Origin: Helicobacteraceae bacterium
GTDB lineage: Bacteria; Campylobacterota; Campylobacteria; Campylobacterales; SZUA-545
Direction: 5' to 3'
Assembly (NCBI GenBank): GCA_031288475.1
Contig: JAITRJ010000034.1
Coordinates: 1-64,000, forward strand
DNA: 64,000 nucleotides
The notes below the pieces were generated by a model that saw nothing but the letters and a program-made list of their open reading frames with translations, was not told the origin of the DNA and ran no database searches. A program made the position numbers and the translations under genes. Of the stretch, positions 1 through 64,000 are shown piece by piece. Positions within the stretch are counted from its first letter, which is position 1, and each line of letters starts with the position of its first letter.

Positions 1-120
1 ACTGCCGCGCCGATTCGCCTGTTTTTTGCAAAGTTCAGGATTGGCGTCATATCCATATAAACCGCACTTATCAAGCAAAACCCGCGCGGCGTTTTTGCGG
101 CAGGAAGGCGGGAAGCTGAT

Positions 121-154
121 CAGTCAGAGGCGTCCGGTTTCACGCTGCCGAAAG
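121..154 (+). repeat. 34-bp direct repeat, copy 1
   Basis: cagtcagaggcgtccggtttcacgctgccgaaag, exact match to 230-263. Confidence 0.9.
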
Positions 155-229
155 ACAGTTGAAACTGCGGTAACAGCGCACAGCAACCACAGGATCAAAC
201 AATCAGCAGTTCCTCCTTCGCGCTCCATT

Positions 230-263
230 CAGTCAGAGGCGTCCGGTTTCACGCTGCCGAAAG
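230..263 (+). repeat. 34-bp direct repeat, copy 2
   Basis: exact match to 121-154. Confidence 0.9.
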
Positions 264-1020
264 GAGGGCGGCGGTTAATGAACTATACTTAGCTAGATGT
301 AATCCAATCAGCCCCCCGCCTTCACCCTTTGCGGCAGCAAAGGCAGAGAAACGGGGGCAGGGAGCAGTATGGAAAGACAAACTTAACATTTGGAGTTCCA
401 CAGAAAAGAAAAGCATTGTGAGACCAGAAGAGCTTAAAGCCCGCGTCCGCGTGCCGTACTGAGAGTTGGCGTGGTCAAAATAAACCGTTTTGCTGCCCTG
501 CGTACCTGATGTTCTCTTGAACTCGGCTCCCGTATCATTCAAAGCCGCTGAGACTTTCAAACATTCCGCGATCAGCGCTGTTGAGCGCAGCGATCGTTAT
601 TTGCTCAACGCGGCACAATCAGCAGTTCCTCCCTGCGCCGGCAAGCGTGGAGTACGCGCCTGCTGTTTTGCTTCGCAATGGAGGACACAAGCGCGACGTT
701 AAGTTTCGCTTTGAACGGACGCAGGCGCTGGTTGTTTGCCACCGTCAAGAGTTCGCCTGCCCCGAATCTTCGTTCGCTGGACAGCGTGCGGTCTCTATTT
801 TCGTTCGCGGATCGCTCGTTAAACAATCTCGTTTGCCGTTTAAAGCCTTGCCGCGTACGGTACTCCAAAATCAAAAAGCCGCGTTTCATACTTCTGCCTC
901 TGCGGTCGCAAGCAGATAAAGCGCCCCATCCGCGAACGTTTGCCGCCGCCTTTTCAGTCATTATGAAAGCGCATGGCGCGGCAATCTGGAAAACGCGCGG
1001 GGCAGCGGGGATTTTGCCGG

Positions 1021-1224
1021 TTACTCACACCGCGGGGCGGCATTTGTCCGCGTGATGAACTGAAGCCGCTCAATTCGCCGCTGAAGAATACTGATTGTCA
1101 TCTGTGCTTTTGAGAGCGTCTCTTTGTTATGCTCTCTTTCGGCGCGCATAGCGTTTATCCTGATAAGCGTTTGGGAAAGTTTTTCACTTTCAGAGCAGAG
1201 CAGTTCTTTAAGCGTTTCAGCCAT
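1021..1224 (-). CDS. small coiled-coil-like hypothetical protein, second ORF of a two-gene unit
   Basis: 67 aa ORF overlapping the stop of the upstream ORF (1217-1510); charged, helix-rich composition. Confidence 0.4.
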   Translation of the reverse strand: MAETLKELLCSESEKLSQTLIRINAMRAEREHNKETLSKAQMTISILQRRIERLQFITRTNAAPRCE

Positions 1225-1510
1225 AGTTTTCCTTTTTTCGTTTTTTTCTTACCCAGCCGTTGCGTTTTAAAAACGCGTCGTATAAATCGCCGAACTCCCG
1301 CGCCAGAAAGTCGCGGTAAGCGCGGTCAGAGACTTTGATGCCAACCTCGCTTAGCACCTCGATCTGTTCTCTTATGCTCAAGTTGCCCTCAATCATCTTC
1401 AAAAGACTCTCCCTGACGCCCAAAAGCCTGCTTCGTTTGTGATAGCGCAGTTCCTCCTCTTTGAGTTTCAGCCGTTCGTCAATGATTCGGTTTAGTTTGT
1501 TTGGGGTCAT
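1217..1510 (-). CDS. hypothetical small basic protein, possibly plasmid/mobilisation (TraK-like) accessory protein
   Basis: 97 aa, MTPNKLNRIIDERLKLKEEELRYHKRSRLL...YRDFLAREFGDLYDAFLKRNGWVRKKRKK; overlaps the next ORF; family call is only an impression. Confidence 0.45.
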   Translation of the reverse strand: MTPNKLNRIIDERLKLKEEELRYHKRSRLLGVRESLLKMIEGNLSIREQIEVLSEVGIKVSDRAYRDFLAREFGDLYDAFLKRNGWVRKKRKKENYG

Positions 1511-1797
1511 ATTTTCTTTATATGTCCTCGAAACAGTTGTAAATCATACATAAGTTTCCTTAAATATGCTGTAAATCATTTCTTATTCCTCTGAAAAGTT
1601 GCTTTATCTACTTTTTACGCCCTCAATATATCGGCAAATATAGGGGTATTCACAGGGACAATACAGCAAAATACAGTCCAAACTATGGAACTTATACGGA
1701 AGATTTATTGCGAGCGGCTGCGCTGCCGGTTAAGTAGCGGGCAGGCTTGCCGCTTAACGGCGCATTGGGTAAAATCGCGGCTTCTGAAAGGGCAACT

Positions 1798-4368
1798 ATG
1801 GAGATTCGCAGATCGTATCTGGAGTTTTTCGCGGGCAAGAATCACGTAATAGCGCCGTCTTCGCCGCTCGTACCAAGCGATCCGACGCTGCTGTTCACAA
1901 ACGCGGGAATGGTTCAGTTTAAACCGGTATTTACGGGGGAAGTGCCGCCGCCGCAGCCTCCCAGAGCCGCCACCAGTCAGGTCTGCATCCGCGCGGGAGG
2001 CAAGCACAACGATCTGGAAAACGTCGGCTATACGGCGCGCCACCATACGATGTTTGAGATGCTTGGCAATTTCAGCTTCGGCGACTATTTCAAGAAAGAG
2101 GCGATCTCCTACGCGTGGGAGTTTCTGACAGGATCGCTCAATCTGCCCAAAGAGAGGCTCTACATATCCATTCACGAAAGCGACGACGAGGCGGAGGCGA
2201 TCTGGCTCGGTTATGTGCCAAAAGAGCGGATCGGGCGTTTTGGCGATAAGGACAACTTCTGGCAGATGGGCGAAGTTGGACCGTGCGGTCCGTGCAGCGA
2301 GATCTACTACGATCAAGGCGCCGATCGGTTTGGATCAGGCGAGGATTACTTCGGCGGCGACGGGGATCGTTTTCTGGAAGTGTGGAATCTTGTCTTTATG
2401 CAGTATAACCGCGATGAGAAAGGGACGCTTCATCCGCTGCCGAAGCCGTCTATTGACACAGGAATGGGGCTGGAAAGGATCACGGCGGTTAAGGAAGGGG
2501 TTTTCAGCAACTACGACAGCTCGCTGTTCCGCCCGCTGCTTGACGAAATCTCCCGCGTTACTAAAAAACCTTACGATCCGCGAAGCGGCTCCAGCCACCG
2601 CGTGATCGCCGATCACCTCCGTTCGGTCGCGTTTCTTCTGGCGCAGGGCGTAAGCTTTGATAACGAGGGAAGAGGGTATGTCCTGCGCCGAATTCTGCGC
2701 CGCGCCGCGCGGCACGGCTATCTTTTAGGCGTAAAGGAGCCTTTTTTGTATCGTCTTAACGCCGTGCTTGCCGAGCAGATGAAGGATAGCTACCCGTATC
2801 TTCTGGAACAGCAGGGCAGTGTAAGCGATCAGATCAAAGCGGAGGAAGCGCGTTTTTTTGCCACGCTTGTAAGCGGAATGAAGCTCTTTGAGACGGAGCT
2901 GGAAAAGAGCGGCGCGATCTTCAGCGGCGAGAGCGCGTTTAAGCTGTACGACACCTACGGATTTCCGCTCGATCTCACGCAGGATATGCTTCGCGCTCAC
3001 AATATCAGGCTGGATACGGAAGGGTTTGACCGCGCGATGAAACGGCAGAAAGAGACCGCGAAAGCGGCTTGGAAAGGCAGCGGCGACAAGAGCGCGCAGG
3101 GTGATTTCGGAGCGCTGATCGAGGAGTTTGGGTTAAACGTCTTTGTCGGTTATGATACGCTTGAGACGGAGAGCCGCCTGCTGGCGCTGCTGGATCAGAA
3201 CCGCAAAAAAACCAGCCGGCTTGAGGCGGGAGAGATCGGTTTCGCGCTGTTGGATAAAACGCCGCTTTATGCCACAAGCGGCGGGCAGGTTGGCGACTGC
3301 GGCGCTCTTAAGATCGGCGATCGCGCGGTTGCGATTGTTCTTCAGACCGACAAATACTTCGGGCTGAACATTTCTAAAATCGCCGTGAAAGAGTCGATTG
3401 AGGCGGGCGCACCGGTTTTGGCCGAAGTCGCAAGATTTCGCCGACTCCTCACCGAACGTCACCACAGCGCGGCGCACCTGCTTCACTCGGCTTTGATCGA
3501 AACGCTGGGAGAAAACACGACGCAGGCGGGCAGTGAGGTAAGCGGCGAACGGCTCAGATTTGACTTCAGCTATCCGAAGGCTCTTTCGAAAGAGCAGCTT
3601 GACGAGATTGAAAACAGGGTAAACGAGATGATCTTCGCGGCGATCGATTCCGTTGTCGAGGAACTGCCGATTGAAGAGGCGAAAAAGCGGGGCGCGAAAG
3701 CGCTTTTCAGTGAGAAATACGGAGAGATGGTGCGCGTTGTCAGCTTCGGCGGCGAGAGCGTGGAATTCTGCGGCGGAACGCATGTGAAAAACACGTCGCA
3801 TATCGGCGCGTTCGCAATCATAAAGGAAAGCGGAGTAAGCGCGGGGGTACGGCGTATTGAGGCGGCGGCTGCTTCAGCGGCGCTAAGCTATTTCAAAGAG
3901 ATAAGAAACAGTTACGATCAGGCCGTTGGAGCGCTTAAAACAAAAGATATTTCATCGGCGATAGCGAAGTTAATACACGAGAATAAAAAGCTGCAAAAAG
4001 AGAGCGGTAAAAGTCAAAGCGGAAAAGAGATCGCCATCGTTGAGATTGGCGGCGTAATACTTGCCGTTGATACGATACCGTACGGTAACCCCAAAGAGAC
4101 GATTGACGATCTTAAAAATCGATTCAACCGTATCGCGGCGACTGTTTTTTGCATAAACGGCGGCAAGGTTTCGGCTGCCGCGGGGACAAAAAACGTACCC
4201 TTTGACGCCGATAAGTGGCTTTCGAGTACGTTAAGCGCCTTTGGCGGCAAGAGCGGCGGGCGCGGCGATTTCGCGAGCGGAGGCGGAATAGCGCCCGGAT
4301 TGGTCGAAGATGCCAAAAAACTGGCGCTGGAGTCTGCGAAAGAGGCGATCAAAAAGAAACCAGGCTGA
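1798..4368 (+). CDS. alaS: alanine--tRNA ligase
   Basis: MEIRRSYLEFFAGKNHVIAPSSPLVPSDPTLLFTNAGM start; HHSAAHLLHSAL and CGGTHV motifs; internal ATG at 1798 preferred over the ORF-track start at 1747. Confidence 0.97.
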   Translation: MEIRRSYLEFFAGKNHVIAPSSPLVPSDPTLLFTNAGMVQFKPVFTGEVPPPQPPRAATSQVCIRAGGKHNDLENVGYTARHHTMFEMLGNFSFGDYFKKEAISYAWEFLTGSLNLPKERLYISIHESDDEAEAIWLGYVPKERIGRFGDKDNFWQMGEVGPCGPCSEIYYDQGADRFGSGEDYFGGDGDRFLEVWNLVFMQYNRDEKGTLHPLPKPSIDTGMGLERITAVKEGVFSNYDSSLFRPLLDEISRVTKKPYDPRSGSSHRVIADHLRSVAFLLAQGVSFDNEGRGYVLRRILRRAARHGYLLGVKEPFLYRLNAVLAEQMKDSYPYLLEQQGSVSDQIKAEEARFFATLVSGMKLFETELEKSGAIFSGESAFKLYDTYGFPLDLTQDMLRAHNIRLDTEGFDRAMKRQKETAKAAWKGSGDKSAQGDFGALIEEFGLNVFVGYDTLETESRLLALLDQNRKKTSRLEAGEIGFALLDKTPLYATSGGQVGDCGALKIGDRAVAIVLQTDKYFGLNISKIAVKESIEAGAPVLAEVARFRRLLTERHHSAAHLLHSALIETLGENTTQAGSEVSGERLRFDFSYPKALSKEQLDEIENRVNEMIFAAIDSVVEELPIEEAKKRGAKALFSEKYGEMVRVVSFGGESVEFCGGTHVKNTSHIGAFAIIKESGVSAGVRRIEAAAASAALSYFKEIRNSYDQAVGALKTKDISSAIAKLIHENKKLQKESGKSQSGKEIAIVEIGGVILAVDTIPYGNPKETIDDLKNRFNRIAATVFCINGGKVSAAAGTKNVPFDADKWLSSTLSAFGGKSGGRGDFASGGGIAPGLVEDAKKLALESAKEAIKKKPG

Positions 4369-4473
4369 CAGGCTTTCGGCGCGGATTGCGCCCGCGATCC
4401 AGTGGGGATTGAAAGGTCATAGGCGCGTTGCGTTAGAATCAGCGCGGATTAGCGTTTTGCGCGGAGCGGAAAG

Positions 4474-5544
4474 ATGTACGAAAAGGAACTTTTGGCGCTG
4501 AGGAAAAGCGGACGCTTCAGGACGCGCCGCGTGTTTGATCCGTCACTTGTTGATCTGGCGAGCAACGATTATCTGGGTTTGGCGCACAACAGAAATTTGT
4601 TTGATCGCGCAGCGCGTCTTGTTTCAAAGGGAAGTTACTTCTCTCCGAAGGCTTCGCAGCTCGTCAATGGATACAACCGCATCCACAGAAATTTTGAGCG
4701 CTACATAGCGTCGATCAACGGCTTTGAAGCCGCTACCGTCGTTGGGAGCGGATTTCTGGGCAACTTGTCGCTTTTTGAGGCGTTGCCTCGCAAAGGCGAT
4801 CTGTTGATCATTGACGAGGAATACCACGCAAGCGGAGTGCTTGCGGCGAAGACAACGCGGGGGCAGATTAAGTTTTTCGCTCACAACAACGCGGAGGATC
4901 TTCTGCGCGGATTGCGATCGAAGGCAAAGCGGGTCTTTGTCGCCGTGGAAGGAGTTTATTCAATGAGCGGCGAGAGGGTGAGCGCCGCCGTTTTGGAGGC
5001 GGTCAGAAACGCGCGCGCGACGCTGATCGTCGACGAGGCGCATTCAAGCGGCACGATTGGGGATCGGCTTTTGGGAGTGCTGGAGGGGTACGGAACGCAA
5101 AACGTCATAAAACTTGGAACGTTAGGCAAGGCGTACGGCAGTTACGGCGCTTATATTTTATCAAGCCGCGAGACGGCGGAGTTTCTACTCAACCGCGCCA
5201 AACCGATCATCTACTCAACCGCGCCAAGCCTCTTTGACATAGCCTACGCTTACGAGGCGGCGAAATTTATACAAAGACGGCGCGAAGCGATCTCCGGACG
5301 CATTAAGAACGCGCGATTAACGGCGCGCGAAGCTGGGATGTATACGGAGTCGCTGATTCTGCCCGTAAAAGTTTCAAGCGACCGTATGGCAATTCACGCG
5401 CAGAAGGCGTTGCTTAAGGAGGGTTTTCTTGTAGGCGCGATCCGCAGGCCAACCGTAAAAACCCCGCAGCTAAGGGTGATATTGCGCGAGAATCAAAAGA
5501 CATTAAGCCGCTTTTTTAAGTCTCTGAAGAGTATTATTGATTAA
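4474..5544 (+). CDS. pyridoxal-phosphate-dependent aminotransferase, 8-amino-7-oxononanoate synthase / AONS family
   Basis: LASNDYLGLAHN, VDEAHSSGTIG, KLGTLGKAYGSYGAY (PLP lysine) motifs. Confidence 0.88.
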   Translation: MYEKELLALRKSGRFRTRRVFDPSLVDLASNDYLGLAHNRNLFDRAARLVSKGSYFSPKASQLVNGYNRIHRNFERYIASINGFEAATVVGSGFLGNLSLFEALPRKGDLLIIDEEYHASGVLAAKTTRGQIKFFAHNNAEDLLRGLRSKAKRVFVAVEGVYSMSGERVSAAVLEAVRNARATLIVDEAHSSGTIGDRLLGVLEGYGTQNVIKLGTLGKAYGSYGAYILSSRETAEFLLNRAKPIIYSTAPSLFDIAYAYEAAKFIQRRREAISGRIKNARLTAREAGMYTESLILPVKVSSDRMAIHAQKALLKEGFLVGAIRRPTVKTPQLRVILRENQKTLSRFFKSLKSIID

Positions 5545-5579
5545 AAACGGGATATATAGAGGCAGGGGAGAGGCTCAAA

Positions 5580-6911
5580 TTGGACGTTCAGAAAATTCAG
5601 AAGAAGCTTGGCGGTGAATACACGTTCAGGGTGTTGCTGCTGGTTTTTTTAATACTGATCATTCTGTTTCCTCTGGGGCTGATCATTGATATTGTCGAGG
5701 ATCGCTCGCAAACCGCCGCTTACGCTGAAATGGACATTATGAAGGCGTGGGGCGGAATGCTGACAGAGGCTGGACCGGTTATTACCATTCCCGCTCTCAG
5801 AAACGAGACGATCGTAAAAAAAATGGAAGATGGCAAGAGTAAAGTAGAGCGGGTCAATACACCATTTACTTTTACGATCGCGCCGAAAAATCTGACGATC
5901 TCGGCTGATCTTAATACCGAAATACGCAAACGCGGCATTTTTTCCGTCCCTCTCTTCTACGGCACGCTGACGCTGAAGGGCAGCTTCGATCCGGCTCTCG
6001 CGCTTGAAGCCGTGCAGCCCGGCGAGAAGCTTAATTTTTCGCAGGCGGAGATGTTCGTGTATTTTGGCGATCTCAAAGGTGTCCGCGCGATAAAATCCGC
6101 GAAATGGAGCGATAAAGAGCTGTTTTTTCAGCCCGGCGGAAGTTCCGACCTCTTTTATGGAAGCAAATCCATATTTGCCGCGCTTAAAGGATTTGAAAAC
6201 AAAGAGATGGCTTTTGAGATCAGCTTTGACATTCAGGGCGGGCAGTCTCTGCGTTTTGCCCCCATAGCGCAGAACACAAAAACAGTTGCCGCTTCCGACT
6301 GGGGATCGCCATCGTTTCAGGGGAGTTTTCTGCCGACCGGATCGCATATTACGGATAACAGCTTTTCCGCCGAGTGGAATATAAACTATCTGAGCCGCGA
6401 AGTTCCACTTTTCTGGCGCGATGGCATATCTCTGAGCGAATCGATGTTCGGCGTTGATTTTTACCGCGCGATCGACACCTATTCGCTTAATACCCGCGCC
6501 GTAAAGTACGCGATTTTGATTGTGATCGTACCGTTTCTGACGCTTTTTCTGCTGGAAATTGTTGCCAAGGTACGCATTCACCCTGTGCCATACCTGCTTT
6601 GCGGCGTCGGCAACGCGGTTTTCTATCTGCTGCTGCTCTCGCTGTCGGAACAGATCGCATTTTACGCCGCTTACCTTATTGCCGCCGCCGCTGTGGTCGC
6701 GCTGCTTGCGCTGTACGCCCGGTCGCTGCTGCCCACTTGGACTAAAGCGGGTTTTATGGGCTTTGCGGTTTTGCTCTCCTACCTTCTGCTGTATGCGGTT
6801 CTTAACGCGGAAAGTTACGCGCTTTTAATAGGATCGCTTGTAACCTTCGCTACAATCGCGTTTGTTATGTTTATGACGCGGAACGTAGACTGGTATGGAG
6901 AAAAGCCATAG
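5580..6911 (+). CDS. creD: cell envelope integrity protein CreD-like inner-membrane protein
   Basis: N-terminal TM, periplasmic domain, C-terminal TM bundle; REVPLFWRDGISLSESMFGVDFYRAIDTYSLNTRAVKYAIL resembles CreD; TTG start at 5580. Confidence 0.8.
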   Translation: MDVQKIQKKLGGEYTFRVLLLVFLILIILFPLGLIIDIVEDRSQTAAYAEMDIMKAWGGMLTEAGPVITIPALRNETIVKKMEDGKSKVERVNTPFTFTIAPKNLTISADLNTEIRKRGIFSVPLFYGTLTLKGSFDPALALEAVQPGEKLNFSQAEMFVYFGDLKGVRAIKSAKWSDKELFFQPGGSSDLFYGSKSIFAALKGFENKEMAFEISFDIQGGQSLRFAPIAQNTKTVAASDWGSPSFQGSFLPTGSHITDNSFSAEWNINYLSREVPLFWRDGISLSESMFGVDFYRAIDTYSLNTRAVKYAILIVIVPFLTLFLLEIVAKVRIHPVPYLLCGVGNAVFYLLLLSLSEQIAFYAAYLIAAAAVVALLALYARSLLPTWTKAGFMGFAVLLSYLLLYAVLNAESYALLIGSLVTFATIAFVMFMTRNVDWYGEKP

Positions 6912-6932
6912 CCGGAATATAAAAGGAAAAGG

Positions 6933-8213
6933 ATGAAGACGCCGATCGATTGGCTTAAAAAAGAGGTGCCCGTGTGGGTAAAGGAAGCGCTGATAACGCG
7001 GGAAAGCGGCGAAAGGCTTCTGGCGCGTTACGAAAGCGCCGCAAAAAAGAACTATTCAGTCATTATTCTTTCTATTCTGGGAGCAGGGCTGATCGGGCTT
7101 GGGATCATCTCTGTCTTCGCTTCAAACTGGGAACATATTCCGCGCGTCGCTAAAGCGGGGATCGCGCTTATTCTGCTGCTGGGCGCGCAGGCGGTTTTGA
7201 TTTTTGGACGGGTAAAGCACAAAGAGAGCCTGAGTTTTTCCGAAGCGGGTACGCTATTTCTGCTGATCGCCTTTACGGGGGCGCTGGCAATAGTCGCTCA
7301 AACCTACCATCTTGGCGGTAATCTGTACGATTTTGTAAAAACCGTCGTCCTGCTGTCGATCGCGCTGATATATATATTTAACTCTGTGACAGTCGCGTTT
7401 GTTTTATGGTGGGTTATCGTTGGATTACTGGATTACACAGCCAATGTACACGGCGTTTTTTACGATCCGTTGATATGGCTTCTGTTTCTTATCTGGCTGC
7501 CGTGGTATATTCAGAGGTTCGTCAGAGCTCCCTACAGTTCCATAACACATGCTTTCAACGTATCAGTGGCGATTGGTGTTGTTTCGTTTCTCAATTTATC
7601 ACTAGTCCACTACGGCTACGGCGCGAGTGAATCGGATATATTGATTCTCAATATGGCGTTCGCGGGCATTATCTGGATTGTCTACAGGCTGATTTACAGC
7701 TCCGATCTGGGCGGGTTTAACAGGGTTGGTGACGAGATTTCTAAATTGGTGCTGTGTCTTTTTATGCTTGTTTTAAGTTCTTTCAGCGAGAGTACCTCCG
7801 GTCGATACTATATGTCCTATCAGTTAAGCGCGCAGACGGCGTTTTTCTTATTTTTGCTCGTCGTGCTGCTCGGCGTTTATGTCTATAGGAAAAGAGACGA
7901 GCTCGTATATCTGATTATTCCCGTATTTACGATTTTTACGTGGCTTCTTATCTCTGCGTCTTTCGAGCACACGGACGTACTGTTTTCATTGTATACAGTT
8001 TTGACAGGAGTTGTGCTTCTTGTCTTTGGCGCGAGGCGAAATAGCCTCGTTCAGGCGAATCAGGGGCTGATTCTGATTGTTGTGCTGGCGTTGATCAAGT
8101 TTGTTGATTCTGAGCTAAGCCTTCTTTACAAGGGGATTGCGTTTATACTTGTCGGAATCGGTTTTTTCTCAATCAATATCGCCATTAAAAAACTGATGGG
8201 GGCGCGGCAATGA
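6933..8213 (+). CDS. DUF2157-type multi-TM membrane protein
   Basis: N-terminal soluble segment then many TM helices (GAGLIGLGIISVFASNWEHIPRVAKAGIALILLLGAQ); followed by GDYXXLXY-type ORF. Confidence 0.75.
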   Translation: MKTPIDWLKKEVPVWVKEALITRESGERLLARYESAAKKNYSVIILSILGAGLIGLGIISVFASNWEHIPRVAKAGIALILLLGAQAVLIFGRVKHKESLSFSEAGTLFLLIAFTGALAIVAQTYHLGGNLYDFVKTVVLLSIALIYIFNSVTVAFVLWWVIVGLLDYTANVHGVFYDPLIWLLFLIWLPWYIQRFVRAPYSSITHAFNVSVAIGVVSFLNLSLVHYGYGASESDILILNMAFAGIIWIVYRLIYSSDLGGFNRVGDEISKLVLCLFMLVLSSFSESTSGRYYMSYQLSAQTAFFLFLLVVLLGVYVYRKRDELVYLIIPVFTIFTWLLISASFEHTDVLFSLYTVLTGVVLLVFGARRNSLVQANQGLILIVVLALIKFVDSELSLLYKGIAFILVGIGFFSINIAIKKLMGARQ

Positions 8214-8779
8214 AAGCGAAAGTTATATGGATCATCCTTGGAGCGGCGCTTTCTTTACAGATCGCCGCCCTTATATATCAGGTGGTTTATTACGAGTCGG
8301 TTCTGGCATACGGCAAGACAATCGCGCTGCGGATACGACCGATTGATCCGTACAGCCCCTTTACGGGGCGCTATGTTAATTTGCGTTTGGACGGCTTTTA
8401 TATGGAAATGCCGAAGGGCGTTAAGTGCCGCGATCGCAAGTGCGAGTTAAAGCTTTTTCTCACCTTTAAGGAGAACGACGGCATAAGCGAACCGGATGAA
8501 GTGCTGACCGCGCCGCCGCCGGACGATCGAGCGTATCTGCTGATGAAGGGGACAGGAATGTCGGGTAACGTACATTTTGATTATCCGTTTGATCGCTTTT
8601 ATATGAAAGAGGAGAAGGCAAAGCGCGTAGACCGCGACAGCCGCATCCTCAACGCCGGCGAAGCCGTCGTGATCGTTAAGGCGCTTGGCGGAAAAGGAGT
8701 CGTTGAAAATGTACTTATAAGCGGCGTTCCTATCTCCCAATATATTGACGAGCTGGAGGATTACGACAGCTATGAGTAA
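8210..8779 (+). CDS. GDYXXLXY-type membrane-anchored protein
   Basis: single N-terminal TM, DPYSPFTGRYVNLRLDGF motif region; ATGA overlap with the upstream DUF2157 gene. Confidence 0.7.
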   Translation: MKAKVIWIILGAALSLQIAALIYQVVYYESVLAYGKTIALRIRPIDPYSPFTGRYVNLRLDGFYMEMPKGVKCRDRKCELKLFLTFKENDGISEPDEVLTAPPPDDRAYLLMKGTGMSGNVHFDYPFDRFYMKEEKAKRVDRDSRILNAGEAVVIVKALGGKGVVENVLISGVPISQYIDELEDYDSYE

Positions 8780-8842
8780 TAAGACGCGCGTTTCAGCCAT
8801 CTTTTTGCTCACCGGGCTAACGTTGCCTGTTGTATATTTTTC

Positions 8843-9052
8843 GTGGTTCAACGGCCGGCGGATAAGGTTGTACGCCTCCGTATGGCTCAAAAGAATTATT
8901 TCAGACATTTCCAATTCCCAGACCAAACAGCCAGATTAGAACAAAGAGTAGAAAAAATATTGCAAAGTAAAGACTATGAAGCAATTGATAAAATTGTATA
9001 TGATCTGTATAAATTATCGCCAGAAGGAATCGAATTTATTGAAACCCGGTAA
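8843..9052 (+). pseudogene. C-terminal remnant resembling the tail of a type II/IIG restriction-modification methyltransferase
   Basis: ...FPDQTARLEQRVEKILQSKDYEAIDKIVYDLYKLSPEGIEFIETR* resembles the 'IDxxVYxLYxLTxEE' tail of such enzymes; no catalytic domain present. Confidence 0.4.
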
Positions 9053-9242
9053 AATCTATTGTTTTTCTTTCCTCTGTTGCAATATCATATAAATCAGCTA
9101 TCATATTGTCTAATTCAATTTCAAGTTCTTTTGTCGATGGTTTTTGCCTTACTTTTTGCGACTGAATATTTTTTTCTTTGAAAATATCATCAGTTGTCAG
9201 GGTCAGCGCGATCGATCTTAATATCTTTGAATGCGAAAAGCT
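9036..9242 (-). pseudogene. convergent ORF remnant (FSHSKILRSIALTLTTDDIFKEKNIQSQKVRQKPSTKELEIELDNMIADLYDIATEERKTIDFTGFQ*)
   Basis: own translation of the complementary strand; open frame without ATG; tail-to-tail overlap with the + strand remnant ending at 9052. Confidence 0.3.
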
Positions 9243-9730
9243 TCACAGAGTGTTCAAGGCAATTGAGTGGAACCGTCCAAAAAAGCTGAACATTATGGGC
9301 GGCATTATTTCCTTAAACTGTAGAAGACGAAGAAATCAGCTAAAACAGGAGAAGACATACGCGGCTGCTCCTGATCGCGGCGAAAACAAGAAAAAAAAGC
9401 GAGACTTATCGCTCTTTTGAGCGGCAAAAGCTGTACCGGCGTGATAGCTGTGCCGTTCAAACAATACGCTTCCCGCCAAAGGCGCTTACGGGTTTTTATT
9501 TTAAGGCGGAGCGGCTGCCTGAAAGGGATAGCCTTCTTGGATTTCGCTCTGCATCAGGGTTACAGATATTTAGAGATGAGAACGAGGAATTTCAGGTTCT
9601 TGCGCAGGGAGGCTGGCTGGCGGGGATGCGGTTTTAAAGCGATTAAGAGAGAGCAGGGCGGGAGAAATGATCGCGCAGAATGCCTTACGGGAAATGTATG
9701 ACAAACGAGATCGCGCGCCTTCAAACATCA

Positions 9731-10120
9731 TCAATGGCGCAGGAAATACCGCGCCAATAAGAGAGACAATACAGTCGGCTGGATTTCCCAAAAGCCACAG
9801 CCTTCCATTTCGCAAAGCAGATACACAGCAGAAATCGCTGCGTGAATGAACCAAAGCCCGTACGTCAAATTTAAAAGAAACTTAAGATTGAAGTAAATCG
9901 CTCCGATCTCACCGGAGTCAATGTCAAAATCAACAAGCCCGAAGGTATATCTATCCGCCAAATTCGCGGAATCCAAAGCTGGCGGCGTTATGCTAGCCAT
10001 ACTGCCGCGTTCGTCAGGACAGTGTTTCAGCAGTTTGATTTCCAGCGTACAGCGCCACTTTTTATTGTATTCCCGCCATAAGCTCTTTAATAGTAATCTT
10101 GTTAAATGAGATTTGTACAC
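9731..10120 (-). CDS. hypothetical protein
   Basis: 129 aa orphan ORF with plausible composition (ADRYTFGLVDFDIDSGEIGAIYFNLKFLLNLTYGLWFIHAAIS); start uncertain. Confidence 0.35.
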   Translation of the reverse strand: MYKSHLTRLLLKSLWREYNKKWRCTLEIKLLKHCPDERGSMASITPPALDSANLADRYTFGLVDFDIDSGEIGAIYFNLKFLLNLTYGLWFIHAAISAVYLLCEMEGCGFWEIQPTVLSLLLARYFLRH

Positions 10121-10720
10121 AAAGTTATTTTCATTATATCAGTAAGCGCGATTGCGCTTATGGCAAAAAGCGCCGCCTCCTACTTCAACGATGGCAGCGC
10201 AAAAGCGAACAAAGGGCTTTACTCCGAGTCGATTGAGGATTTTACAAAGGCGATTGAGCTAAGACCAAATGACAGCTACATCTACCATAAACGTGGCATA
10301 TCCTACAGCCGCATAGGAGATCAAATAAAAGCGATCGAAGACCTTACGAAGGCGATCGAGCTAAATCCAAACGATTCGTTTTCCTTCACAAACCGCGCTA
10401 TGTCTTACGCCCGCCTGCAGCAGTATGAAAAAGCGATTGAAGACTACACGCGGGCGATTGGCATTTACCCTTCCAACTCTCTGGCGTACAACTACCGCGG
10501 ACTTGCCTACCGCGAGATTGGCGAATATGCCAAAGCGATCGAGGACTTTACAAAGGCGATCGAGATCAATCCTGGCTATGCCTACGCGTACAACAACCGG
10601 GGTGAAACATACGGCATTATGGGAAATCGAGTCAGCGCCAGACAAGATGCCGTCAAAGCTTGTAAGATGGGGTATTGCGAGCATCTTACGGTAATGGAAA
10701 ACGAAGAGAACCGGCGCTAG
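10106..10720 (+). CDS. tetratricopeptide repeat protein, exported
   Basis: N-terminal signal-like segment; repeated units A-IEDFTKAIELxPNxxxxYxxRGxxYxxxGxxxK. Confidence 0.85.
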   Translation: MRFVHKVIFIISVSAIALMAKSAASYFNDGSAKANKGLYSESIEDFTKAIELRPNDSYIYHKRGISYSRIGDQIKAIEDLTKAIELNPNDSFSFTNRAMSYARLQQYEKAIEDYTRAIGIYPSNSLAYNYRGLAYREIGEYAKAIEDFTKAIEINPGYAYAYNNRGETYGIMGNRVSARQDAVKACKMGYCEHLTVMENEENRR

Positions 10721-10750
10721 AAGAGCGGGGCAAACGCCCCCCGCGGTTGA

Positions 10751-11104
10751 TTAAGCGATAGCTTTTTTTGCCTGTTCGGCAATCTTCGCGAAACTCTCCG
10801 GCTCGTTCATCGCCAGATCGGACAACACCTTCCGATCGATTTCAATGTTTGCTTTGTTCAACCCGTGTATCAACTGCGAATAGCTTATGCCGTTTAAGCG
10901 GCAGGCGGCGTTGATCCGCACGATCCAGAGGCTGCGGAAGTTCCTCTTGTTGTTTTTGCGGTCGCGGTAGGCATAAACCAGACTCCTTTCAAGCTGCTCT
11001 TTAGCTTTCCTGAAATGCTTATGCCTCGCGGAAAAAAAGCCGCGCGCCTGCTTCAAAAGCTTATTATGTCGTCGTCGGCGGATTACGCCTGTCTTTACTC
11101 TCAT
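10751..11104 (-). CDS. rplT: 50S ribosomal protein L20
   Basis: [37 protein letters not shown]; context rpmI-infC-thrS. Confidence 0.97.
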
Positions 11105-11195
11105 ATTCTCTCCTTTTACCTGAATTACGGTGCCGCTTTGAGCGGGCTTCTCTGCTTCGCCTGAGCTGACAGAAGGATTGGCGCGGAAAGCGCGA

Positions 11196-11387
11196 CTATT
11201 TGACCAGCATTCTTTTTACATTCGCCGCATTCGAGCTGTGAACATACTGACTTGAACGCAATTTCCGCTTCGTTTTACGGCTCTTTTTGGTCAGGATGTG
11301 GCTTCTGAAGGCGCTGCCGCGTTTGATCACGTTTTTTTTCACGGAAAAACGCTTGAGAGCAGCCCTCTTTGTCTTCATTTTAGGCAT
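11196..11387 (-). CDS. rpmI: 50S ribosomal protein L35
   Basis: [44 protein letters not shown]. Confidence 0.95.
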
Positions 11388-11395
11388 TCTTTACC

Positions 11396-11965
11396 TCAAC
11401 CTTTCTTCTCTCTTTTTGGAACGACATGCATACTTACAAACCGACCGTCTAAAAACGCCTCTTTTTCGATTGTCGCATAAGGCTCCACCATTTGAGCGGT
11501 GGATTTTAGCACAGCAAAGCCTACGCTTGGGTTTGACATCTCCCGCCCCTTGAGAAAAACGCGGAATTTTACATATTTTCCTTCCGCCAAGAATTCGATC
11601 GCGTGCTTGATCTTGTAGTTGAGATCGTTCTGCGCGATTTTGGCGGTCAGCTTGATCTCCTTGATTTCCACTTGTTTTTGCTTCTTCTTCGCCTCTTTGG
11701 CGCGTTTTTCCTGCTCGTACTTAAACTTCCCAAAGTCCATTATTTTCGCTACCGGGGGGCTGGCGTCGGGTGAAATCAGCACTAACTCCAGATTGCGATC
11801 GATGGCAAGCTGCAGCGCCTGCCGGCTCTTGATTACGCCAAATTGATTGCCATCGTTGCCTATGCAGCGTACCTCGTCGGAAAAACGGACAACCTGTTCG
11901 TTAATCAGCGTTTTTTTCTCCCTCTCCTTGTTCGGAGCGAACGGGGGGATGTTATTCAAAGGCAT
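11396..11965 (-). CDS. infC: translation initiation factor IF-3
   Basis: LINEQVVRFSDEVRCIGNDGNQFGVIKSRQAL...LVLISPDASPPVAKIMDFGKFKYEQ; start at 11965 supported by GGAGAGG upstream. Confidence 0.95.
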   Translation of the reverse strand: MPLNNIPPFAPNKEREKKTLINEQVVRFSDEVRCIGNDGNQFGVIKSRQALQLAIDRNLELVLISPDASPPVAKIMDFGKFKYEQEKRAKEAKKKQKQVEIKEIKLTAKIAQNDLNYKIKHAIEFLAEGKYVKFRVFLKGREMSNPSVGFAVLKSTAQMVEPYATIEKEAFLDGRFVSMHVVPKREKKG

Positions 11966-13766
11966 TCCTCTCCTTGTTTTTCTCTTCACATTGCGCGATA
12001 AACGCGTTCAGATCAAGCGTCTCTTCCGACCGCTTGCGGCGATCTCTCAAACTCACGGCGCGCGCCTCCTTCTCTCTATCTCCTACTACGGCAATAAACG
12101 GCGTTTTAAGCTTTTCCGCCGAACGTATCTTTTTACTTAGCGTTTCCGAGCGATCAAAAAGCTCCGCATATATACCGGCTTTTGCTAAAAGTTCCGCTAC
12201 CTCACTCGCGTATGGGAGATGTTCTTCGCTTACCGGAACAACCGCCACCTGCCTCGGCGCGATAAAAAACGGCAGCTCTCCGCCGTAATGTTCGATCAGA
12301 ATGGCTATGAACCGTTCCATCGATCCCATCATCGCGCGGTGAAGCATCACGGGACGCGCCCGCTCATTCTTCTCGTTTGTATAGCGCAGATCAAAACGTT
12401 CAGGCAGATTCATATCCACCTGTACGGTGCCGCACTGCCACTCTCTGCCGATCGCGTCTGTGATCTTCACGTCGATCTTCGGTCCGTAAAACGCGCCGCC
12501 GCCCTCGTCAATACAGTAGCCGCCCCGCTTTTTCAAAACCGCTTCGATCTCCTCCGTCGCCTTCCGCCAGAGTTCGTCCGAACCGATTGCTTTGGCGGGT
12601 TTTGTTGAGAGCGTAAGCGTGTACTCGAACCCAAAACCGCTCATTAGCCGATCGATAAACTCCAAAATCTTTTCGATCTCTACGCCGATCTGATCCTCGC
12701 GGCAGAATATGTGCGCGTCGTCCTGCGTAAATTCTCGTACGCGCAAAAGCCCGTGCAACACGCCGCTCTGCTCGTGACGATGTACCGTGCCGAATTCAAA
12801 AAAACGCAGCGGCAGATCGCGGAAACTGCGCGTTTCCGATTCGTAAACCGCGATATGACCCAGACAGTTCATCGGTTTAAGACTATACTCCGCCTCGTCT
12901 ACTGTAGTAAAGTACATATTATCGCCGTAGTTGGCGATATGCCCGCTCTTTCTCCACAGATCCGATCGCAGAATTTCGGGACCTCTCACCGGCTGGTAGC
13001 CGCGTCTCATATGCGCGTTGAAACTTAACGTCTCAAGCTTGGAGCGAAGCCGCGCGCCGGCGGGAAGCCATACCGCCAGACCACCGCCGATCTCCTCAAA
13101 GAACTTAAACAGCCCCAGCTCGTTCCCAAGTTTTCTGTGATCGCGCCTTGCCGCCTCTTCCATCCGCGTATCCCATTCTTTAAGCGCCTTTGCGTCCGCG
13201 AAGGCTATGCCATACACGCGCGTAAGCATTTCGCGCGAACTGTCGCCGCCCAGATAGGCTCCGGCAAGTTTCGTCAGTTTCACGTTTGATAAAAATCCGG
13301 TATTTGGAACATGGGGTCCGCGGCAGAGATCCTCAAATTCTCCCTGCCTGTAGAACATTACGCTGTCGGCATCAATACGGCTGAGCACCTCAGTTTTAAG
13401 CGGATCGTCCGCATAACGATCGAGCGCCTGAGCTTTCGTCGTCTCGTACCGCTCAATAGGAATATTCTGCGCCGCGATCTTTTTCATCGTCTTTTCTATA
13501 GTTTTAAGATCGTCTTCTCCGATCTTCGCCGCTGTCTTGAAGTCGTAGTAGAACCCCTCTTCCACCACAGGCCCGACAAAAAACATCGCGTCCGGATATA
13601 GCAGCTTGATCGCATGCGCCAACAGGTGCGCGCAGGAGTGGCGTAAGATGAAAAGCGCTTCTTTGGAGTTGTCGCAGAAAATTGGTTCGCCCTCTATGCC
13701 AAGAGCGCGCGCGGTTTGCAGATCAAAAACGCCCTCGGTTGTTTTAACGCCGATCAAAAAGCTCAA
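11952..13766 (-). CDS. thrS: threonine--tRNA ligase
   Basis: RHSCAHLLAHAIKLLYPDA, LRVREFTQDDAHIFCREDQ, RPVMLHRAMMGSMERFIAILIEHY. Confidence 0.97.
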   Translation of the reverse strand: MSFLIGVKTTEGVFDLQTARALGIEGEPIFCDNSKEALFILRHSCAHLLAHAIKLLYPDAMFFVGPVVEEGFYYDFKTAAKIGEDDLKTIEKTMKKIAAQNIPIERYETTKAQALDRYADDPLKTEVLSRIDADSVMFYRQGEFEDLCRGPHVPNTGFLSNVKLTKLAGAYLGGDSSREMLTRVYGIAFADAKALKEWDTRMEEAARRDHRKLGNELGLFKFFEEIGGGLAVWLPAGARLRSKLETLSFNAHMRRGYQPVRGPEILRSDLWRKSGHIANYGDNMYFTTVDEAEYSLKPMNCLGHIAVYESETRSFRDLPLRFFEFGTVHRHEQSGVLHGLLRVREFTQDDAHIFCREDQIGVEIEKILEFIDRLMSGFGFEYTLTLSTKPAKAIGSDELWRKATEEIEAVLKKRGGYCIDEGGGAFYGPKIDVKITDAIGREWQCGTVQVDMNLPERFDLRYTNEKNERARPVMLHRAMMGSMERFIAILIEHYGGELPFFIAPRQVAVVPVSEEHLPYASEVAELLAKAGIYAELFDRSETLSKKIRSAEKLKTPFIAVVGDREKEARAVSLRDRRKRSEETLDLNAFIAQCEEKNKERNAFE

Positions 13767-13794
13767 AGAATTTGCTTCCTTATATAAAGAAATC

Positions 13795-13871
13795 TGGTGG
13801 CCGTAAGAGGACTCGAACCTCTGACCACTACCATGTCAAGGTAGTGCTCTACCAAACTGAGCTATACGACC
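13795..13871 (-). tRNA. tRNA-Val(GAC), CCA encoded
   Basis: reverse complement GGTCGTATAGCTCAGTTTGGTAGAGCACTACCTTGACATGGTAGTGGTCAGAGGTTCGAGTCCTCTTACGGCCACCA folds as a cloverleaf; anticodon GAC. Confidence 0.95.
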
Positions 13872-13910
13872 TGTCCGCTTTACGCCGCGACAAAAAACGC
13901 AAGATTGTAC

Positions 13911-14348
13911 TCAATTTTTCTTAATGCTTATCCACAAAAAGAGTAAAACCGCCGTGTCGATCATCACGTCGGCGAAATTGAAGATGGGGAAATCAAACCA
14001 ATAGTGCCAGTAAATGTAATCAACGACCCCGCCGTGAATAAAGCGATCCAGCACGTTTGATGCGCCCGCTCCGAAGACGAGCGCAAGGGGGAAAAAGTAT
14101 CTGTCCATCAGCTTCGCTGCGAATGCGTAAACGGCTACGCCGCCAATGATCAGCAACTGGATATATTTGAGCCATTCTCCAAAGAAGGCAAACCACGAGA
14201 ATGCCACCCCGTCATTAAAGGCAAGCGTGACTGACAGCGCTTCGCTCTCCCAGCGGAAGCCGCTCAGCACGATAAACTTCACGAGCCGATCAATCAGAAA
14301 AACGCCCGAAAGAACGGCGAAGAAGATCGCTGTCTTCCTGTTAGTCAT
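13911..14348 (-). CDS. lspA: lipoprotein signal peptidase (signal peptidase II)
   Basis: [41 protein letters not shown] motifs; start [10 protein letters not shown]. Confidence 0.95.
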
Positions 14349-15678
14349 TGACCCGTTTGAGCAGCGTTTCCAGCTTCGCGTACCAACCGTTAAGTTCATT
14401 TTTGTCCTCGCCTTCCAGCAGAATGCGCAGCTTCATCTCCGTGCCAGAGTAACGTATAAGATGACGAATTTTCGCGCGCTCAATTTCTTTTAGCAGATCG
14501 CTCAAGCCCTTGATCGACGCAATCTCTCTCTTTTCGCTTACCCCAATCGCGCCCTGCTTTTGAGGAAAGAGCGCGAAGGGGTTAAACAGCCCGCTTGCCT
14601 TCCGTTGACTGGAGATCATCATTGAGGCGGCTAAAAGCGCGCTGACCAGCCCGTCGCCCGTTTTTATGTAGTCCGAAAAGATGATATGCCCGCTCTGTTC
14701 GCCGCCGAAGTTTATATCGTTTTCCCGCATCGCCGTCAACACGTTTTTGTCACCTACGCTGCTGCGCAGCAGAGAGATGTTGTGCGCGGTCAAGAACCGC
14801 TCCAGCGCCATATTGCTCATTTGCGTTACAACGCACGCGTTCCGCCGCAGCATTCCCTTCTGGCTCATTGAAAGCGCCAAAGCGCCTATAAGCTTGTCTC
14901 CATCAATTATCTCGCCGTTTTCGTCCACAGCCACAAGCCGATCGGCGTCGCCATCAAGCGCAAAGCCAATATCCGCTCTCAGCCTTTTCACCTCTCGGGC
15001 AAGCTGCTGCGGATAAACCGCGCCGCACGCTTCGTTGATATTCGATCCATTCGGTTCGTTCCCTATGACGAACAGATCCGCCCCAAGCTCGGCAAAAACA
15101 GTCGGAGCCACCTTGTACGCCGCGCCGTTTGCCGCGTCTACCACGATCCGCACGCCGCTGAGCGTCATATCTTTTGGAAAACTGTTCTTTATATGCACTA
15201 TATAGCGCCCAATCACGTCGTCGACACGTTTGGACGAGCCGATCGCCGCGCCCGTCTGAAGCGCCGACCGCACCAATTTTTCATCTTCGTAGATCGCTTC
15301 AATGTCCTCCTCTTCTTCAGCAGAGAGCTTGTCGCCCTCGCGATCGAAGAACTTGATCCCGTTATCTTCATACGGGTTATGCGAGGCGCTGATCATAATC
15401 CCCGCGTCGCACCGCATATTTTCTGTCAGAAACGAGATTGCCGGTGTTGGCATAGGTCCTATCTGCACGACGTTATAGCCCACCGCCGTCAAACCAGAAA
15501 CAAGCGCGTTTTCCAGCATATAGCCGCTTCGCCGCGTGTCCTTTCCCACCAGAATCTTGTTGGTGCGCGAATGCCTGCGGAAGTGAATGCCCGCCGCCAT
15601 CGCGAGTCTCATCGCCAGAAACGGCGTAAGCTTCTCGCCCGCCAGCCCGCGCACTCCGTCTGTGCCGAAAAGTTTCAT
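14341..15678 (-). CDS. glmM: phosphoglucosamine mutase
   Basis: [41 protein letters not shown]. Confidence 0.97.
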
Positions 15679-15769
15679 CGATTTTCCTTAATCGAATATA
15701 AAATTTATTTTAGTTTAAGCAAAGTCCGCTAAAATTCCGCGTTATTTTAACCACGCAAGGATTAACGCA

Positions 15770-16024
15770 ATGGCAAACCACAAATCGTCGAAAAAACGCG
15801 CCCGTCAAAATCCGGCGCTTAACGAGCGCAACCGCTACTACCGCACACGCGTAAAAAACGTCGCGAAAGCCGTAACGGGCGCAAAGAGCAAAGAAGAGGC
15901 AAACGAGGCTTTCAGGAAAGCGAACCGATACCTGCACTCTATGGTAGGCAAGGGGATACTGAAAAAGAACACGGCGGCGCGGAAGGTCAGCCGTTTAGCC
16001 GCGTTTATCAATAAGATCGCTTAA
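15770..16024 (+). CDS. rpsT: 30S ribosomal protein S20
   Basis: [35 protein letters not shown]. Confidence 0.96.
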
Positions 16025-16026
16025 AC

Positions 16027-17082
16027 TTGCTCTCACAGCGAATCAAACCGTTTATCGTCAGGCGCGGCGAAATCGCCGCCGCGCTCGCCGATCCGCTTAT
16101 CAGTTCGAACATAGCCAAAATGCGCGATCTGCTTAAAGAACAGTCAGCGATCGCAGAGATTGCCGAAGCGGGCGAAAGCTACATCAAAACGCTTGCGGCT
16201 ATTGAAGAAAACAGAGCGCTGCTCGGCGATCCCGATCTGGGCGATCTGGCAAGGGAGGAACAGCGGTCGCTTGAGGCGGGAAAAGAGGCGCTGGAAGCCA
16301 AAATTAATCGGCTTTTGCTGCCAAAAGACCCTAATGATCAGCGTAACATATATCTGGAGATACGCGCCGGAACAGGCGGCGACGAAGCGGGGTTATTCGC
16401 CGCCGATCTTTTTCGCCTCTACTGCCGATACGCCGATCTGAAGGGGTGGAAAGCGGAGATTTTAAGCTCCAGCGAGAACGATCGCGGCGGCTACAAAGAG
16501 GTGATCGCGCTGATCAAAGGCAAGGGCGTTTACAGCCGTATGAAATTCGAGGGCGGAACACACCGCGTTCAGCGTGTGCCGGAGACGGAGGCGCAGGGGC
16601 GGATCCACACGTCAGCGGTAACGGTGGCGATTCTGCCGGAGGTGGAAGACGTAGAGGTTGAAATCAACCCCGCCGATTTGCGAATCGACGTTTTTCGTTC
16701 AGGCGGGCACGGCGGGCAGTCAGTCAATACCACTGACTCGGCGGTGCGGATCACGCACCTTCCGACCGGCGTCAGCGTCTCAATGCAGGATGAAAAAAGC
16801 CAGCATAAAAACAAGGATAAAGCGCTGCGCATTCTGAAGGCGCGGCTCTTTGAGCTGGAGACGGAAAAGCAGAGCAGCGCCGAGAGCCAAAACCGCAGGG
16901 CGCAGGTGGGAAGCGGCGACAGAAGCGAACGCATCCGCACCTATAACTTCCCGCAAAACCGTTTAACCGATCACAGAATCGGCTTAACGCTCTATCGCTT
17001 AGAGGAACTGATGCTTTCAGGCGATCTTGACGAAGTGATTGACGCGCTAATCGCCAAATCGCAGGCTGACGCTGTCGGCTGA
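16027..17082 (+). CDS. prfA: peptide chain release factor 1
   Basis: GGQ motif [29 protein letters not shown] motif [23 protein letters not shown] start. Confidence 0.97.
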
Positions 17083-17712
17083 AACCTTTAGAAAACGTTG
17101 ATCAGCGCTGCGAATATCTAAACTATCCAGACACTATCAAATGACGCTGACTGCGCCGCTTGTTCGCGTTATCGGAGGCAAAGCTTTCAAAAGCGCGCGT
17201 ATCGTTTCTCCTCCAATCAGGTTTAGCGCTGCGACCAACGAATATTTAGTTAACTATCCGTACGGAACGAAGCTGTCTGTTTCGCCAATAATCGCGGCAA
17301 TCTTAAGCCTCTGATCTTTACCTATTGCAGCTTTCGCGTCGGGCTGCGTTTCATAAGCCGATCGCGGCATAGCGTCGTTTTGTCTGTCTGAGCTTTTAAA
17401 TCGTTCGCCAGATGGCGGACGCTGCGCAAATCAGGAGCGTTTACGGATGGGCGTTATTTGATTCGTATGGATAGAATCGGATCGTACAGCGGCGGCAGAC
17501 AAGAGACTTGGATATGCTGCGGCGACCCGCTCTGCTGTAATCCGTAGCGGCATTGTGAAAACTCACTGGACAATCGCGGGGCGTACAGCGCGCTTCACGC
17601 GATGTCAACGCTGCCGCGTTGTAGGCTTCGGCAGGATCGCAAAAGAGGCGATCCGATGTTGTACGTTACAATTTCCGAAGGTTTCCAAAATCCACAATAA
17701 AAAGTCGCGCTG

Positions 17713-18654
17713 ATGCCGATTGATAAAAAAATATATGTCGCGGGGCATAACGGTATGGCCGGATCTGCGATTGTCCGCCGTCTGCGCTGCGGCGGATATG
17801 CCAATATATTAACGATCTCCCGCCAAGAGCTAGATCTGCTGGATCAACGAGCTGTCCGCGATTTTCTTAACGCCGAAAAACCCGATTTTATCTTTTTAGC
17901 GGCGGCTAAGGTAGGCGGGATAAACGCGAATAATATATACCGCGCCGATTTTATTTACGAAAATCTTCAGATCGCAGGTAACATTATCCAGGGCGCGTTT
18001 TTAGCTGGAGTTTCTGATCTCTGTTTTCTGGGTTCAAGCTGTATATATCCAAGAGATTGTCCGCAGCCGATCAAAGAGGAATATCTCCTGACGGGCGCGC
18101 TGGAAACCACAAACGAACCTTACGCGATCGCGAAAATCGCGGGAATCAAGCTGTGCGAAAGTTTAAACGCTCAATATAAAACGCGGTTTTTCAGCGTTAT
18201 GCCTACCAATCTGTACGGCATAAACGATCGCTACGATCTAGCGAACAGCCACGTTCTGCCCGCTTTAATCCGCAAGGCGCACGAAGCAAAATCGCGCGGC
18301 GATAAAGAATTGATCGCGTGGGGAAGCGGCTCGCCCAGACGAGAGTTTTTAGACGCGGACGATCTGGCGGACGCATGCGTGTTTTTGATGGAAAAGAACG
18401 TTAATAGCGGAATGTATAATATCGGTTGCGGCGAGGATATAGCTATTTGCGAACTCGCCGAAACTATTATGGATATCGTAGGTTTCAAAGGCGATATTGC
18501 ATTCGACGCTTCCAAACCCGACGGAACACCGCGAAAGCTATTGGACGTTTCGCGAATAAACGCGCTTGGCTGGAGACATAGAATAACGCTTAGAGAGGGC
18601 ATAACAAAAGCCTATCAGGATTTTCTTCGCCGCTTTCCAGACAACGGGTGTTAG
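17713..18654 (+). CDS. fcl: GDP-L-fucose synthase
   Basis: IYVAGHNGMAGSAIVRRL, FLGSSCIYPRDCPQPIKEEYLLTGALE, YAIAKIAGIKLCE. Confidence 0.95.
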   Translation: MPIDKKIYVAGHNGMAGSAIVRRLRCGGYANILTISRQELDLLDQRAVRDFLNAEKPDFIFLAAAKVGGINANNIYRADFIYENLQIAGNIIQGAFLAGVSDLCFLGSSCIYPRDCPQPIKEEYLLTGALETTNEPYAIAKIAGIKLCESLNAQYKTRFFSVMPTNLYGINDRYDLANSHVLPALIRKAHEAKSRGDKELIAWGSGSPRREFLDADDLADACVFLMEKNVNSGMYNIGCGEDIAICELAETIMDIVGFKGDIAFDASKPDGTPRKLLDVSRINALGWRHRITLREGITKAYQDFLRRFPDNGC

Positions 18655-18674
18655 TTGGCAGTTAGGGAGGGAGT

Positions 18675-18870
18675 ATGAGCGGATCTTTCAAATACGACGC
18701 AGCGATCATAGGTGCGGGAAGAGTAGGTTTGACGCTTTCTAAAGTAGGCTTTAACTGTTTTGGCGTCAATGCTGCTCGATCTTCTGAATTATGACGTACA
18801 GTTTGATATTCAAAACGCGCCGAAAGGCTCTGTAAAACGCAAACCCCAATGCAGACAAACTTAAACAACT
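18675..18870 (+). pseudogene. N-terminal fragment of a nucleotide-sugar dehydrogenase-like protein
   Basis: ATG at 18675: MSGSFKYDAAIIGAGRVGLTLSKVGFNCFGVNAARSSEL* - Rossmann GxGxxG start, then stops in all frames. Confidence 0.45.
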
Positions 18871-19322
18871 GACAGGATTTTTGGCGCGGATACCGCTGAA
18901 AGAAGGCTTAACGATCACAAGCGAATAATATATGAAATATTTTAACGCCGCGAAAAAAGGCGGCTCGAAAAACGAAATTTGCAGGGAAAGAGCGCGGAGT
19001 TATCGGCAAAACGGGTTTGCCGTAAAGCGAGCGCGTTTTATTCGTATTGTTTGCGAACGCTTAAGATAAGACGCGCGAAGCGAAGCATTGGGAGAAATCG
19101 CGGCTTTCTGGCAAGAAGGCGCTTTACTCGCGGTTTTACAGAAAGTCCAGCTTTTGCAGGCGCATATCAATACAAATCGCTAACCATCCGTTCTGACGAA
19201 CGCGCGGAAACGACGCTGATCGATTTATTTTTGCGTCGCCTGCCGCCGTTTTGCTAAGCGCCGATAAATCTTTGAGTTACTATGGAAGGCACTGCGCGGC
19301 TTCCAGAAAACGTTATCGCAGA

Positions 19323-20357
19323 CTACTCTGCGCCGCCGTAATTATCGTTTTGCAGATCGTATTTTACCATCAGTTTTACAAGTTCTTTTAACGTCGTTTT
19401 TGGTTTCCAGCCAAGCAGCTTTTGCGCCTTGCTTGAATCGCCGCACAGCAGCTTCACTTCCGCGGGGCGGAAATATCTGGCGTCGATCCCGACCAGAATT
19501 CTGCCGCTTTTGCGATCGACGCCTTTTTCGTCGATTCCGTCTCCGCGCCAGATAATCTCTGTGCCAACCTCCGCGAACGCAAGCTCGGCAAATTCTCGAA
19601 CCGTATGCGTTTCGCCCGTGGCGACTACCAGATCGCTCGGTTTATCCTGTTGCAGCATTAACCACATCGCCTCGACATACTCTTTGGCGTATCCCCAATC
19701 GCGTTTTGCGTTAAGATTGCCTAAAATAAGCCGTTCCTGTTTTCCTTTGTAGATGTTGGCGACGGCTTTAGTGATCTTTTTGGTTACAAAAGTTTCGCCG
19801 CGCCGCGGGCTTTCGTGATTGAAAAGAATGCCGTTGCACGCGAAAAGTTCGTACGATTCGCGGTAATTTACCGTTACCCAATAGGCGTAAAGTTTCGCTG
19901 CTCCGTACGGCGATTTTGGATAAAACGGCGTCGTTTCGCTTTGCGGTGCGGTTTGCGGCAGACCGCCAAATAACTCGCTGGTTGAAGCCTGATAAAAACG
20001 TGACTTAAACTGCAAATTCTTAATCGCATCCAGCAGACGAATAGTCCCGATCGCGTCGACCTCGGCGGTATATTCAGGCACCTCAAAACTGACCCCGACA
20101 TGGCTTTGCGCGCCTAGATTATATATCTCGTCGGGCTGGACTTTGGCAAGAAGCGAGTGCAGATTGCTGGAATCGGTCAGATCGCCAAGATGTACCTTTA
20201 AACGCGGGTGCGTGAAAAAATGCTCTATGCGCTGCGAAGTAAAAACGCTCGATCGGCGCATAATCGAATGAACTTCGTAGCCCTTTTCCAGTAAAAGTTC
20301 CGCCAGATATGAACCGTCCTGCCCCGTAACACCCGTAATAAACGCCTTTTTCGCCAA
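19323..20357 (-). CDS. gmd: GDP-mannose 4,6-dehydratase
   Basis: [78 protein letters not shown]. Confidence 0.96.
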
Positions 20358-20853
20358 ATCACTCTCCTTATTTCAAATCCAGATGTCCGCCGCATTGCTG
20401 AAACCCGTCCGGCGTCGGCGTTTGTCACGGTCTGTTATATGAAAATGAGTCTTACCGTAACCCAAGCTTGCCATAGTCTGGACAAGACTAATGTCTCAAT
20501 CCCCTACACATCCGGGTATTACCCGTAACCCTGTCAGCTCCAACTCTTTACAAGAGAAAGATAATGGACAAACGCTGATTCTATCAGCATCCGTCGTTAA
20601 CAGAGCATAAAACGTTTAATCGTAGCGCTCCTAATCTTAAAACAGGCTTAGACTCGTAAAAACAAGATATAGATATCTAAAGAAAGCCTCTGTTCTCGTA
20701 CAAACCCTGTCTTTTATGAAGATATCAGCCTTAAACTAACTGGATAGTTTGGTATTGATTTAAGGAAAGATGGATTGCCGCAATTTTGCGACAGCCATAC
20801 GAGACGCCGTGTCTTTATGGGTTGCTCCATGTTTCGTTTTTTTGCGCAACGAT

Positions 20854-20864
20854 GGGGGGGGGGG
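20854..20864. repeat. G11 homopolymer tract
   Basis: read directly: caacgatGGGGGGGGGGGaacgat, within short ORF 20770-20958. Confidence 0.9.
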
Positions 20865-20963
20865 AACGATGAAAGGAACAGAGCTTTATCCCTCTGCGAT
20901 ACACGCGCGCTACGGTCCTGAACGCTCCGCGCTCTATTGCTCCGCTCGTCTGGCTTAGGCTTT

Positions 20964-21812
20964 CTAAAGCGTCGGCAGACGGACGATGTTGTGATCTAGC
21001 CCCAGCTCTTTCTGATCAATTCCCATCGCAAGTCCGATCATCTGCGTCAGATGAAGTACCGGAATTTTAACCGGCTGCCGCGCCGCCTTCGCGGCGCTGT
21101 CCTGCTTGGCGTCAAGGCTTAACTGGCAAAGCGGGCATGGAGTCACGATCATATCTGCGCCGCAATCACCCGCTCCCGTTAATATCTCTCCGCTTAATCT
21201 GTATGTAGTCAGCGGAGCTTGAATCTCCGTATGAAATCCGCAGCAGCCGTTTTTACGCTCGTAATCGACCCTTGCGCCCCCAAGCGCGGCGATCAGATCG
21301 TCCAGCGAGGAAGGGTTAAAGCCGTTATCGCCATTTACGGCGGCTCCTCTTAAATTATGGCAGCCGTAAAAAGGCGCAATACGCCACCCCTCAAGCGCGT
21401 TTGAAACCGGTATATTCGCAAAACCCAGATCGTCGCGCAACACATATAAAAAATGACGGACTTTTGTGTCCGCATCATAACGCAAACCTATCTGTTCAAG
21501 TTTGCCATTTACCTGATCGAGCAGCGGTTTGTCGTTTTTCAAGCGATCGGCGGCATTTGAAAGTATAAGCTGGCAGGTGTTGCAGATGGTAACCATCTCC
21601 AGCCCCAGATTCTGTGCGCAGCAGAGGTTGCGCGCATTGAGCATCAGCGCAAGAAAGTCGTCATAATCCTGCAGATGTGCCGCACCGCAGCAGCTTGCGT
21701 CCTTAAGCTCTGCCAGTTCGATATTCAGCCGATCGCTCACCGCCCGCAGAGATTTCGCGAGTTCAGGCGCCGCGCCGTACGGCGTGCAACCCATAAACAA
21801 CGCGTACTTCAC
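20964..21812 (-). CDS. sdhE: CCG-domain subunit of succinate dehydrogenase / (methyl)menaquinol:fumarate reductase (SdhE/MfrE, HdrB-like)
   Basis: two CCG motifs (DASCCGAAHL; ERKNGCCGFHTE), CNTCQL and CPLCQLSLD; overlaps sdhB. Confidence 0.9.
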   Translation of the reverse strand: MKYALFMGCTPYGAAPELAKSLRAVSDRLNIELAELKDASCCGAAHLQDYDDFLALMLNARNLCCAQNLGLEMVTICNTCQLILSNAADRLKNDKPLLDQVNGKLEQIGLRYDADTKVRHFLYVLRDDLGFANIPVSNALEGWRIAPFYGCHNLRGAAVNGDNGFNPSSLDDLIAALGGARVDYERKNGCCGFHTEIQAPLTTYRLSGEILTGAGDCGADMIVTPCPLCQLSLDAKQDSAAKAARQPVKIPVLHLTQMIGLAMGIDQKELGLDHNIVRLPTL

Positions 21813-22756
21813 CTGCTTCTCCTCGCGATTTCTATCAGCTTTTTCACTTCGTCAAGCCTTTCGATCGGCGTAGTTTTTTTCGGCAGCTTTTTGCGTCGCA
21901 GCATTTTAAGCGCCGTTTTGACGTGTTTTAAAGCGAGAAACCCAAGCGAGTAACGCACGGCCACGTTTTCGTCCAACCTGCCGCAATTCTCAATGGATCG
22001 CAGAAATACCTTGCTGTGCCGCGTCGCGGGATTATTTGGCGCTCTGCTCCGCACAAAACTTTGCAGGTGCAGCTTCGTAATTTTGTCAATAGGCGAAATC
22101 TTCTTTGGGCAAACAGCCTTACACTCCATACATTTTACGCAGTCCCAGATGCCGCTCGCGGGGGCATTGACCATATCTAATCTCTCAATCGTCGCCGTAT
22201 CCCGTATATCTACGGCGAAGCGAAAGAGTTTCGTAAGCGCGTGCGGTCCCAGAAAGCGCTCGTTTACGCGCGAAGCGGGGCAGCTATAGTAACAGGCGCC
22301 GCACTCTATGCAGCCGTCCGCGCCCTCGATCCGCTCCGTGACAACGGGAGATATGAGATTTTCGCTCATCGGCGACGAAGCGATCTCGCTTATCTGCCAA
22401 GGCCTAATTTCTCTGTATTTTTGCCAGAAGTCGGTTTTATCAACGATCAAATCCTTGATGGCAAGGCGGCGATCCAGTGGATCAATAAAGAGCTCGTCTC
22501 CAAAGGTTTCCACAAGTTTATATATATTTTCTTTACAGGCTAAAACTGCTTTGTTATTCACTTTGATGGCACAGCTCCCGCAAATACCGTGTCTACAGCT
22601 TCTTCGGTAGCTTATGGTTGAATCAATATCTGCTTTTATGCGGTTTAATATATCCAGTGTAACCTCATTCTCCTTTACTTCCAGCCGATAACTTTGATAG
22701 CGCGGCGTATAGTCGAACTGCGCATTAAATCTGAATATATTGAACGTTATTTCCAT
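21809..22756 (-). CDS. sdhB: succinate dehydrogenase/fumarate reductase iron-sulfur subunit
   Basis: CRHGICGSCAIKVNNKAVLAC; CIECGACYYSCPA; CVKCMECKAVCPKKI. Confidence 0.95.
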   Translation of the reverse strand: MEITFNIFRFNAQFDYTPRYQSYRLEVKENEVTLDILNRIKADIDSTISYRRSCRHGICGSCAIKVNNKAVLACKENIYKLVETFGDELFIDPLDRRLAIKDLIVDKTDFWQKYREIRPWQISEIASSPMSENLISPVVTERIEGADGCIECGACYYSCPASRVNERFLGPHALTKLFRFAVDIRDTATIERLDMVNAPASGIWDCVKCMECKAVCPKKISPIDKITKLHLQSFVRSRAPNNPATRHSKVFLRSIENCGRLDENVAVRYSLGFLALKHVKTALKMLRRKKLPKKTTPIERLDEVKKLIEIARRSR

Positions 22757-24468
22757 CAGTAACTTCTTGTTTGCGGTTTATGCTCTTTGATTGAAACTGG
22801 AATATATTCTATCTTTACTTTTTTACTCCTGTTGAAATAGGCGAAACTATGCGCTAAAAACTGATGATCATCGCGATTGACATAATCTTCTCTATAGTGC
22901 GCTCCGCGTGATTCTTTACGTAAGAGCGCTCCTTGTGTAATAAACTGCGTATAGTCGATCATATGCGAGAATTCAATCGCTTCTTGTAACTCAGTGTTAA
23001 AACACTTGGAATTATCGCTAAGGTGTATTTTTTTAAAAGACCTCTTTATTTGATTGATTGTATTTATCTGTTCTTTCAAAGACTCTTCAGTCCTAAATAT
23101 TCCTACGTTTTTTGTCATAGAATCCTGTAATTTTTTGCGCAATTTTGCCACGCTGTGGCTGCCGTTATTTTCCAGTAGCGTTTTCACTTCGTTCACAAAC
23201 GTTTTGGCATTTCTTTCGTTTGCTTGTATAAACTCAATCCTGTCAATATCCTTTACGATTGTGTCGCCAGCCGTTTTGCCAAAAACGACGGCTTCCAGCA
23301 GAGAGTTCGCGCCCAGCCTGTTCGCGCCGTGTACGCTTACGCAGGCGCACTCCCCTGCCGCGTAGAAACCTGTAACCATCTGCTTGGCGTCGCGCCGTAC
23401 GCGGCAGTGTATGTCGGTTGGTATGCCGCCCATTGAATAATGCGCCGTCGGACGAATCATAACGCGCTCGCTCGTCAGATCGCGCCCCAAAAAGGAACGG
23501 CAGAGATCGCGCAGCTCCGGCAATCTAGCGTCGATCAACTCTCCGCCAAGATGCGTCAGATCAAGGTAGATGGCGTTTTTCTTTTCGCCCACGCCGCGTC
23601 CCTGCCGTATCTCGTTTTCGATCGCGCGGCTGACGATGTCCCGCGAGGCGAGTTCCATCTTTCCCGGAGCGTAATCAATCATAAACCGCCTGTTTTCAGA
23701 GTTAAAGAGTCGCCCCCCTTCTCCCCTTGCCGCCTCGCTCAGCAAAATCCCTCTCTCCGCAATTCCAGTTGGGTGAAACTGCACGAACTCCATATCCTCA
23801 AGCGGCAAACCGTGCCGTGCGGCTATTGAAAGCCCGTCGCCCGTGTTCGCCATAGCGTTGGAATTTACCGCGTAAGCTCTGGCGTATCCGCCTGTGGCGA
23901 ATAGAACGGCTTTGGAGTTGAAAATGGCAAATCCGGTATCTCGCATATCGTACGCCGTTACGCCAAACGCCGCGCCGTCCCTGTAGAGCAGATCGCCCAC
24001 GTACCATTCGGAGAGAAACTCCACTCCAAGCCGATCCGCCTGTTCGTACATCGTCTGTAAGCAGGTCAATCCCGTGCGATCTTTAGCAAAACAAGCTCTT
24101 GCCGCACTCTGCCCGCCAAACGCGCGCTGCGCAATCCTGCCGTCGTCTGTACGCGAAAAAACCGCGCCCATATTCTCCAGATAACGCACAACGGAGGGCG
24201 CTTTCGCGCACATCAGCGCGATCGCGTCCTGATCGCCCAGATAGTCGCTTCCCTTTGCCGTGTCAAATTCGTGCGCCTTCGTGCTTTTCTCGTTAAGCGC
24301 CGCGTTAATCCCACCCTGCGCCGCGCCGGAGTGCGATCTCAGCGGGTGAAGCTTGCTCAGCACGATAGTTTTAAGCTTCGCTTTTTTGCACTCAATAGCC
24401 GCCGCGCAACCCGCAAGACCGGCGCCTACGATTACGACATCAAAAGCGTAAACGGGAACGCTCATCAA
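22756..24468 (-). CDS. sdhA: succinate dehydrogenase/fumarate reductase flavoprotein subunit
   Basis: [55 protein letters not shown]. Confidence 0.96.
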
Positions 24469-25439
24469 AGCACCGGAATATCAAGCGGCTGATTGCAGCT
24501 ACGGGCAATCTCGCGGTAGTTTTTCCGCAGAAATTCGGCCGCTTCCCTCGCCGAACACAAAAGCGCCTCCGCGCCGCTCTCCTGAGCCTCCAAAAGCAGC
24601 CGCGCGCCGGCTTTAACGGCGATCTCCGGCAGCAGATCGCCTATCTCTACCCCGCTTATAGAGTTTTTCATCGTTATCACCTTTGCGCCGTAAAGCTTTG
24701 CCTTCAGCGACGGCAGATCGGCGGTTTCGTCCAGCAGCAAAGCGACGGTTTTGCCTTCCAGCGACGGCAGTTTCCATATTGATGGTGTCCATAACGCTCC
24801 CGCTCTAGCGCCCTTAGGGGCGACCTCAAGCTCAAGCGCCATCTCCTGAAGCGTCCTGACGGTCAGAGCGATCTCCCGCGCGCCGCTTACAAGCGATCGG
24901 TGGAGGGAACAGAAACTGAATATTCCGTTTTTCGCGTCGCATATCCGCCGCAATAGATCGGAAGTATCGCCGCGCAAGGCTCGAATCAGCCGATCCGCGA
25001 GCATAAAAACCGCCTCGCCTAAATAGTACGGGTTCAGCACACGCACAGGAGATAGGTAATATGCCATCTTATACTGATTGTAAAAACAGATATCCTCAGC
25101 GGTAATATTATCAAAGATAGAGAGCTTTGAATCAAAATCAGAACTGTCTATTTCCAGATCCAAAAGGGCGCGTTTAGTATCCAGCGGCTCAACGACAAAT
25201 TTTTTTCCAAAACGGCTGACGATATCGACGGCTTTCACGTCCAGCCCCGCGCCCCAGCCGCACAGCCGCACGCCGTCTACCCGCTCCAGATCACAGGTAA
25301 AGAGCGTATCCCGCTCTTTTACCGTTGTCAGCATTTCCGCAAGCGTCTGATCTTTTTTGACTTGAATAACGTATGGTTTATAGCTTGAGAGATAATCAAA
25401 CCGCGCGTTGAAACGAAACACCGTAATTTCAACCGTCAT
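24465..25439 (-). CDS. DUF5644-like protein: cysteine-poor SdhB paralogue with SdhE-like C-terminus
   Basis: ATGA overlap with sdhA; hand alignment to adjacent sdhB and sdhE products (see findings). Confidence 0.85.
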
Positions 25440-25460
25440 TCCTAAAGCCTTTAATAATTT

Positions 25461-26138
25461 TTAAGAATTATACACTACGCTCTTTTTTAACAGTTTCAGA
25501 AAATCCGACCGCGATATTTCTTCCGCGCCCAGCGAAAGCAGATGATTACTCGGAGTCTGACAATCAATAAAGTCGATCGCTCCAAAAGGCATCTCCCGCG
25601 TCATATAACAGAGGGCGTTTTTGGAGGCGTCCGGCAAAGCGGCAAACATCGATTCGCCGAAAAACACCCTGCCGATCGACACGCCGTACAATCCGCCGCA
25701 AAGTTCGCCGTTTCTGTAGCACTCTACCGAATGCGCCGCGCCAAGCTTAAAAAGCTCGCGGTAAGCGTCGATAAATTCCTCGGTAATCCATGTGCGTTTC
25801 TCCTTTTTACGCGGAGCGGCGCAACGGCGCATAACCGTCTCAAAATCCTGATCGACCGCAATTTCAAACCGCCCATTTCTTATGGTTTTCGCAAGACTTT
25901 TGCTGATACGCAGACGCGAAGGATATAAGATCAAGCGTGGATCGGGGCAAAACCAGTATGGCATAGAACGTTCGATAAACCACGGGAAGAGGCCGCTTTT
26001 GTAAGCAAGCAACAATCTTTTAGCCGACAGATCGCCGCCGACAGCGACCAGATCGTCAAAATCCCCGCTGTTTGGATCGGGAAACTTTATTTCCCTGTCC
26101 AACAGAAAAATATTGGGCGATTTACTGATTAAACGCAA
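25461..26138 (-). CDS. aat: leucyl/phenylalanyl-tRNA--protein transferase
   Basis: GLFPWFIERSMPYWFCPDPRLILYPSRLRISKSL; GGLYGVSIGRVFFGESMF; DCQTPSNHLLSLGA. Confidence 0.96.
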   Translation of the reverse strand: MRLISKSPNIFLLDREIKFPDPNSGDFDDLVAVGGDLSAKRLLLAYKSGLFPWFIERSMPYWFCPDPRLILYPSRLRISKSLAKTIRNGRFEIAVDQDFETVMRRCAAPRKKEKRTWITEEFIDAYRELFKLGAAHSVECYRNGELCGGLYGVSIGRVFFGESMFAALPDASKNALCYMTREMPFGAIDFIDCQTPSNHLLSLGAEEISRSDFLKLLKKSVVYNS

Positions 26139-28323
26139 AGCTCAAAGCGCCTTTATCGATCTCAATCGAAACGGCACCGCCATTGGCGAGAGAGCCGAAA
26201 AGCAACTCGTCCGCGATCTTGTCCTTAATCTCGCTTTGAATCAACAGCCCAAGCGGTCTCGCGCCCATCTTTGAGTTGTACCCCTTTTGAGCAAGGTAAC
26301 CTCTGACTTCGCCGCCGATCGAAAGCTTTACCTTGCGCTCTTCAAGCTGTGCGGACAGCTCCGATATAAACTTATCGACCACAAACATCATCGTTTCCGA
26401 AGAGAGCGGCGTAAAATTCACAATCGCGTCAAGACGGTTGCGAAACTCCGGAGAAAAAAAGCCGTTCACCGCCTCCTGAACGCGATTTGCCGAAGTGTTG
26501 CCAAAACCCACCACGCCCGCCTCCGCCGCCCCTAAATTGCTGGTCATCACGATAATCACATGCCTGAAATCCGCTTTAGCGCCGTTGTTGTCGGTAAGAC
26601 TCGCGTTATCCATTACCTGCAGAAGAATATTAACCAGATCGGGATGCGCCTTTTCGATCTCATCAAGCAGCAACACGCTGTTTGGGTGCTTACGGATCGT
26701 TTCGGTCAAAAGCCCGCCCTGCTCAAAGCCCACATAACCGGGAGGAGCGCCTACAAGACGGCTGACACTGTGCTTCTCCATATATTCACTCATATCAAAC
26801 CGCTCAAAGTGAATGCCCAGGATTCGCGCGAGCTGTTTGGAAACTTCCGTCTTACCAACTCCCGTGGGACCCGTGAATAAGAAAGCGCCCGAAGGACGGT
26901 TTGGATGTGAAAGACCGGCGTATGAGCGCTTGATCGCCCTTGAAAGCGCTTCGATCGCCTTGTCCTGTCCGAAAACCACGTTTTTAAGGTCAAGTTCCAG
27001 CGATTTCAGCATTGATCGCTTGTCTTTGGTGGAAGCCTTCAGCGGCACGCCCGCGATTTTGGAAACAACGCTCTCCACATCGGAAATCGAAACCTGCCGC
27101 CGCTTCTTTCCAAGCAGATGAAACGATGCGCCGATCTCATCAATTACGTCGATTGCTTTATCGGGCAGAAAACGATCGTTGATAAATTTGGCGCTCAGAT
27201 CGGCCGCCGCTTCCAGCGCAGCGTCGGGGTATTTCACGCTGTGATGCTCCTCGTATTTGCTTTTCAGCCCGCGCAGAATCCGCACCGTATCCGCTACGCT
27301 GGGTTCAAGCACCTCAATCTTCTGAAAGCGGCGCGAAAGGGCGCGATCCTTCTCAAAGTGGTTGCGGTATTCAGGATAGGTTGTCGCTCCTATGCAGCGC
27401 AGTTTGCCGGAGTTTAAGGCGGGCTTTAAAATATTGCTGGCGTCCAGCGCGCCTCCGCCTACCGCCCCCGCTCCCACCAGCGTGTGAATCTCGTCGATCA
27501 TCAAAATCGCGTCGCGCTGCTCCAGCAGTTCGTCGATCACTCCTTTAAGCCGCTTTTCAAAATCCCCGCGGTATTTTGTTCCCGCAACCAGCGAACCCAT
27601 ATCCAAAGCGTATATCTCCGAATTTTTCAGCAGGACTGGCACGTCACCGTTTGCGATCAGAAGCGCCAAACCTTCCGCAATCGCCGTTTTGCCCACGCCC
27701 GGATCGCCCACCAGAATTGGATTATTTTTTTTGCGGCGGCAGAGTACCTGCATAGTTCTGTTCAACTCTTCCGCCCGCCCGATCACGCGATCGATCTCGC
27801 CGTTTTTTGCCCGATGAACAAGCCGCGCGGCAAATCGATCAAGGAACGTCTTTTTCTCGTCGTCCGAGTTTGCACCAGCCGACTTTGCCGTAACGGTATC
27901 CATCTGATGGCTGATCACTTCCAGCACGTCAAATCGCTCAATCCCCTGCAGGCGCATAAGATATACGCCGTAGCTTGTTCCTTCCTCAAAGAGGCTCGCC
28001 AGCAGATCGCCCTGATCCGCCTCCTGTTTGCTGGAACTTTCCACATGCGTCAGCATCGTCTGCATAACGCGTTGAAAGGACAGCGTTTGTACCGGCTCGC
28101 CGCCCGCACCATCCGGCTGCTCGTCCATCTCCATTGTCAGGTATGCGTCCAGCTCGACTTTCAGCTTTGCGATATCCGCGCCGCACGCCCTCAGAATGTT
28201 TACGATCACTGCGTCGAACAGCGAAGCGTACGCGAGATGCTCGATCGTGATATATTCGTGGCGGCGTTTTTTCACCTCTCTGATCGTGTCGATCAGCAGC
28301 TTATTTAGTCCGCGGCTAATCAA
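26122..28323 (-). CDS. clpA: ATP-dependent Clp protease ATP-binding subunit ClpA
   Basis: two AAA+ modules (GDPGVGKTAIAEGLA; FTGPTGVGKTEVSKQLA), Clp N-domain; adjacent to clpS. Confidence 0.96.
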   Translation of the reverse strand: MISRGLNKLLIDTIREVKKRRHEYITIEHLAYASLFDAVIVNILRACGADIAKLKVELDAYLTMEMDEQPDGAGGEPVQTLSFQRVMQTMLTHVESSSKQEADQGDLLASLFEEGTSYGVYLMRLQGIERFDVLEVISHQMDTVTAKSAGANSDDEKKTFLDRFAARLVHRAKNGEIDRVIGRAEELNRTMQVLCRRKKNNPILVGDPGVGKTAIAEGLALLIANGDVPVLLKNSEIYALDMGSLVAGTKYRGDFEKRLKGVIDELLEQRDAILMIDEIHTLVGAGAVGGGALDASNILKPALNSGKLRCIGATTYPEYRNHFEKDRALSRRFQKIEVLEPSVADTVRILRGLKSKYEEHHSVKYPDAALEAAADLSAKFINDRFLPDKAIDVIDEIGASFHLLGKKRRQVSISDVESVVSKIAGVPLKASTKDKRSMLKSLELDLKNVVFGQDKAIEALSRAIKRSYAGLSHPNRPSGAFLFTGPTGVGKTEVSKQLARILGIHFERFDMSEYMEKHSVSRLVGAPPGYVGFEQGGLLTETIRKHPNSVLLLDEIEKAHPDLVNILLQVMDNASLTDNNGAKADFRHVIIVMTSNLGAAEAGVVGFGNTSANRVQEAVNGFFSPEFRNRLDAIVNFTPLSSETMMFVVDKFISELSAQLEERKVKLSIGGEVRGYLAQKGYNSKMGARPLGLLIQSEIKDKIADELLFGSLANGGAVSIEIDKGALSFAFNQ

Positions 28324-28324
28324 T

Positions 28325-28642
28325 TTACGACTCCCTCATAGTACATTTGAGCGGATAGCCGCTCGCTTTGGCAAGGGTATGTACCTGCGCCACCTTCATC
28401 TCCGCCACTTCGTAGCTGTATTCGCCGCACACCCCGTACCCTTCGTTGTGGACAGAACTCGTGATCCGCACCGCTTCCTCCTCGCTCTTTCTGAACACGC
28501 GTTTGAGCACGTCGACCACGAACTCCCACGTGGAGTAGTGATCGTTATGCAATATGACCTGATATCTCCTTGGAGGCTTCAGGTCGTTTTCAGTCAGGTT
28601 TTCCGCGATCTCTCTCGCCGCCATAGCCGAACCCTTAATCAA
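28325..28642 (-). CDS. clpS: ATP-dependent Clp protease adaptor ClpS
   Basis: PPRRYQVILHNDHYSTWEFVVDVLKRVF...VHNEGYGVCGEYSYEVAEMKV. Confidence 0.95.
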   Translation of the reverse strand: MIKGSAMAAREIAENLTENDLKPPRRYQVILHNDHYSTWEFVVDVLKRVFRKSEEEAVRITSSVHNEGYGVCGEYSYEVAEMKVAQVHTLAKASGYPLKCTMRES

Positions 28643-28683
28643 CCTTAGTGTATAAAGTGGATTTTACGAAAAGGTGGTTAAAT

Positions 28684-30132
28684 TTGCAAATTTTTATGAC
28701 CGTTTTTGAGCTTATCTCCCGATTGCTGTTTGTTTTTGCGCTCGCATGGTTCGTGATGACAAACCTGCAATATTACGGCTACCGCTTTGATCGGCTGTTT
28801 TTTCACCATACCAAGCCAAAGTGGCTGCTTTTTTATCTGATCGTACCGATTCTGCTCTACCACATCGGCGGATCATACTTCTGGATTTTTTTCTACTGTA
28901 TCTACCTGCCGTTGCTTATCGTGTGGCACAGCAAGCTGGATAAGAAACTTGTAATTACCGCCAGAGTAAAGCGTTTTTTGGTTCTACTGACGCTCTCGTC
29001 ATCGGCATTTGAAGCTGTCTATGTTCTATCGGAGATTCAAGGTTCAAAGGAGATATTAGCTTCTCTGATCTTCTCGTTCTGCGTTTCTCATATAATGGAG
29101 ACATTCATCAGGACGCGCTTCAAAAAAACGGCTCATAAAAAACTGATAGATAATAAGTCATTAACAGTGGTAGCTTTGACCGCCAGCTATGGGAAAACCA
29201 GCATTAAACACTTTTTGCGCGACATTTTATCAACTAGCTTTCGCGTTTATACTACACCCGGCAACGTCAATACGGACATAGGTATCTGTGCGGATATAAA
29301 CAACAATTTGCCAAACGATACAGACATATATATTGTGGAAGCAGGCGCAAGGGAAAGGGGGGATATATTAACGATTGCGCTTCTTGCCGAACCTCACTAT
29401 GTAATCGTAGGTAAAACGGGAGAACAGCATATAGAATATTTTAAGACAACAGAAAATATTCAGTCTACTAAAAGAGAGCTGCTGGTATCGCCAAGAATGA
29501 AAAAGGGGATCGTTCACGAAAGTACGGGCGTAAAACCAAACGACGAGATAATCATATTAAAAGATGAAGATATAAAAAATGTGTCAGCGACCTTTGAGGG
29601 GACAGAGTGGGAGCTTATGCTGAACAACCGCCCGATCCACCTTAAAACTCCCGTTCTCGGCGCTTTTAACGCGTTGAATATTTCTCTGGCGTTTCTTCTG
29701 GCAAAAGAGATGGGAGTCAAAGAGAGGTCGATCGTGGACGCGATAGCAAAATTAAAAAACTTTGAGCATCGCCTGCAGCCGATCAGAACGCCGTATAAAC
29801 TGATCATTGACGACAGCTACAACGGAAATCTTGAAGGGATGATTGCCGCCTGCGATCTAGCGGCGACCTACGGAGGGCGTAAAGTGATCGTTACGCCCGG
29901 TATTGTCGAAAGCAGCAAAGAGAGCAATACAGCACTGGCAAAAAAGATCAACGAGGTATTTGATCTGGCGCTGATCACAGGTACGCTAAACGCCGATATT
30001 TTAGCGGCAAATATCGATCATCATAAACGAAAGCGCGTATTTGACAAACGCGGTTTGGAAATGATTCTGACAAAGGAAAGCCGAACGGGCGATCTGGTAC
30101 TTTTTGCCAACGACGCGCCTAGCTTTGTATAG
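28684..30132 (+). CDS. murF: Mur ligase family protein, UDP-MurNAc-tripeptide--D-Ala-D-Ala ligase (MurF) with N-terminal membrane segment
   Basis: TASYGKTSIKHFLRDIL P-loop, VEAGARERGDI, IDDSYNGNLEGM; TTG start at 28684 favoured by upstream AGGTGG; ORF track starts at 28648. Confidence 0.87.
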   Translation: MQIFMTVFELISRLLFVFALAWFVMTNLQYYGYRFDRLFFHHTKPKWLLFYLIVPILLYHIGGSYFWIFFYCIYLPLLIVWHSKLDKKLVITARVKRFLVLLTLSSSAFEAVYVLSEIQGSKEILASLIFSFCVSHIMETFIRTRFKKTAHKKLIDNKSLTVVALTASYGKTSIKHFLRDILSTSFRVYTTPGNVNTDIGICADINNNLPNDTDIYIVEAGARERGDILTIALLAEPHYVIVGKTGEQHIEYFKTTENIQSTKRELLVSPRMKKGIVHESTGVKPNDEIIILKDEDIKNVSATFEGTEWELMLNNRPIHLKTPVLGAFNALNISLAFLLAKEMGVKERSIVDAIAKLKNFEHRLQPIRTPYKLIIDDSYNGNLEGMIAACDLAATYGGRKVIVTPGIVESSKESNTALAKKINEVFDLALITGTLNADILAANIDHHKRKRVFDKRGLEMILTKESRTGDLVLFANDAPSFV

Positions 30133-30225
30133 GCAGATATATAACACACCGATTAAGCGCGGCTGGATCGGAATAAAGGAAAGATTTTGGTATTATAACG
30201 CTTGTTTAACATTTGGGAAAGAGAT

Positions 30226-30622
30226 AATGGACAGATTTTGCCGAATCTGCTTGAAACGATTTATTATAGTTTTCGTTCTGCTTTTACCGGTTATGTCCGT
30301 TCTTTACGCGGCGTCCGACAAAAACGAAGCGCAAGACAGTCAAAAAAAGATTAAATACCTTATCGCTTCAAACGACGGCCTCGCGGCATTTTTTGACGAT
30401 TTAACGGTTGCGGGCTGCCCAAGATGCGACTATATTGACAAAAATATCGAGGCTCTTTACGAGATCAAACCGCACAGCGTATATTCAGAGTTTGAAACCT
30501 ATCTGCTGATCGATGGCAAAAACAAAGAGCCGCTTTACGATGAAAGCGGCAAAATCAACGAGGATTTCGCGATCATAAATTATAAAGCAATCCGAACACC
30601 GCGTAAGGCACCGCTAAATTGA
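30226..30622 (+). CDS. hypothetical exported protein
   Basis: signal-peptide-like N-terminus MDRFCRICLKRFIIVFVLLLPVMSVLYAAS. Confidence 0.6.
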
Positions 30623-31032
30623 AAATCGTTCTGATCGATAGAAATAAACATCAGTCCGTGCTTCGCAAAAGCGGCGATGGACAGATGGCAGACTTTGTAC
30701 AGCGCGAAGAACGGTATCGCGCCGAATCGTTACGGCGACTCCGCAAAAACAGACAATCTATAGGTATTTATGGCGCGATGAGCGGGGAGAGTAACGCCTC
30801 GGCGTTAAGCTCACAGACGGGCTTTTGGTCATAGGCAAGCGGACGCCGAGTGGCTGCTGAGAACGGAGGGTTTCCGCGCCGGATAAGGTCATCTGTAATT
30901 ACGGGCAACTGATTATACCCCGACGGAAGAGAGATCGGGGCGCGGATCAACGCCGATTGTGTTTTGTAAAACCGCTGTGATATCCCATTATAGTATAGAC
31001 CGGAAACGATCTGTCGTTGAGGGGAAAACTCT

Positions 31033-31164
31033 ATGGGAAAAGTACTAAAAACTACCGAAGTCGCGTCCGTATCTGATAATAAACTGAATAATCATTCGGC
31101 TGAAAATACTGAACGGAATGAAAGCAAAATAAAGTTACTTGACAAGATTCTAAGTCTCTTATGA
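31033..31164 (+). CDS. 43-aa hypothetical peptide
   Basis: MGKVLKTTEVASVSDNKLNNHSAENTERNESKIKLLDKILSLL*, preceded by GAGGGGAAAACTCT. Confidence 0.25.
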   Translation: MGKVLKTTEVASVSDNKLNNHSAENTERNESKIKLLDKILSLL

Positions 31165-31663
31165 ATTCGGCGCTCTAGGCGGCGTCGATGCTGATTCTGC
31201 TGGCATTCCCGCCCTAAAAGATCCAGATAATGCGGGTTTGACCCGCCCGCGTGTCTTAACGATGTAGACGCTAACGCCAATTTAACCGCTTTTTCATATT
31301 CTCCTCTTTTTTGATCTTACGGCACAAAACTTATGGAACAGCATCTGCGTCAAAGCTTGCAAGCTTCCGCCGCGATCGGGTTCTTATCGCAGCTATGACA
31401 GCTCTAACGCTTTATAGTTATAACGCGCGGAAGCATCGGGTCTCTCGTCGTGTGTTTTTTGGATTGTGTAATCACATTGCGTGTTCTTCTCGTAATGACG
31501 AAGAAGGAAGGCAGATTGCGTCATTCAGCTTCGTAAGCTCGCGATTCGCAACAAGGAAAGCGGAACGGGAGCGAAAACGCAATGCTTTAGCCGCTCCGCG
31601 GCGAAGCAGCAGGGAGGTTTCCCAACGCCGCATATATCACGGAAGAAGGCGGAAGTCTTTGAA

Positions 31664-32797
31664 TTACTCCTCATCTTCCGCGTTGCCGATCGGTTCGCCG
31701 CGCCGCAAGCTGACCAGTACGCCTTCGATTAGCTTGTCCAGATCGCCGTCAAGAATTGCTTCTACATTGCCAAACGCCTGTCTGGAGCGGTTATCTTTGA
31801 CCTGCTGATAGGGGAAAAGCACATAGCTGCGTATCTGATGACCCCAACCTATATCGGTCTTAACAACGCTGCTCGCCTCTGTCTGACGCTTTTCAAGCTC
31901 CATTTCGTAGAGCTTGGAGCGCAGCATCTTGAACGCGGTTTCGCGGTTTTTGTGCTGACTGCGATCGTTTTGACACTGGACGACCACGGCGCTTGGCAGA
32001 TGGGTAATGCGAATCGCCGATTCGGTTTTATTTACGTGCTGTCCGCCAGCGCCGCTGCTTCGATAGGTGTCGATACGCAGATCTTTTTCGTCGATTTCAA
32101 TTGTAATATCGTCGTCGATTTCAGGCGAAACTGCTACAGAAACAAAGCTGGTATGCCGCCTTCCATTGCTGTCAAACGGCGAGACGCGCACCAGACGGTG
32201 CGTGCCGTTTTCCGCCTTGAGATAGCCGTAGGCGTTTTCGCCCTTGATCAGAATCGTAGCGTCCTTGATGCCGGCCCCCTCGCCATCCTGATAGTCCAAA
32301 ATCTCCGATTTGAAACCGCGTCGCTCCGCCCAGCGCAGATACATGCGGTGCAGCATCAGCGCCCAATCCTGACTCTCCGTGCCGCCAGCGCCCGGCGTGA
32401 TCGAAACGATCGCATTACTCGCGTCCTGCTCACCGCTGAGCATAAGTTCCACCTCCAGCGCGTCGACGCGTCTCTCCAGCGCAGGAAGTTCTTCGCATAA
32501 AGCGTTCAGCGTTTCGCTGTCCTGCTCTGCCGTGGCAATATCAAACAGCTCCGCTGCGTCTTCCACAGATGCCGCCGCGCTTGAGTAGCGTTCCAGCGCG
32601 CGTTCCAGCCGCGTCTTTTCTTTCTGTATTTTGGCAGCGTTTTCGGGATTAAGCCAGAAACCTTGATCATTTTCCATTGCGGCAATTTCCGCCCGCCGCC
32701 GCGACAATTCGGTCGGCTTAATGATGTCGCGGGCGTTGTTGAGCTGTTTGACAAGCTTCTTTACGCGTTCGCCATATTCGTATGCGTCGATAACCAC
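31664..32797 (-). CDS. prfB: peptide chain release factor 2
   Basis: SPF motif [18 protein letters not shown] motif [23 protein letters not shown]; single open frame. Confidence 0.96.
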
Positions 32798-32854
32798 GGA
32801 TTTCCTTAGTATAATGCGTCAAAAATTTGTGATTGTATCGTAAAAGGATAAAGG

Positions 32855-33676
32855 TTGATTGTCGCGCGAAGCGTAATAGAGATGAAAGAGAAGAGAGGGC
32901 GCGTGAACGCGAACGTAGGATTTGTCGCCACAATGGGCGCACTTCACACGGGGCATCTGAGTCTGATCGAACGGGCGAAAAACGAGAACGACTTCGTGGT
33001 AGTTTCCATATTCATAAATCCCACGCAATTCCGCGAAGGAGAAGATTTCAACCGCTACCCGCGAAAGTTAGAAGCCGATAGCGTTTTATGCAAAGCGGCG
33101 GGCGTTAATCTGCTGTTCACGCCAAACGTGGAAGATATATACGGAAACGACGAACCGACTATTAAAGCGCCCACAATTACCGGTCATATTTTGGAAGGAA
33201 AGTTTCGTGAAGAACACTTTGACGGCGTGTTAACGATAGTAATGAAGCTATTCAATATAGTTCAGCCTAACCGCGCTTATTTCGGTAAGAAAGACGCGCA
33301 ACAGGCAATTTTAATAACAAAGATGACAAACGCCTTCTTTTTCAATATAGAAATAGCGCTATGCGAAACTGTACGCGAGAACGGAGGGCTTGCGCTAAGC
33401 AGTAGAAACATCTATTTATCAAAAAGTGAGAAGAGCGAGGCATTTAAACTGTCCAAAGCGCTGTTTGAGGCAAGCAAATTAATTAAGCAAAATGAGATCA
33501 GAGCGCTTGCGATTATTCAGGTAATTACAGAGGTTTTAAAGCCACTGCCAATCGATTATATAGCGATTGTCGATCGCGAGCTAAAAGCGATTGAAACAAT
33601 CAAAAAAGGCGAAACGATCATATTGATCGCGGCGAGAGCAGGCACAACGCGTCTGATTGATAATATGTGGATATAG
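32855..33676 (+). CDS. panC: pantothenate synthetase
   Basis: [40 protein letters not shown] start. Confidence 0.95.
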
Positions 33677-33678
33677 CG

Positions 33679-34992
33679 ATGCCGCCGCTACTACATATAG
33701 TAAGTCTGGGTTGCACGAAAAACCTTGTCGACAGCGAGGTGATGCTGGCGCGCCTGAAAGAATTCGCAATTACTGATAATCCAAGCGCGGCAGACGTAAT
33801 TATCGTGAATACCTGCGGATTTATTGACGCGGCGAAAGAGGAAAGTATAAATACGATTCTTTCACTGCACGGGCGGCGTAAAAACGGATCACTTCTGGTA
33901 ATGGCTGGCTGTTTGAGCGAACGGTACAAAGCGGAGCTCCAAGCGGAATTTACGGAGGTGGATCTCTTCACCGGCGTGGGGGATTACGCCAAAATTGAAG
34001 AGCTTATCAGTAATAAAAAAAGCGGTTTTTCCGATCACGTTTTTTTGCAACAAGATGAAGATCGGGTGATAACAAATAGTGGATATCACGCTTATATAAA
34101 AATTGCCGAGGGATGCAATCAGAGTTGCAGCTTCTGCGCGATTCCGACTTTTAAGGGAAAGCTTCAGTCCAGATCGATTCAAAGCATAACGACAGAGATT
34201 AAAAGGCTGATCACACGTGGCTATTTTGATTTCACGCTGATTGCGCAGGACAGCAGTAGTTTCGGGCGCGATCACGGCGAAAAAGACGAATTGATCAAAC
34301 TAATTATGGAAATTGACATGATCGACGGAGTAAAACGCGCGAGACTCTGTTATCTATATCCATCAACCACCAGCAGAAAACTTATCGACACAATCGCCTT
34401 TTCCAAACGTTTCGCTCCGTATTTCGATATGCCGATTCAGCACGCCTCCGATCGTATGCTGAAGGTAATGCGGCGCGGAGTCGGCATTAAAAAGACTCTC
34501 GATCTGATCGACTATATGCGCGCCGTACCCAACAGTTACGTCCGAACTGCCTTTATTGTGGGGCATCCCCAAGAGAAAGAAGAGGATTTTAACGCGATGC
34601 GTGATCTGATCGACAGCGGAATATTTGATCGCGCCTCCCTTTTCGCCTTCAGCGACGAGAAGGGAAGCGTGGCAAATAAAATGAAACGTAAAGTGGACTC
34701 AAGAACTATAAATATTCGTCTGCAAAAAGGTAAGAGCATATTAAAAAGAATGCATAAAAAAAGATTGGAAAATCAGATTGGAAATGTTTTTAACGCAGTG
34801 ATAGAAAAAAAAGATAATAGCGGGTTTTTTATTGAGGCAAAAGTGTTGAATTTCGCGCCGGAGATCGATCCCAAAATACTGATAAATGAGAGTGAAAAAA
34901 CGTTAAGGACAGGAGATATAGTTTCTGTTAAAATAGTTGACGCTTCGGATGATCTGCTTATCGCGCGGGCGCTGAAGGACAACAATGGATAG
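33679..34992 (+). CDS. rimO: ribosomal protein S12 methylthiotransferase
   Basis: VSLGCTKNLVDSEVML; radical SAM CNQSCSFCAIP; start at ATG 33679. Confidence 0.95.
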   Translation: MPPLLHIVSLGCTKNLVDSEVMLARLKEFAITDNPSAADVIIVNTCGFIDAAKEESINTILSLHGRRKNGSLLVMAGCLSERYKAELQAEFTEVDLFTGVGDYAKIEELISNKKSGFSDHVFLQQDEDRVITNSGYHAYIKIAEGCNQSCSFCAIPTFKGKLQSRSIQSITTEIKRLITRGYFDFTLIAQDSSSFGRDHGEKDELIKLIMEIDMIDGVKRARLCYLYPSTTSRKLIDTIAFSKRFAPYFDMPIQHASDRMLKVMRRGVGIKKTLDLIDYMRAVPNSYVRTAFIVGHPQEKEEDFNAMRDLIDSGIFDRASLFAFSDEKGSVANKMKRKVDSRTINIRLQKGKSILKRMHKKRLENQIGNVFNAVIEKKDNSGFFIEAKVLNFAPEIDPKILINESEKTLRTGDIVSVKIVDASDDLLIARALKDNNG

Positions 34993-35398
34993 CAAAATGA
35001 TTTTAAATAACGGTAATCTCAAGGCGACTCCGCAGCGTATAAAAATACTCTCGCTTCTTGGCGACTACGGTCATTTGACGATCGAGCGGATATACAGCGA
35101 GCTTAAAAAGGATACGCCTACGATTTCTCTGTCAACTGTTTACAGCAATATTGAATCGCTCTCCGAGAAAAACATTGTCAAAGAAGTGCCGATCTCGCGT
35201 CAAAAGGAAGCTTATGAACTAAACTCCGGCGCACACGCGCATCACGTGTGCAGACAGTGCGGTAAAATAACCGATATAGAGATTGACTCTGCCAAGTTAG
35301 GAGAATCGGTAAAATTCCGCGAAGAGGCAAAAATCGATAGCGTTGATATCATATTCAACGGAGTTTGTAATAACTGCCACAAAAGAGTGAAAAAGTGA
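34985..35398 (+). CDS. Fur-family transcriptional regulator (PerR-like)
   Basis: LKATPQRIKILSLLGDYGHLTIERIYSELKK...STVYSNIESLSEKNIV; HAHHVCRQCGKITDIE; CNNCHK. Confidence 0.9.
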   Translation: MDSKMILNNGNLKATPQRIKILSLLGDYGHLTIERIYSELKKDTPTISLSTVYSNIESLSEKNIVKEVPISRQKEAYELNSGAHAHHVCRQCGKITDIEIDSAKLGESVKFREEAKIDSVDIIFNGVCNNCHKRVKK

Positions 35399-37353
35399 AC
35401 GATCAAGAGTACATACAATCTGTGGAAACCTTAAATCGCTGGGCGTACTCTTACTACGTTTTGGACAAACCGGAGGCGACGGACGAAGACTACGACAGGC
35501 TTTACAAAGAGGTAAAAGAGTACGAGGACACGAACGCAGCAAAAATTCTTCACTCCTCTCCCACGCGGAGAGTGGGAGATGCGTTGTTAAGCGGCTTTGA
35601 AAAGGCGAAGCATATTGAGCGGATGTGGTCGCTGGAAGATATTTTTTCATACGAAGAGCTTTCCGTCTGGATCGCAAAGGTAAAAAAACTTGCCGGACAG
35701 GAGATAGAATTTATATGCGAACCGAAATACGACGGAGCGAGCCTTAGCTTAGTGTACGAAAGCGGCGTTTTGGCGCGCGCGGTTACGCGCGGCAACGGCA
35801 TAGAAGGGGAAAACGTAACATCAAACGCCCGCACAATCCGCACCATACCGCTTGCAATAAATCACAAAGATAAGATCGAAATCCGCGGTGAAACGGTAAT
35901 ATATAAGAGCGAATTTGAAGCGATCAATAAAGAGCGTATAAAAAATGGCGAAACGCCGTTCGCAAATCCCAGAAACAGCGCTTCGGGAAGTTTAAGACAG
36001 CTCGATCCCGCTGTGTGTGCAAAGCGCAAGCTTATCTTTCTGCCATGGGGGGTTGGCACAGGCAGTCTTTCCGCGACAAGCGGTTTTGAAGAGATGAGTG
36101 CGATAGAAACAATGGGGTTTAAGAAAAACGCGCTGCGCGCTCTCTGCCGTAATACGGATGAGATAGAAGAAACCTATTTGTCGCTGATGAAAGCGAGATC
36201 ACATATCAAGATGCAACTTGATGGAATGGTAATTAAAATAAATGATTTGAATCTTAGGGGTAAATTGGGCTGGACAATCAAAGCGCCGCGCTGGGCAAGT
36301 GCTTATAAATTTCCAGCGATTGAAAAAAAAACAAAGCTGATAAGCGTCGATTGGCAGGTAGGACGCAGTGGTGCGCTTACGCCTGTAGGAAACGTCGAGA
36401 CGGTAAACATAGACGGCGCGGAAATATCGAGGGTTACTCTTCATAATTTTGACGAAATTCTACGGCTTGATCTAAAGATCGGAGACCACGTTGCGCTGAT
36501 TAGGAGCGGGGATGTGATTCCAAAGGTTGTTCAGGTTTTAACGACGATGAGAAATCAGACGCAAAAGAGTATAAAAAAACCAGATTTCTGCCCTAGCTGC
36601 GGTGGCGAACTTTTCGTTGATGGCGCTCTAATAAAATGCCAAAATACGAAGTGTAAAGATCGCGTTATAAGCACTTTGACCCATTTCGCGTCAAAAAGAG
36701 CGCTTAATATCGAGGGTTTGGGTGAAAGAATTATCACACAGTTGTACGAAAACGGTATTATCAGGCAGATAGAGGATATTTTTATACTAAGCGGCGAAAG
36801 TTTTAAAAATCTTGAAGGTTTCAAGGACAAAAAAAACACGAATTTGTTAAGCGCAATAGAAAGCGCTAAACATTGCGAACTGTGGCGTTTTATTAATGCG
36901 TTTGGGATAGAGCATATCGGCGAAGGCGCGTCAAAAACGGTTGCTGACGCCTTCAAGTTCGAGTGGTACGCCAAAGAAATTGAGGATTATGTGCGGCTGG
37001 AGGGTTTTGGAACGGAGATGAGCACGTCGCTACGCGAATTCGCGCAAGCCAATAGGGATCGAATTGAATATCTTACGAAAATTATCGCTCCAGTGTGTAA
37101 TGAAAAAAAAACGACCGGCAATTCGATATTTAACGCCAAAACAGTTGTTATCACGGGCAGTTTCCCAACCAGCAGAGAAGAAATACGGGTAAAGCTTGAA
37201 GCGTTGGGCGCGAAAACGAGCGAGAGCGTCTCCAAAAAAACCGATTTTGTTTTCGCCGGAGAAAATGCCGGAAGCAAGCTTGAAAAAGCAAAGACGCTTG
37301 GAATCAAAATCTTCTACAATGACGAAGTGCTGAAGGAGCTTGAAAATGCTTAG
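35395..37353 (+). CDS. ligA: NAD-dependent DNA ligase
   Basis: KYDGASLSL adenylation motif; FANPRNSASGSLRQLD; Zn-finger CPSCGG...CQNTKC; BRCT domain. Confidence 0.97.
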   Translation: MNDQEYIQSVETLNRWAYSYYVLDKPEATDEDYDRLYKEVKEYEDTNAAKILHSSPTRRVGDALLSGFEKAKHIERMWSLEDIFSYEELSVWIAKVKKLAGQEIEFICEPKYDGASLSLVYESGVLARAVTRGNGIEGENVTSNARTIRTIPLAINHKDKIEIRGETVIYKSEFEAINKERIKNGETPFANPRNSASGSLRQLDPAVCAKRKLIFLPWGVGTGSLSATSGFEEMSAIETMGFKKNALRALCRNTDEIEETYLSLMKARSHIKMQLDGMVIKINDLNLRGKLGWTIKAPRWASAYKFPAIEKKTKLISVDWQVGRSGALTPVGNVETVNIDGAEISRVTLHNFDEILRLDLKIGDHVALIRSGDVIPKVVQVLTTMRNQTQKSIKKPDFCPSCGGELFVDGALIKCQNTKCKDRVISTLTHFASKRALNIEGLGERIITQLYENGIIRQIEDIFILSGESFKNLEGFKDKKNTNLLSAIESAKHCELWRFINAFGIEHIGEGASKTVADAFKFEWYAKEIEDYVRLEGFGTEMSTSLREFAQANRDRIEYLTKIIAPVCNEKKTTGNSIFNAKTVVITGSFPTSREEIRVKLEALGAKTSESVSKKTDFVFAGENAGSKLEKAKTLGIKIFYNDEVLKELENA

Positions 37354-38839
37354 AATCGTCTTCACGCTGACGCTTTTTGCCGTCTCTCTCTTATGCGAAA
37401 CACTTCAAGATGTAAAAATGGATTATCTCAGCAACAGCAATATCTGGATAAAAACATATAAAAATCAAAAGAATATCAACGAATTGAAAAACAAAATATC
37501 TATTTTGACAGAAGAAGTAAACGCGCTTACAAAAAGGGGACGGGACGCGCGAATAAAGAATGAGGAGCTTACGCTGTTAAAAGCGCAGATGGAAAGCTTA
37601 ACAAGCGTAGCCAGAAGCTTTTCAGATATTCTGGATGTTACCTCTATAAATGCGCAGACGATCGAAATTAATCTTATCAGTTTCCTCACGAACAGCAAAG
37701 TCAAGGAGCTTGAACGCGCCCGCGCCCAGATCGAATCGCTGAAAAAAGATTATGAAAGAGCAATAGCATATATAGAGGAGACAGCGAAAAAAACTGAAAA
37801 TATCATTGATATGGAATACTCGAATGAGGCAAAGGAGTTTCTGAAATTGGTAGAGGAGGATTTGCATATTTTTTTGGTGGCAAAAGGCATTATCGATCAA
37901 AAAGAGGAATCAATTGAAACTCTTTTTGGGCTAATCGCTTCAAAAACGCGTCACTATAAAGATAACGAGTTCGCGCAGCTGATCGCGAATATATTGATCG
38001 CGATTGGTATTCTGACGTCTCTCTACATAGTACGGTTTTTGTTTGCCCGGTTCAGTGGGAACGAAGAGAGATCTGCGTTCTGGATACGCCTCTCTAACCT
38101 GCTGGCGGCTCTTTTTATCGCTCTTTTCTTTCTCTTTAATTATATAGACAACCTAATCTACGCGCTTACCTTCGTAGGCTTTATGGCGGCAGGTTTGACA
38201 ATTGTACATAAAGAGCTGCTGTTAAACATCGCCGCATGGCTTCAAATGGCGTTCAGCAGTTCGATACAAGTGGGAGATCGTATTCTTTTATACTTTGAGG
38301 CAACGCCCATCATCGGCGATGTGATCGCGATCTCACCAATGAAAATAACGCTCTACGAAGAGATCACGCACAATAATGCGGCGGAGCTTAAACGGGCGGG
38401 ACGTATTTTGTTTATTCCAACAAATTTCATATTTTCAAAAGTAATTTATAATTACACACATGAATCAATGAAGACCATATATGATCTTATTGAAATCCCT
38501 CTGAACATAAACAGCGACTTTGATCGTGTAAAAAAGATTACGGAAGAAGTAGTGTCCAAAACTACGGCGCGTTATATTGAAATGGCACGATATCAATATA
38601 AGAAACTCCAAGATAAATATATTCTGCGAGGCAAAGATATGTCACCAAGAATACAGTTTATGATGCCATCGGACAAAAAAGGCATTGTTATGTATCTTTG
38701 GTACGTAGCTCCATACAGAGAGATATTAAACTGCCGGAGCGATCTGACGCTTGAATTGATCAGGCGTTTCAAAAAAGAGGCAAATATATTTTTAATAGAC
38801 GAGGAGAAGAAAAAGAGCGAACAACCATCCGTTACTTAA
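37346..38839 (+). CDS. MscS-family mechanosensitive channel
   Basis: signal peptide, coiled coil, TM bundle, then SSIQVGDRILLYFEATPIIGDVIAISPMKITLYEE beta-domain. Confidence 0.85.
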   Translation: MLRIVFTLTLFAVSLLCETLQDVKMDYLSNSNIWIKTYKNQKNINELKNKISILTEEVNALTKRGRDARIKNEELTLLKAQMESLTSVARSFSDILDVTSINAQTIEINLISFLTNSKVKELERARAQIESLKKDYERAIAYIEETAKKTENIIDMEYSNEAKEFLKLVEEDLHIFLVAKGIIDQKEESIETLFGLIASKTRHYKDNEFAQLIANILIAIGILTSLYIVRFLFARFSGNEERSAFWIRLSNLLAALFIALFFLFNYIDNLIYALTFVGFMAAGLTIVHKELLLNIAAWLQMAFSSSIQVGDRILLYFEATPIIGDVIAISPMKITLYEEITHNNAAELKRAGRILFIPTNFIFSKVIYNYTHESMKTIYDLIEIPLNINSDFDRVKKITEEVVSKTTARYIEMARYQYKKLQDKYILRGKDMSPRIQFMMPSDKKGIVMYLWYVAPYREILNCRSDLTLELIRRFKKEANIFLIDEEKKKSEQPSVT

Positions 38840-39824
38840 TCCTGAACTTAAAAAGAGCGTCTCTTGAGGTGTTGTACGCGGAGGTGTTGTACGCGAATGA
38901 AAAAAGAGAAGCATTAGCGCCGCGCTGATAGCGCATAGTGCATTCCAATACGGGGTTATGCCCAAAATCAATTGCGAAATCGCTGATCACAAGCAGCCGC
39001 GGATCAATAAGTTGCTCAGTATCTCTCTCTTTACCGAGAAGCTCGCACACCGATGCGTCGTCAAAAAAGATCATCTCGCAGCTCTCTTTGTTGAGATGCC
39101 GGAAGCTGATTTTGCCGCGCAGAGATTCGAAGGCAAATATCCTTCCCCATGGAACTTTTTTCGCCGCCTCGTCGCGCGTAAGCATTGTATAGTCGTCAAC
39201 GATAAGCATCAGATTGCGCAAACTGCCGATTCTGCCGCGCTCAAAGCGCGGACTGGAGACATTCAGCCGCTTGTCGTTTCTGAGATGAGGATATTGCTCG
39301 CCCGTCGTCGTGTCAAACACAAAACCCAGCAGCTCAATAAACTGCCATGCCGCGTAAACGCCATGCTTCTGGGTGAGATAGCGTTCAAGCAGCTCAATAC
39401 GCCTGAAGATCGGATCGTTGGCATGCCCGCCGCCGATCAGCGCGTCGGTGGGCAGCTTCAACAGGTTGATGTCAAACGCTCTTTGCGCCGCCTGGCAGTT
39501 CAGAGTGATAACTGCGCCGCCCGCCTCCAGCGATATTGGCATCTGGTACAGTATGTTAAACGCCTCGATCAAAAAATCCTCTCTGCACTCAGCCTTATCC
39601 TCGTAAATGGCGCATATACTTTCGGCGTTCTTATACAGCGCCGCTGTCAGCGGTTTAAGCATTTCGTTTGAAACCTGAAAGAGCATCTGATTGGCAGAGA
39701 TCGCCGTCTCTTGAGCGTTTTCCCGCGCAAGCGATCTGCCTGAGCGGGCAAAAAAGAGCGCTGCAAAGCCAAACATCGCGATCAGAAACAGCAGCGTGAT
39801 CAGAAGGGCAACGCCTCGTTTCAA
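38832..39824 (-). CDS. GspK-like / minor pseudopilin-like protein
   Basis: MKRGVALLITLLFLIAMFGFAALFF N-terminus typical of pseudopilin/GspK proteins. Confidence 0.5.
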   Translation of the reverse strand: MKRGVALLITLLFLIAMFGFAALFFARSGRSLARENAQETAISANQMLFQVSNEMLKPLTAALYKNAESICAIYEDKAECREDFLIEAFNILYQMPISLEAGGAVITLNCQAAQRAFDINLLKLPTDALIGGGHANDPIFRRIELLERYLTQKHGVYAAWQFIELLGFVFDTTTGEQYPHLRNDKRLNVSSPRFERGRIGSLRNLMLIVDDYTMLTRDEAAKKVPWGRIFAFESLRGKISFRHLNKESCEMIFFDDASVCELLGKERDTEQLIDPRLLVISDFAIDFGHNPVLECTMRYQRGANASLFSFAYNTSAYNTSRDALFKFRIK

Positions 39825-40252
39825 TAAAGCGTGCCTCTGATGATAAAGTCAGGTTTTGCATAGCGGAGGATCGCGCCCTCGTTTGCGGCTATTTCCGCGC
39901 ACAGCGCAAGGTCGTCCAGATCGCTTCCGTTCTTAAACGCCCAGATGTGAAACATACGGCTGATCTGGCGGGGATTTGAGAGACGATACCGCGTCGCAAA
40001 TGCCATTATATCGATCTCCTCCGAAAAGCTGGCAATGACAAAACCCGCCGACTCCACAATATCTGACGGATCGCCGTAGCGCATATACTTAAATGTTCTT
40101 CCCTTTTGCGCTTGCGCCCCCGCGCTTAAAAGCGTTTCCGCCGCCGCATCTTCAACCCTGCTGTATGGAGTGTGGTGATCGGGCGAATCAATAATGGTAA
40201 TCATCTCTGCGCCAAGCAGCAACGGAAAAATGAAAAAGAGCGACGCCTTCAT
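39821..40252 (-). CDS. hypothetical exported protein
   Basis: signal peptide MKASLFFIFPLLLGAE; ATGA overlaps with both neighbours. Confidence 0.6.
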   Translation of the reverse strand: MKASLFFIFPLLLGAEMITIIDSPDHHTPYSRVEDAAAETLLSAGAQAQKGRTFKYMRYGDPSDIVESAGFVIASFSEEIDIMAFATRYRLSNPRQISRMFHIWAFKNGSDLDDLALCAEIAANEGAILRYAKPDFIIRGTLY

Positions 40253-41895
40253 TGCTTACAACTCCCCACGTAATTCCTCCCGTAAAATGTAAGCGTAAAA
40301 TTAGCGTCCGTTAAATTGTAGCTCGCGCCCGATTTATTCTCAATTTTTACCTTCCACTCGCCATTGCTCAGCTCGTCCAGATAACGAACCGATCCAAACG
40401 TCCTTCCATCCGAATAAAAGCTCGCGTTAGTGGTATAGCGACCATCTGCAAGCGTGGAAACAGTACCATCTGGAGAAATAAGAGAAATGTTGTTTTTTCT
40501 ACCGCCGCCTATATTCATTGCGATTGTAAAATCAACAAACTCTATGCATAAATTTTCGCCTTCATTAACATTGATTGGCATTGTGAGGTTGGCGTCGTTG
40601 GCGATAGCGCCGTTAATATTTTGAATCGTTTTCGATTTCTTTTTAAGTGTCCCAAGCGAAGTAAATGTTCTCGCCTTTTGAACCGCCGCTTTTACGTCCA
40701 GCGCGCCGAAGCCGTAGTTATGGTTTATATACCAGCCCGCGCCGTTTGTCCGCCAATCGTCATCGGACGGATCGTTTCTTCTGGCTGTCGTCGCCAATAT
40801 GTAGCGAACGTTGCGCCACGTCAGATCCGGCTTTGCCTCCAGTATAAGCGCGATCGCGCCAGAAACCATAGGCGTCGCCGCGCTGGTGCCGCTCATATGA
40901 TGCGTATATTCCCCGTACCTGTTTAACGTATGTTGCATTATGGGATTATTAGTCGTTGACATGCCCTTGTCGCAGCCGCTTATATCGGTGGTAACGATGC
41001 CTGGCGAACCGTAGCCGTCAAATCCCCCGTAGGCACTAATCAGTATATTGGAACCGGGATTGGAGTAAGAGGAGTATCTGTCATCGGAGTTAAGCGCCGC
41101 AACGCTGATCGTATATATGCTGTTCTGTTCGCCGAAATAGTTCGCGTTATGCCCTTTTGCCCTGCCGTTTCCAGCCGCGAAAACATAGATCGCCCCCCTA
41201 TTGTCTCTACCAGACTCGGCGCCTTCCTGAATAGCCTCAAGTAAAGGAATAAGATCGGCTCGGCTTCGCGGGAGTTCGGCACCCCACGAGTTAGAAAAGA
41301 TATCGATCGTAGCGTGACGATCAGGGCGTGCGCTTAGCGCGTCGGGATATATGTACAGCGCGCATCCTCCGCTCGCATTTTTATCCGCTATGTTAAGCCC
41401 CGCCCAGTACGCATTTGGCGCGACTCCGCGGACGCCCTGATAGTTATAGCCGACCGCCGCCGCGATACCGGCAACCATCGTGCCGTGCGCACATTCGTCG
41501 TCCGTGACGTTGGGGTATGGAGAAGCGGAATTTTTCTGATAATTCCAGCTTTCATATCTGTTATGATTGACGCTGAGATCGGGGTGGGTTTCGTCAACGC
41601 CCGTATCGACAATGGCAATCGTAACTCCCCTGCCTTGCGGCTGCGCAGGCATATTAATATCTCCGCCCGCGATGGAAGCCTCATAGTTACCCACCCGCTG
41701 ACCGAAATTGTTCAGGTGCCACTGATAGACCATCAGCGGATCGCGCGGATCGGACTCGAACGGGTACGAGGGGAACAGCGATTCGTCGGTGCCTTGAATC
41801 TGGGCGCACGAAACGCGGGCGCTTTCCCCATCATCACCGCTGCGTCCGCCGCAGCCTATGAAAAACAACACCAAAAATACCGCGCCGATACGCAT
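40249..41895 (-). CDS. subtilisin-like (S8) serine protease lipoprotein with C-terminal P-domain
   Basis: lipobox FFIGCGG; Asp VAIVDTGVDETHPDL, His HGTMVAGIAA, Ser GTSAATPMVSGAIAL; P-domain-like C-terminus; ORF-track N-terminal extension removed because it is antisense to nadC. Confidence 0.9.
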   Translation of the reverse strand: MRIGAVFLVLFFIGCGGRSGDDGESARVSCAQIQGTDESLFPSYPFESDPRDPLMVYQWHLNNFGQRVGNYEASIAGGDINMPAQPQGRGVTIAIVDTGVDETHPDLSVNHNRYESWNYQKNSASPYPNVTDDECAHGTMVAGIAAAVGYNYQGVRGVAPNAYWAGLNIADKNASGGCALYIYPDALSARPDRHATIDIFSNSWGAELPRSRADLIPLLEAIQEGAESGRDNRGAIYVFAAGNGRAKGHNANYFGEQNSIYTISVAALNSDDRYSSYSNPGSNILISAYGGFDGYGSPGIVTTDISGCDKGMSTTNNPIMQHTLNRYGEYTHHMSGTSAATPMVSGAIALILEAKPDLTWRNVRYILATTARRNDPSDDDWRTNGAGWYINHNYGFGALDVKAAVQKARTFTSLGTLKKKSKTIQNINGAIANDANLTMPINVNEGENLCIEFVDFTIAMNIGGGRKNNISLISPDGTVSTLADGRYTTNASFYSDGRTFGSVRYLDELSNGEWKVKIENKSGASYNLTDANFTLTFYGRNYVGSCKQ

Positions 41896-41950
41896 AAAGA
41901 AACTCCGAATTTGCGCAATTGTAGCTAAAATATCGCCAGAGAGGTTGATC

Positions 41951-42787
41951 GTGAACGGAATTGAAGAGTTTGCGCGAAAGGCGCTGGAAGAGGATATTGG
42001 CAGAGGCGATCTCTTTGAGCGGTGCGAAGAGTTGGACGCTGGAAAAGTAAAAAAAGCGCTGATACGCGCCAAGAGCGGTTGCGTGTTTGCGGGAACACCG
42101 TACGCCGAGTCGATTGCCAAAGAGATGGGAATAACGATCTCGTTTGACATAAAAGATGGAGAGGAGATTGAAAAAAACCGCGTGATCGCTGTCCTTTCCG
42201 GCGCTGGTACGGCGCTTTTGAAGGCTGAGCGGACGTTGCTGAATGTTTTACAGCACGCAAGCGGCGTGGCGACGCAGACACGCCGTTACGCGAAGCTGAT
42301 TGAGGGATACGGAACACTTTTATTGGACACGCGCAAGACGCGACCGCTGCTGCGCGATCTGGAAAAATACGCCGCACGGACGGGAGGCGCGGTAAATCAC
42401 CGCTTCGGGCTGGACGACTGCCTGATGATCAAGGATACGCATTTGTCAGTGCTCGGCGATCTCAAGGAGTTTATCGGCAAAGCAAGGAAACATATTCCAT
42501 GGACAGCGGCGATCGAGGTAGAGTGCGAAAATCTAGCCGCGGCGCGCGTGGCGCTTGAGGCGGGAGCAGAGATTGTAATGTGCGACAATATGGATCGCGA
42601 GACGATCAGAGAGGTGTTGCGATTGCGGGACGAGATTGCGCCGCAGACAAAAATCGAAGCAAGCGGCAATGTCACGGCGGAGACGATTGTCTCTTACGCC
42701 GCGCTCGGAGTGGATGCTATAAGCTGCGGAAGCCTGATCCATCAGGCGGTGTGGCCTGATTTCTCAATGAGAATAATCAATGGCTGA
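41951..42787 (+). CDS. nadC: nicotinate-nucleotide pyrophosphorylase (carboxylating)
   Basis: ALEEDIGRGDLF; LLDTRKTRPLLRDLEKYAARTGGAVNHRFGLDDCLMIKDTH; EASGNV; GTG start with upstream AGAGAGG. Confidence 0.95.
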   Translation: MNGIEEFARKALEEDIGRGDLFERCEELDAGKVKKALIRAKSGCVFAGTPYAESIAKEMGITISFDIKDGEEIEKNRVIAVLSGAGTALLKAERTLLNVLQHASGVATQTRRYAKLIEGYGTLLLDTRKTRPLLRDLEKYAARTGGAVNHRFGLDDCLMIKDTHLSVLGDLKEFIGKARKHIPWTAAIEVECENLAAARVALEAGAEIVMCDNMDRETIREVLRLRDEIAPQTKIEASGNVTAETIVSYAALGVDAISCGSLIHQAVWPDFSMRIING

Positions 42788-43853
42788 AGGCAGCGCCGAA
42801 AAAACCGAAGAGGCGACACCCAAACGGATCGAAGACGCGCGCAAAGAGGGAAATGTTCCAAAAAGCGTTGATATGGCGGGCTTTGCCGCTCTGATGGCGG
42901 CGGTGATCGCCTTTGCCGCGCTTTTTGGGTATATCGCCGAATATGTAATGCGCTTTTTCCGTTACTGCGCTTCATTTGCCGCGCATCCGCTGGAGACGAA
43001 TCAAATTGCTGCGCTGGGGCTAAACGGAGTGCTCGCGGTGCTGAAAACCGCCGTTCCTCTGGCGGCGCTGGTGGCTCTGTTCGGGGCGATCGGCTACATA
43101 GCGCAGTTCGGGTTTCTTTTTACCACGAAGCCGCTTGTCCCCGATTTGAAAAAGATCAATCCAATCAAGGGGTTTGGCAATCTTTTCTCTATGCAGAGGC
43201 TGATCGATGGCGTGAAGATAACGCTCAAGGTGTTTATTGCGCTGGGCGTGGCTGGCTACTTTCTATGGAAGTACATCAAGCAGCTGCCGACGGTGGGACT
43301 TTTCAGCATAGGCGATCAGATAGCGTGGCTTGCGGAAAAGTCGCTTGTGATCGCCGTTGTAATGCTGCTGGTGTTTTTCAGCTTCGCGCTGATCGATATT
43401 TCAATTACGCGCTACTATCACTTCAAGCGGCTTAGAATGAGCAAGCAGGAGGTGTTAGACGAGTATAAAAACATTGAAGGGAGTCCTGAGGTCAAGGCAA
43501 GGATCAGGCGGATTCAAACGCAGATGAGCCGCAGGCGCATGATGAAGGATTTGGAACACGCGGACGTGGTGGTAACAAATCCGACGCATTTTGCCGTCGC
43601 GCTGCGCTATAAGCCGAATAAGCCGTTTAACGATAGAGCGCCGGTGGTTGTCGCAAAGGGGGCGGACAATCTGGCAATTACGATCAAAGCGTTCGCAAGA
43701 GAGTATAATATAGCGATTATAGAAGATCCGCCGCTTGCCAGAGAGCTTTATCGTCTGGTCGATATAGGAAGGGCTATACCACAATCGCTCTTTGACGCGG
43801 TGATTGAACTGTTTAAGTATGTCGCTGAAACGACAGGGAAGAGGTTTATATAA
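42780..43853 (+). CDS. flhB: flagellar biosynthesis protein FlhB
   Basis: KTEEATPKRIEDARKEGNVPKS; autocleavage motif VVTNPTHFAVALRY. Confidence 0.96.
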   Translation: MAEGSAEKTEEATPKRIEDARKEGNVPKSVDMAGFAALMAAVIAFAALFGYIAEYVMRFFRYCASFAAHPLETNQIAALGLNGVLAVLKTAVPLAALVALFGAIGYIAQFGFLFTTKPLVPDLKKINPIKGFGNLFSMQRLIDGVKITLKVFIALGVAGYFLWKYIKQLPTVGLFSIGDQIAWLAEKSLVIAVVMLLVFFSFALIDISITRYYHFKRLRMSKQEVLDEYKNIEGSPEVKARIRRIQTQMSRRRMMKDLEHADVVVTNPTHFAVALRYKPNKPFNDRAPVVVAKGADNLAITIKAFAREYNIAIIEDPPLARELYRLVDIGRAIPQSLFDAVIELFKYVAETTGKRFI

Positions 43854-43862
43854 GGAACGGAT

Positions 43863-44582
43863 GTGGCGGAGCAGATAATCGACGAAGACTTGGCGGCGCT
43901 CTATAATATCCCCGAAAAGATCGATCCGGTTGAGGCTATCTGGTACTTCAACCTTATTGAGAATAGACGTAGTGAGATATACGCATCGCACTTTGCCCCG
44001 CTTAAAAGTATGGAGGAGTGGCTGGAGATATATATCGCCGCTCCAAAGGGCAGCGCCGCTTGGGATATGGCTCTTTCTATGCTCACCGCTATGACGCTGC
44101 CATTAAACGGCTGGATCGAACTTCACGAAGCGCGGCGCGGGGACGATTGCATCGGCAATCTGTGCATCTCAAGAATCGAACGGATTGCCAACGGGGACTT
44201 TGAAAAGTGGAGGGAGGCGTTTACGCTCGCTCCCCACGGATCGGCTGTCAGACAGCTTGGAATGGCAAATATGTTACGGTTTGCAAATACAATTGAAGAT
44301 TGGTGGGAGATTTATGACAACTCCGAATTATGTTCACAAGAGCAGGAACAGGCGCTGGAACAGATACTTCTGGCAGGGCGCTTTGAGCATTTGATTCGCC
44401 GTATGGAGCAAAACGAGAACGATAAAAGTCTGCTGGAGCGGGCGAGAATGAAAGGACCAAAAGAGTGGCGAGATGAGTACGAAAAGCGCGATCGCTACGA
44501 CGCTTCAGGCGAGGCGGCAGTGTGCAATATCTACATCTCCGCCGATCTTATAGAGAATGAAAAAACAGGAGAAATTAAATGA
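43863..44582 (+). CDS. hypothetical protein
   Basis: 239 aa ORF (GTG start) tightly packed between flhB and 44579 ORF. Confidence 0.7.
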   Translation: MAEQIIDEDLAALYNIPEKIDPVEAIWYFNLIENRRSEIYASHFAPLKSMEEWLEIYIAAPKGSAAWDMALSMLTAMTLPLNGWIELHEARRGDDCIGNLCISRIERIANGDFEKWREAFTLAPHGSAVRQLGMANMLRFANTIEDWWEIYDNSELCSQEQEQALEQILLAGRFEHLIRRMEQNENDKSLLERARMKGPKEWRDEYEKRDRYDASGEAAVCNIYISADLIENEKTGEIK

Positions 44583-45292
44583 TTTGGCGATCTATACTGC
44601 CTTTGCTGTTATCCGCGGTGGCGCTGAACGGCGGCTGGGCAATCAACGAGATCACGCGATACGCTGGCAGCGAAGAATTTAAAAGTGAGATATTTATTGA
44701 CAAAGGGCGATATAAAAGTAAGAGCGGCGATGAAACGATGATTATTGACATGAATGGAAGAAAAATCTACTTTATGTACGAAAGCAAGAAACGTTACTGG
44801 GGCGGTAAAGCGGAAGCCGTGATCGGCGATATTTTCAAAAACTCCGTAACTGAAATGAGCGGCGACGCGGAAGTAGGGCATACGTCCATAAACGAAAAGA
44901 GCATAATTGAAATCGTAAAGACAGGTGAAAATATAACGATCGACGGCTTTGAGGGGATCGGATATCAGGTGCTTGTGGACGGCGAGCTGAAGAAGGAAAT
45001 ATATATCGCGCCGAAACTTACGGCAAACGGCGAAATCGACCCGAAGGATCTCAGCACGATAATGCTGCTCTTAAGCGGCGTCGAAGTGGCGAGCGCTGGC
45101 GTAATAGCGGAGATAAGCGATGAATATATTAACCTGATGCGGCAGGGGTATCCGATCCGTACAATAGAGTACGATCCATCCGGCGATCCGATATTAACGG
45201 AGGTAGTAAAAGCAAGGCAGAGGAATTTTAGCCTTGATGAGTTTAGTCCTCCAAAAAATTTTATAAATACGAAAAAAGAGCTGGAAGAGTAG
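44579..45292 (+). CDS. hypothetical exported protein (DUF4412-like)
   Basis: signal peptide; FIDKGRYKSKSGDETMIIDMNGRKIYFMYESKKRYW; overlaps upstream stop. Confidence 0.65.
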   Translation: MIWRSILPLLLSAVALNGGWAINEITRYAGSEEFKSEIFIDKGRYKSKSGDETMIIDMNGRKIYFMYESKKRYWGGKAEAVIGDIFKNSVTEMSGDAEVGHTSINEKSIIEIVKTGENITIDGFEGIGYQVLVDGELKKEIYIAPKLTANGEIDPKDLSTIMLLLSGVEVASAGVIAEISDEYINLMRQGYPIRTIEYDPSGDPILTEVVKARQRNFSLDEFSPPKNFINTKKELEE

Positions 45293-45717
45293 CGTTTAAC
45301 GGTTTCCCCGCGCCTGTTCTCCTGTCTTTTGACGCGTTGCCGTTGCCTTTCTTCGCGTTGAATGTAAGTTTTTTGTAATTACATATCAGCGATATATCGT
45401 ATTATAGATAAAAGGAAGTTCAATAACGGCATTAAAAACTGGCGGCGTTCGGCGGCATAAACGCAAAGCAGATGGATGAACAGAGGGCGGGATCACGAAA
45501 GGCTTCTCTCTGTTTTTGGCGTACTTTTACGGTTCGGTGCTGAACGCAAAAGATCATAGATATTCTTAACGCGACGTACTCTCAATATGCGCAGACAACT
45601 CTGAGCGGACGCATCATCATCAGAGAGGATACGTAACGTATTGTCCTTGTTGAACGCCACGACGATTGCGCGTCTGCCGAGAGCGCAGGGATATTCGCTC
45701 CAATCAACTGGGAGGCG

Positions 45718-46589
45718 TTGGCGCTCACCTCAGGTTGTCCCGAGCGTGACGCCCAGTTTGAATATATCAATTGCGTATCGCGCCAGTATATGGAGGCGGA
45801 CTGCCAGTTGTCTCTATTGACGCGAAGAAGAAAAAACACTGGTAATTTCAAGAATGGCGAACGCGAACACACCCAAAAGGGGGAACCCGTCAAGGTGCTG
45901 GATCACGATTTTCCAATCAAGTCGCTGGGCAAGGCGACGCTCTATCTATGGGATCTACGATCTGTTCAGGAACAACGGGTTCGTCAGCGTTGGCATCAGT
46001 CATGACACAGCGGAGTTGCCGTGGATAATCTGCGAAGTGGTGGCACGAGATGGGCGCACAGCAATATTCCGTGCCAGCAGCCTCTGCGTCACTGCGGACT
46101 CTGGAGGAAGCAATGGGGGCGTGAGACTGTGGAAAGTCAGATTGCAAGCGTTGGCAAAGAGCTGGGGATGACGCTGAAGGTATCACACTTCCCGCCTGGA
46201 ACCAGCAAATAGAACAGGATCGAACATCGATTGTTCCCATTCATTGGCAAAACCGGAGAGGTAAGCCGTTGCTGAGAATGGACGCGATCGTCAGGGAGGT
46301 ACGCAATAACATCTACAATCAATCTTTTGTGATTGAATGCATGCCCTCTTGATTGATACTCTGCCAGACTGCTGCGGCACTATGACTGTAAATTTTATTT
46401 CGACGCAATTCCTTAATCTCATCGGCGCAGCCACAACCAAGACCGGACTGAAGTGGCAAACGTGTCATTGATTACAACGAATACAGAAAAAGACTTAAAG
46501 TCTCCGATGACACGCTTGCCAAGGTGAATCTGATCTGCGATGCCTTCCACAGGGAACGGAATTACAAAATTCAATCATTCGTAGTCTAA
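45718..46589 (+). pseudogene. decayed ISAzo13-family transposase
   Basis: fragments in shifting frames: CPERDAQFEYIN / NTGNFKNGEREHTQKGEPVKV / YGIYDLFRNNGFVSVGISHDTAEL / GGSNGGVRLWKVRLQALAK / GMTLKVSHFPPGTSK*NRIEHRLFPFI / LIGAATTKTGL / VSDDTLAKVNLICDAFHRERNYKI. Confidence 0.8.
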
Positions 46590-47239
46590 AAACAAATTCC
46601 ACCGTTCGTCGGTTGTTTTATATAAATAAGGATCTGAAAACAAGTCTCAAGCTTCGTCGCGAAGTTTTCTTTCCACGTTATTTTTTATAATTTCGTGCCT
46701 GCCGCTGTAATCCTTACTATATTGCGCAAAATCTTTATGATTAGTTGGATGTTAAGTACAGGTCTGTCCGCGAAGCGATCTTCTCTCTCGTATACGTCGT
46801 TTTTTCGTTATTATGTCTATTAATGTGTTGAATAAGCATCACTTTCTGAAACACAGCCTCTCCTTGCGTCGTTCCGATTTTCACCGCGCCGTCCTCATTA
46901 TACGTTCTTCCCTATTATCAGGCAACCGAAAGTGTCTTTCAGCGTTGTCCCAGTATGGATCGAATCAGTATGCCGCGGGCTGCTGGAACGTTTTGGCTAC
47001 AGAGTTTCAACCTTCCGTCGTGTTTTGAGCTTGATTTGTAATGCCACGTTAAATTATATACTCCGGTAGGTATTCTGTTCATCCCGTTCTCTGTTGTAGA
47101 ACGTCCCTTTTCCTCCAGAATATCCGCGTTGAAGTCAAACCTGTTTATGGTTGCTTCGGAAACGGTTCCTAAAGCCAGCGCTTCTTTATCCTTTTTTAGT
47201 CGAGTTTTCTATTGAACTTAGATACCCGTCGTCGTAGCC

Positions 47240-47890
47240 CTACTTTCTGCGAACTCTATTATAAATCGGATTTAACTTCCGCCCGTTAATCAGCGCCTCG
47301 TCCATAGCCAACAGAATTTGCCTGACAGAATTTGCCTGTCGGCTGCCCCTTCGTCCGTTTCCCATTTCTCGCACTTTAGTTGTTGAAAAATATACTCCGC
47401 ATATTATTTTCTGATCTGTAGCGTCGTTTTCCCATAGATACGGCTCCGGTACTGTTACATAACATTCTTCATAAGAAACGTATTGTATACGAATATTTGG
47501 CGGACGCGTTTTATCGCTTATTGCGCCAATATTGGGATCGGACAATTCAAGATTAATCGCTCCCAGATCATCGGCTAATTCAAAGTGAAAACGCGATGAT
47601 GTATCACCAAGAAAGACTATTGGAACGCGAATAATTCTTGAAGTACAAAGTGTATAAAATATTCTTGGATATTTTGTAAATTTTTATAAGACGGCTTTAA
47701 CATTTCAGAATTGCCAAAACTGCCGGCGCCGGACTTGAAAGCTTCGTCTCCTTTTCTACATTCCAAACCGCTAGACAATACATCAAGGAAAGGGGTTGTC
47801 TGAGCTATACGGAAACTGTCGTTCATTCCATAAGCGTAAGCGTTCTGAACCGTAATCCAAAGCAGTAGCCCCGATTGAACGACGTTTTTT
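47240..47890 (-). pseudogene. frameshifted exported-protein gene
   Basis: ORFs 47617-47826 and 47240-47545 plus out-of-frame extension TSRIIRVPIVFLGDTSSRFHFELADDLGAINLELSDPNIG join into one protein; signal-like VVQSGLLLWITVQNAYAYG precedes in frame. Confidence 0.5.
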
Positions 47891-48421
47891 CATTTCTTTC
47901 CCTCTTTAACCCAGATAAGTTTAACTCCGCGCGTTATGTTTTTTCTAGTACCTTTTAAGAATAATTTATTAAGCTTAGTTTTAACTTCTACGCTGCTACT
48001 AATGTTATACCAATGGGCATTACAAAGTCGCTCATAAATGCTCCTCCGGTCCAGATTTCGATATGCCCAAGATCGTCCGTCGAATCGGCTGTACCATAAA
48101 CTATAACCGCGCTTATCTGGAAATCTCTTTGTCATCGATTTCGGATTTTCTCTTTCCCGCTTTGCCAAAGAGATCGTCCAGTTTCTAGGTCAATCCATTT
48201 TCCTCGAATTGGTTTTTGTCCGCGTTTTCCTTAGGTGTATCCCGATCCTAACGTAGGCAGCGCATTTGCCGAGACAGCCGCTTCAGCAACGTTTCCGACC
48301 CTATATATATTGGGCGTGCGGTTCCTAGCGCGAGATCATTCCGTTATTTACCTAACTTCCGCATTCTTCTTTGCGCTTTGCGCGGCAAATTCCCGTCCGC
48401 TTCCACAATAACAAAGCTCAA

Positions 48422-49297
48422 TTAAACGCTGTCGTCTCTTGGATCGAGGTGAACGGTGATGAACCATTTTGACGATCGATCGAGACTTGCAATCTCCTCC
48501 TCTACGTAATCAGAAACGTCATGCGCGTCTCTAAGGGAGCTTTCTTCGTTAAAAACCAGATGTACATCAACCACATAAGTATGGGCGCTTTTCCTTGTAC
48601 GCAGATAGTGATACCCGAGTATATTTGGAGCGTTTTTCAGCACGTTTTCTATTCGATCCAGCAAAGGCTTGTCAATTGCGCGATCGAGCAGCATAATAAT
48701 CCCAACGCCAGCGACTTTCTTAGCGTTATAAATGATAAAAACAGCGATTACGATCGAAACAACGGAGTCAATTGCGCTAAACCCGCTTAAGGCAATCAAT
48801 ACCAGCGAAACGATAATACCGATATTTGTAAACAAATCGCTTTTATAATGCTGCAAATCGGAGTAAATAATCATTGATTGCGTTTTGTGCCAACAGGAGA
48901 ATAGAAACCATATTAGAAACGCCGTCACGACGGTTGAAAACAGCATCGCCCATATAGCGGCGTCGACCATTTCCAGCCTTTTGCCTCCGACAATATTCGA
49001 CACACTCTGAACAATTATATATATGCCGGTAATACCAATTACGATCGCCTCCAGCAGCGCCGCTAATCCTTCAATCTTATCGCGCCCATAGTTAAACTGC
49101 CCGTCTTCGTCCATCTCGCTGATTTTGACGGCGTAAAGATTAAAGAGGCTGATCGCCATGTCCAAAAGAGAATCAATCGCGCTGCTCAACACCGCCATAC
49201 TGCCGCTGGCGATGCCCGCCGCGAATTTTATCAGCGCCAGAAAAAAAGCAGTTACGCTGGCTAATATGGTGGCTTTCTTCGGAAGGCTTAACTCCAT
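48422..49297 (-). CDS. cation diffusion facilitator family transporter (FieF-like)
   Basis: AVLSSAIDSLLDMAISLFNLYAVKISEMDEDGQFNYGRDKIEGLAALLEAIVIG. Confidence 0.92.
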   Translation of the reverse strand: MELSLPKKATILASVTAFFLALIKFAAGIASGSMAVLSSAIDSLLDMAISLFNLYAVKISEMDEDGQFNYGRDKIEGLAALLEAIVIGITGIYIIVQSVSNIVGGKRLEMVDAAIWAMLFSTVVTAFLIWFLFSCWHKTQSMIIYSDLQHYKSDLFTNIGIIVSLVLIALSGFSAIDSVVSIVIAVFIIYNAKKVAGVGIIMLLDRAIDKPLLDRIENVLKNAPNILGYHYLRTRKSAHTYVVDVHLVFNEESSLRDAHDVSDYVEEEIASLDRSSKWFITVHLDPRDDSV

Positions 49298-50088
49298 ATT
49301 ATTTCTTTTGGCAGCCGCAGCGCCGTTCTCATAACAGATGAGATCTCGCCGTCTTGAACAGTGGGAGAGAAAAGTCTGAAGGAAATCGCTGCCTGACTGA
49401 TCAGCATTTCAAGCCCGTCCCGCGTCTTGAGATGACATTCTCTCGCCAGCGCCAAGAACGGTGTCTCTCTGCCATAAATTACGTCAAACGCCATTTCGGC
49501 GTTTGAGAAGTAACTTTTGAGCATTGTCTCATTCAAAGGCAAAAAATCGTCTTTCAAGCCAGCCGGAGTTGTATTTACGATCAGATCAAAATCGGTTTCT
49601 GGACTTTTTGTAGAACAAGCGATCTTTTCTCGCAAAAAGTACGCAAGTTTTGCCTCGCTTCGGTTAAGCACAAAAATATCAGCTCCGCTCTTGATCAGGG
49701 CGTGTGAGAGCGCTCGTGCCGTGCCCCCTGCGCCTAAAATCAATACTTTTTTTGGCGTGTAACCCAACGCTTCCATAAAGCCCGGCGCATCGCTGTTATA
49801 GCCGATGATTTTGCCGTTTTCCACAACCCACGTGTTGACCGCGCCGATTTCTTTCGCTATGCCGCGCACTTCGTCGGCTTGATCAAAGGCAAATTCTTTA
49901 AACGGCACGGTGATATTCGCGCCCGACAACCCGCAGCGCTCAAAAACGACTCGCAGAGTCTCGCCGCGATCGAGCAAAACGCGCGTATAGATCGCGTCCT
50001 TCTGATCAAACGCCGTAAACGCCGCGTTATGAATCAGCGGAGAAAGCGAGTGGGCAACCGGATTGCCAAAAACCGCAAAGAGTCTCAT
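49288..50088 (-). CDS. aroE: shikimate dehydrogenase
   Basis: AVFGNPVAHSLSPLIHNAAF; GANITVPFKEFAF; LILGAGGTARALSHAL; VNTTPAGL. Confidence 0.95.
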   Translation of the reverse strand: MRLFAVFGNPVAHSLSPLIHNAAFTAFDQKDAIYTRVLLDRGETLRVVFERCGLSGANITVPFKEFAFDQADEVRGIAKEIGAVNTWVVENGKIIGYNSDAPGFMEALGYTPKKVLILGAGGTARALSHALIKSGADIFVLNRSEAKLAYFLREKIACSTKSPETDFDLIVNTTPAGLKDDFLPLNETMLKSYFSNAEMAFDVIYGRETPFLALARECHLKTRDGLEMLISQAAISFRLFSPTVQDGEISSVMRTALRLPKEIIWS

Positions 50089-51494
50089 ATCGCAAGCAGG
50101 TCTTCAAAGCTGGAAATCATTGCCGCCATTTTGTTTTGAACCTCTCGGTACTCGTTTTCGGGTTTGCTGTCAGCGACGATGCCAGCGCCCGCCTGAAAGA
50201 TCACCCGATCTTTCTCTATATGCGCGCTTCGAATCGTAATGGCGGTGTCCATATTTCCCGTAAAGCCGAAAAGCGCGATCGCGCCGCTATAGCAGCCGCG
50301 CTTTGTTCCTTCAAACTCAGCAATCAGCTCCATAGCGCGGATCTTCGGCGCACCTGTCATAGTGCCGGCGGTGAACGCGGAAGCAAAAAGATCGAACATA
50401 TCCTTATCGTCCGAAAGCTCGCCATGGATATCGCTTACTATGTGCATCACGTGACTGAAACGCTCAATATGCAGCAGATTGCGCGTGATTACGCTGCCAG
50501 CCTTCGCCACTCTGCCAACGTCGTTTCTGCCAAGATCGATCAGCATAATATGCTCCGCGCGCTCCTTTTCATCCATAAGCAACTCCTTCTCCATCTCCAG
50601 ATCGCGCGCGGGATCGGCGCCGCGCGGACGCGTTCCGGCGATAGGCTTTAACAGAATCTGCGAATCGCGCAGTCCCACCAGCAGCTCCGGAGAACAACCG
50701 GCGATGGTGAAACGATCGTATGGAAGGAAGAACTGATAAGGCGAAGGGTTTTTACTGCGCAAAACGCGGTAAAAGCTGAACGGATCGATCGAGGCTGGCT
50801 GAATAAAGCGGGCGGAAAGAAGCAGTTGAAATATTTCGCCGTTTTCGATTTCCCTTTTTACATCCAGCACCTTCGCCATAAATTCCTTTTTGCCGAATGA
50901 AAGGCTGCCCTTCCCTAAATTTTCCGCCTTTACAAGCGGCAGATCGCCAAACGGTTCGCGGATCGCTTCCATAACCCGATCGAGCATAGCTTCGCTCCCC
51001 CGCCGCGGGCAGAGGACGGTAAGAGTGTGTTTTTTATGGTTGATCACGAAGGTGAATTTCGGGCGGATCAGATCGATATCCGGCGTATTGGTTACATCGA
51101 TCAGATTTTCGGTCGCGCTTTTCAAAACAGGTTCAAAAAGGCTGATCGCGTCGTAGCCTACATATCCCACAAACCCATCGACAAAGCCAATTTCCAGCTT
51201 TACCGCCATCTCCTTGTATAGGCGGCTGTCACGCTCTTTGAAGCGTTTTTTGAGAAAGGCGAGCGGACTTTCGCTCAGTTCCTTAGTGCGACTGCCGTTT
51301 TGGTAAAAACTTCTACAGTTCTCGTGCCATACCCTCTCCTCACAGCCAGCAAACATATAGCTGAAGTTGCCCTCAAGGTTGTTTACGCCGCTCTCAAAAA
51401 AGAGCAACCGCTCCCCCGCGAAAAAGCCGCTTAACCTGCTGTAGAGCGCGATCGGCGTAATGGTGTCCAGCAGTACTCTACGGTGCGGAAACAC
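50085..51494 (-). CDS. anthranilate synthase component I / aminodeoxychorismate synthase component I family
   Basis: KPIAGTRPRGADPARDLEMEKELLMDEKERAEHIMLIDLGRNDVGRV; FTAGTMTGAPKIRAMELI; GTG start at 51494 preferred over longer ORF. Confidence 0.9.
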   Translation of the reverse strand: MFPHRRVLLDTITPIALYSRLSGFFAGERLLFFESGVNNLEGNFSYMFAGCEERVWHENCRSFYQNGSRTKELSESPLAFLKKRFKERDSRLYKEMAVKLEIGFVDGFVGYVGYDAISLFEPVLKSATENLIDVTNTPDIDLIRPKFTFVINHKKHTLTVLCPRRGSEAMLDRVMEAIREPFGDLPLVKAENLGKGSLSFGKKEFMAKVLDVKREIENGEIFQLLLSARFIQPASIDPFSFYRVLRSKNPSPYQFFLPYDRFTIAGCSPELLVGLRDSQILLKPIAGTRPRGADPARDLEMEKELLMDEKERAEHIMLIDLGRNDVGRVAKAGSVITRNLLHIERFSHVMHIVSDIHGELSDDKDMFDLFASAFTAGTMTGAPKIRAMELIAEFEGTKRGCYSGAIALFGFTGNMDTAITIRSAHIEKDRVIFQAGAGIVADSKPENEYREVQNKMAAMISSFEDLLAI

Positions 51495-51495
51495 G

Positions 51496-52242
51496 CTACT
51501 CCCGCACGATAAACGCGGCGGCGTTGTAATCGCGTTTGATGTTAGGCAGCACGGCGGCGGCGGCATCCCGCGTCCGGTACGGACCAACGTACAGGCGATA
51601 AACCTTTTTGCCATTGACTTCTGTGGCTTTGACGGAGATGCTGTATCCGCCGCGATCACGCAGAATTTTCAGATACTCCTCTTTGGGCGCCGTCGTCAGC
51701 GACTCGATCTGCACATAAAAAGCGCCGGCTAACGGAGCCACTGGCTTTACTTCTGTTGTACGCGGCGTAACGGGAGTTGCGCTTTCCGTTATGCGCGGCG
51801 GAGCGGCTGGGGTCGCGCTTCCGGTCGCCAGCGATTGTGGCGGTTCAGGCGTTGAAAGCGGTGGTTTGACAGCGGGAGGCGTCGGCGTCGTTTCAATCTT
51901 CGGTGCAACGACGGTAATGTTTTGTTCGCTTCCTCCCTGCCGCTGCTCTCTGTGGCGCGCGATAATCTCGTCAAGAGCGCTGCGCGGCTGCTCGTCCCGC
52001 ACAATCGGAGGCGTTGCCTGATCGATAAAGGAAGACTGCGTTGAAGCGGTGGGATCAGGCGTGGTTTGGAGATTTTCTCCCTGCGGGATAGTGCCATCAA
52101 TGATCCTGTAAAGCAGTAAAGCGATTACAATGATCAGGAATAGCGCTGCCGAAAGCAGAAAGAGATTCTTAATGCGCGTTGTCGCGCCCTCGTCTTGTTT
52201 TATAAGGATGTCGTTAAGCCTGTTTTGATCGTTGTCTGCCAT
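51496..52242 (-). CDS. SPOR-domain protein
   Basis: single N-terminal TM, Pro-rich linker, C-terminal FYVQIESLT...KVYRLYVGPYRTRDAAAAVLP. Confidence 0.88.
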   Translation of the reverse strand: MADNDQNRLNDILIKQDEGATTRIKNLFLLSAALFLIIVIALLLYRIIDGTIPQGENLQTTPDPTASTQSSFIDQATPPIVRDEQPRSALDEIIARHREQRQGGSEQNITVVAPKIETTPTPPAVKPPLSTPEPPQSLATGSATPAAPPRITESATPVTPRTTEVKPVAPLAGAFYVQIESLTTAPKEEYLKILRDRGGYSISVKATEVNGKKVYRLYVGPYRTRDAAAAVLPNIKRDYNAAAFIVRE

Positions 52243-52254
52243 TTGCGTCCCCTT

Positions 52255-52797
52255 TCACATATATTTTGACCAGTTTGTCCCGCGCTCTTTCGCGTAAACT
52301 TTGTGCGGCAGCGCAAGAATGTTAAATTCCCGCGGCAGATCGGGGCTTGGAAAAACCCGCCATTGCAACGGCAATTTTTGAGAAAGCTTAGTCGATAGTG
52401 TCTTCGCTATGTTGTAACCCTCAAGAAGCGGCGTATGGCCCTTGTGAATATAAACATGCAGATGCCCGATCGTGGCGCTTTCAAACGCGGTGAAGTTCAA
52501 AAAGCCCTCTTCCCTCAGCATCAGCTGCGCGCGATGGTAAAAGCGCACGGTGTCGATGCCGTTGAAATCAAAAACGATGTTCTCCACAAAGTCGCCCTCA
52601 AGGATCAGATCGTGCGCGATTACGGCTTTATTAGAAAAGTGCTCGTTCATCACGGCAGAGCTTAACGTCTGATCGACGCGCTCAAAGCGATCAAACAGCG
52701 TCCTGCCGCGAAAACTTATCTGCCTCCCCTTGGAACTTTTCGTAAAGTAGTGCGAGGTCGCCATTTTAATAAGCTGCAGTTCCATTTGGGCGATCAC
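52255..52797 (-). CDS. DUF1882-like conserved epsilonproteobacterial protein
   Basis: position between glyA and SPOR gene matches the arrangement I recall for Campylobacter jejuni (Cj0402-Cj0404). Confidence 0.7.
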   Translation of the reverse strand: MIAQMELQLIKMATSHYFTKSSKGRQISFRGRTLFDRFERVDQTLSSAVMNEHFSNKAVIAHDLILEGDFVENIVFDFNGIDTVRFYHRAQLMLREEGFLNFTAFESATIGHLHVYIHKGHTPLLEGYNIAKTLSTKLSQKLPLQWRVFPSPDLPREFNILALPHKVYAKERGTNWSKYM

Positions 52798-52799
52798 GC

Positions 52800-54056
52800 T
52801 TACTGCTCCTTAAAAGTCGCTTCGCCATATGCAGGAAATCTGGCGGAAAGCGCTTTGATCTCTTCATGCACTGTCCTATGCTTGCCTGCACCGGCTATGT
52901 CGTCTAACACGTCGGCGATTTTTTCACCAATAAATTTAAACTCTTCCTCCTTAAAACCTCTGCTTGTAAGAGCGGGTGATCCCAGTCTGATCCCGCTGGT
53001 GACAAAGGGACTTCTCACCTCGCCCGGCACAGTGTTTTTATTGACGCAGATGCCACTGTTTAAGAGCGCGTTCTCGGCGTCCCCACCGGAAAACTCCCTA
53101 TCCAGAAAGCTCATCAGAATAAGATGGTTTTCCGTCTGACCGCCAACCACTTTATAGCCTCTTTCCCGCACCGCTTCGGCCAAAGCTCTGATGTTAGCTT
53201 TAATCTGTCTCGCGTATATCTTCCATTCCGGCTTGAGGTTGTAGCTGAAACCTACTGCCTTCGCCGCGATTATGTGCATAAGCGCCCCCCCCTGCACTCC
53301 AGGGAAGACCGCCTTGTCGATCTTTTTCGCAAGATCCTCGTCATTGGTGAGAATCACGCCGCCGCGCGTACCTCGAAGGGTTTTATGCGTCGTGGTGGTA
53401 ACGATGTGGGCGTAAGGAAATGGGTTTGGATACTCGTCCGCCACGATTAGCCCCGCCACATGCGCCACGTCGGCGAATAAAAACGCTTTTACCTCGTCGG
53501 CGATCTCCCTGAACTTTGCGAAATCAAGCCGCTTGGAATAGGCGCTGAACCCCGCGACGATTACCTTCGGTTTCACGATGCGCGCCGCTTTGGCAAGTTC
53601 TTCGTAATCGATCTCGCCTTCGCTGTTTACGCCATAGGCAAAGCTGCGGTAGTTCTGACCAGTGAAGCTTGCCTTCGCCCCGTGGGTCAGATGCCCGCCG
53701 TGACTTAGTCCCATACCCAGAATCTTGTCGTACGGCTCGATCAGCGCGGCGTAAACAGCGGCGTTCGCAGAGCTGCCGGAATGCGGCTGGACGTTGGCAA
53801 AAGCGCAGCCAAAGAGCTTTTTAGCGCGATCGATCGCTATCTGCTCCACCTCATCAACATAGGCGCAACCGCCGTAGTAGCGCCTCTTTGGATAGCCTTC
53901 GGCGTATTTGTTGGTAAGGACGCTGCCCGCCGCCTGCATCACCGCCGGAAAGGTATAGTTCTCACTCGCGATCAGCTCCAGATGCTCGTTCTGACGCGCC
54001 AGTTCCTTTTCAATCCAGCCGTATATCTCTCTATCTTCTGTTTCCAAATAATTCAA
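52800..54056 (-). CDS. glyA: serine hydroxymethyltransferase
   Basis: [52 protein letters not shown]. Confidence 0.97.
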
Positions 54057-55567
54057 TTTTTATCTCCTTCCCCTGTTGGACGCATCGCAGGAAAGAGGAG
54101 TACGTCTCTGATCGTTTCGCTGCCGGTCAGGATCATAGCGAGCCGATCGATGCCGATCCCCTCCCCCGCCGCTGGCGGCATTCCGTAGCTAAGCGCCGTA
54201 ATATAATCCTCATCCATAAACATTCCCTCGTCGTTGCCTCCCTCTTTTTCTTTTACCTGTTCCTTAAAACGGTTGTACTGATCGATCGGATCGTTCAACT
54301 CACTGAATCCGTTCGCTATCTCGTAGCCGCCGATAAAAAGTTCGAAACGATCGGCGAGAGCGGGATTGCGATCGTTTCTTCGCGCCAGAGGGGATATCTC
54401 GATCGGAAAGTCCGTAATAAATACGGGCGCTATGAGATTCTCCTCCACCAAACGATCGAACAGCCCGCCCTTGATCCTGCCGATCGTGTCGCTCTCCTTC
54501 ACCGCTATTCGCAGATCAAGCGCGATCCGTTTTAGCGCAACCGCATCGTTAAGATCACCCTCCGATATACCGCCAATCTCAATCAGAGCCCGATCATAAC
54601 TATAACGCTTAAACGGGACGCTGAGATCAATATCTCTGCCTTTGAAACAGACGGTTTTTACCCCCAAATCCCTCGTCAGTTCGGCAAACAGTTTTTCAGT
54701 CAGCACAATCAAATCGCTGCAAGTGTGATACGCCCAATAAAACTCGATCATCGTAAATTCGGGATTATGCGTTGAATCCATTCCCTCGTTTCTGAAACAG
54801 CGGTTTATTTCATAGACTGCCTCAAATCCGCCCACGATCAATCTTTTTAAGTACAGCTCTGGCGCGATCCGCAGAAACCTGTCAACGTTCAGCGCGTTGT
54901 GATGCGTGATGAACGGCCTGGCGTTTGCGCCCCCTGGAATCGGGTGCAGCATAGGCGTTTCCACCTCAACAAAGCCGTTTTTCTCAAAAAAATTTCGTAC
55001 GCTTGATATAAGCCTGCTGCGATAGATAAAGTTTTCCAGCACGCCTTCGTTCATTATAAGATCTAGATATCGCTGACGGCTTCGTGACTCAATATCCTGA
55101 ATACCATGAAATTTTTCCGGTAGCGGACGAATCGATTTGGTCAGCACTTTCAATGTTTTTATATGCAGCGTCAGTTCGCCCGTTTTGGTTAAGAAACCGT
55201 AACCCGCCGCTTCGATGATATCACCAACCTCTATGATCTTTTTCAGATCGTCGTAACGGCTTCCAAGTTCCGCCTGACTGATATAGAGCTGGAGCGAACC
55301 GCTCTGATCGGATATCTGAGCGAAAGAAACCTTGCCCATCACGCGAAGCAGCTTCAGCCGTCCCACGATGCTCACAACGCGGTTCTCATTCCTCTCGGCG
55401 CCACTTAGCAAATCAGCGTGTGTTTCACGGAATTGCGCCAAACTCATATCGCGGCGCACATCGTTATCAAACGGATTTTCGCCCAGTTCTCTCAGCTTGT
55501 TGAGCTTGCCTATTCTACCTTCTACATAGCTGTTTAAATCTGGTATCAACTCGCAACCTTGTTGCAT
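54053..55567 (-). CDS. lysS: lysine--tRNA ligase (class II)
   Basis: [65 protein letters not shown]; start uncertain because of overlap with fur. Confidence 0.95.
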
Positions 55568-55989
55568 TCTTCGCATACACCGTGAATTTGAAGTATATGC
55601 CATTTTATAATGAAATTGTGATTATTTGCGATAACAGACTGCCGTTCTTCGATTTTATCATCAGTAAATTCGATCATCTTGCGGCATTTATCGCATATCA
55701 TATGATCGTGATGCTCTTTGATGCCAAATTCATACTTCTTGCCGTCTACGCCGAAACTGATACTTGTAATGATTTTTTCGATCTCCAAAAGAGCAAGCGT
55801 TCTGTATATAGTGGCGATACCGATTTTCGGTTCTTTAATCTTGTTGCGGAGGTCTTCCGGCGTGAAATGTCCTTTGCTGTTGTAGCAAAATCGCAGAATA
55901 GCCTCTCTTTGCGTTGTGAATTTAAGCGAGTTGCTTTTCAATATTTCTTTGAATCGAGACAAAAGCTTGGGATATGAAACAGTTTTCAT
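55546..55989 (-). CDS. fur: ferric uptake regulator
   Basis: SLKFTTQREAILRFCYNSKGHFTPEDL; IATIYRTLALLE; EHHDHMICDKCRKMIEF; CEECN. Confidence 0.93.
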   Translation of the reverse strand: MKTVSYPKLLSRFKEILKSNSLKFTTQREAILRFCYNSKGHFTPEDLRNKIKEPKIGIATIYRTLALLEIEKIITSISFGVDGKKYEFGIKEHHDHMICDKCRKMIEFTDDKIEERQSVIANNHNFIIKWHILQIHGVCEECNKVAS

Positions 55990-56645
55990 CCTGAACTCTC
56001 CTCGCTGGTGTTTTCTTCAAGCTCTTCAAGAATTTCCTGCACCTTCGCGGCGCTTTCCTCTACCTTCTCTTTAATCTCCTGCGTCTTTTCGATTACCCTA
56101 ACGGTTCCCTCTTCCACTTTCTGTTCAAGCTTTTGAAGCGTTTTTTGCGCGTCATACTTAAAGAGAAGCGAACCTACCTTTTTAAGCGCCGGATACATAA
56201 AGCTGCTGTCGAACTTCCTATCCATCCAGCCGCCGACGCTGTTATTGAGGCTAAAAGCGTAAAAGATGACGGAAAAGATGAAAAACACCTTGAATGTTCC
56301 AATAAAAAATCCGCACAGACGATCGATGATGAGCGCTTTTTTGCGTATTTCACCGCTTTGTCTGGCGCGTATGAAATGCGCTATCAGATAGCCCAGCAGA
56401 AAACAAACGCCCCAGCAAACCGCAAAAAGCAGGACAAAGCCGGTAAGCTGCATAACCCCCGCGGAGAAAGAGAGGTTAAAGTATTCCACCGCCCATCTGC
56501 CAACGGACATTCCGAGTCTTGAACCTAAAACGATGCCCAGTACAACGCCTACGAGAGAAAAAGCCTCCCTGATCGCACCCCGTAAAAAGCCCCGTACCCC
56601 TAAAACTGCGATCAGAATAAGAACGATTATGTCCAGCGCGCTCAA
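55986..56645 (-). CDS. CvpA family protein
   Basis: ALDIIVLILIAVLGVRGFLRGAIREAFSLVGVVLGIVLGSRLG; upstream of fur. Confidence 0.9.
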   Translation of the reverse strand: MSALDIIVLILIAVLGVRGFLRGAIREAFSLVGVVLGIVLGSRLGMSVGRWAVEYFNLSFSAGVMQLTGFVLLFAVCWGVCFLLGYLIAHFIRARQSGEIRKKALIIDRLCGFFIGTFKVFFIFSVIFYAFSLNNSVGGWMDRKFDSSFMYPALKKVGSLLFKYDAQKTLQKLEQKVEEGTVRVIEKTQEIKEKVEESAAKVQEILEELEENTSEESSG

Positions 56646-56648
56646 CCG

Positions 56649-57620
56649 TCAATCCTCAATCACGTGAATCGCGTTTGTGCCGAGTTTCGGCAGCAGATCG
56701 AGCGTGTTCTCAGCTCTTCTGCAGAGCAAATCGACCGTGTCGGCGGCGCGGTGCGGGACGATAGCGGCGCTGATCGTTACGTTGACTACCTGATCGGCAT
56801 AAACAAGCTTGCTTGCCTCTACGCGACTTCTGACTCTACCCGAAGCCACGTAAGCGCCCTGCTTGTCCATCCGATTGAACACTACGCAGAAGATCGATTC
56901 ATAGCCCTGCTTTTTTTCGTCGTAACGATAAATGCGGTTGTCGCTTCTAATCGTCGCCTGAAGGCTTTTTGCCATAAAGAGCAGGACCTTCTCCATAACG
57001 ACATATCCAAAATGATCCTTAAGCTGTTCATAGTTATCTATCGTAAACATAGCGATCCACAGATCGAGATTGCGATTGTGTCCCGCTTCCAGAATCTGCT
57101 CCAGATGCCGCCTCAGAAACGTCGAGGTGCGTAATCTCGTAAGAGGATCGACAAAACTGTTCATCTCGATCTTTTCAAGATCGTTCTCCAGCTTCAAAAT
57201 TGTGCTTTCGGCCTTTTTAATCTCGCTCGTAAGCCCTATGTACTGCGCTCGAAGCTCATCGACGATCGAAACCGGCACGAGCTGATCCGATTCAAGCGTC
57301 GCGAGATCCAACGTGGCGCCTTGACTGCTCATAATCTCCCTTAGTTTTATTGTTGTTTCGGAGTACTCACGCAGCGAGCTGTGAGCGAAGTATATGGACT
57401 CTTCCAGACTTTTGTTGACAGTTAAAATTTCCAATTGCTCCGCCCGCTTGCTAATCTCTTCCGCAATCTCCTTATCGCACTTCTTCACCAGATCGGCAAA
57501 AGCCTTCGAGTAGTAACACGGCAGCGCTGGAGTGTTGGTTTTTTCCAGAAGCTCAAGCGTCTCCCTTGATATCCTTTTGACGTTTTCCTCAAGATCGCTT
57601 AGCACCATTTGTCGCCTCAA
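56649..57620 (-). CDS. diguanylate cyclase-like (GGDEF) protein with degenerate active site
   Basis: NSFVDPLTRLRTSTFLRRHLEQIL...FTIDNYEQLKDHFGYVVMEKVLLFMAKSLQATIRSDNRIYRYDEKKQGYESIFCVVF; GGDEF signature not conserved. Confidence 0.85.
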   Translation of the reverse strand: MRRQMVLSDLEENVKRISRETLELLEKTNTPALPCYYSKAFADLVKKCDKEIAEEISKRAEQLEILTVNKSLEESIYFAHSSLREYSETTIKLREIMSSQGATLDLATLESDQLVPVSIVDELRAQYIGLTSEIKKAESTILKLENDLEKIEMNSFVDPLTRLRTSTFLRRHLEQILEAGHNRNLDLWIAMFTIDNYEQLKDHFGYVVMEKVLLFMAKSLQATIRSDNRIYRYDEKKQGYESIFCVVFNRMDKQGAYVASGRVRSRVEASKLVYADQVVNVTISAAIVPHRAADTVDLLCRRAENTLDLLPKLGTNAIHVIED

Positions 57621-57681
57621 TTATTTGGATATAGTTAAGGCAATTATACTCTCCAAAGCCCTTAGCCTCTATAATTGATCG

Positions 57682-58734
57682 ATGAGTAAACGGATTGGCA
57701 ATCAAGAGGCGCTGGAACTTTTAGAGGGCGGCTCGCTTCTGGAGATAGGCTCCATAGCGCTGGAGAAGAAGCGTGAAAAGCACGGCGGGCGCGAAACGAC
57801 TTTCGTGATTGACCGCAATATCAACTACACCAATATATGTCATATCGGCTGTAAATTCTGCGCTTTTCACAAAAGCATTAACGAAGATGGCGGCTATATC
57901 CTGCCCTATGAGACGATCGATCAAAAGATCAAGGAACTGCTCGCGATCGGCGGAACGCAGATACTTTTTCAAGGCGGCGTTCATCCAAATCTGGATATTA
58001 ATTACTACGCCGATCTGGTAAGCCATATACGGGGAGAATTCCCCGCGATCGACATTCACGGCTTCTCAGCGGTGGAAATCGCCTACATCGCCAAAAAAAG
58101 CGGTGTCGCCACAATTGAGGTGTTAAGACAGCTCAATGAGCGCGGAATGGAGTCTATGCCTGGCGCGGGGGCGGAGATTTTAAGCGATCGGGTGCGCTCT
58201 TTTGTCAGTCCAAGAAAGGTGAGCAAAGAGGAGTGGCTGAGAATCCACAAAGAGGCGCACTCGCTCGAAATGACCACGAGCGCTACGATGGTATTCGGGC
58301 TTGGAGAGAGCAATCGGGAGATTATTGAGCATTTGGAATGCCTGCGCGTTTTGCAGGACGAAACGGGAGGATTCACCGCCTTTATACTCTGGAGCTATCA
58401 GCCAGACTTCACGCCGCTGCAAAAGATCCGTCCTGATCTGATCAGGCAAAGTTCCAATCGTTATCTGCGCCTCCTGGCGCTTTCACGCGTCTACCTGGAT
58501 AACTTTCAGAACATCCAGTCAAGCTGGGTTACGCAGGGCAGTTACATCGGACAGCTTGCGCTCCGCTTCGGCGCGAACGATCTTGGCAGTACAATGATGG
58601 AAGAGAATGTTGTGGCGGCGACGGGCTGCTCGCACTCAATGGCAACGGACGAAATGGTCGCGCTGATCAAAGGGGTGGGTGAGATACCCGTTCAGCGAAA
58701 TACCCGCTATAAACATATAAGGAGATTTGCGTGA
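57682..58734 (+). CDS. mqnC: cyclic dehypoxanthinyl futalosine synthase
   Basis: radical SAM NICHIGCKFCAFHK; GGTQILFQGGVHPNLDINYYADL; TTSATMVFGLGE. Confidence 0.95.
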   Translation: MSKRIGNQEALELLEGGSLLEIGSIALEKKREKHGGRETTFVIDRNINYTNICHIGCKFCAFHKSINEDGGYILPYETIDQKIKELLAIGGTQILFQGGVHPNLDINYYADLVSHIRGEFPAIDIHGFSAVEIAYIAKKSGVATIEVLRQLNERGMESMPGAGAEILSDRVRSFVSPRKVSKEEWLRIHKEAHSLEMTTSATMVFGLGESNREIIEHLECLRVLQDETGGFTAFILWSYQPDFTPLQKIRPDLIRQSSNRYLRLLALSRVYLDNFQNIQSSWVTQGSYIGQLALRFGANDLGSTMMEENVVAATGCSHSMATDEMVALIKGVGEIPVQRNTRYKHIRRFA

Positions 58735-60017
58735 TACGCGCTCTTTTCGCGGTACTTTTACTTCAAGGAATATTAATGGCAATCATAATCGACTCTGCCC
58801 AGGACAGGCCGCTTCTTCTTGAAAGCGATCATAAGCTGCCAATCGTCTATATGCAGATTGTTTTCCTCGGCAGCGGCTCTATAAGCGATGGTAATCTCGC
58901 CGGACTCGCCTCCCTGAGCGCCGATCTGCTGGAGGAGGGAACGAAAAAACTCGGCGTCATCGCCTTTGCCGAAAAGCTGGAAGAGCGGGCGATCCGCTTT
59001 GGCGTCAACGTCGGGCGGGAGACGCTAAGTATCGATCTAAGCTCGCTGAAAGCGCAGTTTGGCGAGGGTTTCGATCTGCTCAAAAGCCTCTTAGCCGATC
59101 CTAACCTCACCGAAAAGACCCTCGTCAAAATAAAAGAACAGGCGATCGGCGAACTTAGCCGTAAACAAAGCGATTTTGACTATGTGGCAGAGGAGGGGCT
59201 GAGAGAACTTCTGTTTGAGGGAAGCGCTCTGGCGTTGCCAACGACGGGGACAGCAGAGAGTATAGCCCAAATCAAGCTGGAAAACATCAGGCGGTTTTTG
59301 AAAACGGCGATCGCGCGCGATCGCGCCGTTGTGCTTTTTGGCGGCGACATCACTCTGGAAGAGGCAAAGCAATATGCCAATTCCGTACTTACAACGCTTC
59401 CACATGGCAGCGTTAAAGAGATCAAGTTTATCGCCGCGGGCAACGCGGGCAGAGTGAAAACCGCTGTCAAAAACAGCGAACAGGCATATATTTATTTCGG
59501 CGCGCCCTTTGATATGCCCTTCGACAGCGAAGAATCCTACAAAGCTACGGTCGCTTCGTTTATTCTGGGCGGAAGCGGCTTCGGATCGCGGCTGATGGAG
59601 GAGATCAGGGTTAAGAGAGGGCTTGCCTACAGCGCCTATTCGTACACCTCGCTTGGGCAGACGAGCAGTACGTTCAAAGGGCATTTACAAACCAAGCTGG
59701 AGTCACAGGAAGAGGCAAAGAAGATCGTTTTGGCGGTGGTCAAAGAGTTTGTGCAAAAGGGCGCGACGCAAAAGGAGCTGGACGAGGCGAAACGGTTTCT
59801 GCTCGGTTCCGAGCCGTTGCGCAACGAAACAATGAACGGCCGGCTAAACCGCGCCTTTGGAGACTTTTACCGCAAAAAACCGATGGGCTGGAGCTCGGAT
59901 CAGCTTCAAAAGATCGGGGAGCTTACGCTGAAAGAGCTTAACGACTTTATCGCGGCGCACTCAGAAATCCTGAATCTAAGTTTCTTTATCGTTACAAACA
60001 GGGCAACCAGCCAATAG
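58731..60017 (+). CDS. M16 family peptidase-like exported protein
   Basis: M16-fold sequence (GSGSISDGNLAGLASLSADLLEEGT; ILGGSGFGSRLMEEIRVKRGLAYSAYSY) without canonical HxxEH. Confidence 0.88.
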   Translation: MIRALFAVLLLQGILMAIIIDSAQDRPLLLESDHKLPIVYMQIVFLGSGSISDGNLAGLASLSADLLEEGTKKLGVIAFAEKLEERAIRFGVNVGRETLSIDLSSLKAQFGEGFDLLKSLLADPNLTEKTLVKIKEQAIGELSRKQSDFDYVAEEGLRELLFEGSALALPTTGTAESIAQIKLENIRRFLKTAIARDRAVVLFGGDITLEEAKQYANSVLTTLPHGSVKEIKFIAAGNAGRVKTAVKNSEQAYIYFGAPFDMPFDSEESYKATVASFILGGSGFGSRLMEEIRVKRGLAYSAYSYTSLGQTSSTFKGHLQTKLESQEEAKKIVLAVVKEFVQKGATQKELDEAKRFLLGSEPLRNETMNGRLNRAFGDFYRKKPMGWSSDQLQKIGELTLKELNDFIAAHSEILNLSFFIVTNRATSQ

Positions 60018-60018
60018 A

Positions 60019-61788
60019 ATGTCAAACGCGATCGCCGCCGCACTCCTGATTCCCCGCGCGTGGCGCGATCTGCGGCTCAAACCATCTCCGGAGATTGACG
60101 CTTCATGCGCGACAAAAGCGCGGGTGATTCAGTGCAGAGAGTCGCCGAAAACCTTTATCGTACATCTCTTCTCGCTTACGTGGGGCGTTTATGTGAGCGC
60201 CGTTTATTTTCACGCGAAAGGGTGGCAGAAGACGCAGTTTTCCACAGGCAGGGAGCTGATTCTTTTCGGCCTGACACGGCGCGGTATAGGCGGACTGGAA
60301 ATGATTCAACCAATCGTTGTCTCTCAAACAGGCGCGATCTCCCCTGTGTATAAACGCAAAATGGCAAAGGAAGCGCTCTCTCTGATCTCCGTCGCCGCGC
60401 TTGAAAAGGAAGGACTGCCGCGCGATGTCGCTGAAACGCTCTGCAATCTGCACTTTCCCCAGACCATGCCGAATTTAAGCAGCCGTTCGGTCTCATACGC
60501 ACTGAAATTCGCCGAAATATTCAACTTTTTAAGGCAGCTTAACGCCAAAAAGCGCGATTTGCCGTCGCTGGCCCGGATAGAAGCCGATCCCGCGCCGTTT
60601 ATCAGAAACCTGCCGTTTTCCCTGACAGATGATCAGCTTGGCGCGATCGAGGATTGCAGGAACGATCTCGCAAAGCCGGTACAGGCGCGGCGGCTGATTG
60701 TGGGCGACGTAGGCTGCGGCAAAACGGCGGTGATGCTCGCGGTGGCGTTTATGGCAAAAAAGGCGGTCATAATGGTGCCCACTACGCTGCTTGCCGCGCA
60801 GATATACGAGGAGGCGGGAAAGCTGCTTAAAGACCTCCTCTCGATCTCGTTGGTAACGGCAGGCGCTGGAAGCAAAAGCGAGGGATTAAGCGCCGCCGAT
60901 CTGCTGATCGGAACGCACGCGCTCCTGCACCAAGTTCTGCCGCGGGTTCCATGCGTGATGATCGACGAACAGCACCGTTTTGGCACGAATCAGCGCAAGC
61001 TGCTTGGCGAGCTGACAAGCGGCAGGGGGGGGAAACCGCATATTTTTCAGTTCTCCGCAACGCCGATTCCGCGCACGCTAGCGATGATCGAAAGCGCGCT
61101 TCTTGACATCTCGACGATCAAAACGGCGCCATTTGTAAAACGGACGACGACAAAGGTGATCGATAAAGCGAGTTTCAAAGAGCTGATCGGGGCGATCAGG
61201 GACGAGATCGCGGCGAATAACCAGGTGCTGATTGTATATCCGCTGATCGAAGCAAGCGGGGCAAACGAATATCAGAGTCTGGAAGAGGCACAGGGTTTCT
61301 GGTTTAAAAACTTTGAAAACGTCTATGTAACGCACGGGAAAGACAGAGAAAAAGAACGGATAATCCTCTCTTTCCGCGACAACGGAAGCATACTGCTTGC
61401 CACGACGGTGGTCGAAGTTGGGATCAATCTGCCGCGCCTTACGACCGTCGTAGTGGTGGGCGCGGAAAGGCTCGGTCTTGCCACACTGCACCAGCTTCGC
61501 GGCAGGGTCGGGCGCATGGGGCAGAACAGCCGCTGTTTTTTCTACACGAACCATATTCAAAACGAACGCCTGCGCGCCCTTGCTGAAACAATGGACGGCT
61601 TTGAGGTAGCAGAACTGGACCTGAAAAACAGAATGTGCGGCGATCTTTTAAGCGGCGAGTTTCAAAGCGGCGCGGCGTTTAACTATTTCGATCTGGCTGA
61701 TGACGAGGAAATTTTGGCAGCGGCGAAAAAGAGAATCAGCCTTTGCCATACGCCTGAGCGTATGGCGGGCGCGGCTATTTCACATTGA
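60019..61788 (+). CDS. recG: ATP-dependent DNA helicase RecG
   Basis: GDVGCGKTAVMLAVAF; DEQHRFGTNQR; FSATPIPRTLAM; LHQLRGRVGRMGQNSRCFF. Confidence 0.93.
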   Translation: MSNAIAAALLIPRAWRDLRLKPSPEIDASCATKARVIQCRESPKTFIVHLFSLTWGVYVSAVYFHAKGWQKTQFSTGRELILFGLTRRGIGGLEMIQPIVVSQTGAISPVYKRKMAKEALSLISVAALEKEGLPRDVAETLCNLHFPQTMPNLSSRSVSYALKFAEIFNFLRQLNAKKRDLPSLARIEADPAPFIRNLPFSLTDDQLGAIEDCRNDLAKPVQARRLIVGDVGCGKTAVMLAVAFMAKKAVIMVPTTLLAAQIYEEAGKLLKDLLSISLVTAGAGSKSEGLSAADLLIGTHALLHQVLPRVPCVMIDEQHRFGTNQRKLLGELTSGRGGKPHIFQFSATPIPRTLAMIESALLDISTIKTAPFVKRTTTKVIDKASFKELIGAIRDEIAANNQVLIVYPLIEASGANEYQSLEEAQGFWFKNFENVYVTHGKDREKERIILSFRDNGSILLATTVVEVGINLPRLTTVVVVGAERLGLATLHQLRGRVGRMGQNSRCFFYTNHIQNERLRALAETMDGFEVAELDLKNRMCGDLLSGEFQSGAAFNYFDLADDEEILAAAKKRISLCHTPERMAGAAISH

Positions 61789-62230
61789 TTTGTTTTGCGC
61801 CTTTTGGCTGAATCTTCGGCAGCGTCAGCGTTAAAACGCCGTTTTTATAGGCGGCTTCGATCTTTTCGGGATCGGTGTTGTCGGGCAGGCTGAAGCGCCG
61901 CTCAAACCGTCCATAGCGGCTTTCAAGGCGGTAAAAGTCTTCCTCCTTCACCTCTTCTTCAAATTTCCTCTCACCGCTTATGGAAAGGATTTTCTCCTTC
62001 AGATCTACGGTGATCGCGTCCTTATCCACCCCAGGCAGATCGATTTGAATCAGGTACGCGTCGCTGTTTTCACGGGTATTTACCGCGGGACTGAACGACG
62101 AGAGATTGGGAGCGGAATCGCTCCTTTCGCTGAGCGCCTCAATTTGGCGGCGCAGTTCCAAAAACGGATCGAATCTTTGCAGTGTCATCTGTAACTCCTT
62201 ATGTCTGTATTTAGCACTAGATGACTTCAA
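61775..62230 (-). CDS. Hsp20/alpha-crystallin small heat shock protein
   Basis: DAYLIQIDLPGVDKDAITVDLKEKILSISGERKFEEE...FSLPDNTDPEKIEAAYKNGVLTLTLPK. Confidence 0.95.
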   Translation of the reverse strand: MKSSSAKYRHKELQMTLQRFDPFLELRRQIEALSERSDSAPNLSSFSPAVNTRENSDAYLIQIDLPGVDKDAITVDLKEKILSISGERKFEEEVKEEDFYRLESRYGRFERRFSLPDNTDPEKIEAAYKNGVLTLTLPKIQPKGAKQINVK

Positions 62231-62487
62231 GTGCTAAATGAAGTATATAACATTGAGCCTATCACTGTCAAGTCTTTTGCAAAAAAATTTTCATAGTCTG
62301 TCTAAATTGCCCCTCTCCTCCCCAACAACGTAAGGCGTTAAGCAATTACGCAGGGGGAGTCGGATTGCCACGCACGCCCCCGCAATGACAGCAGGAAGCG
62401 GCGGCGGCAAGCTAACGCTGTAAGGTTAGCGTCTGACAAACCGATCAATATGGTCGCGCTCCCGTCGCTCCATTCCAATATAGCCTC

Positions 62488-62765
62488 CTAATACTCTTTG
62501 CCGCCGACGACTTTCAGATAAAGAGCGCCAACATTGTCGTGGGAAACCGGCGTTTCAAGCGCCGTTTTATATGAAGTTACCGCGGTTGTAGCTGCAGCGT
62601 TTTTGGTCAGCGTAATTGAGTGCTTGACATAATATTGCGTTCCGAATAAGAACCGAATACGTCGGTAAAATCGGAGTCCGTAGGTGAGCGTGAACCTTCA
62701 CCGTTTATCAACCTAATATCAATATCATAACCTTGGGTAAAACCCTTGCTGCCCGTTAGCGAGAC
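62488..62765 (-). pseudogene. C-terminal relic of an exported/porin-like protein with one frameshift
   Basis: own translation: VSLTGSKGFTQGYDIDIRLINGEGSRSPTDSDFTDVFGSYSER // QYYVKHSITLTKNAAATTAVTSYKTALETPVSHDNVGALYLKVVGGKEY*; frame change near 62633. Confidence 0.4.
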
Positions 62766-63310
62766 TCAAATGCGCTCCAGACCGAACAGGACAAAGTATT
62801 GTCCGCAAGGAGAAGCAAGATGCTAGTGCATAGCCGCCCCCCCATACCGCTCAATCTGTGTAGGTAAAAGCAGGAACAATCTTGCGCTATCGTGGCATCC
62901 GCGCAATCCTTGTAATTCGCGTCAAACCATAGTGCCGCGATCAGCGTGGGCAAATTGGGGACACCGAATTGAAACGCGGTTTCCCCCGCGGTTTCCTCAC
63001 TACGAAACATTTTTAATCGCGGGCGGCTACGGGTTTGACGCGGTTCAATGTGAAATACGGGGGTGCATTTTCGATCGGCAAATCGGTATGGATCGCGCTT
63101 GGGAAGACGGTTGTGCGGTTAGCGCACAAAAAACAGATTTCAAAGATTTTTAAGGTTTTTATCAAGTTCGATCGATCCCTCTTGCACACTCGTCGTCAGA
63201 TGCATAAAGCCTCATGGACTAGTTATCTCGCCGCGGCTGACGAAGCAAATTGTGCAACTCGGTATGCATTTTGTTGCGCATTTTCGCAAGCTTACGCGTA
63301 TTCGGAAAAA

Positions 63311-63652
63311 CTAAATCCGGCTTTCATACGCAAGGTTGATATTGAAGTTGTCGAGATAGACGACGCCGACGGTTCTGCCGTAGCGGTCGGTTTCGATTGT
63401 AACGACGCGGATATACTCGCCAGCTATTGTCGCGCTCAAAACGCGCCGCGCCGATTCGCCGTATGGCTGCTTCTTTTCGGGCGCGTCAATGCAGTTCAAG
63501 CGCGTTCGTATCGTTTCGCCGCTGTCGGTTTTGAAGTCGATGGTGTCGCCGTCGATAACGCGGCTGGCGACGCCGTATATCAAATCGTCTTGCTTTGGAA
63601 CGCAGGCGGCGAGCAGGAACGCGGCGGCGAGAGAGACGGCAAAGGCGAGCAC
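63311..63652 (-). pseudogene. thermonuclease (SNase-like) lipoprotein, C-terminally truncated
   Basis: GTG-initiated lipoprotein leader VLAFAVSLAAAFLLAACVPKQ; GVASRVIDGDTIDFKTDSGETIRTRLNCIDAPEKKQPYGESARRVL...ETDRYGRTVGVVYLDNFNINLAYESRI* stops before the usual C-terminus. Confidence 0.7.
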
Positions 63653-63859
63653 TCTTTTCGATGGTGTCGCCGGCGAAGTCAAACAATATATAAGAGACGA
63701 ACGCGCAACGCTTCGCATTACTGGCTTGACGCGTAAAGGGGATATTGCGCGTAAAAACGACGCAAGGGGCGCGGAATCGCCGCGTTTTGATTGATGATAC
63801 GACGGCAAAACCGATATAATACGACTTGGCTGGTCTTGCGCAGGCAGAGTAAAAACGGT

Positions 63860-64000
63860 ATGAGGATTGACCGTTTGGATTTACAGAACCGCTATCTTAA
63901 AAGAGCGCGAGCGACGACTAGGTTAAATAAGGAGACAGATGAGCGTGGCCGAACGGTGTTTCAATTTCTAAAAAAATTTTTCGGCAGCGATGAACAGATC
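63860..64000 (+). CDS. start of an ORF running off the window edge
   Basis: MRIDRLDLQNRYLKRARATTRLNKETDERGRTVFQFLKKFFGSDEQI open to the end. Confidence 0.35.
   Translation, partial: MRIDRLDLQNRYLKRARATTRLNKETDERGRTVFQFLKKFFGSDEQI

Follow-up and report, generated by a model that had tools for sequence, protein, structure and literature searches.

A cluster-free fusion of SdhB-like and SdhE-like sequences encoded next to sdhA in a Helicobacteraceae bacterium

Introduction

The type-E SdhABE/MfrABE enzymes of W. succinogenes and C. jejuni pair a flavoprotein (SdhA) with an iron-sulphur subunit (SdhB) and a CCG-type anchor subunit (SdhE). In thiol:fumarate reductase the latter two are joined, TfrB being one chain in which an SdhB-like part is followed by an HdrB-like part, and TfrB retains its cluster cysteines. 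The same order recurs in the HP0468-type proteins, which combine the domains DUF5644 (PF18712) and HdrB-like_C (PF22196). Both Pfam entries are without a function; a structure, 3KWL, has been solved from Helicobacter pylori, and we infer from its size, domain match and organism that it is an HP0468-type protein. In open-access papers we found no functional description of DUF5644 or HP0468, and the names Cj1459 and Cj1460 returned no result; nor did we find, in the same literature, an earlier statement of a joint SdhB and SdhE origin, of phylum-wide ligand loss, or of linkage to sdhABE.

We describe psBE, a pseudo-SdhB/SdhE fusion protein of the DUF5644 type. Compared with the type-E enzymes, using SdhB and SdhE from this locus and its relatives, psBE is homologous to the two subunits over most of their length, but it is without their cluster-binding cysteines. 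It shares the one-chain order of TfrB (the first half of the TfrB family model NF004898 matches the SdhB encoded beside psBE, and its second half the adjoining SdhE) and differs from TfrB in the same missing cysteines. An H. pylori-type sequence (L093) lacks them too. Whereas 3KWL-type proteins have the whole SdhE-like half and a C-terminal tail, the family of psBE keeps about 100 residues of that half; and the Helicobacter HP0468-type members, unlike psBE, do not lie beside sdhABE.

Results

We analysed a window of 64,000 nucleotides, a single stretch from an incomplete Helicobacteraceae assembly (1.25 Mb, 58 contigs, 71% complete) whose close relatives are Helicobacteraceae and other Campylobacterota assemblies. 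An open reading frame of 324 aa, reported in the first-pass annotation of this DNA, was found at 24465..25439 on the minus strand and is psBE. It is followed on the same strand, with ends overlapping, by sdhA (22756..24465; TIGR01812, 745.7 bits; covalent-FAD motif present), a genuine sdhB (21809..22756; TIGR00384, 228 bits; 12 conserved cluster cysteines) and a genuine sdhE (20964..21812; 10 conserved cysteines). The junction with sdhA had been read as an ATGA overlap; it is instead TGATG (24463..24467, minus strand), in which the psBE stop TGA and the sdhA start ATG have one base in common. Four-base overlaps of the ATGA type occur at the psBE junction in two relatives. Upstream on the same strand lie aat, encoding Leu/Phe-tRNA-protein transferase (25461..26138; PF03588, E=4e-65), 21 bases from psBE, and clpA and clpS; the closest relative (L062) has the same aat-clpA order, as judged by ORF length and position.

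The N-terminal half of psBE is homologous to SdhB and its C-terminal part to SdhE. Residues 1-105 (25125..25439, minus strand) resemble the [2Fe-2S] domain of SdhB with its cysteine loop deleted, as seen by BLASTP and in cysteine columns 54, 59 and 74, which are gaps. Residues 106-205 (24825..25124, minus strand) resemble the C-terminal, dicluster domain of SdhB, equivalent to DUF5644, with the cluster cysteines substituted (hhalign and column counts), and residues 225-324 (24468..24767, minus strand) resemble the second half of SdhE, of the CCG/HdrB type, with substituted cysteines and without the C-terminal tail (hhalign). BLASTP aligned the N-terminal part with the adjoining SdhB at 32% over 114 aa (E=2e-14), and a profile built from ten close-family members matched the SdhB profile over 257 columns (E=1.2e-22, hhalign), H. 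pylori 3KWL (E=3.8e-27) and E. coli SdhB (5.8e-6). For the C-terminal 100 residues, the pairwise match to SdhE is weak (86 aa, E=0.001), and profile-profile comparison gave 3.2e-6 against SdhE (hhalign) and 2.8e-10 against the separate pseudo-SdhE proteins of relatives. A medium-quality AlphaFold model (pLDDT 76, pTM 0.62; input alignment of 8 sequences) retrieved 3KWL as the top Foldseek match (5.6e-12) and FrdB/SdhB chains next (from 3.6e-5), with low global TM-scores of about 0.2-0.35.

These profile and structure comparisons rule out chance similarity to SdhB and SdhE. They were among the checks proposed with the first-pass annotation, and the significant profile matches to both SdhB and HdrB/CCG proteins uphold the two similarities that it had described. 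Its description of the protein as DUF5644-like holds for the family, since DUF5644 was matched by each of the 8 sequences in the close-family alignment (best 1.4e-7) and matches in genomes G002 and G010 exceed the cut-off, and falls slightly short for the window protein, which scores 22.8 bits against a curated cut-off of 25 (E=9e-5; residues 122-202 in the Pfam scan). The architecture of psBE is that of the DUF5644/HP0468 family, an SdhB-like N-terminal domain and then an HdrB-like C-terminal part, here shortened.

Loss of the cluster cysteines, as first noted in psBE, proved to hold across 51 relatives. Aligned to the 12 conserved cysteines of SdhB, 51 pseudo-B proteins keep 5 of 612 cells and have the 2Fe-2S loop deleted; 50 pseudo-E parts keep 13 of 325 aligned cells at the 10 conserved cysteines of SdhE. 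The lost cysteines are the established cluster ligands in SdhB and HdrB. Missing from the pseudo-B family, then, are the ligands for the [2Fe-2S] and the two further clusters that define an SdhB/FrdB iron-sulphur subunit. The two CCG cysteine sets that define SdhE/HdrB are likewise missing, and the window psBE also lacks the first half of that subunit. If those cysteines are the ligands, psBE cannot be a normal electron-transfer subunit. A new cysteine, C295, within the 24468-24767 part of psBE, is invariant in the close family and does not occupy an SdhE ligand position.

Other SdhB residues persist: F8, F10, D15, D102 and G170 are retained in more than 90% of the 51 pseudo-B proteins. The strand F8-R9-F10 is kept in 47, 41 and 49 of the 51, respectively, and corresponds, as an IFR/FRF strand, to the I-Y-R motif of SDHB, which is recognised by cluster-transfer chaperones. 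Such retention would suit an iron-sulphur-side chaperone that uses this strand to bind nascent SdhB/SdhE, or proteins that deliver clusters, rather than the flavoprotein. The same strand belongs to the structural core, however, and could be conserved without taking part in any binding; we consider this role highly improbable.

Many genomes of families f5, f11, f14 and f20, which belong to the same order, carry the two halves as consecutive genes, a DUF5644-type pseudo-SdhB (208-259 aa) and then a pseudo-SdhE (211-283 aa), with spacing from a 4-base overlap to 36 bases. The separate pseudo-SdhE aligns with SdhE over its full length (273 columns, E=3.5e-32, hhalign); HdrB-like_C was matched in 12 of 12 cases, and HdrB structures were matched at 1e-22. 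In other genomes a single chain of about 320-590 aa contains both halves. Families f11 and f14 each include fused as well as split forms, and the two kinds are also interspersed in the tree; this pattern suggests that fusion has occurred repeatedly and that the halves have a joint function. In the family of the window protein the fusion is shortened: the SdhE-like part has neither its first half nor its tail, and the absence of the first half leaves the SdhB-SdhE-like module incomplete. Given the profile matches to both parents, the relatives with the halves as adjacent separate genes, and the structural match to FrdB/SdhB, we agree with the first-pass annotation that psBE is a real chimera of B and E without cluster ligands. 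Since the halves are kept together, either adjacent or repeatedly fused, it is most likely that they work as a unit. Two small conserved proteins with no Pfam match were seen beside pseudo-B/E pairs, each kept in its lineage: one of 131 aa that precedes an rsmD-like gene (L078:7350-7745) and one of 171 aa (L094:7457-7972).

A DUF5644 match was obtained for 199 of the 398 Campylobacterota genomes scanned and for no control (n=14), and a gene of this type is present in Helicobacter, Campylobacter, Arcobacter-type and free-living Campylobacterota. Many genomes with sdhABE or frdCAB are without psBE. Co-occurrence of psBE with FrdA/SdhA is uninformative, because the flavoprotein is near-universal (198-199 of 200 genomes). 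In a quick tree search with long branches, 42 pseudo-B proteins formed one clade against 31 real SdhB/FrdB proteins (SH-aLRT 100). Compared with its nearest relative, psBE has a dN/dS of 0.19, against 0.07-0.08 for sdhA, sdhB and sdhE; it is under purifying selection and evolves faster than sdhABE. A functionless, decaying duplicate would also have lost its cysteines and diverged faster than sdhABE, but psBE genes have open frames in dozens of genomes and several families, are under purifying selection, form an ancient single clade and still come in paired halves. This conservation rules out a decayed pseudogene, and we assign decay a negligible probability. The best explanation is that the psBE family is old, spans Campylobacterota, and descends from duplicated SdhB and SdhE of a type-E sdhABE. 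The comparisons show that both copies lost their iron-sulphur ligands early in Campylobacterota and retained their folds and many non-cysteine core residues.

Among the seven families that have both loci, psBE adjoins type-E sdhABE in five, often directly upstream. Linkage was found in 9 of 10 genomes of f1, 3 of 3 of f6, 2 of 2 of f9, 3 of 3 of f16 (a count that omits one further genome with the two loci on separate contigs) and the single genome of f18, where they are 2.8 kb apart; it was found in 0 of 2 genomes of f5 and 0 of 1 of f7. Genomes G166, G093 and G217 were chosen for close coordinates, and G282, G379, G408, G251, G294 and G315 were not so chosen. In f1, f6 and f9, psBE is immediately upstream of sdhA and co-directional; the f16 and f18 genes are encoded on the other strand, at distances of 16 bases to 4.4 kb from sdhABE. 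A gene would fall within 5 kb of sdhA in a 2-Mb genome by chance in about 0.5% of cases per lineage, the families being not fully independent. This linkage supports the functional connection to Sdh that had been proposed from the window.

The survey of DUF5644 neighbourhoods suggested at the outset gave a different picture in Helicobacter, Campylobacter and most Arcobacter-type genomes, where psBE lies away from sdhABE or frd. Thirteen other Arcobacter-type (f9) genomes have psBE, and in them no type-E SdhA passed the threshold applied; where the surroundings were read, no sdhA lay near psBE. In an H. pylori-type genome (G184), FrdCAB is the sole complex II, and the psBE family member present is not beside frd. 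Neighbours outside the sdhABE setting are lineage-specific: truD, thiL, flgI and an rsmD-like gene; pepF-like and TerB-like genes; or a murA-like gene. In two Helicobacteraceae-type genomes an SdhA-like flavoprotein of 480-490 aa, probably NadB, is encoded within about 5 kb of pseudo-B (L097:13539-14984, L099:2526-4001), probably by coincidence.

Such distant, lineage-specific settings would be expected if psBE served a purpose other than complex II, with the old SdhB and SdhE folds reused in, say, a binding protein or a scaffold for another pathway, and with the sdhABE linkage a relic of duplication. The absence of psBE from many genomes with complex II points the same way, as does a report that hydrogen raises HP0468 (as cited in PMC6090961). 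A relic, however, would tend to be lost or scattered, yet psBE has been kept in, or has joined, the surroundings of sdhABE in five families and in varied orientations; we regard an unrelated job as somewhat unlikely.

Discussion

We tentatively favour a role in assembly, with psBE binding the flavoprotein as a stand-in for SdhB-SdhE that carries no cofactor. The proposal draws on homology to the SdhB-SdhE module, which covers the flavoprotein, on linkage to sdhA, and on a vacant assembly-factor niche. The phylum appears to be without the YgfY/SdhE flavinylation factor: PF03937 (Sdh5/YgfY) was absent from 101 of 101 Campylobacterota genomes and matched in the E. coli and Caulobacter controls, and the Campylobacterota SdhA/FrdA sequences checked have the histidine motif for covalent FAD. 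The E. coli factor, SdhE (YgfY), occupies the FrdB-facing surface of FrdA (PMC5773532). Factors of this YgfY/SdhE/Sdh5/SDHAF2 type have a small fold unrelated to psBE, which itself has no PF03937 match in a Pfam scan; the likeness would lie only in the proposed job of covering that surface.

In such a stand-in, the two halves, adjacent or fused, would function jointly and mimic the SdhB-SdhE module without its cofactors. It would dock on SdhA where sdhABE is present and on FrdA elsewhere, at the face of the flavoprotein normally covered by the iron-sulphur subunit, and might hold the flavoprotein until replaced by cluster-loaded SdhB or FrdB. Several observations count against this proposal: many genomes without psBE have FrdA/SdhA with the flavin-linking histidine; FrdCAB-only lineages have psBE away from frd; psBE and sdhABE are not linked in f5 and f7; the SdhB-SdhE-like module of the window family is incomplete; and the AlphaFold model is of medium quality. 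As psBE-less genomes keep that histidine, psBE is not generally required for flavinylation, which weakens the case for it as a required flavinylation factor.

The same homology and linkage could instead describe a regulatory or inhibitory pseudo-subunit, which would either be a competitor of SdhB-SdhE on the mature flavoprotein or enter some of the complexes and block electrons there, and so tune activity. The position of psBE, co-directional with sdhA and overlapping it in the window or just upstream of it in f1, f6 and f9, fits regulation, since expression of psBE is probably tied in this way to that of sdhA. Regulation of this kind would demand stable binding to the mature enzyme, and, if tied to sdhABE, leaves retention in FrdCAB-only genomes unexplained; we think it unlikely. 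Those genomes also bear on the first-pass suggestion that the protein may be an Sdh/Mfr pseudo-subunit: with family members in FrdCAB-only genomes such as G184, and none in many genomes with sdhABE or frdCAB, a strict Sdh/Mfr-only role is rejected as a general statement.

Extending the stand-in proposal to the phylum, and with slightly more reserve, we suggest that Campylobacterota may possess a complex II assembly system of their own, in which an ancient cluster-free copy of SdhB-SdhE occupies the flavoprotein during maturation, and of which HP0468 (3KWL) and its Campylobacter counterparts would be members. For a conserved uncharacterised family that includes 3KWL, our analysis supplies an origin, in cluster-stripped SdhB and SdhE, and a testable function. 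The psBE family is thereby a concrete candidate for how complex II with covalent flavin may mature without the usual assembly factor.
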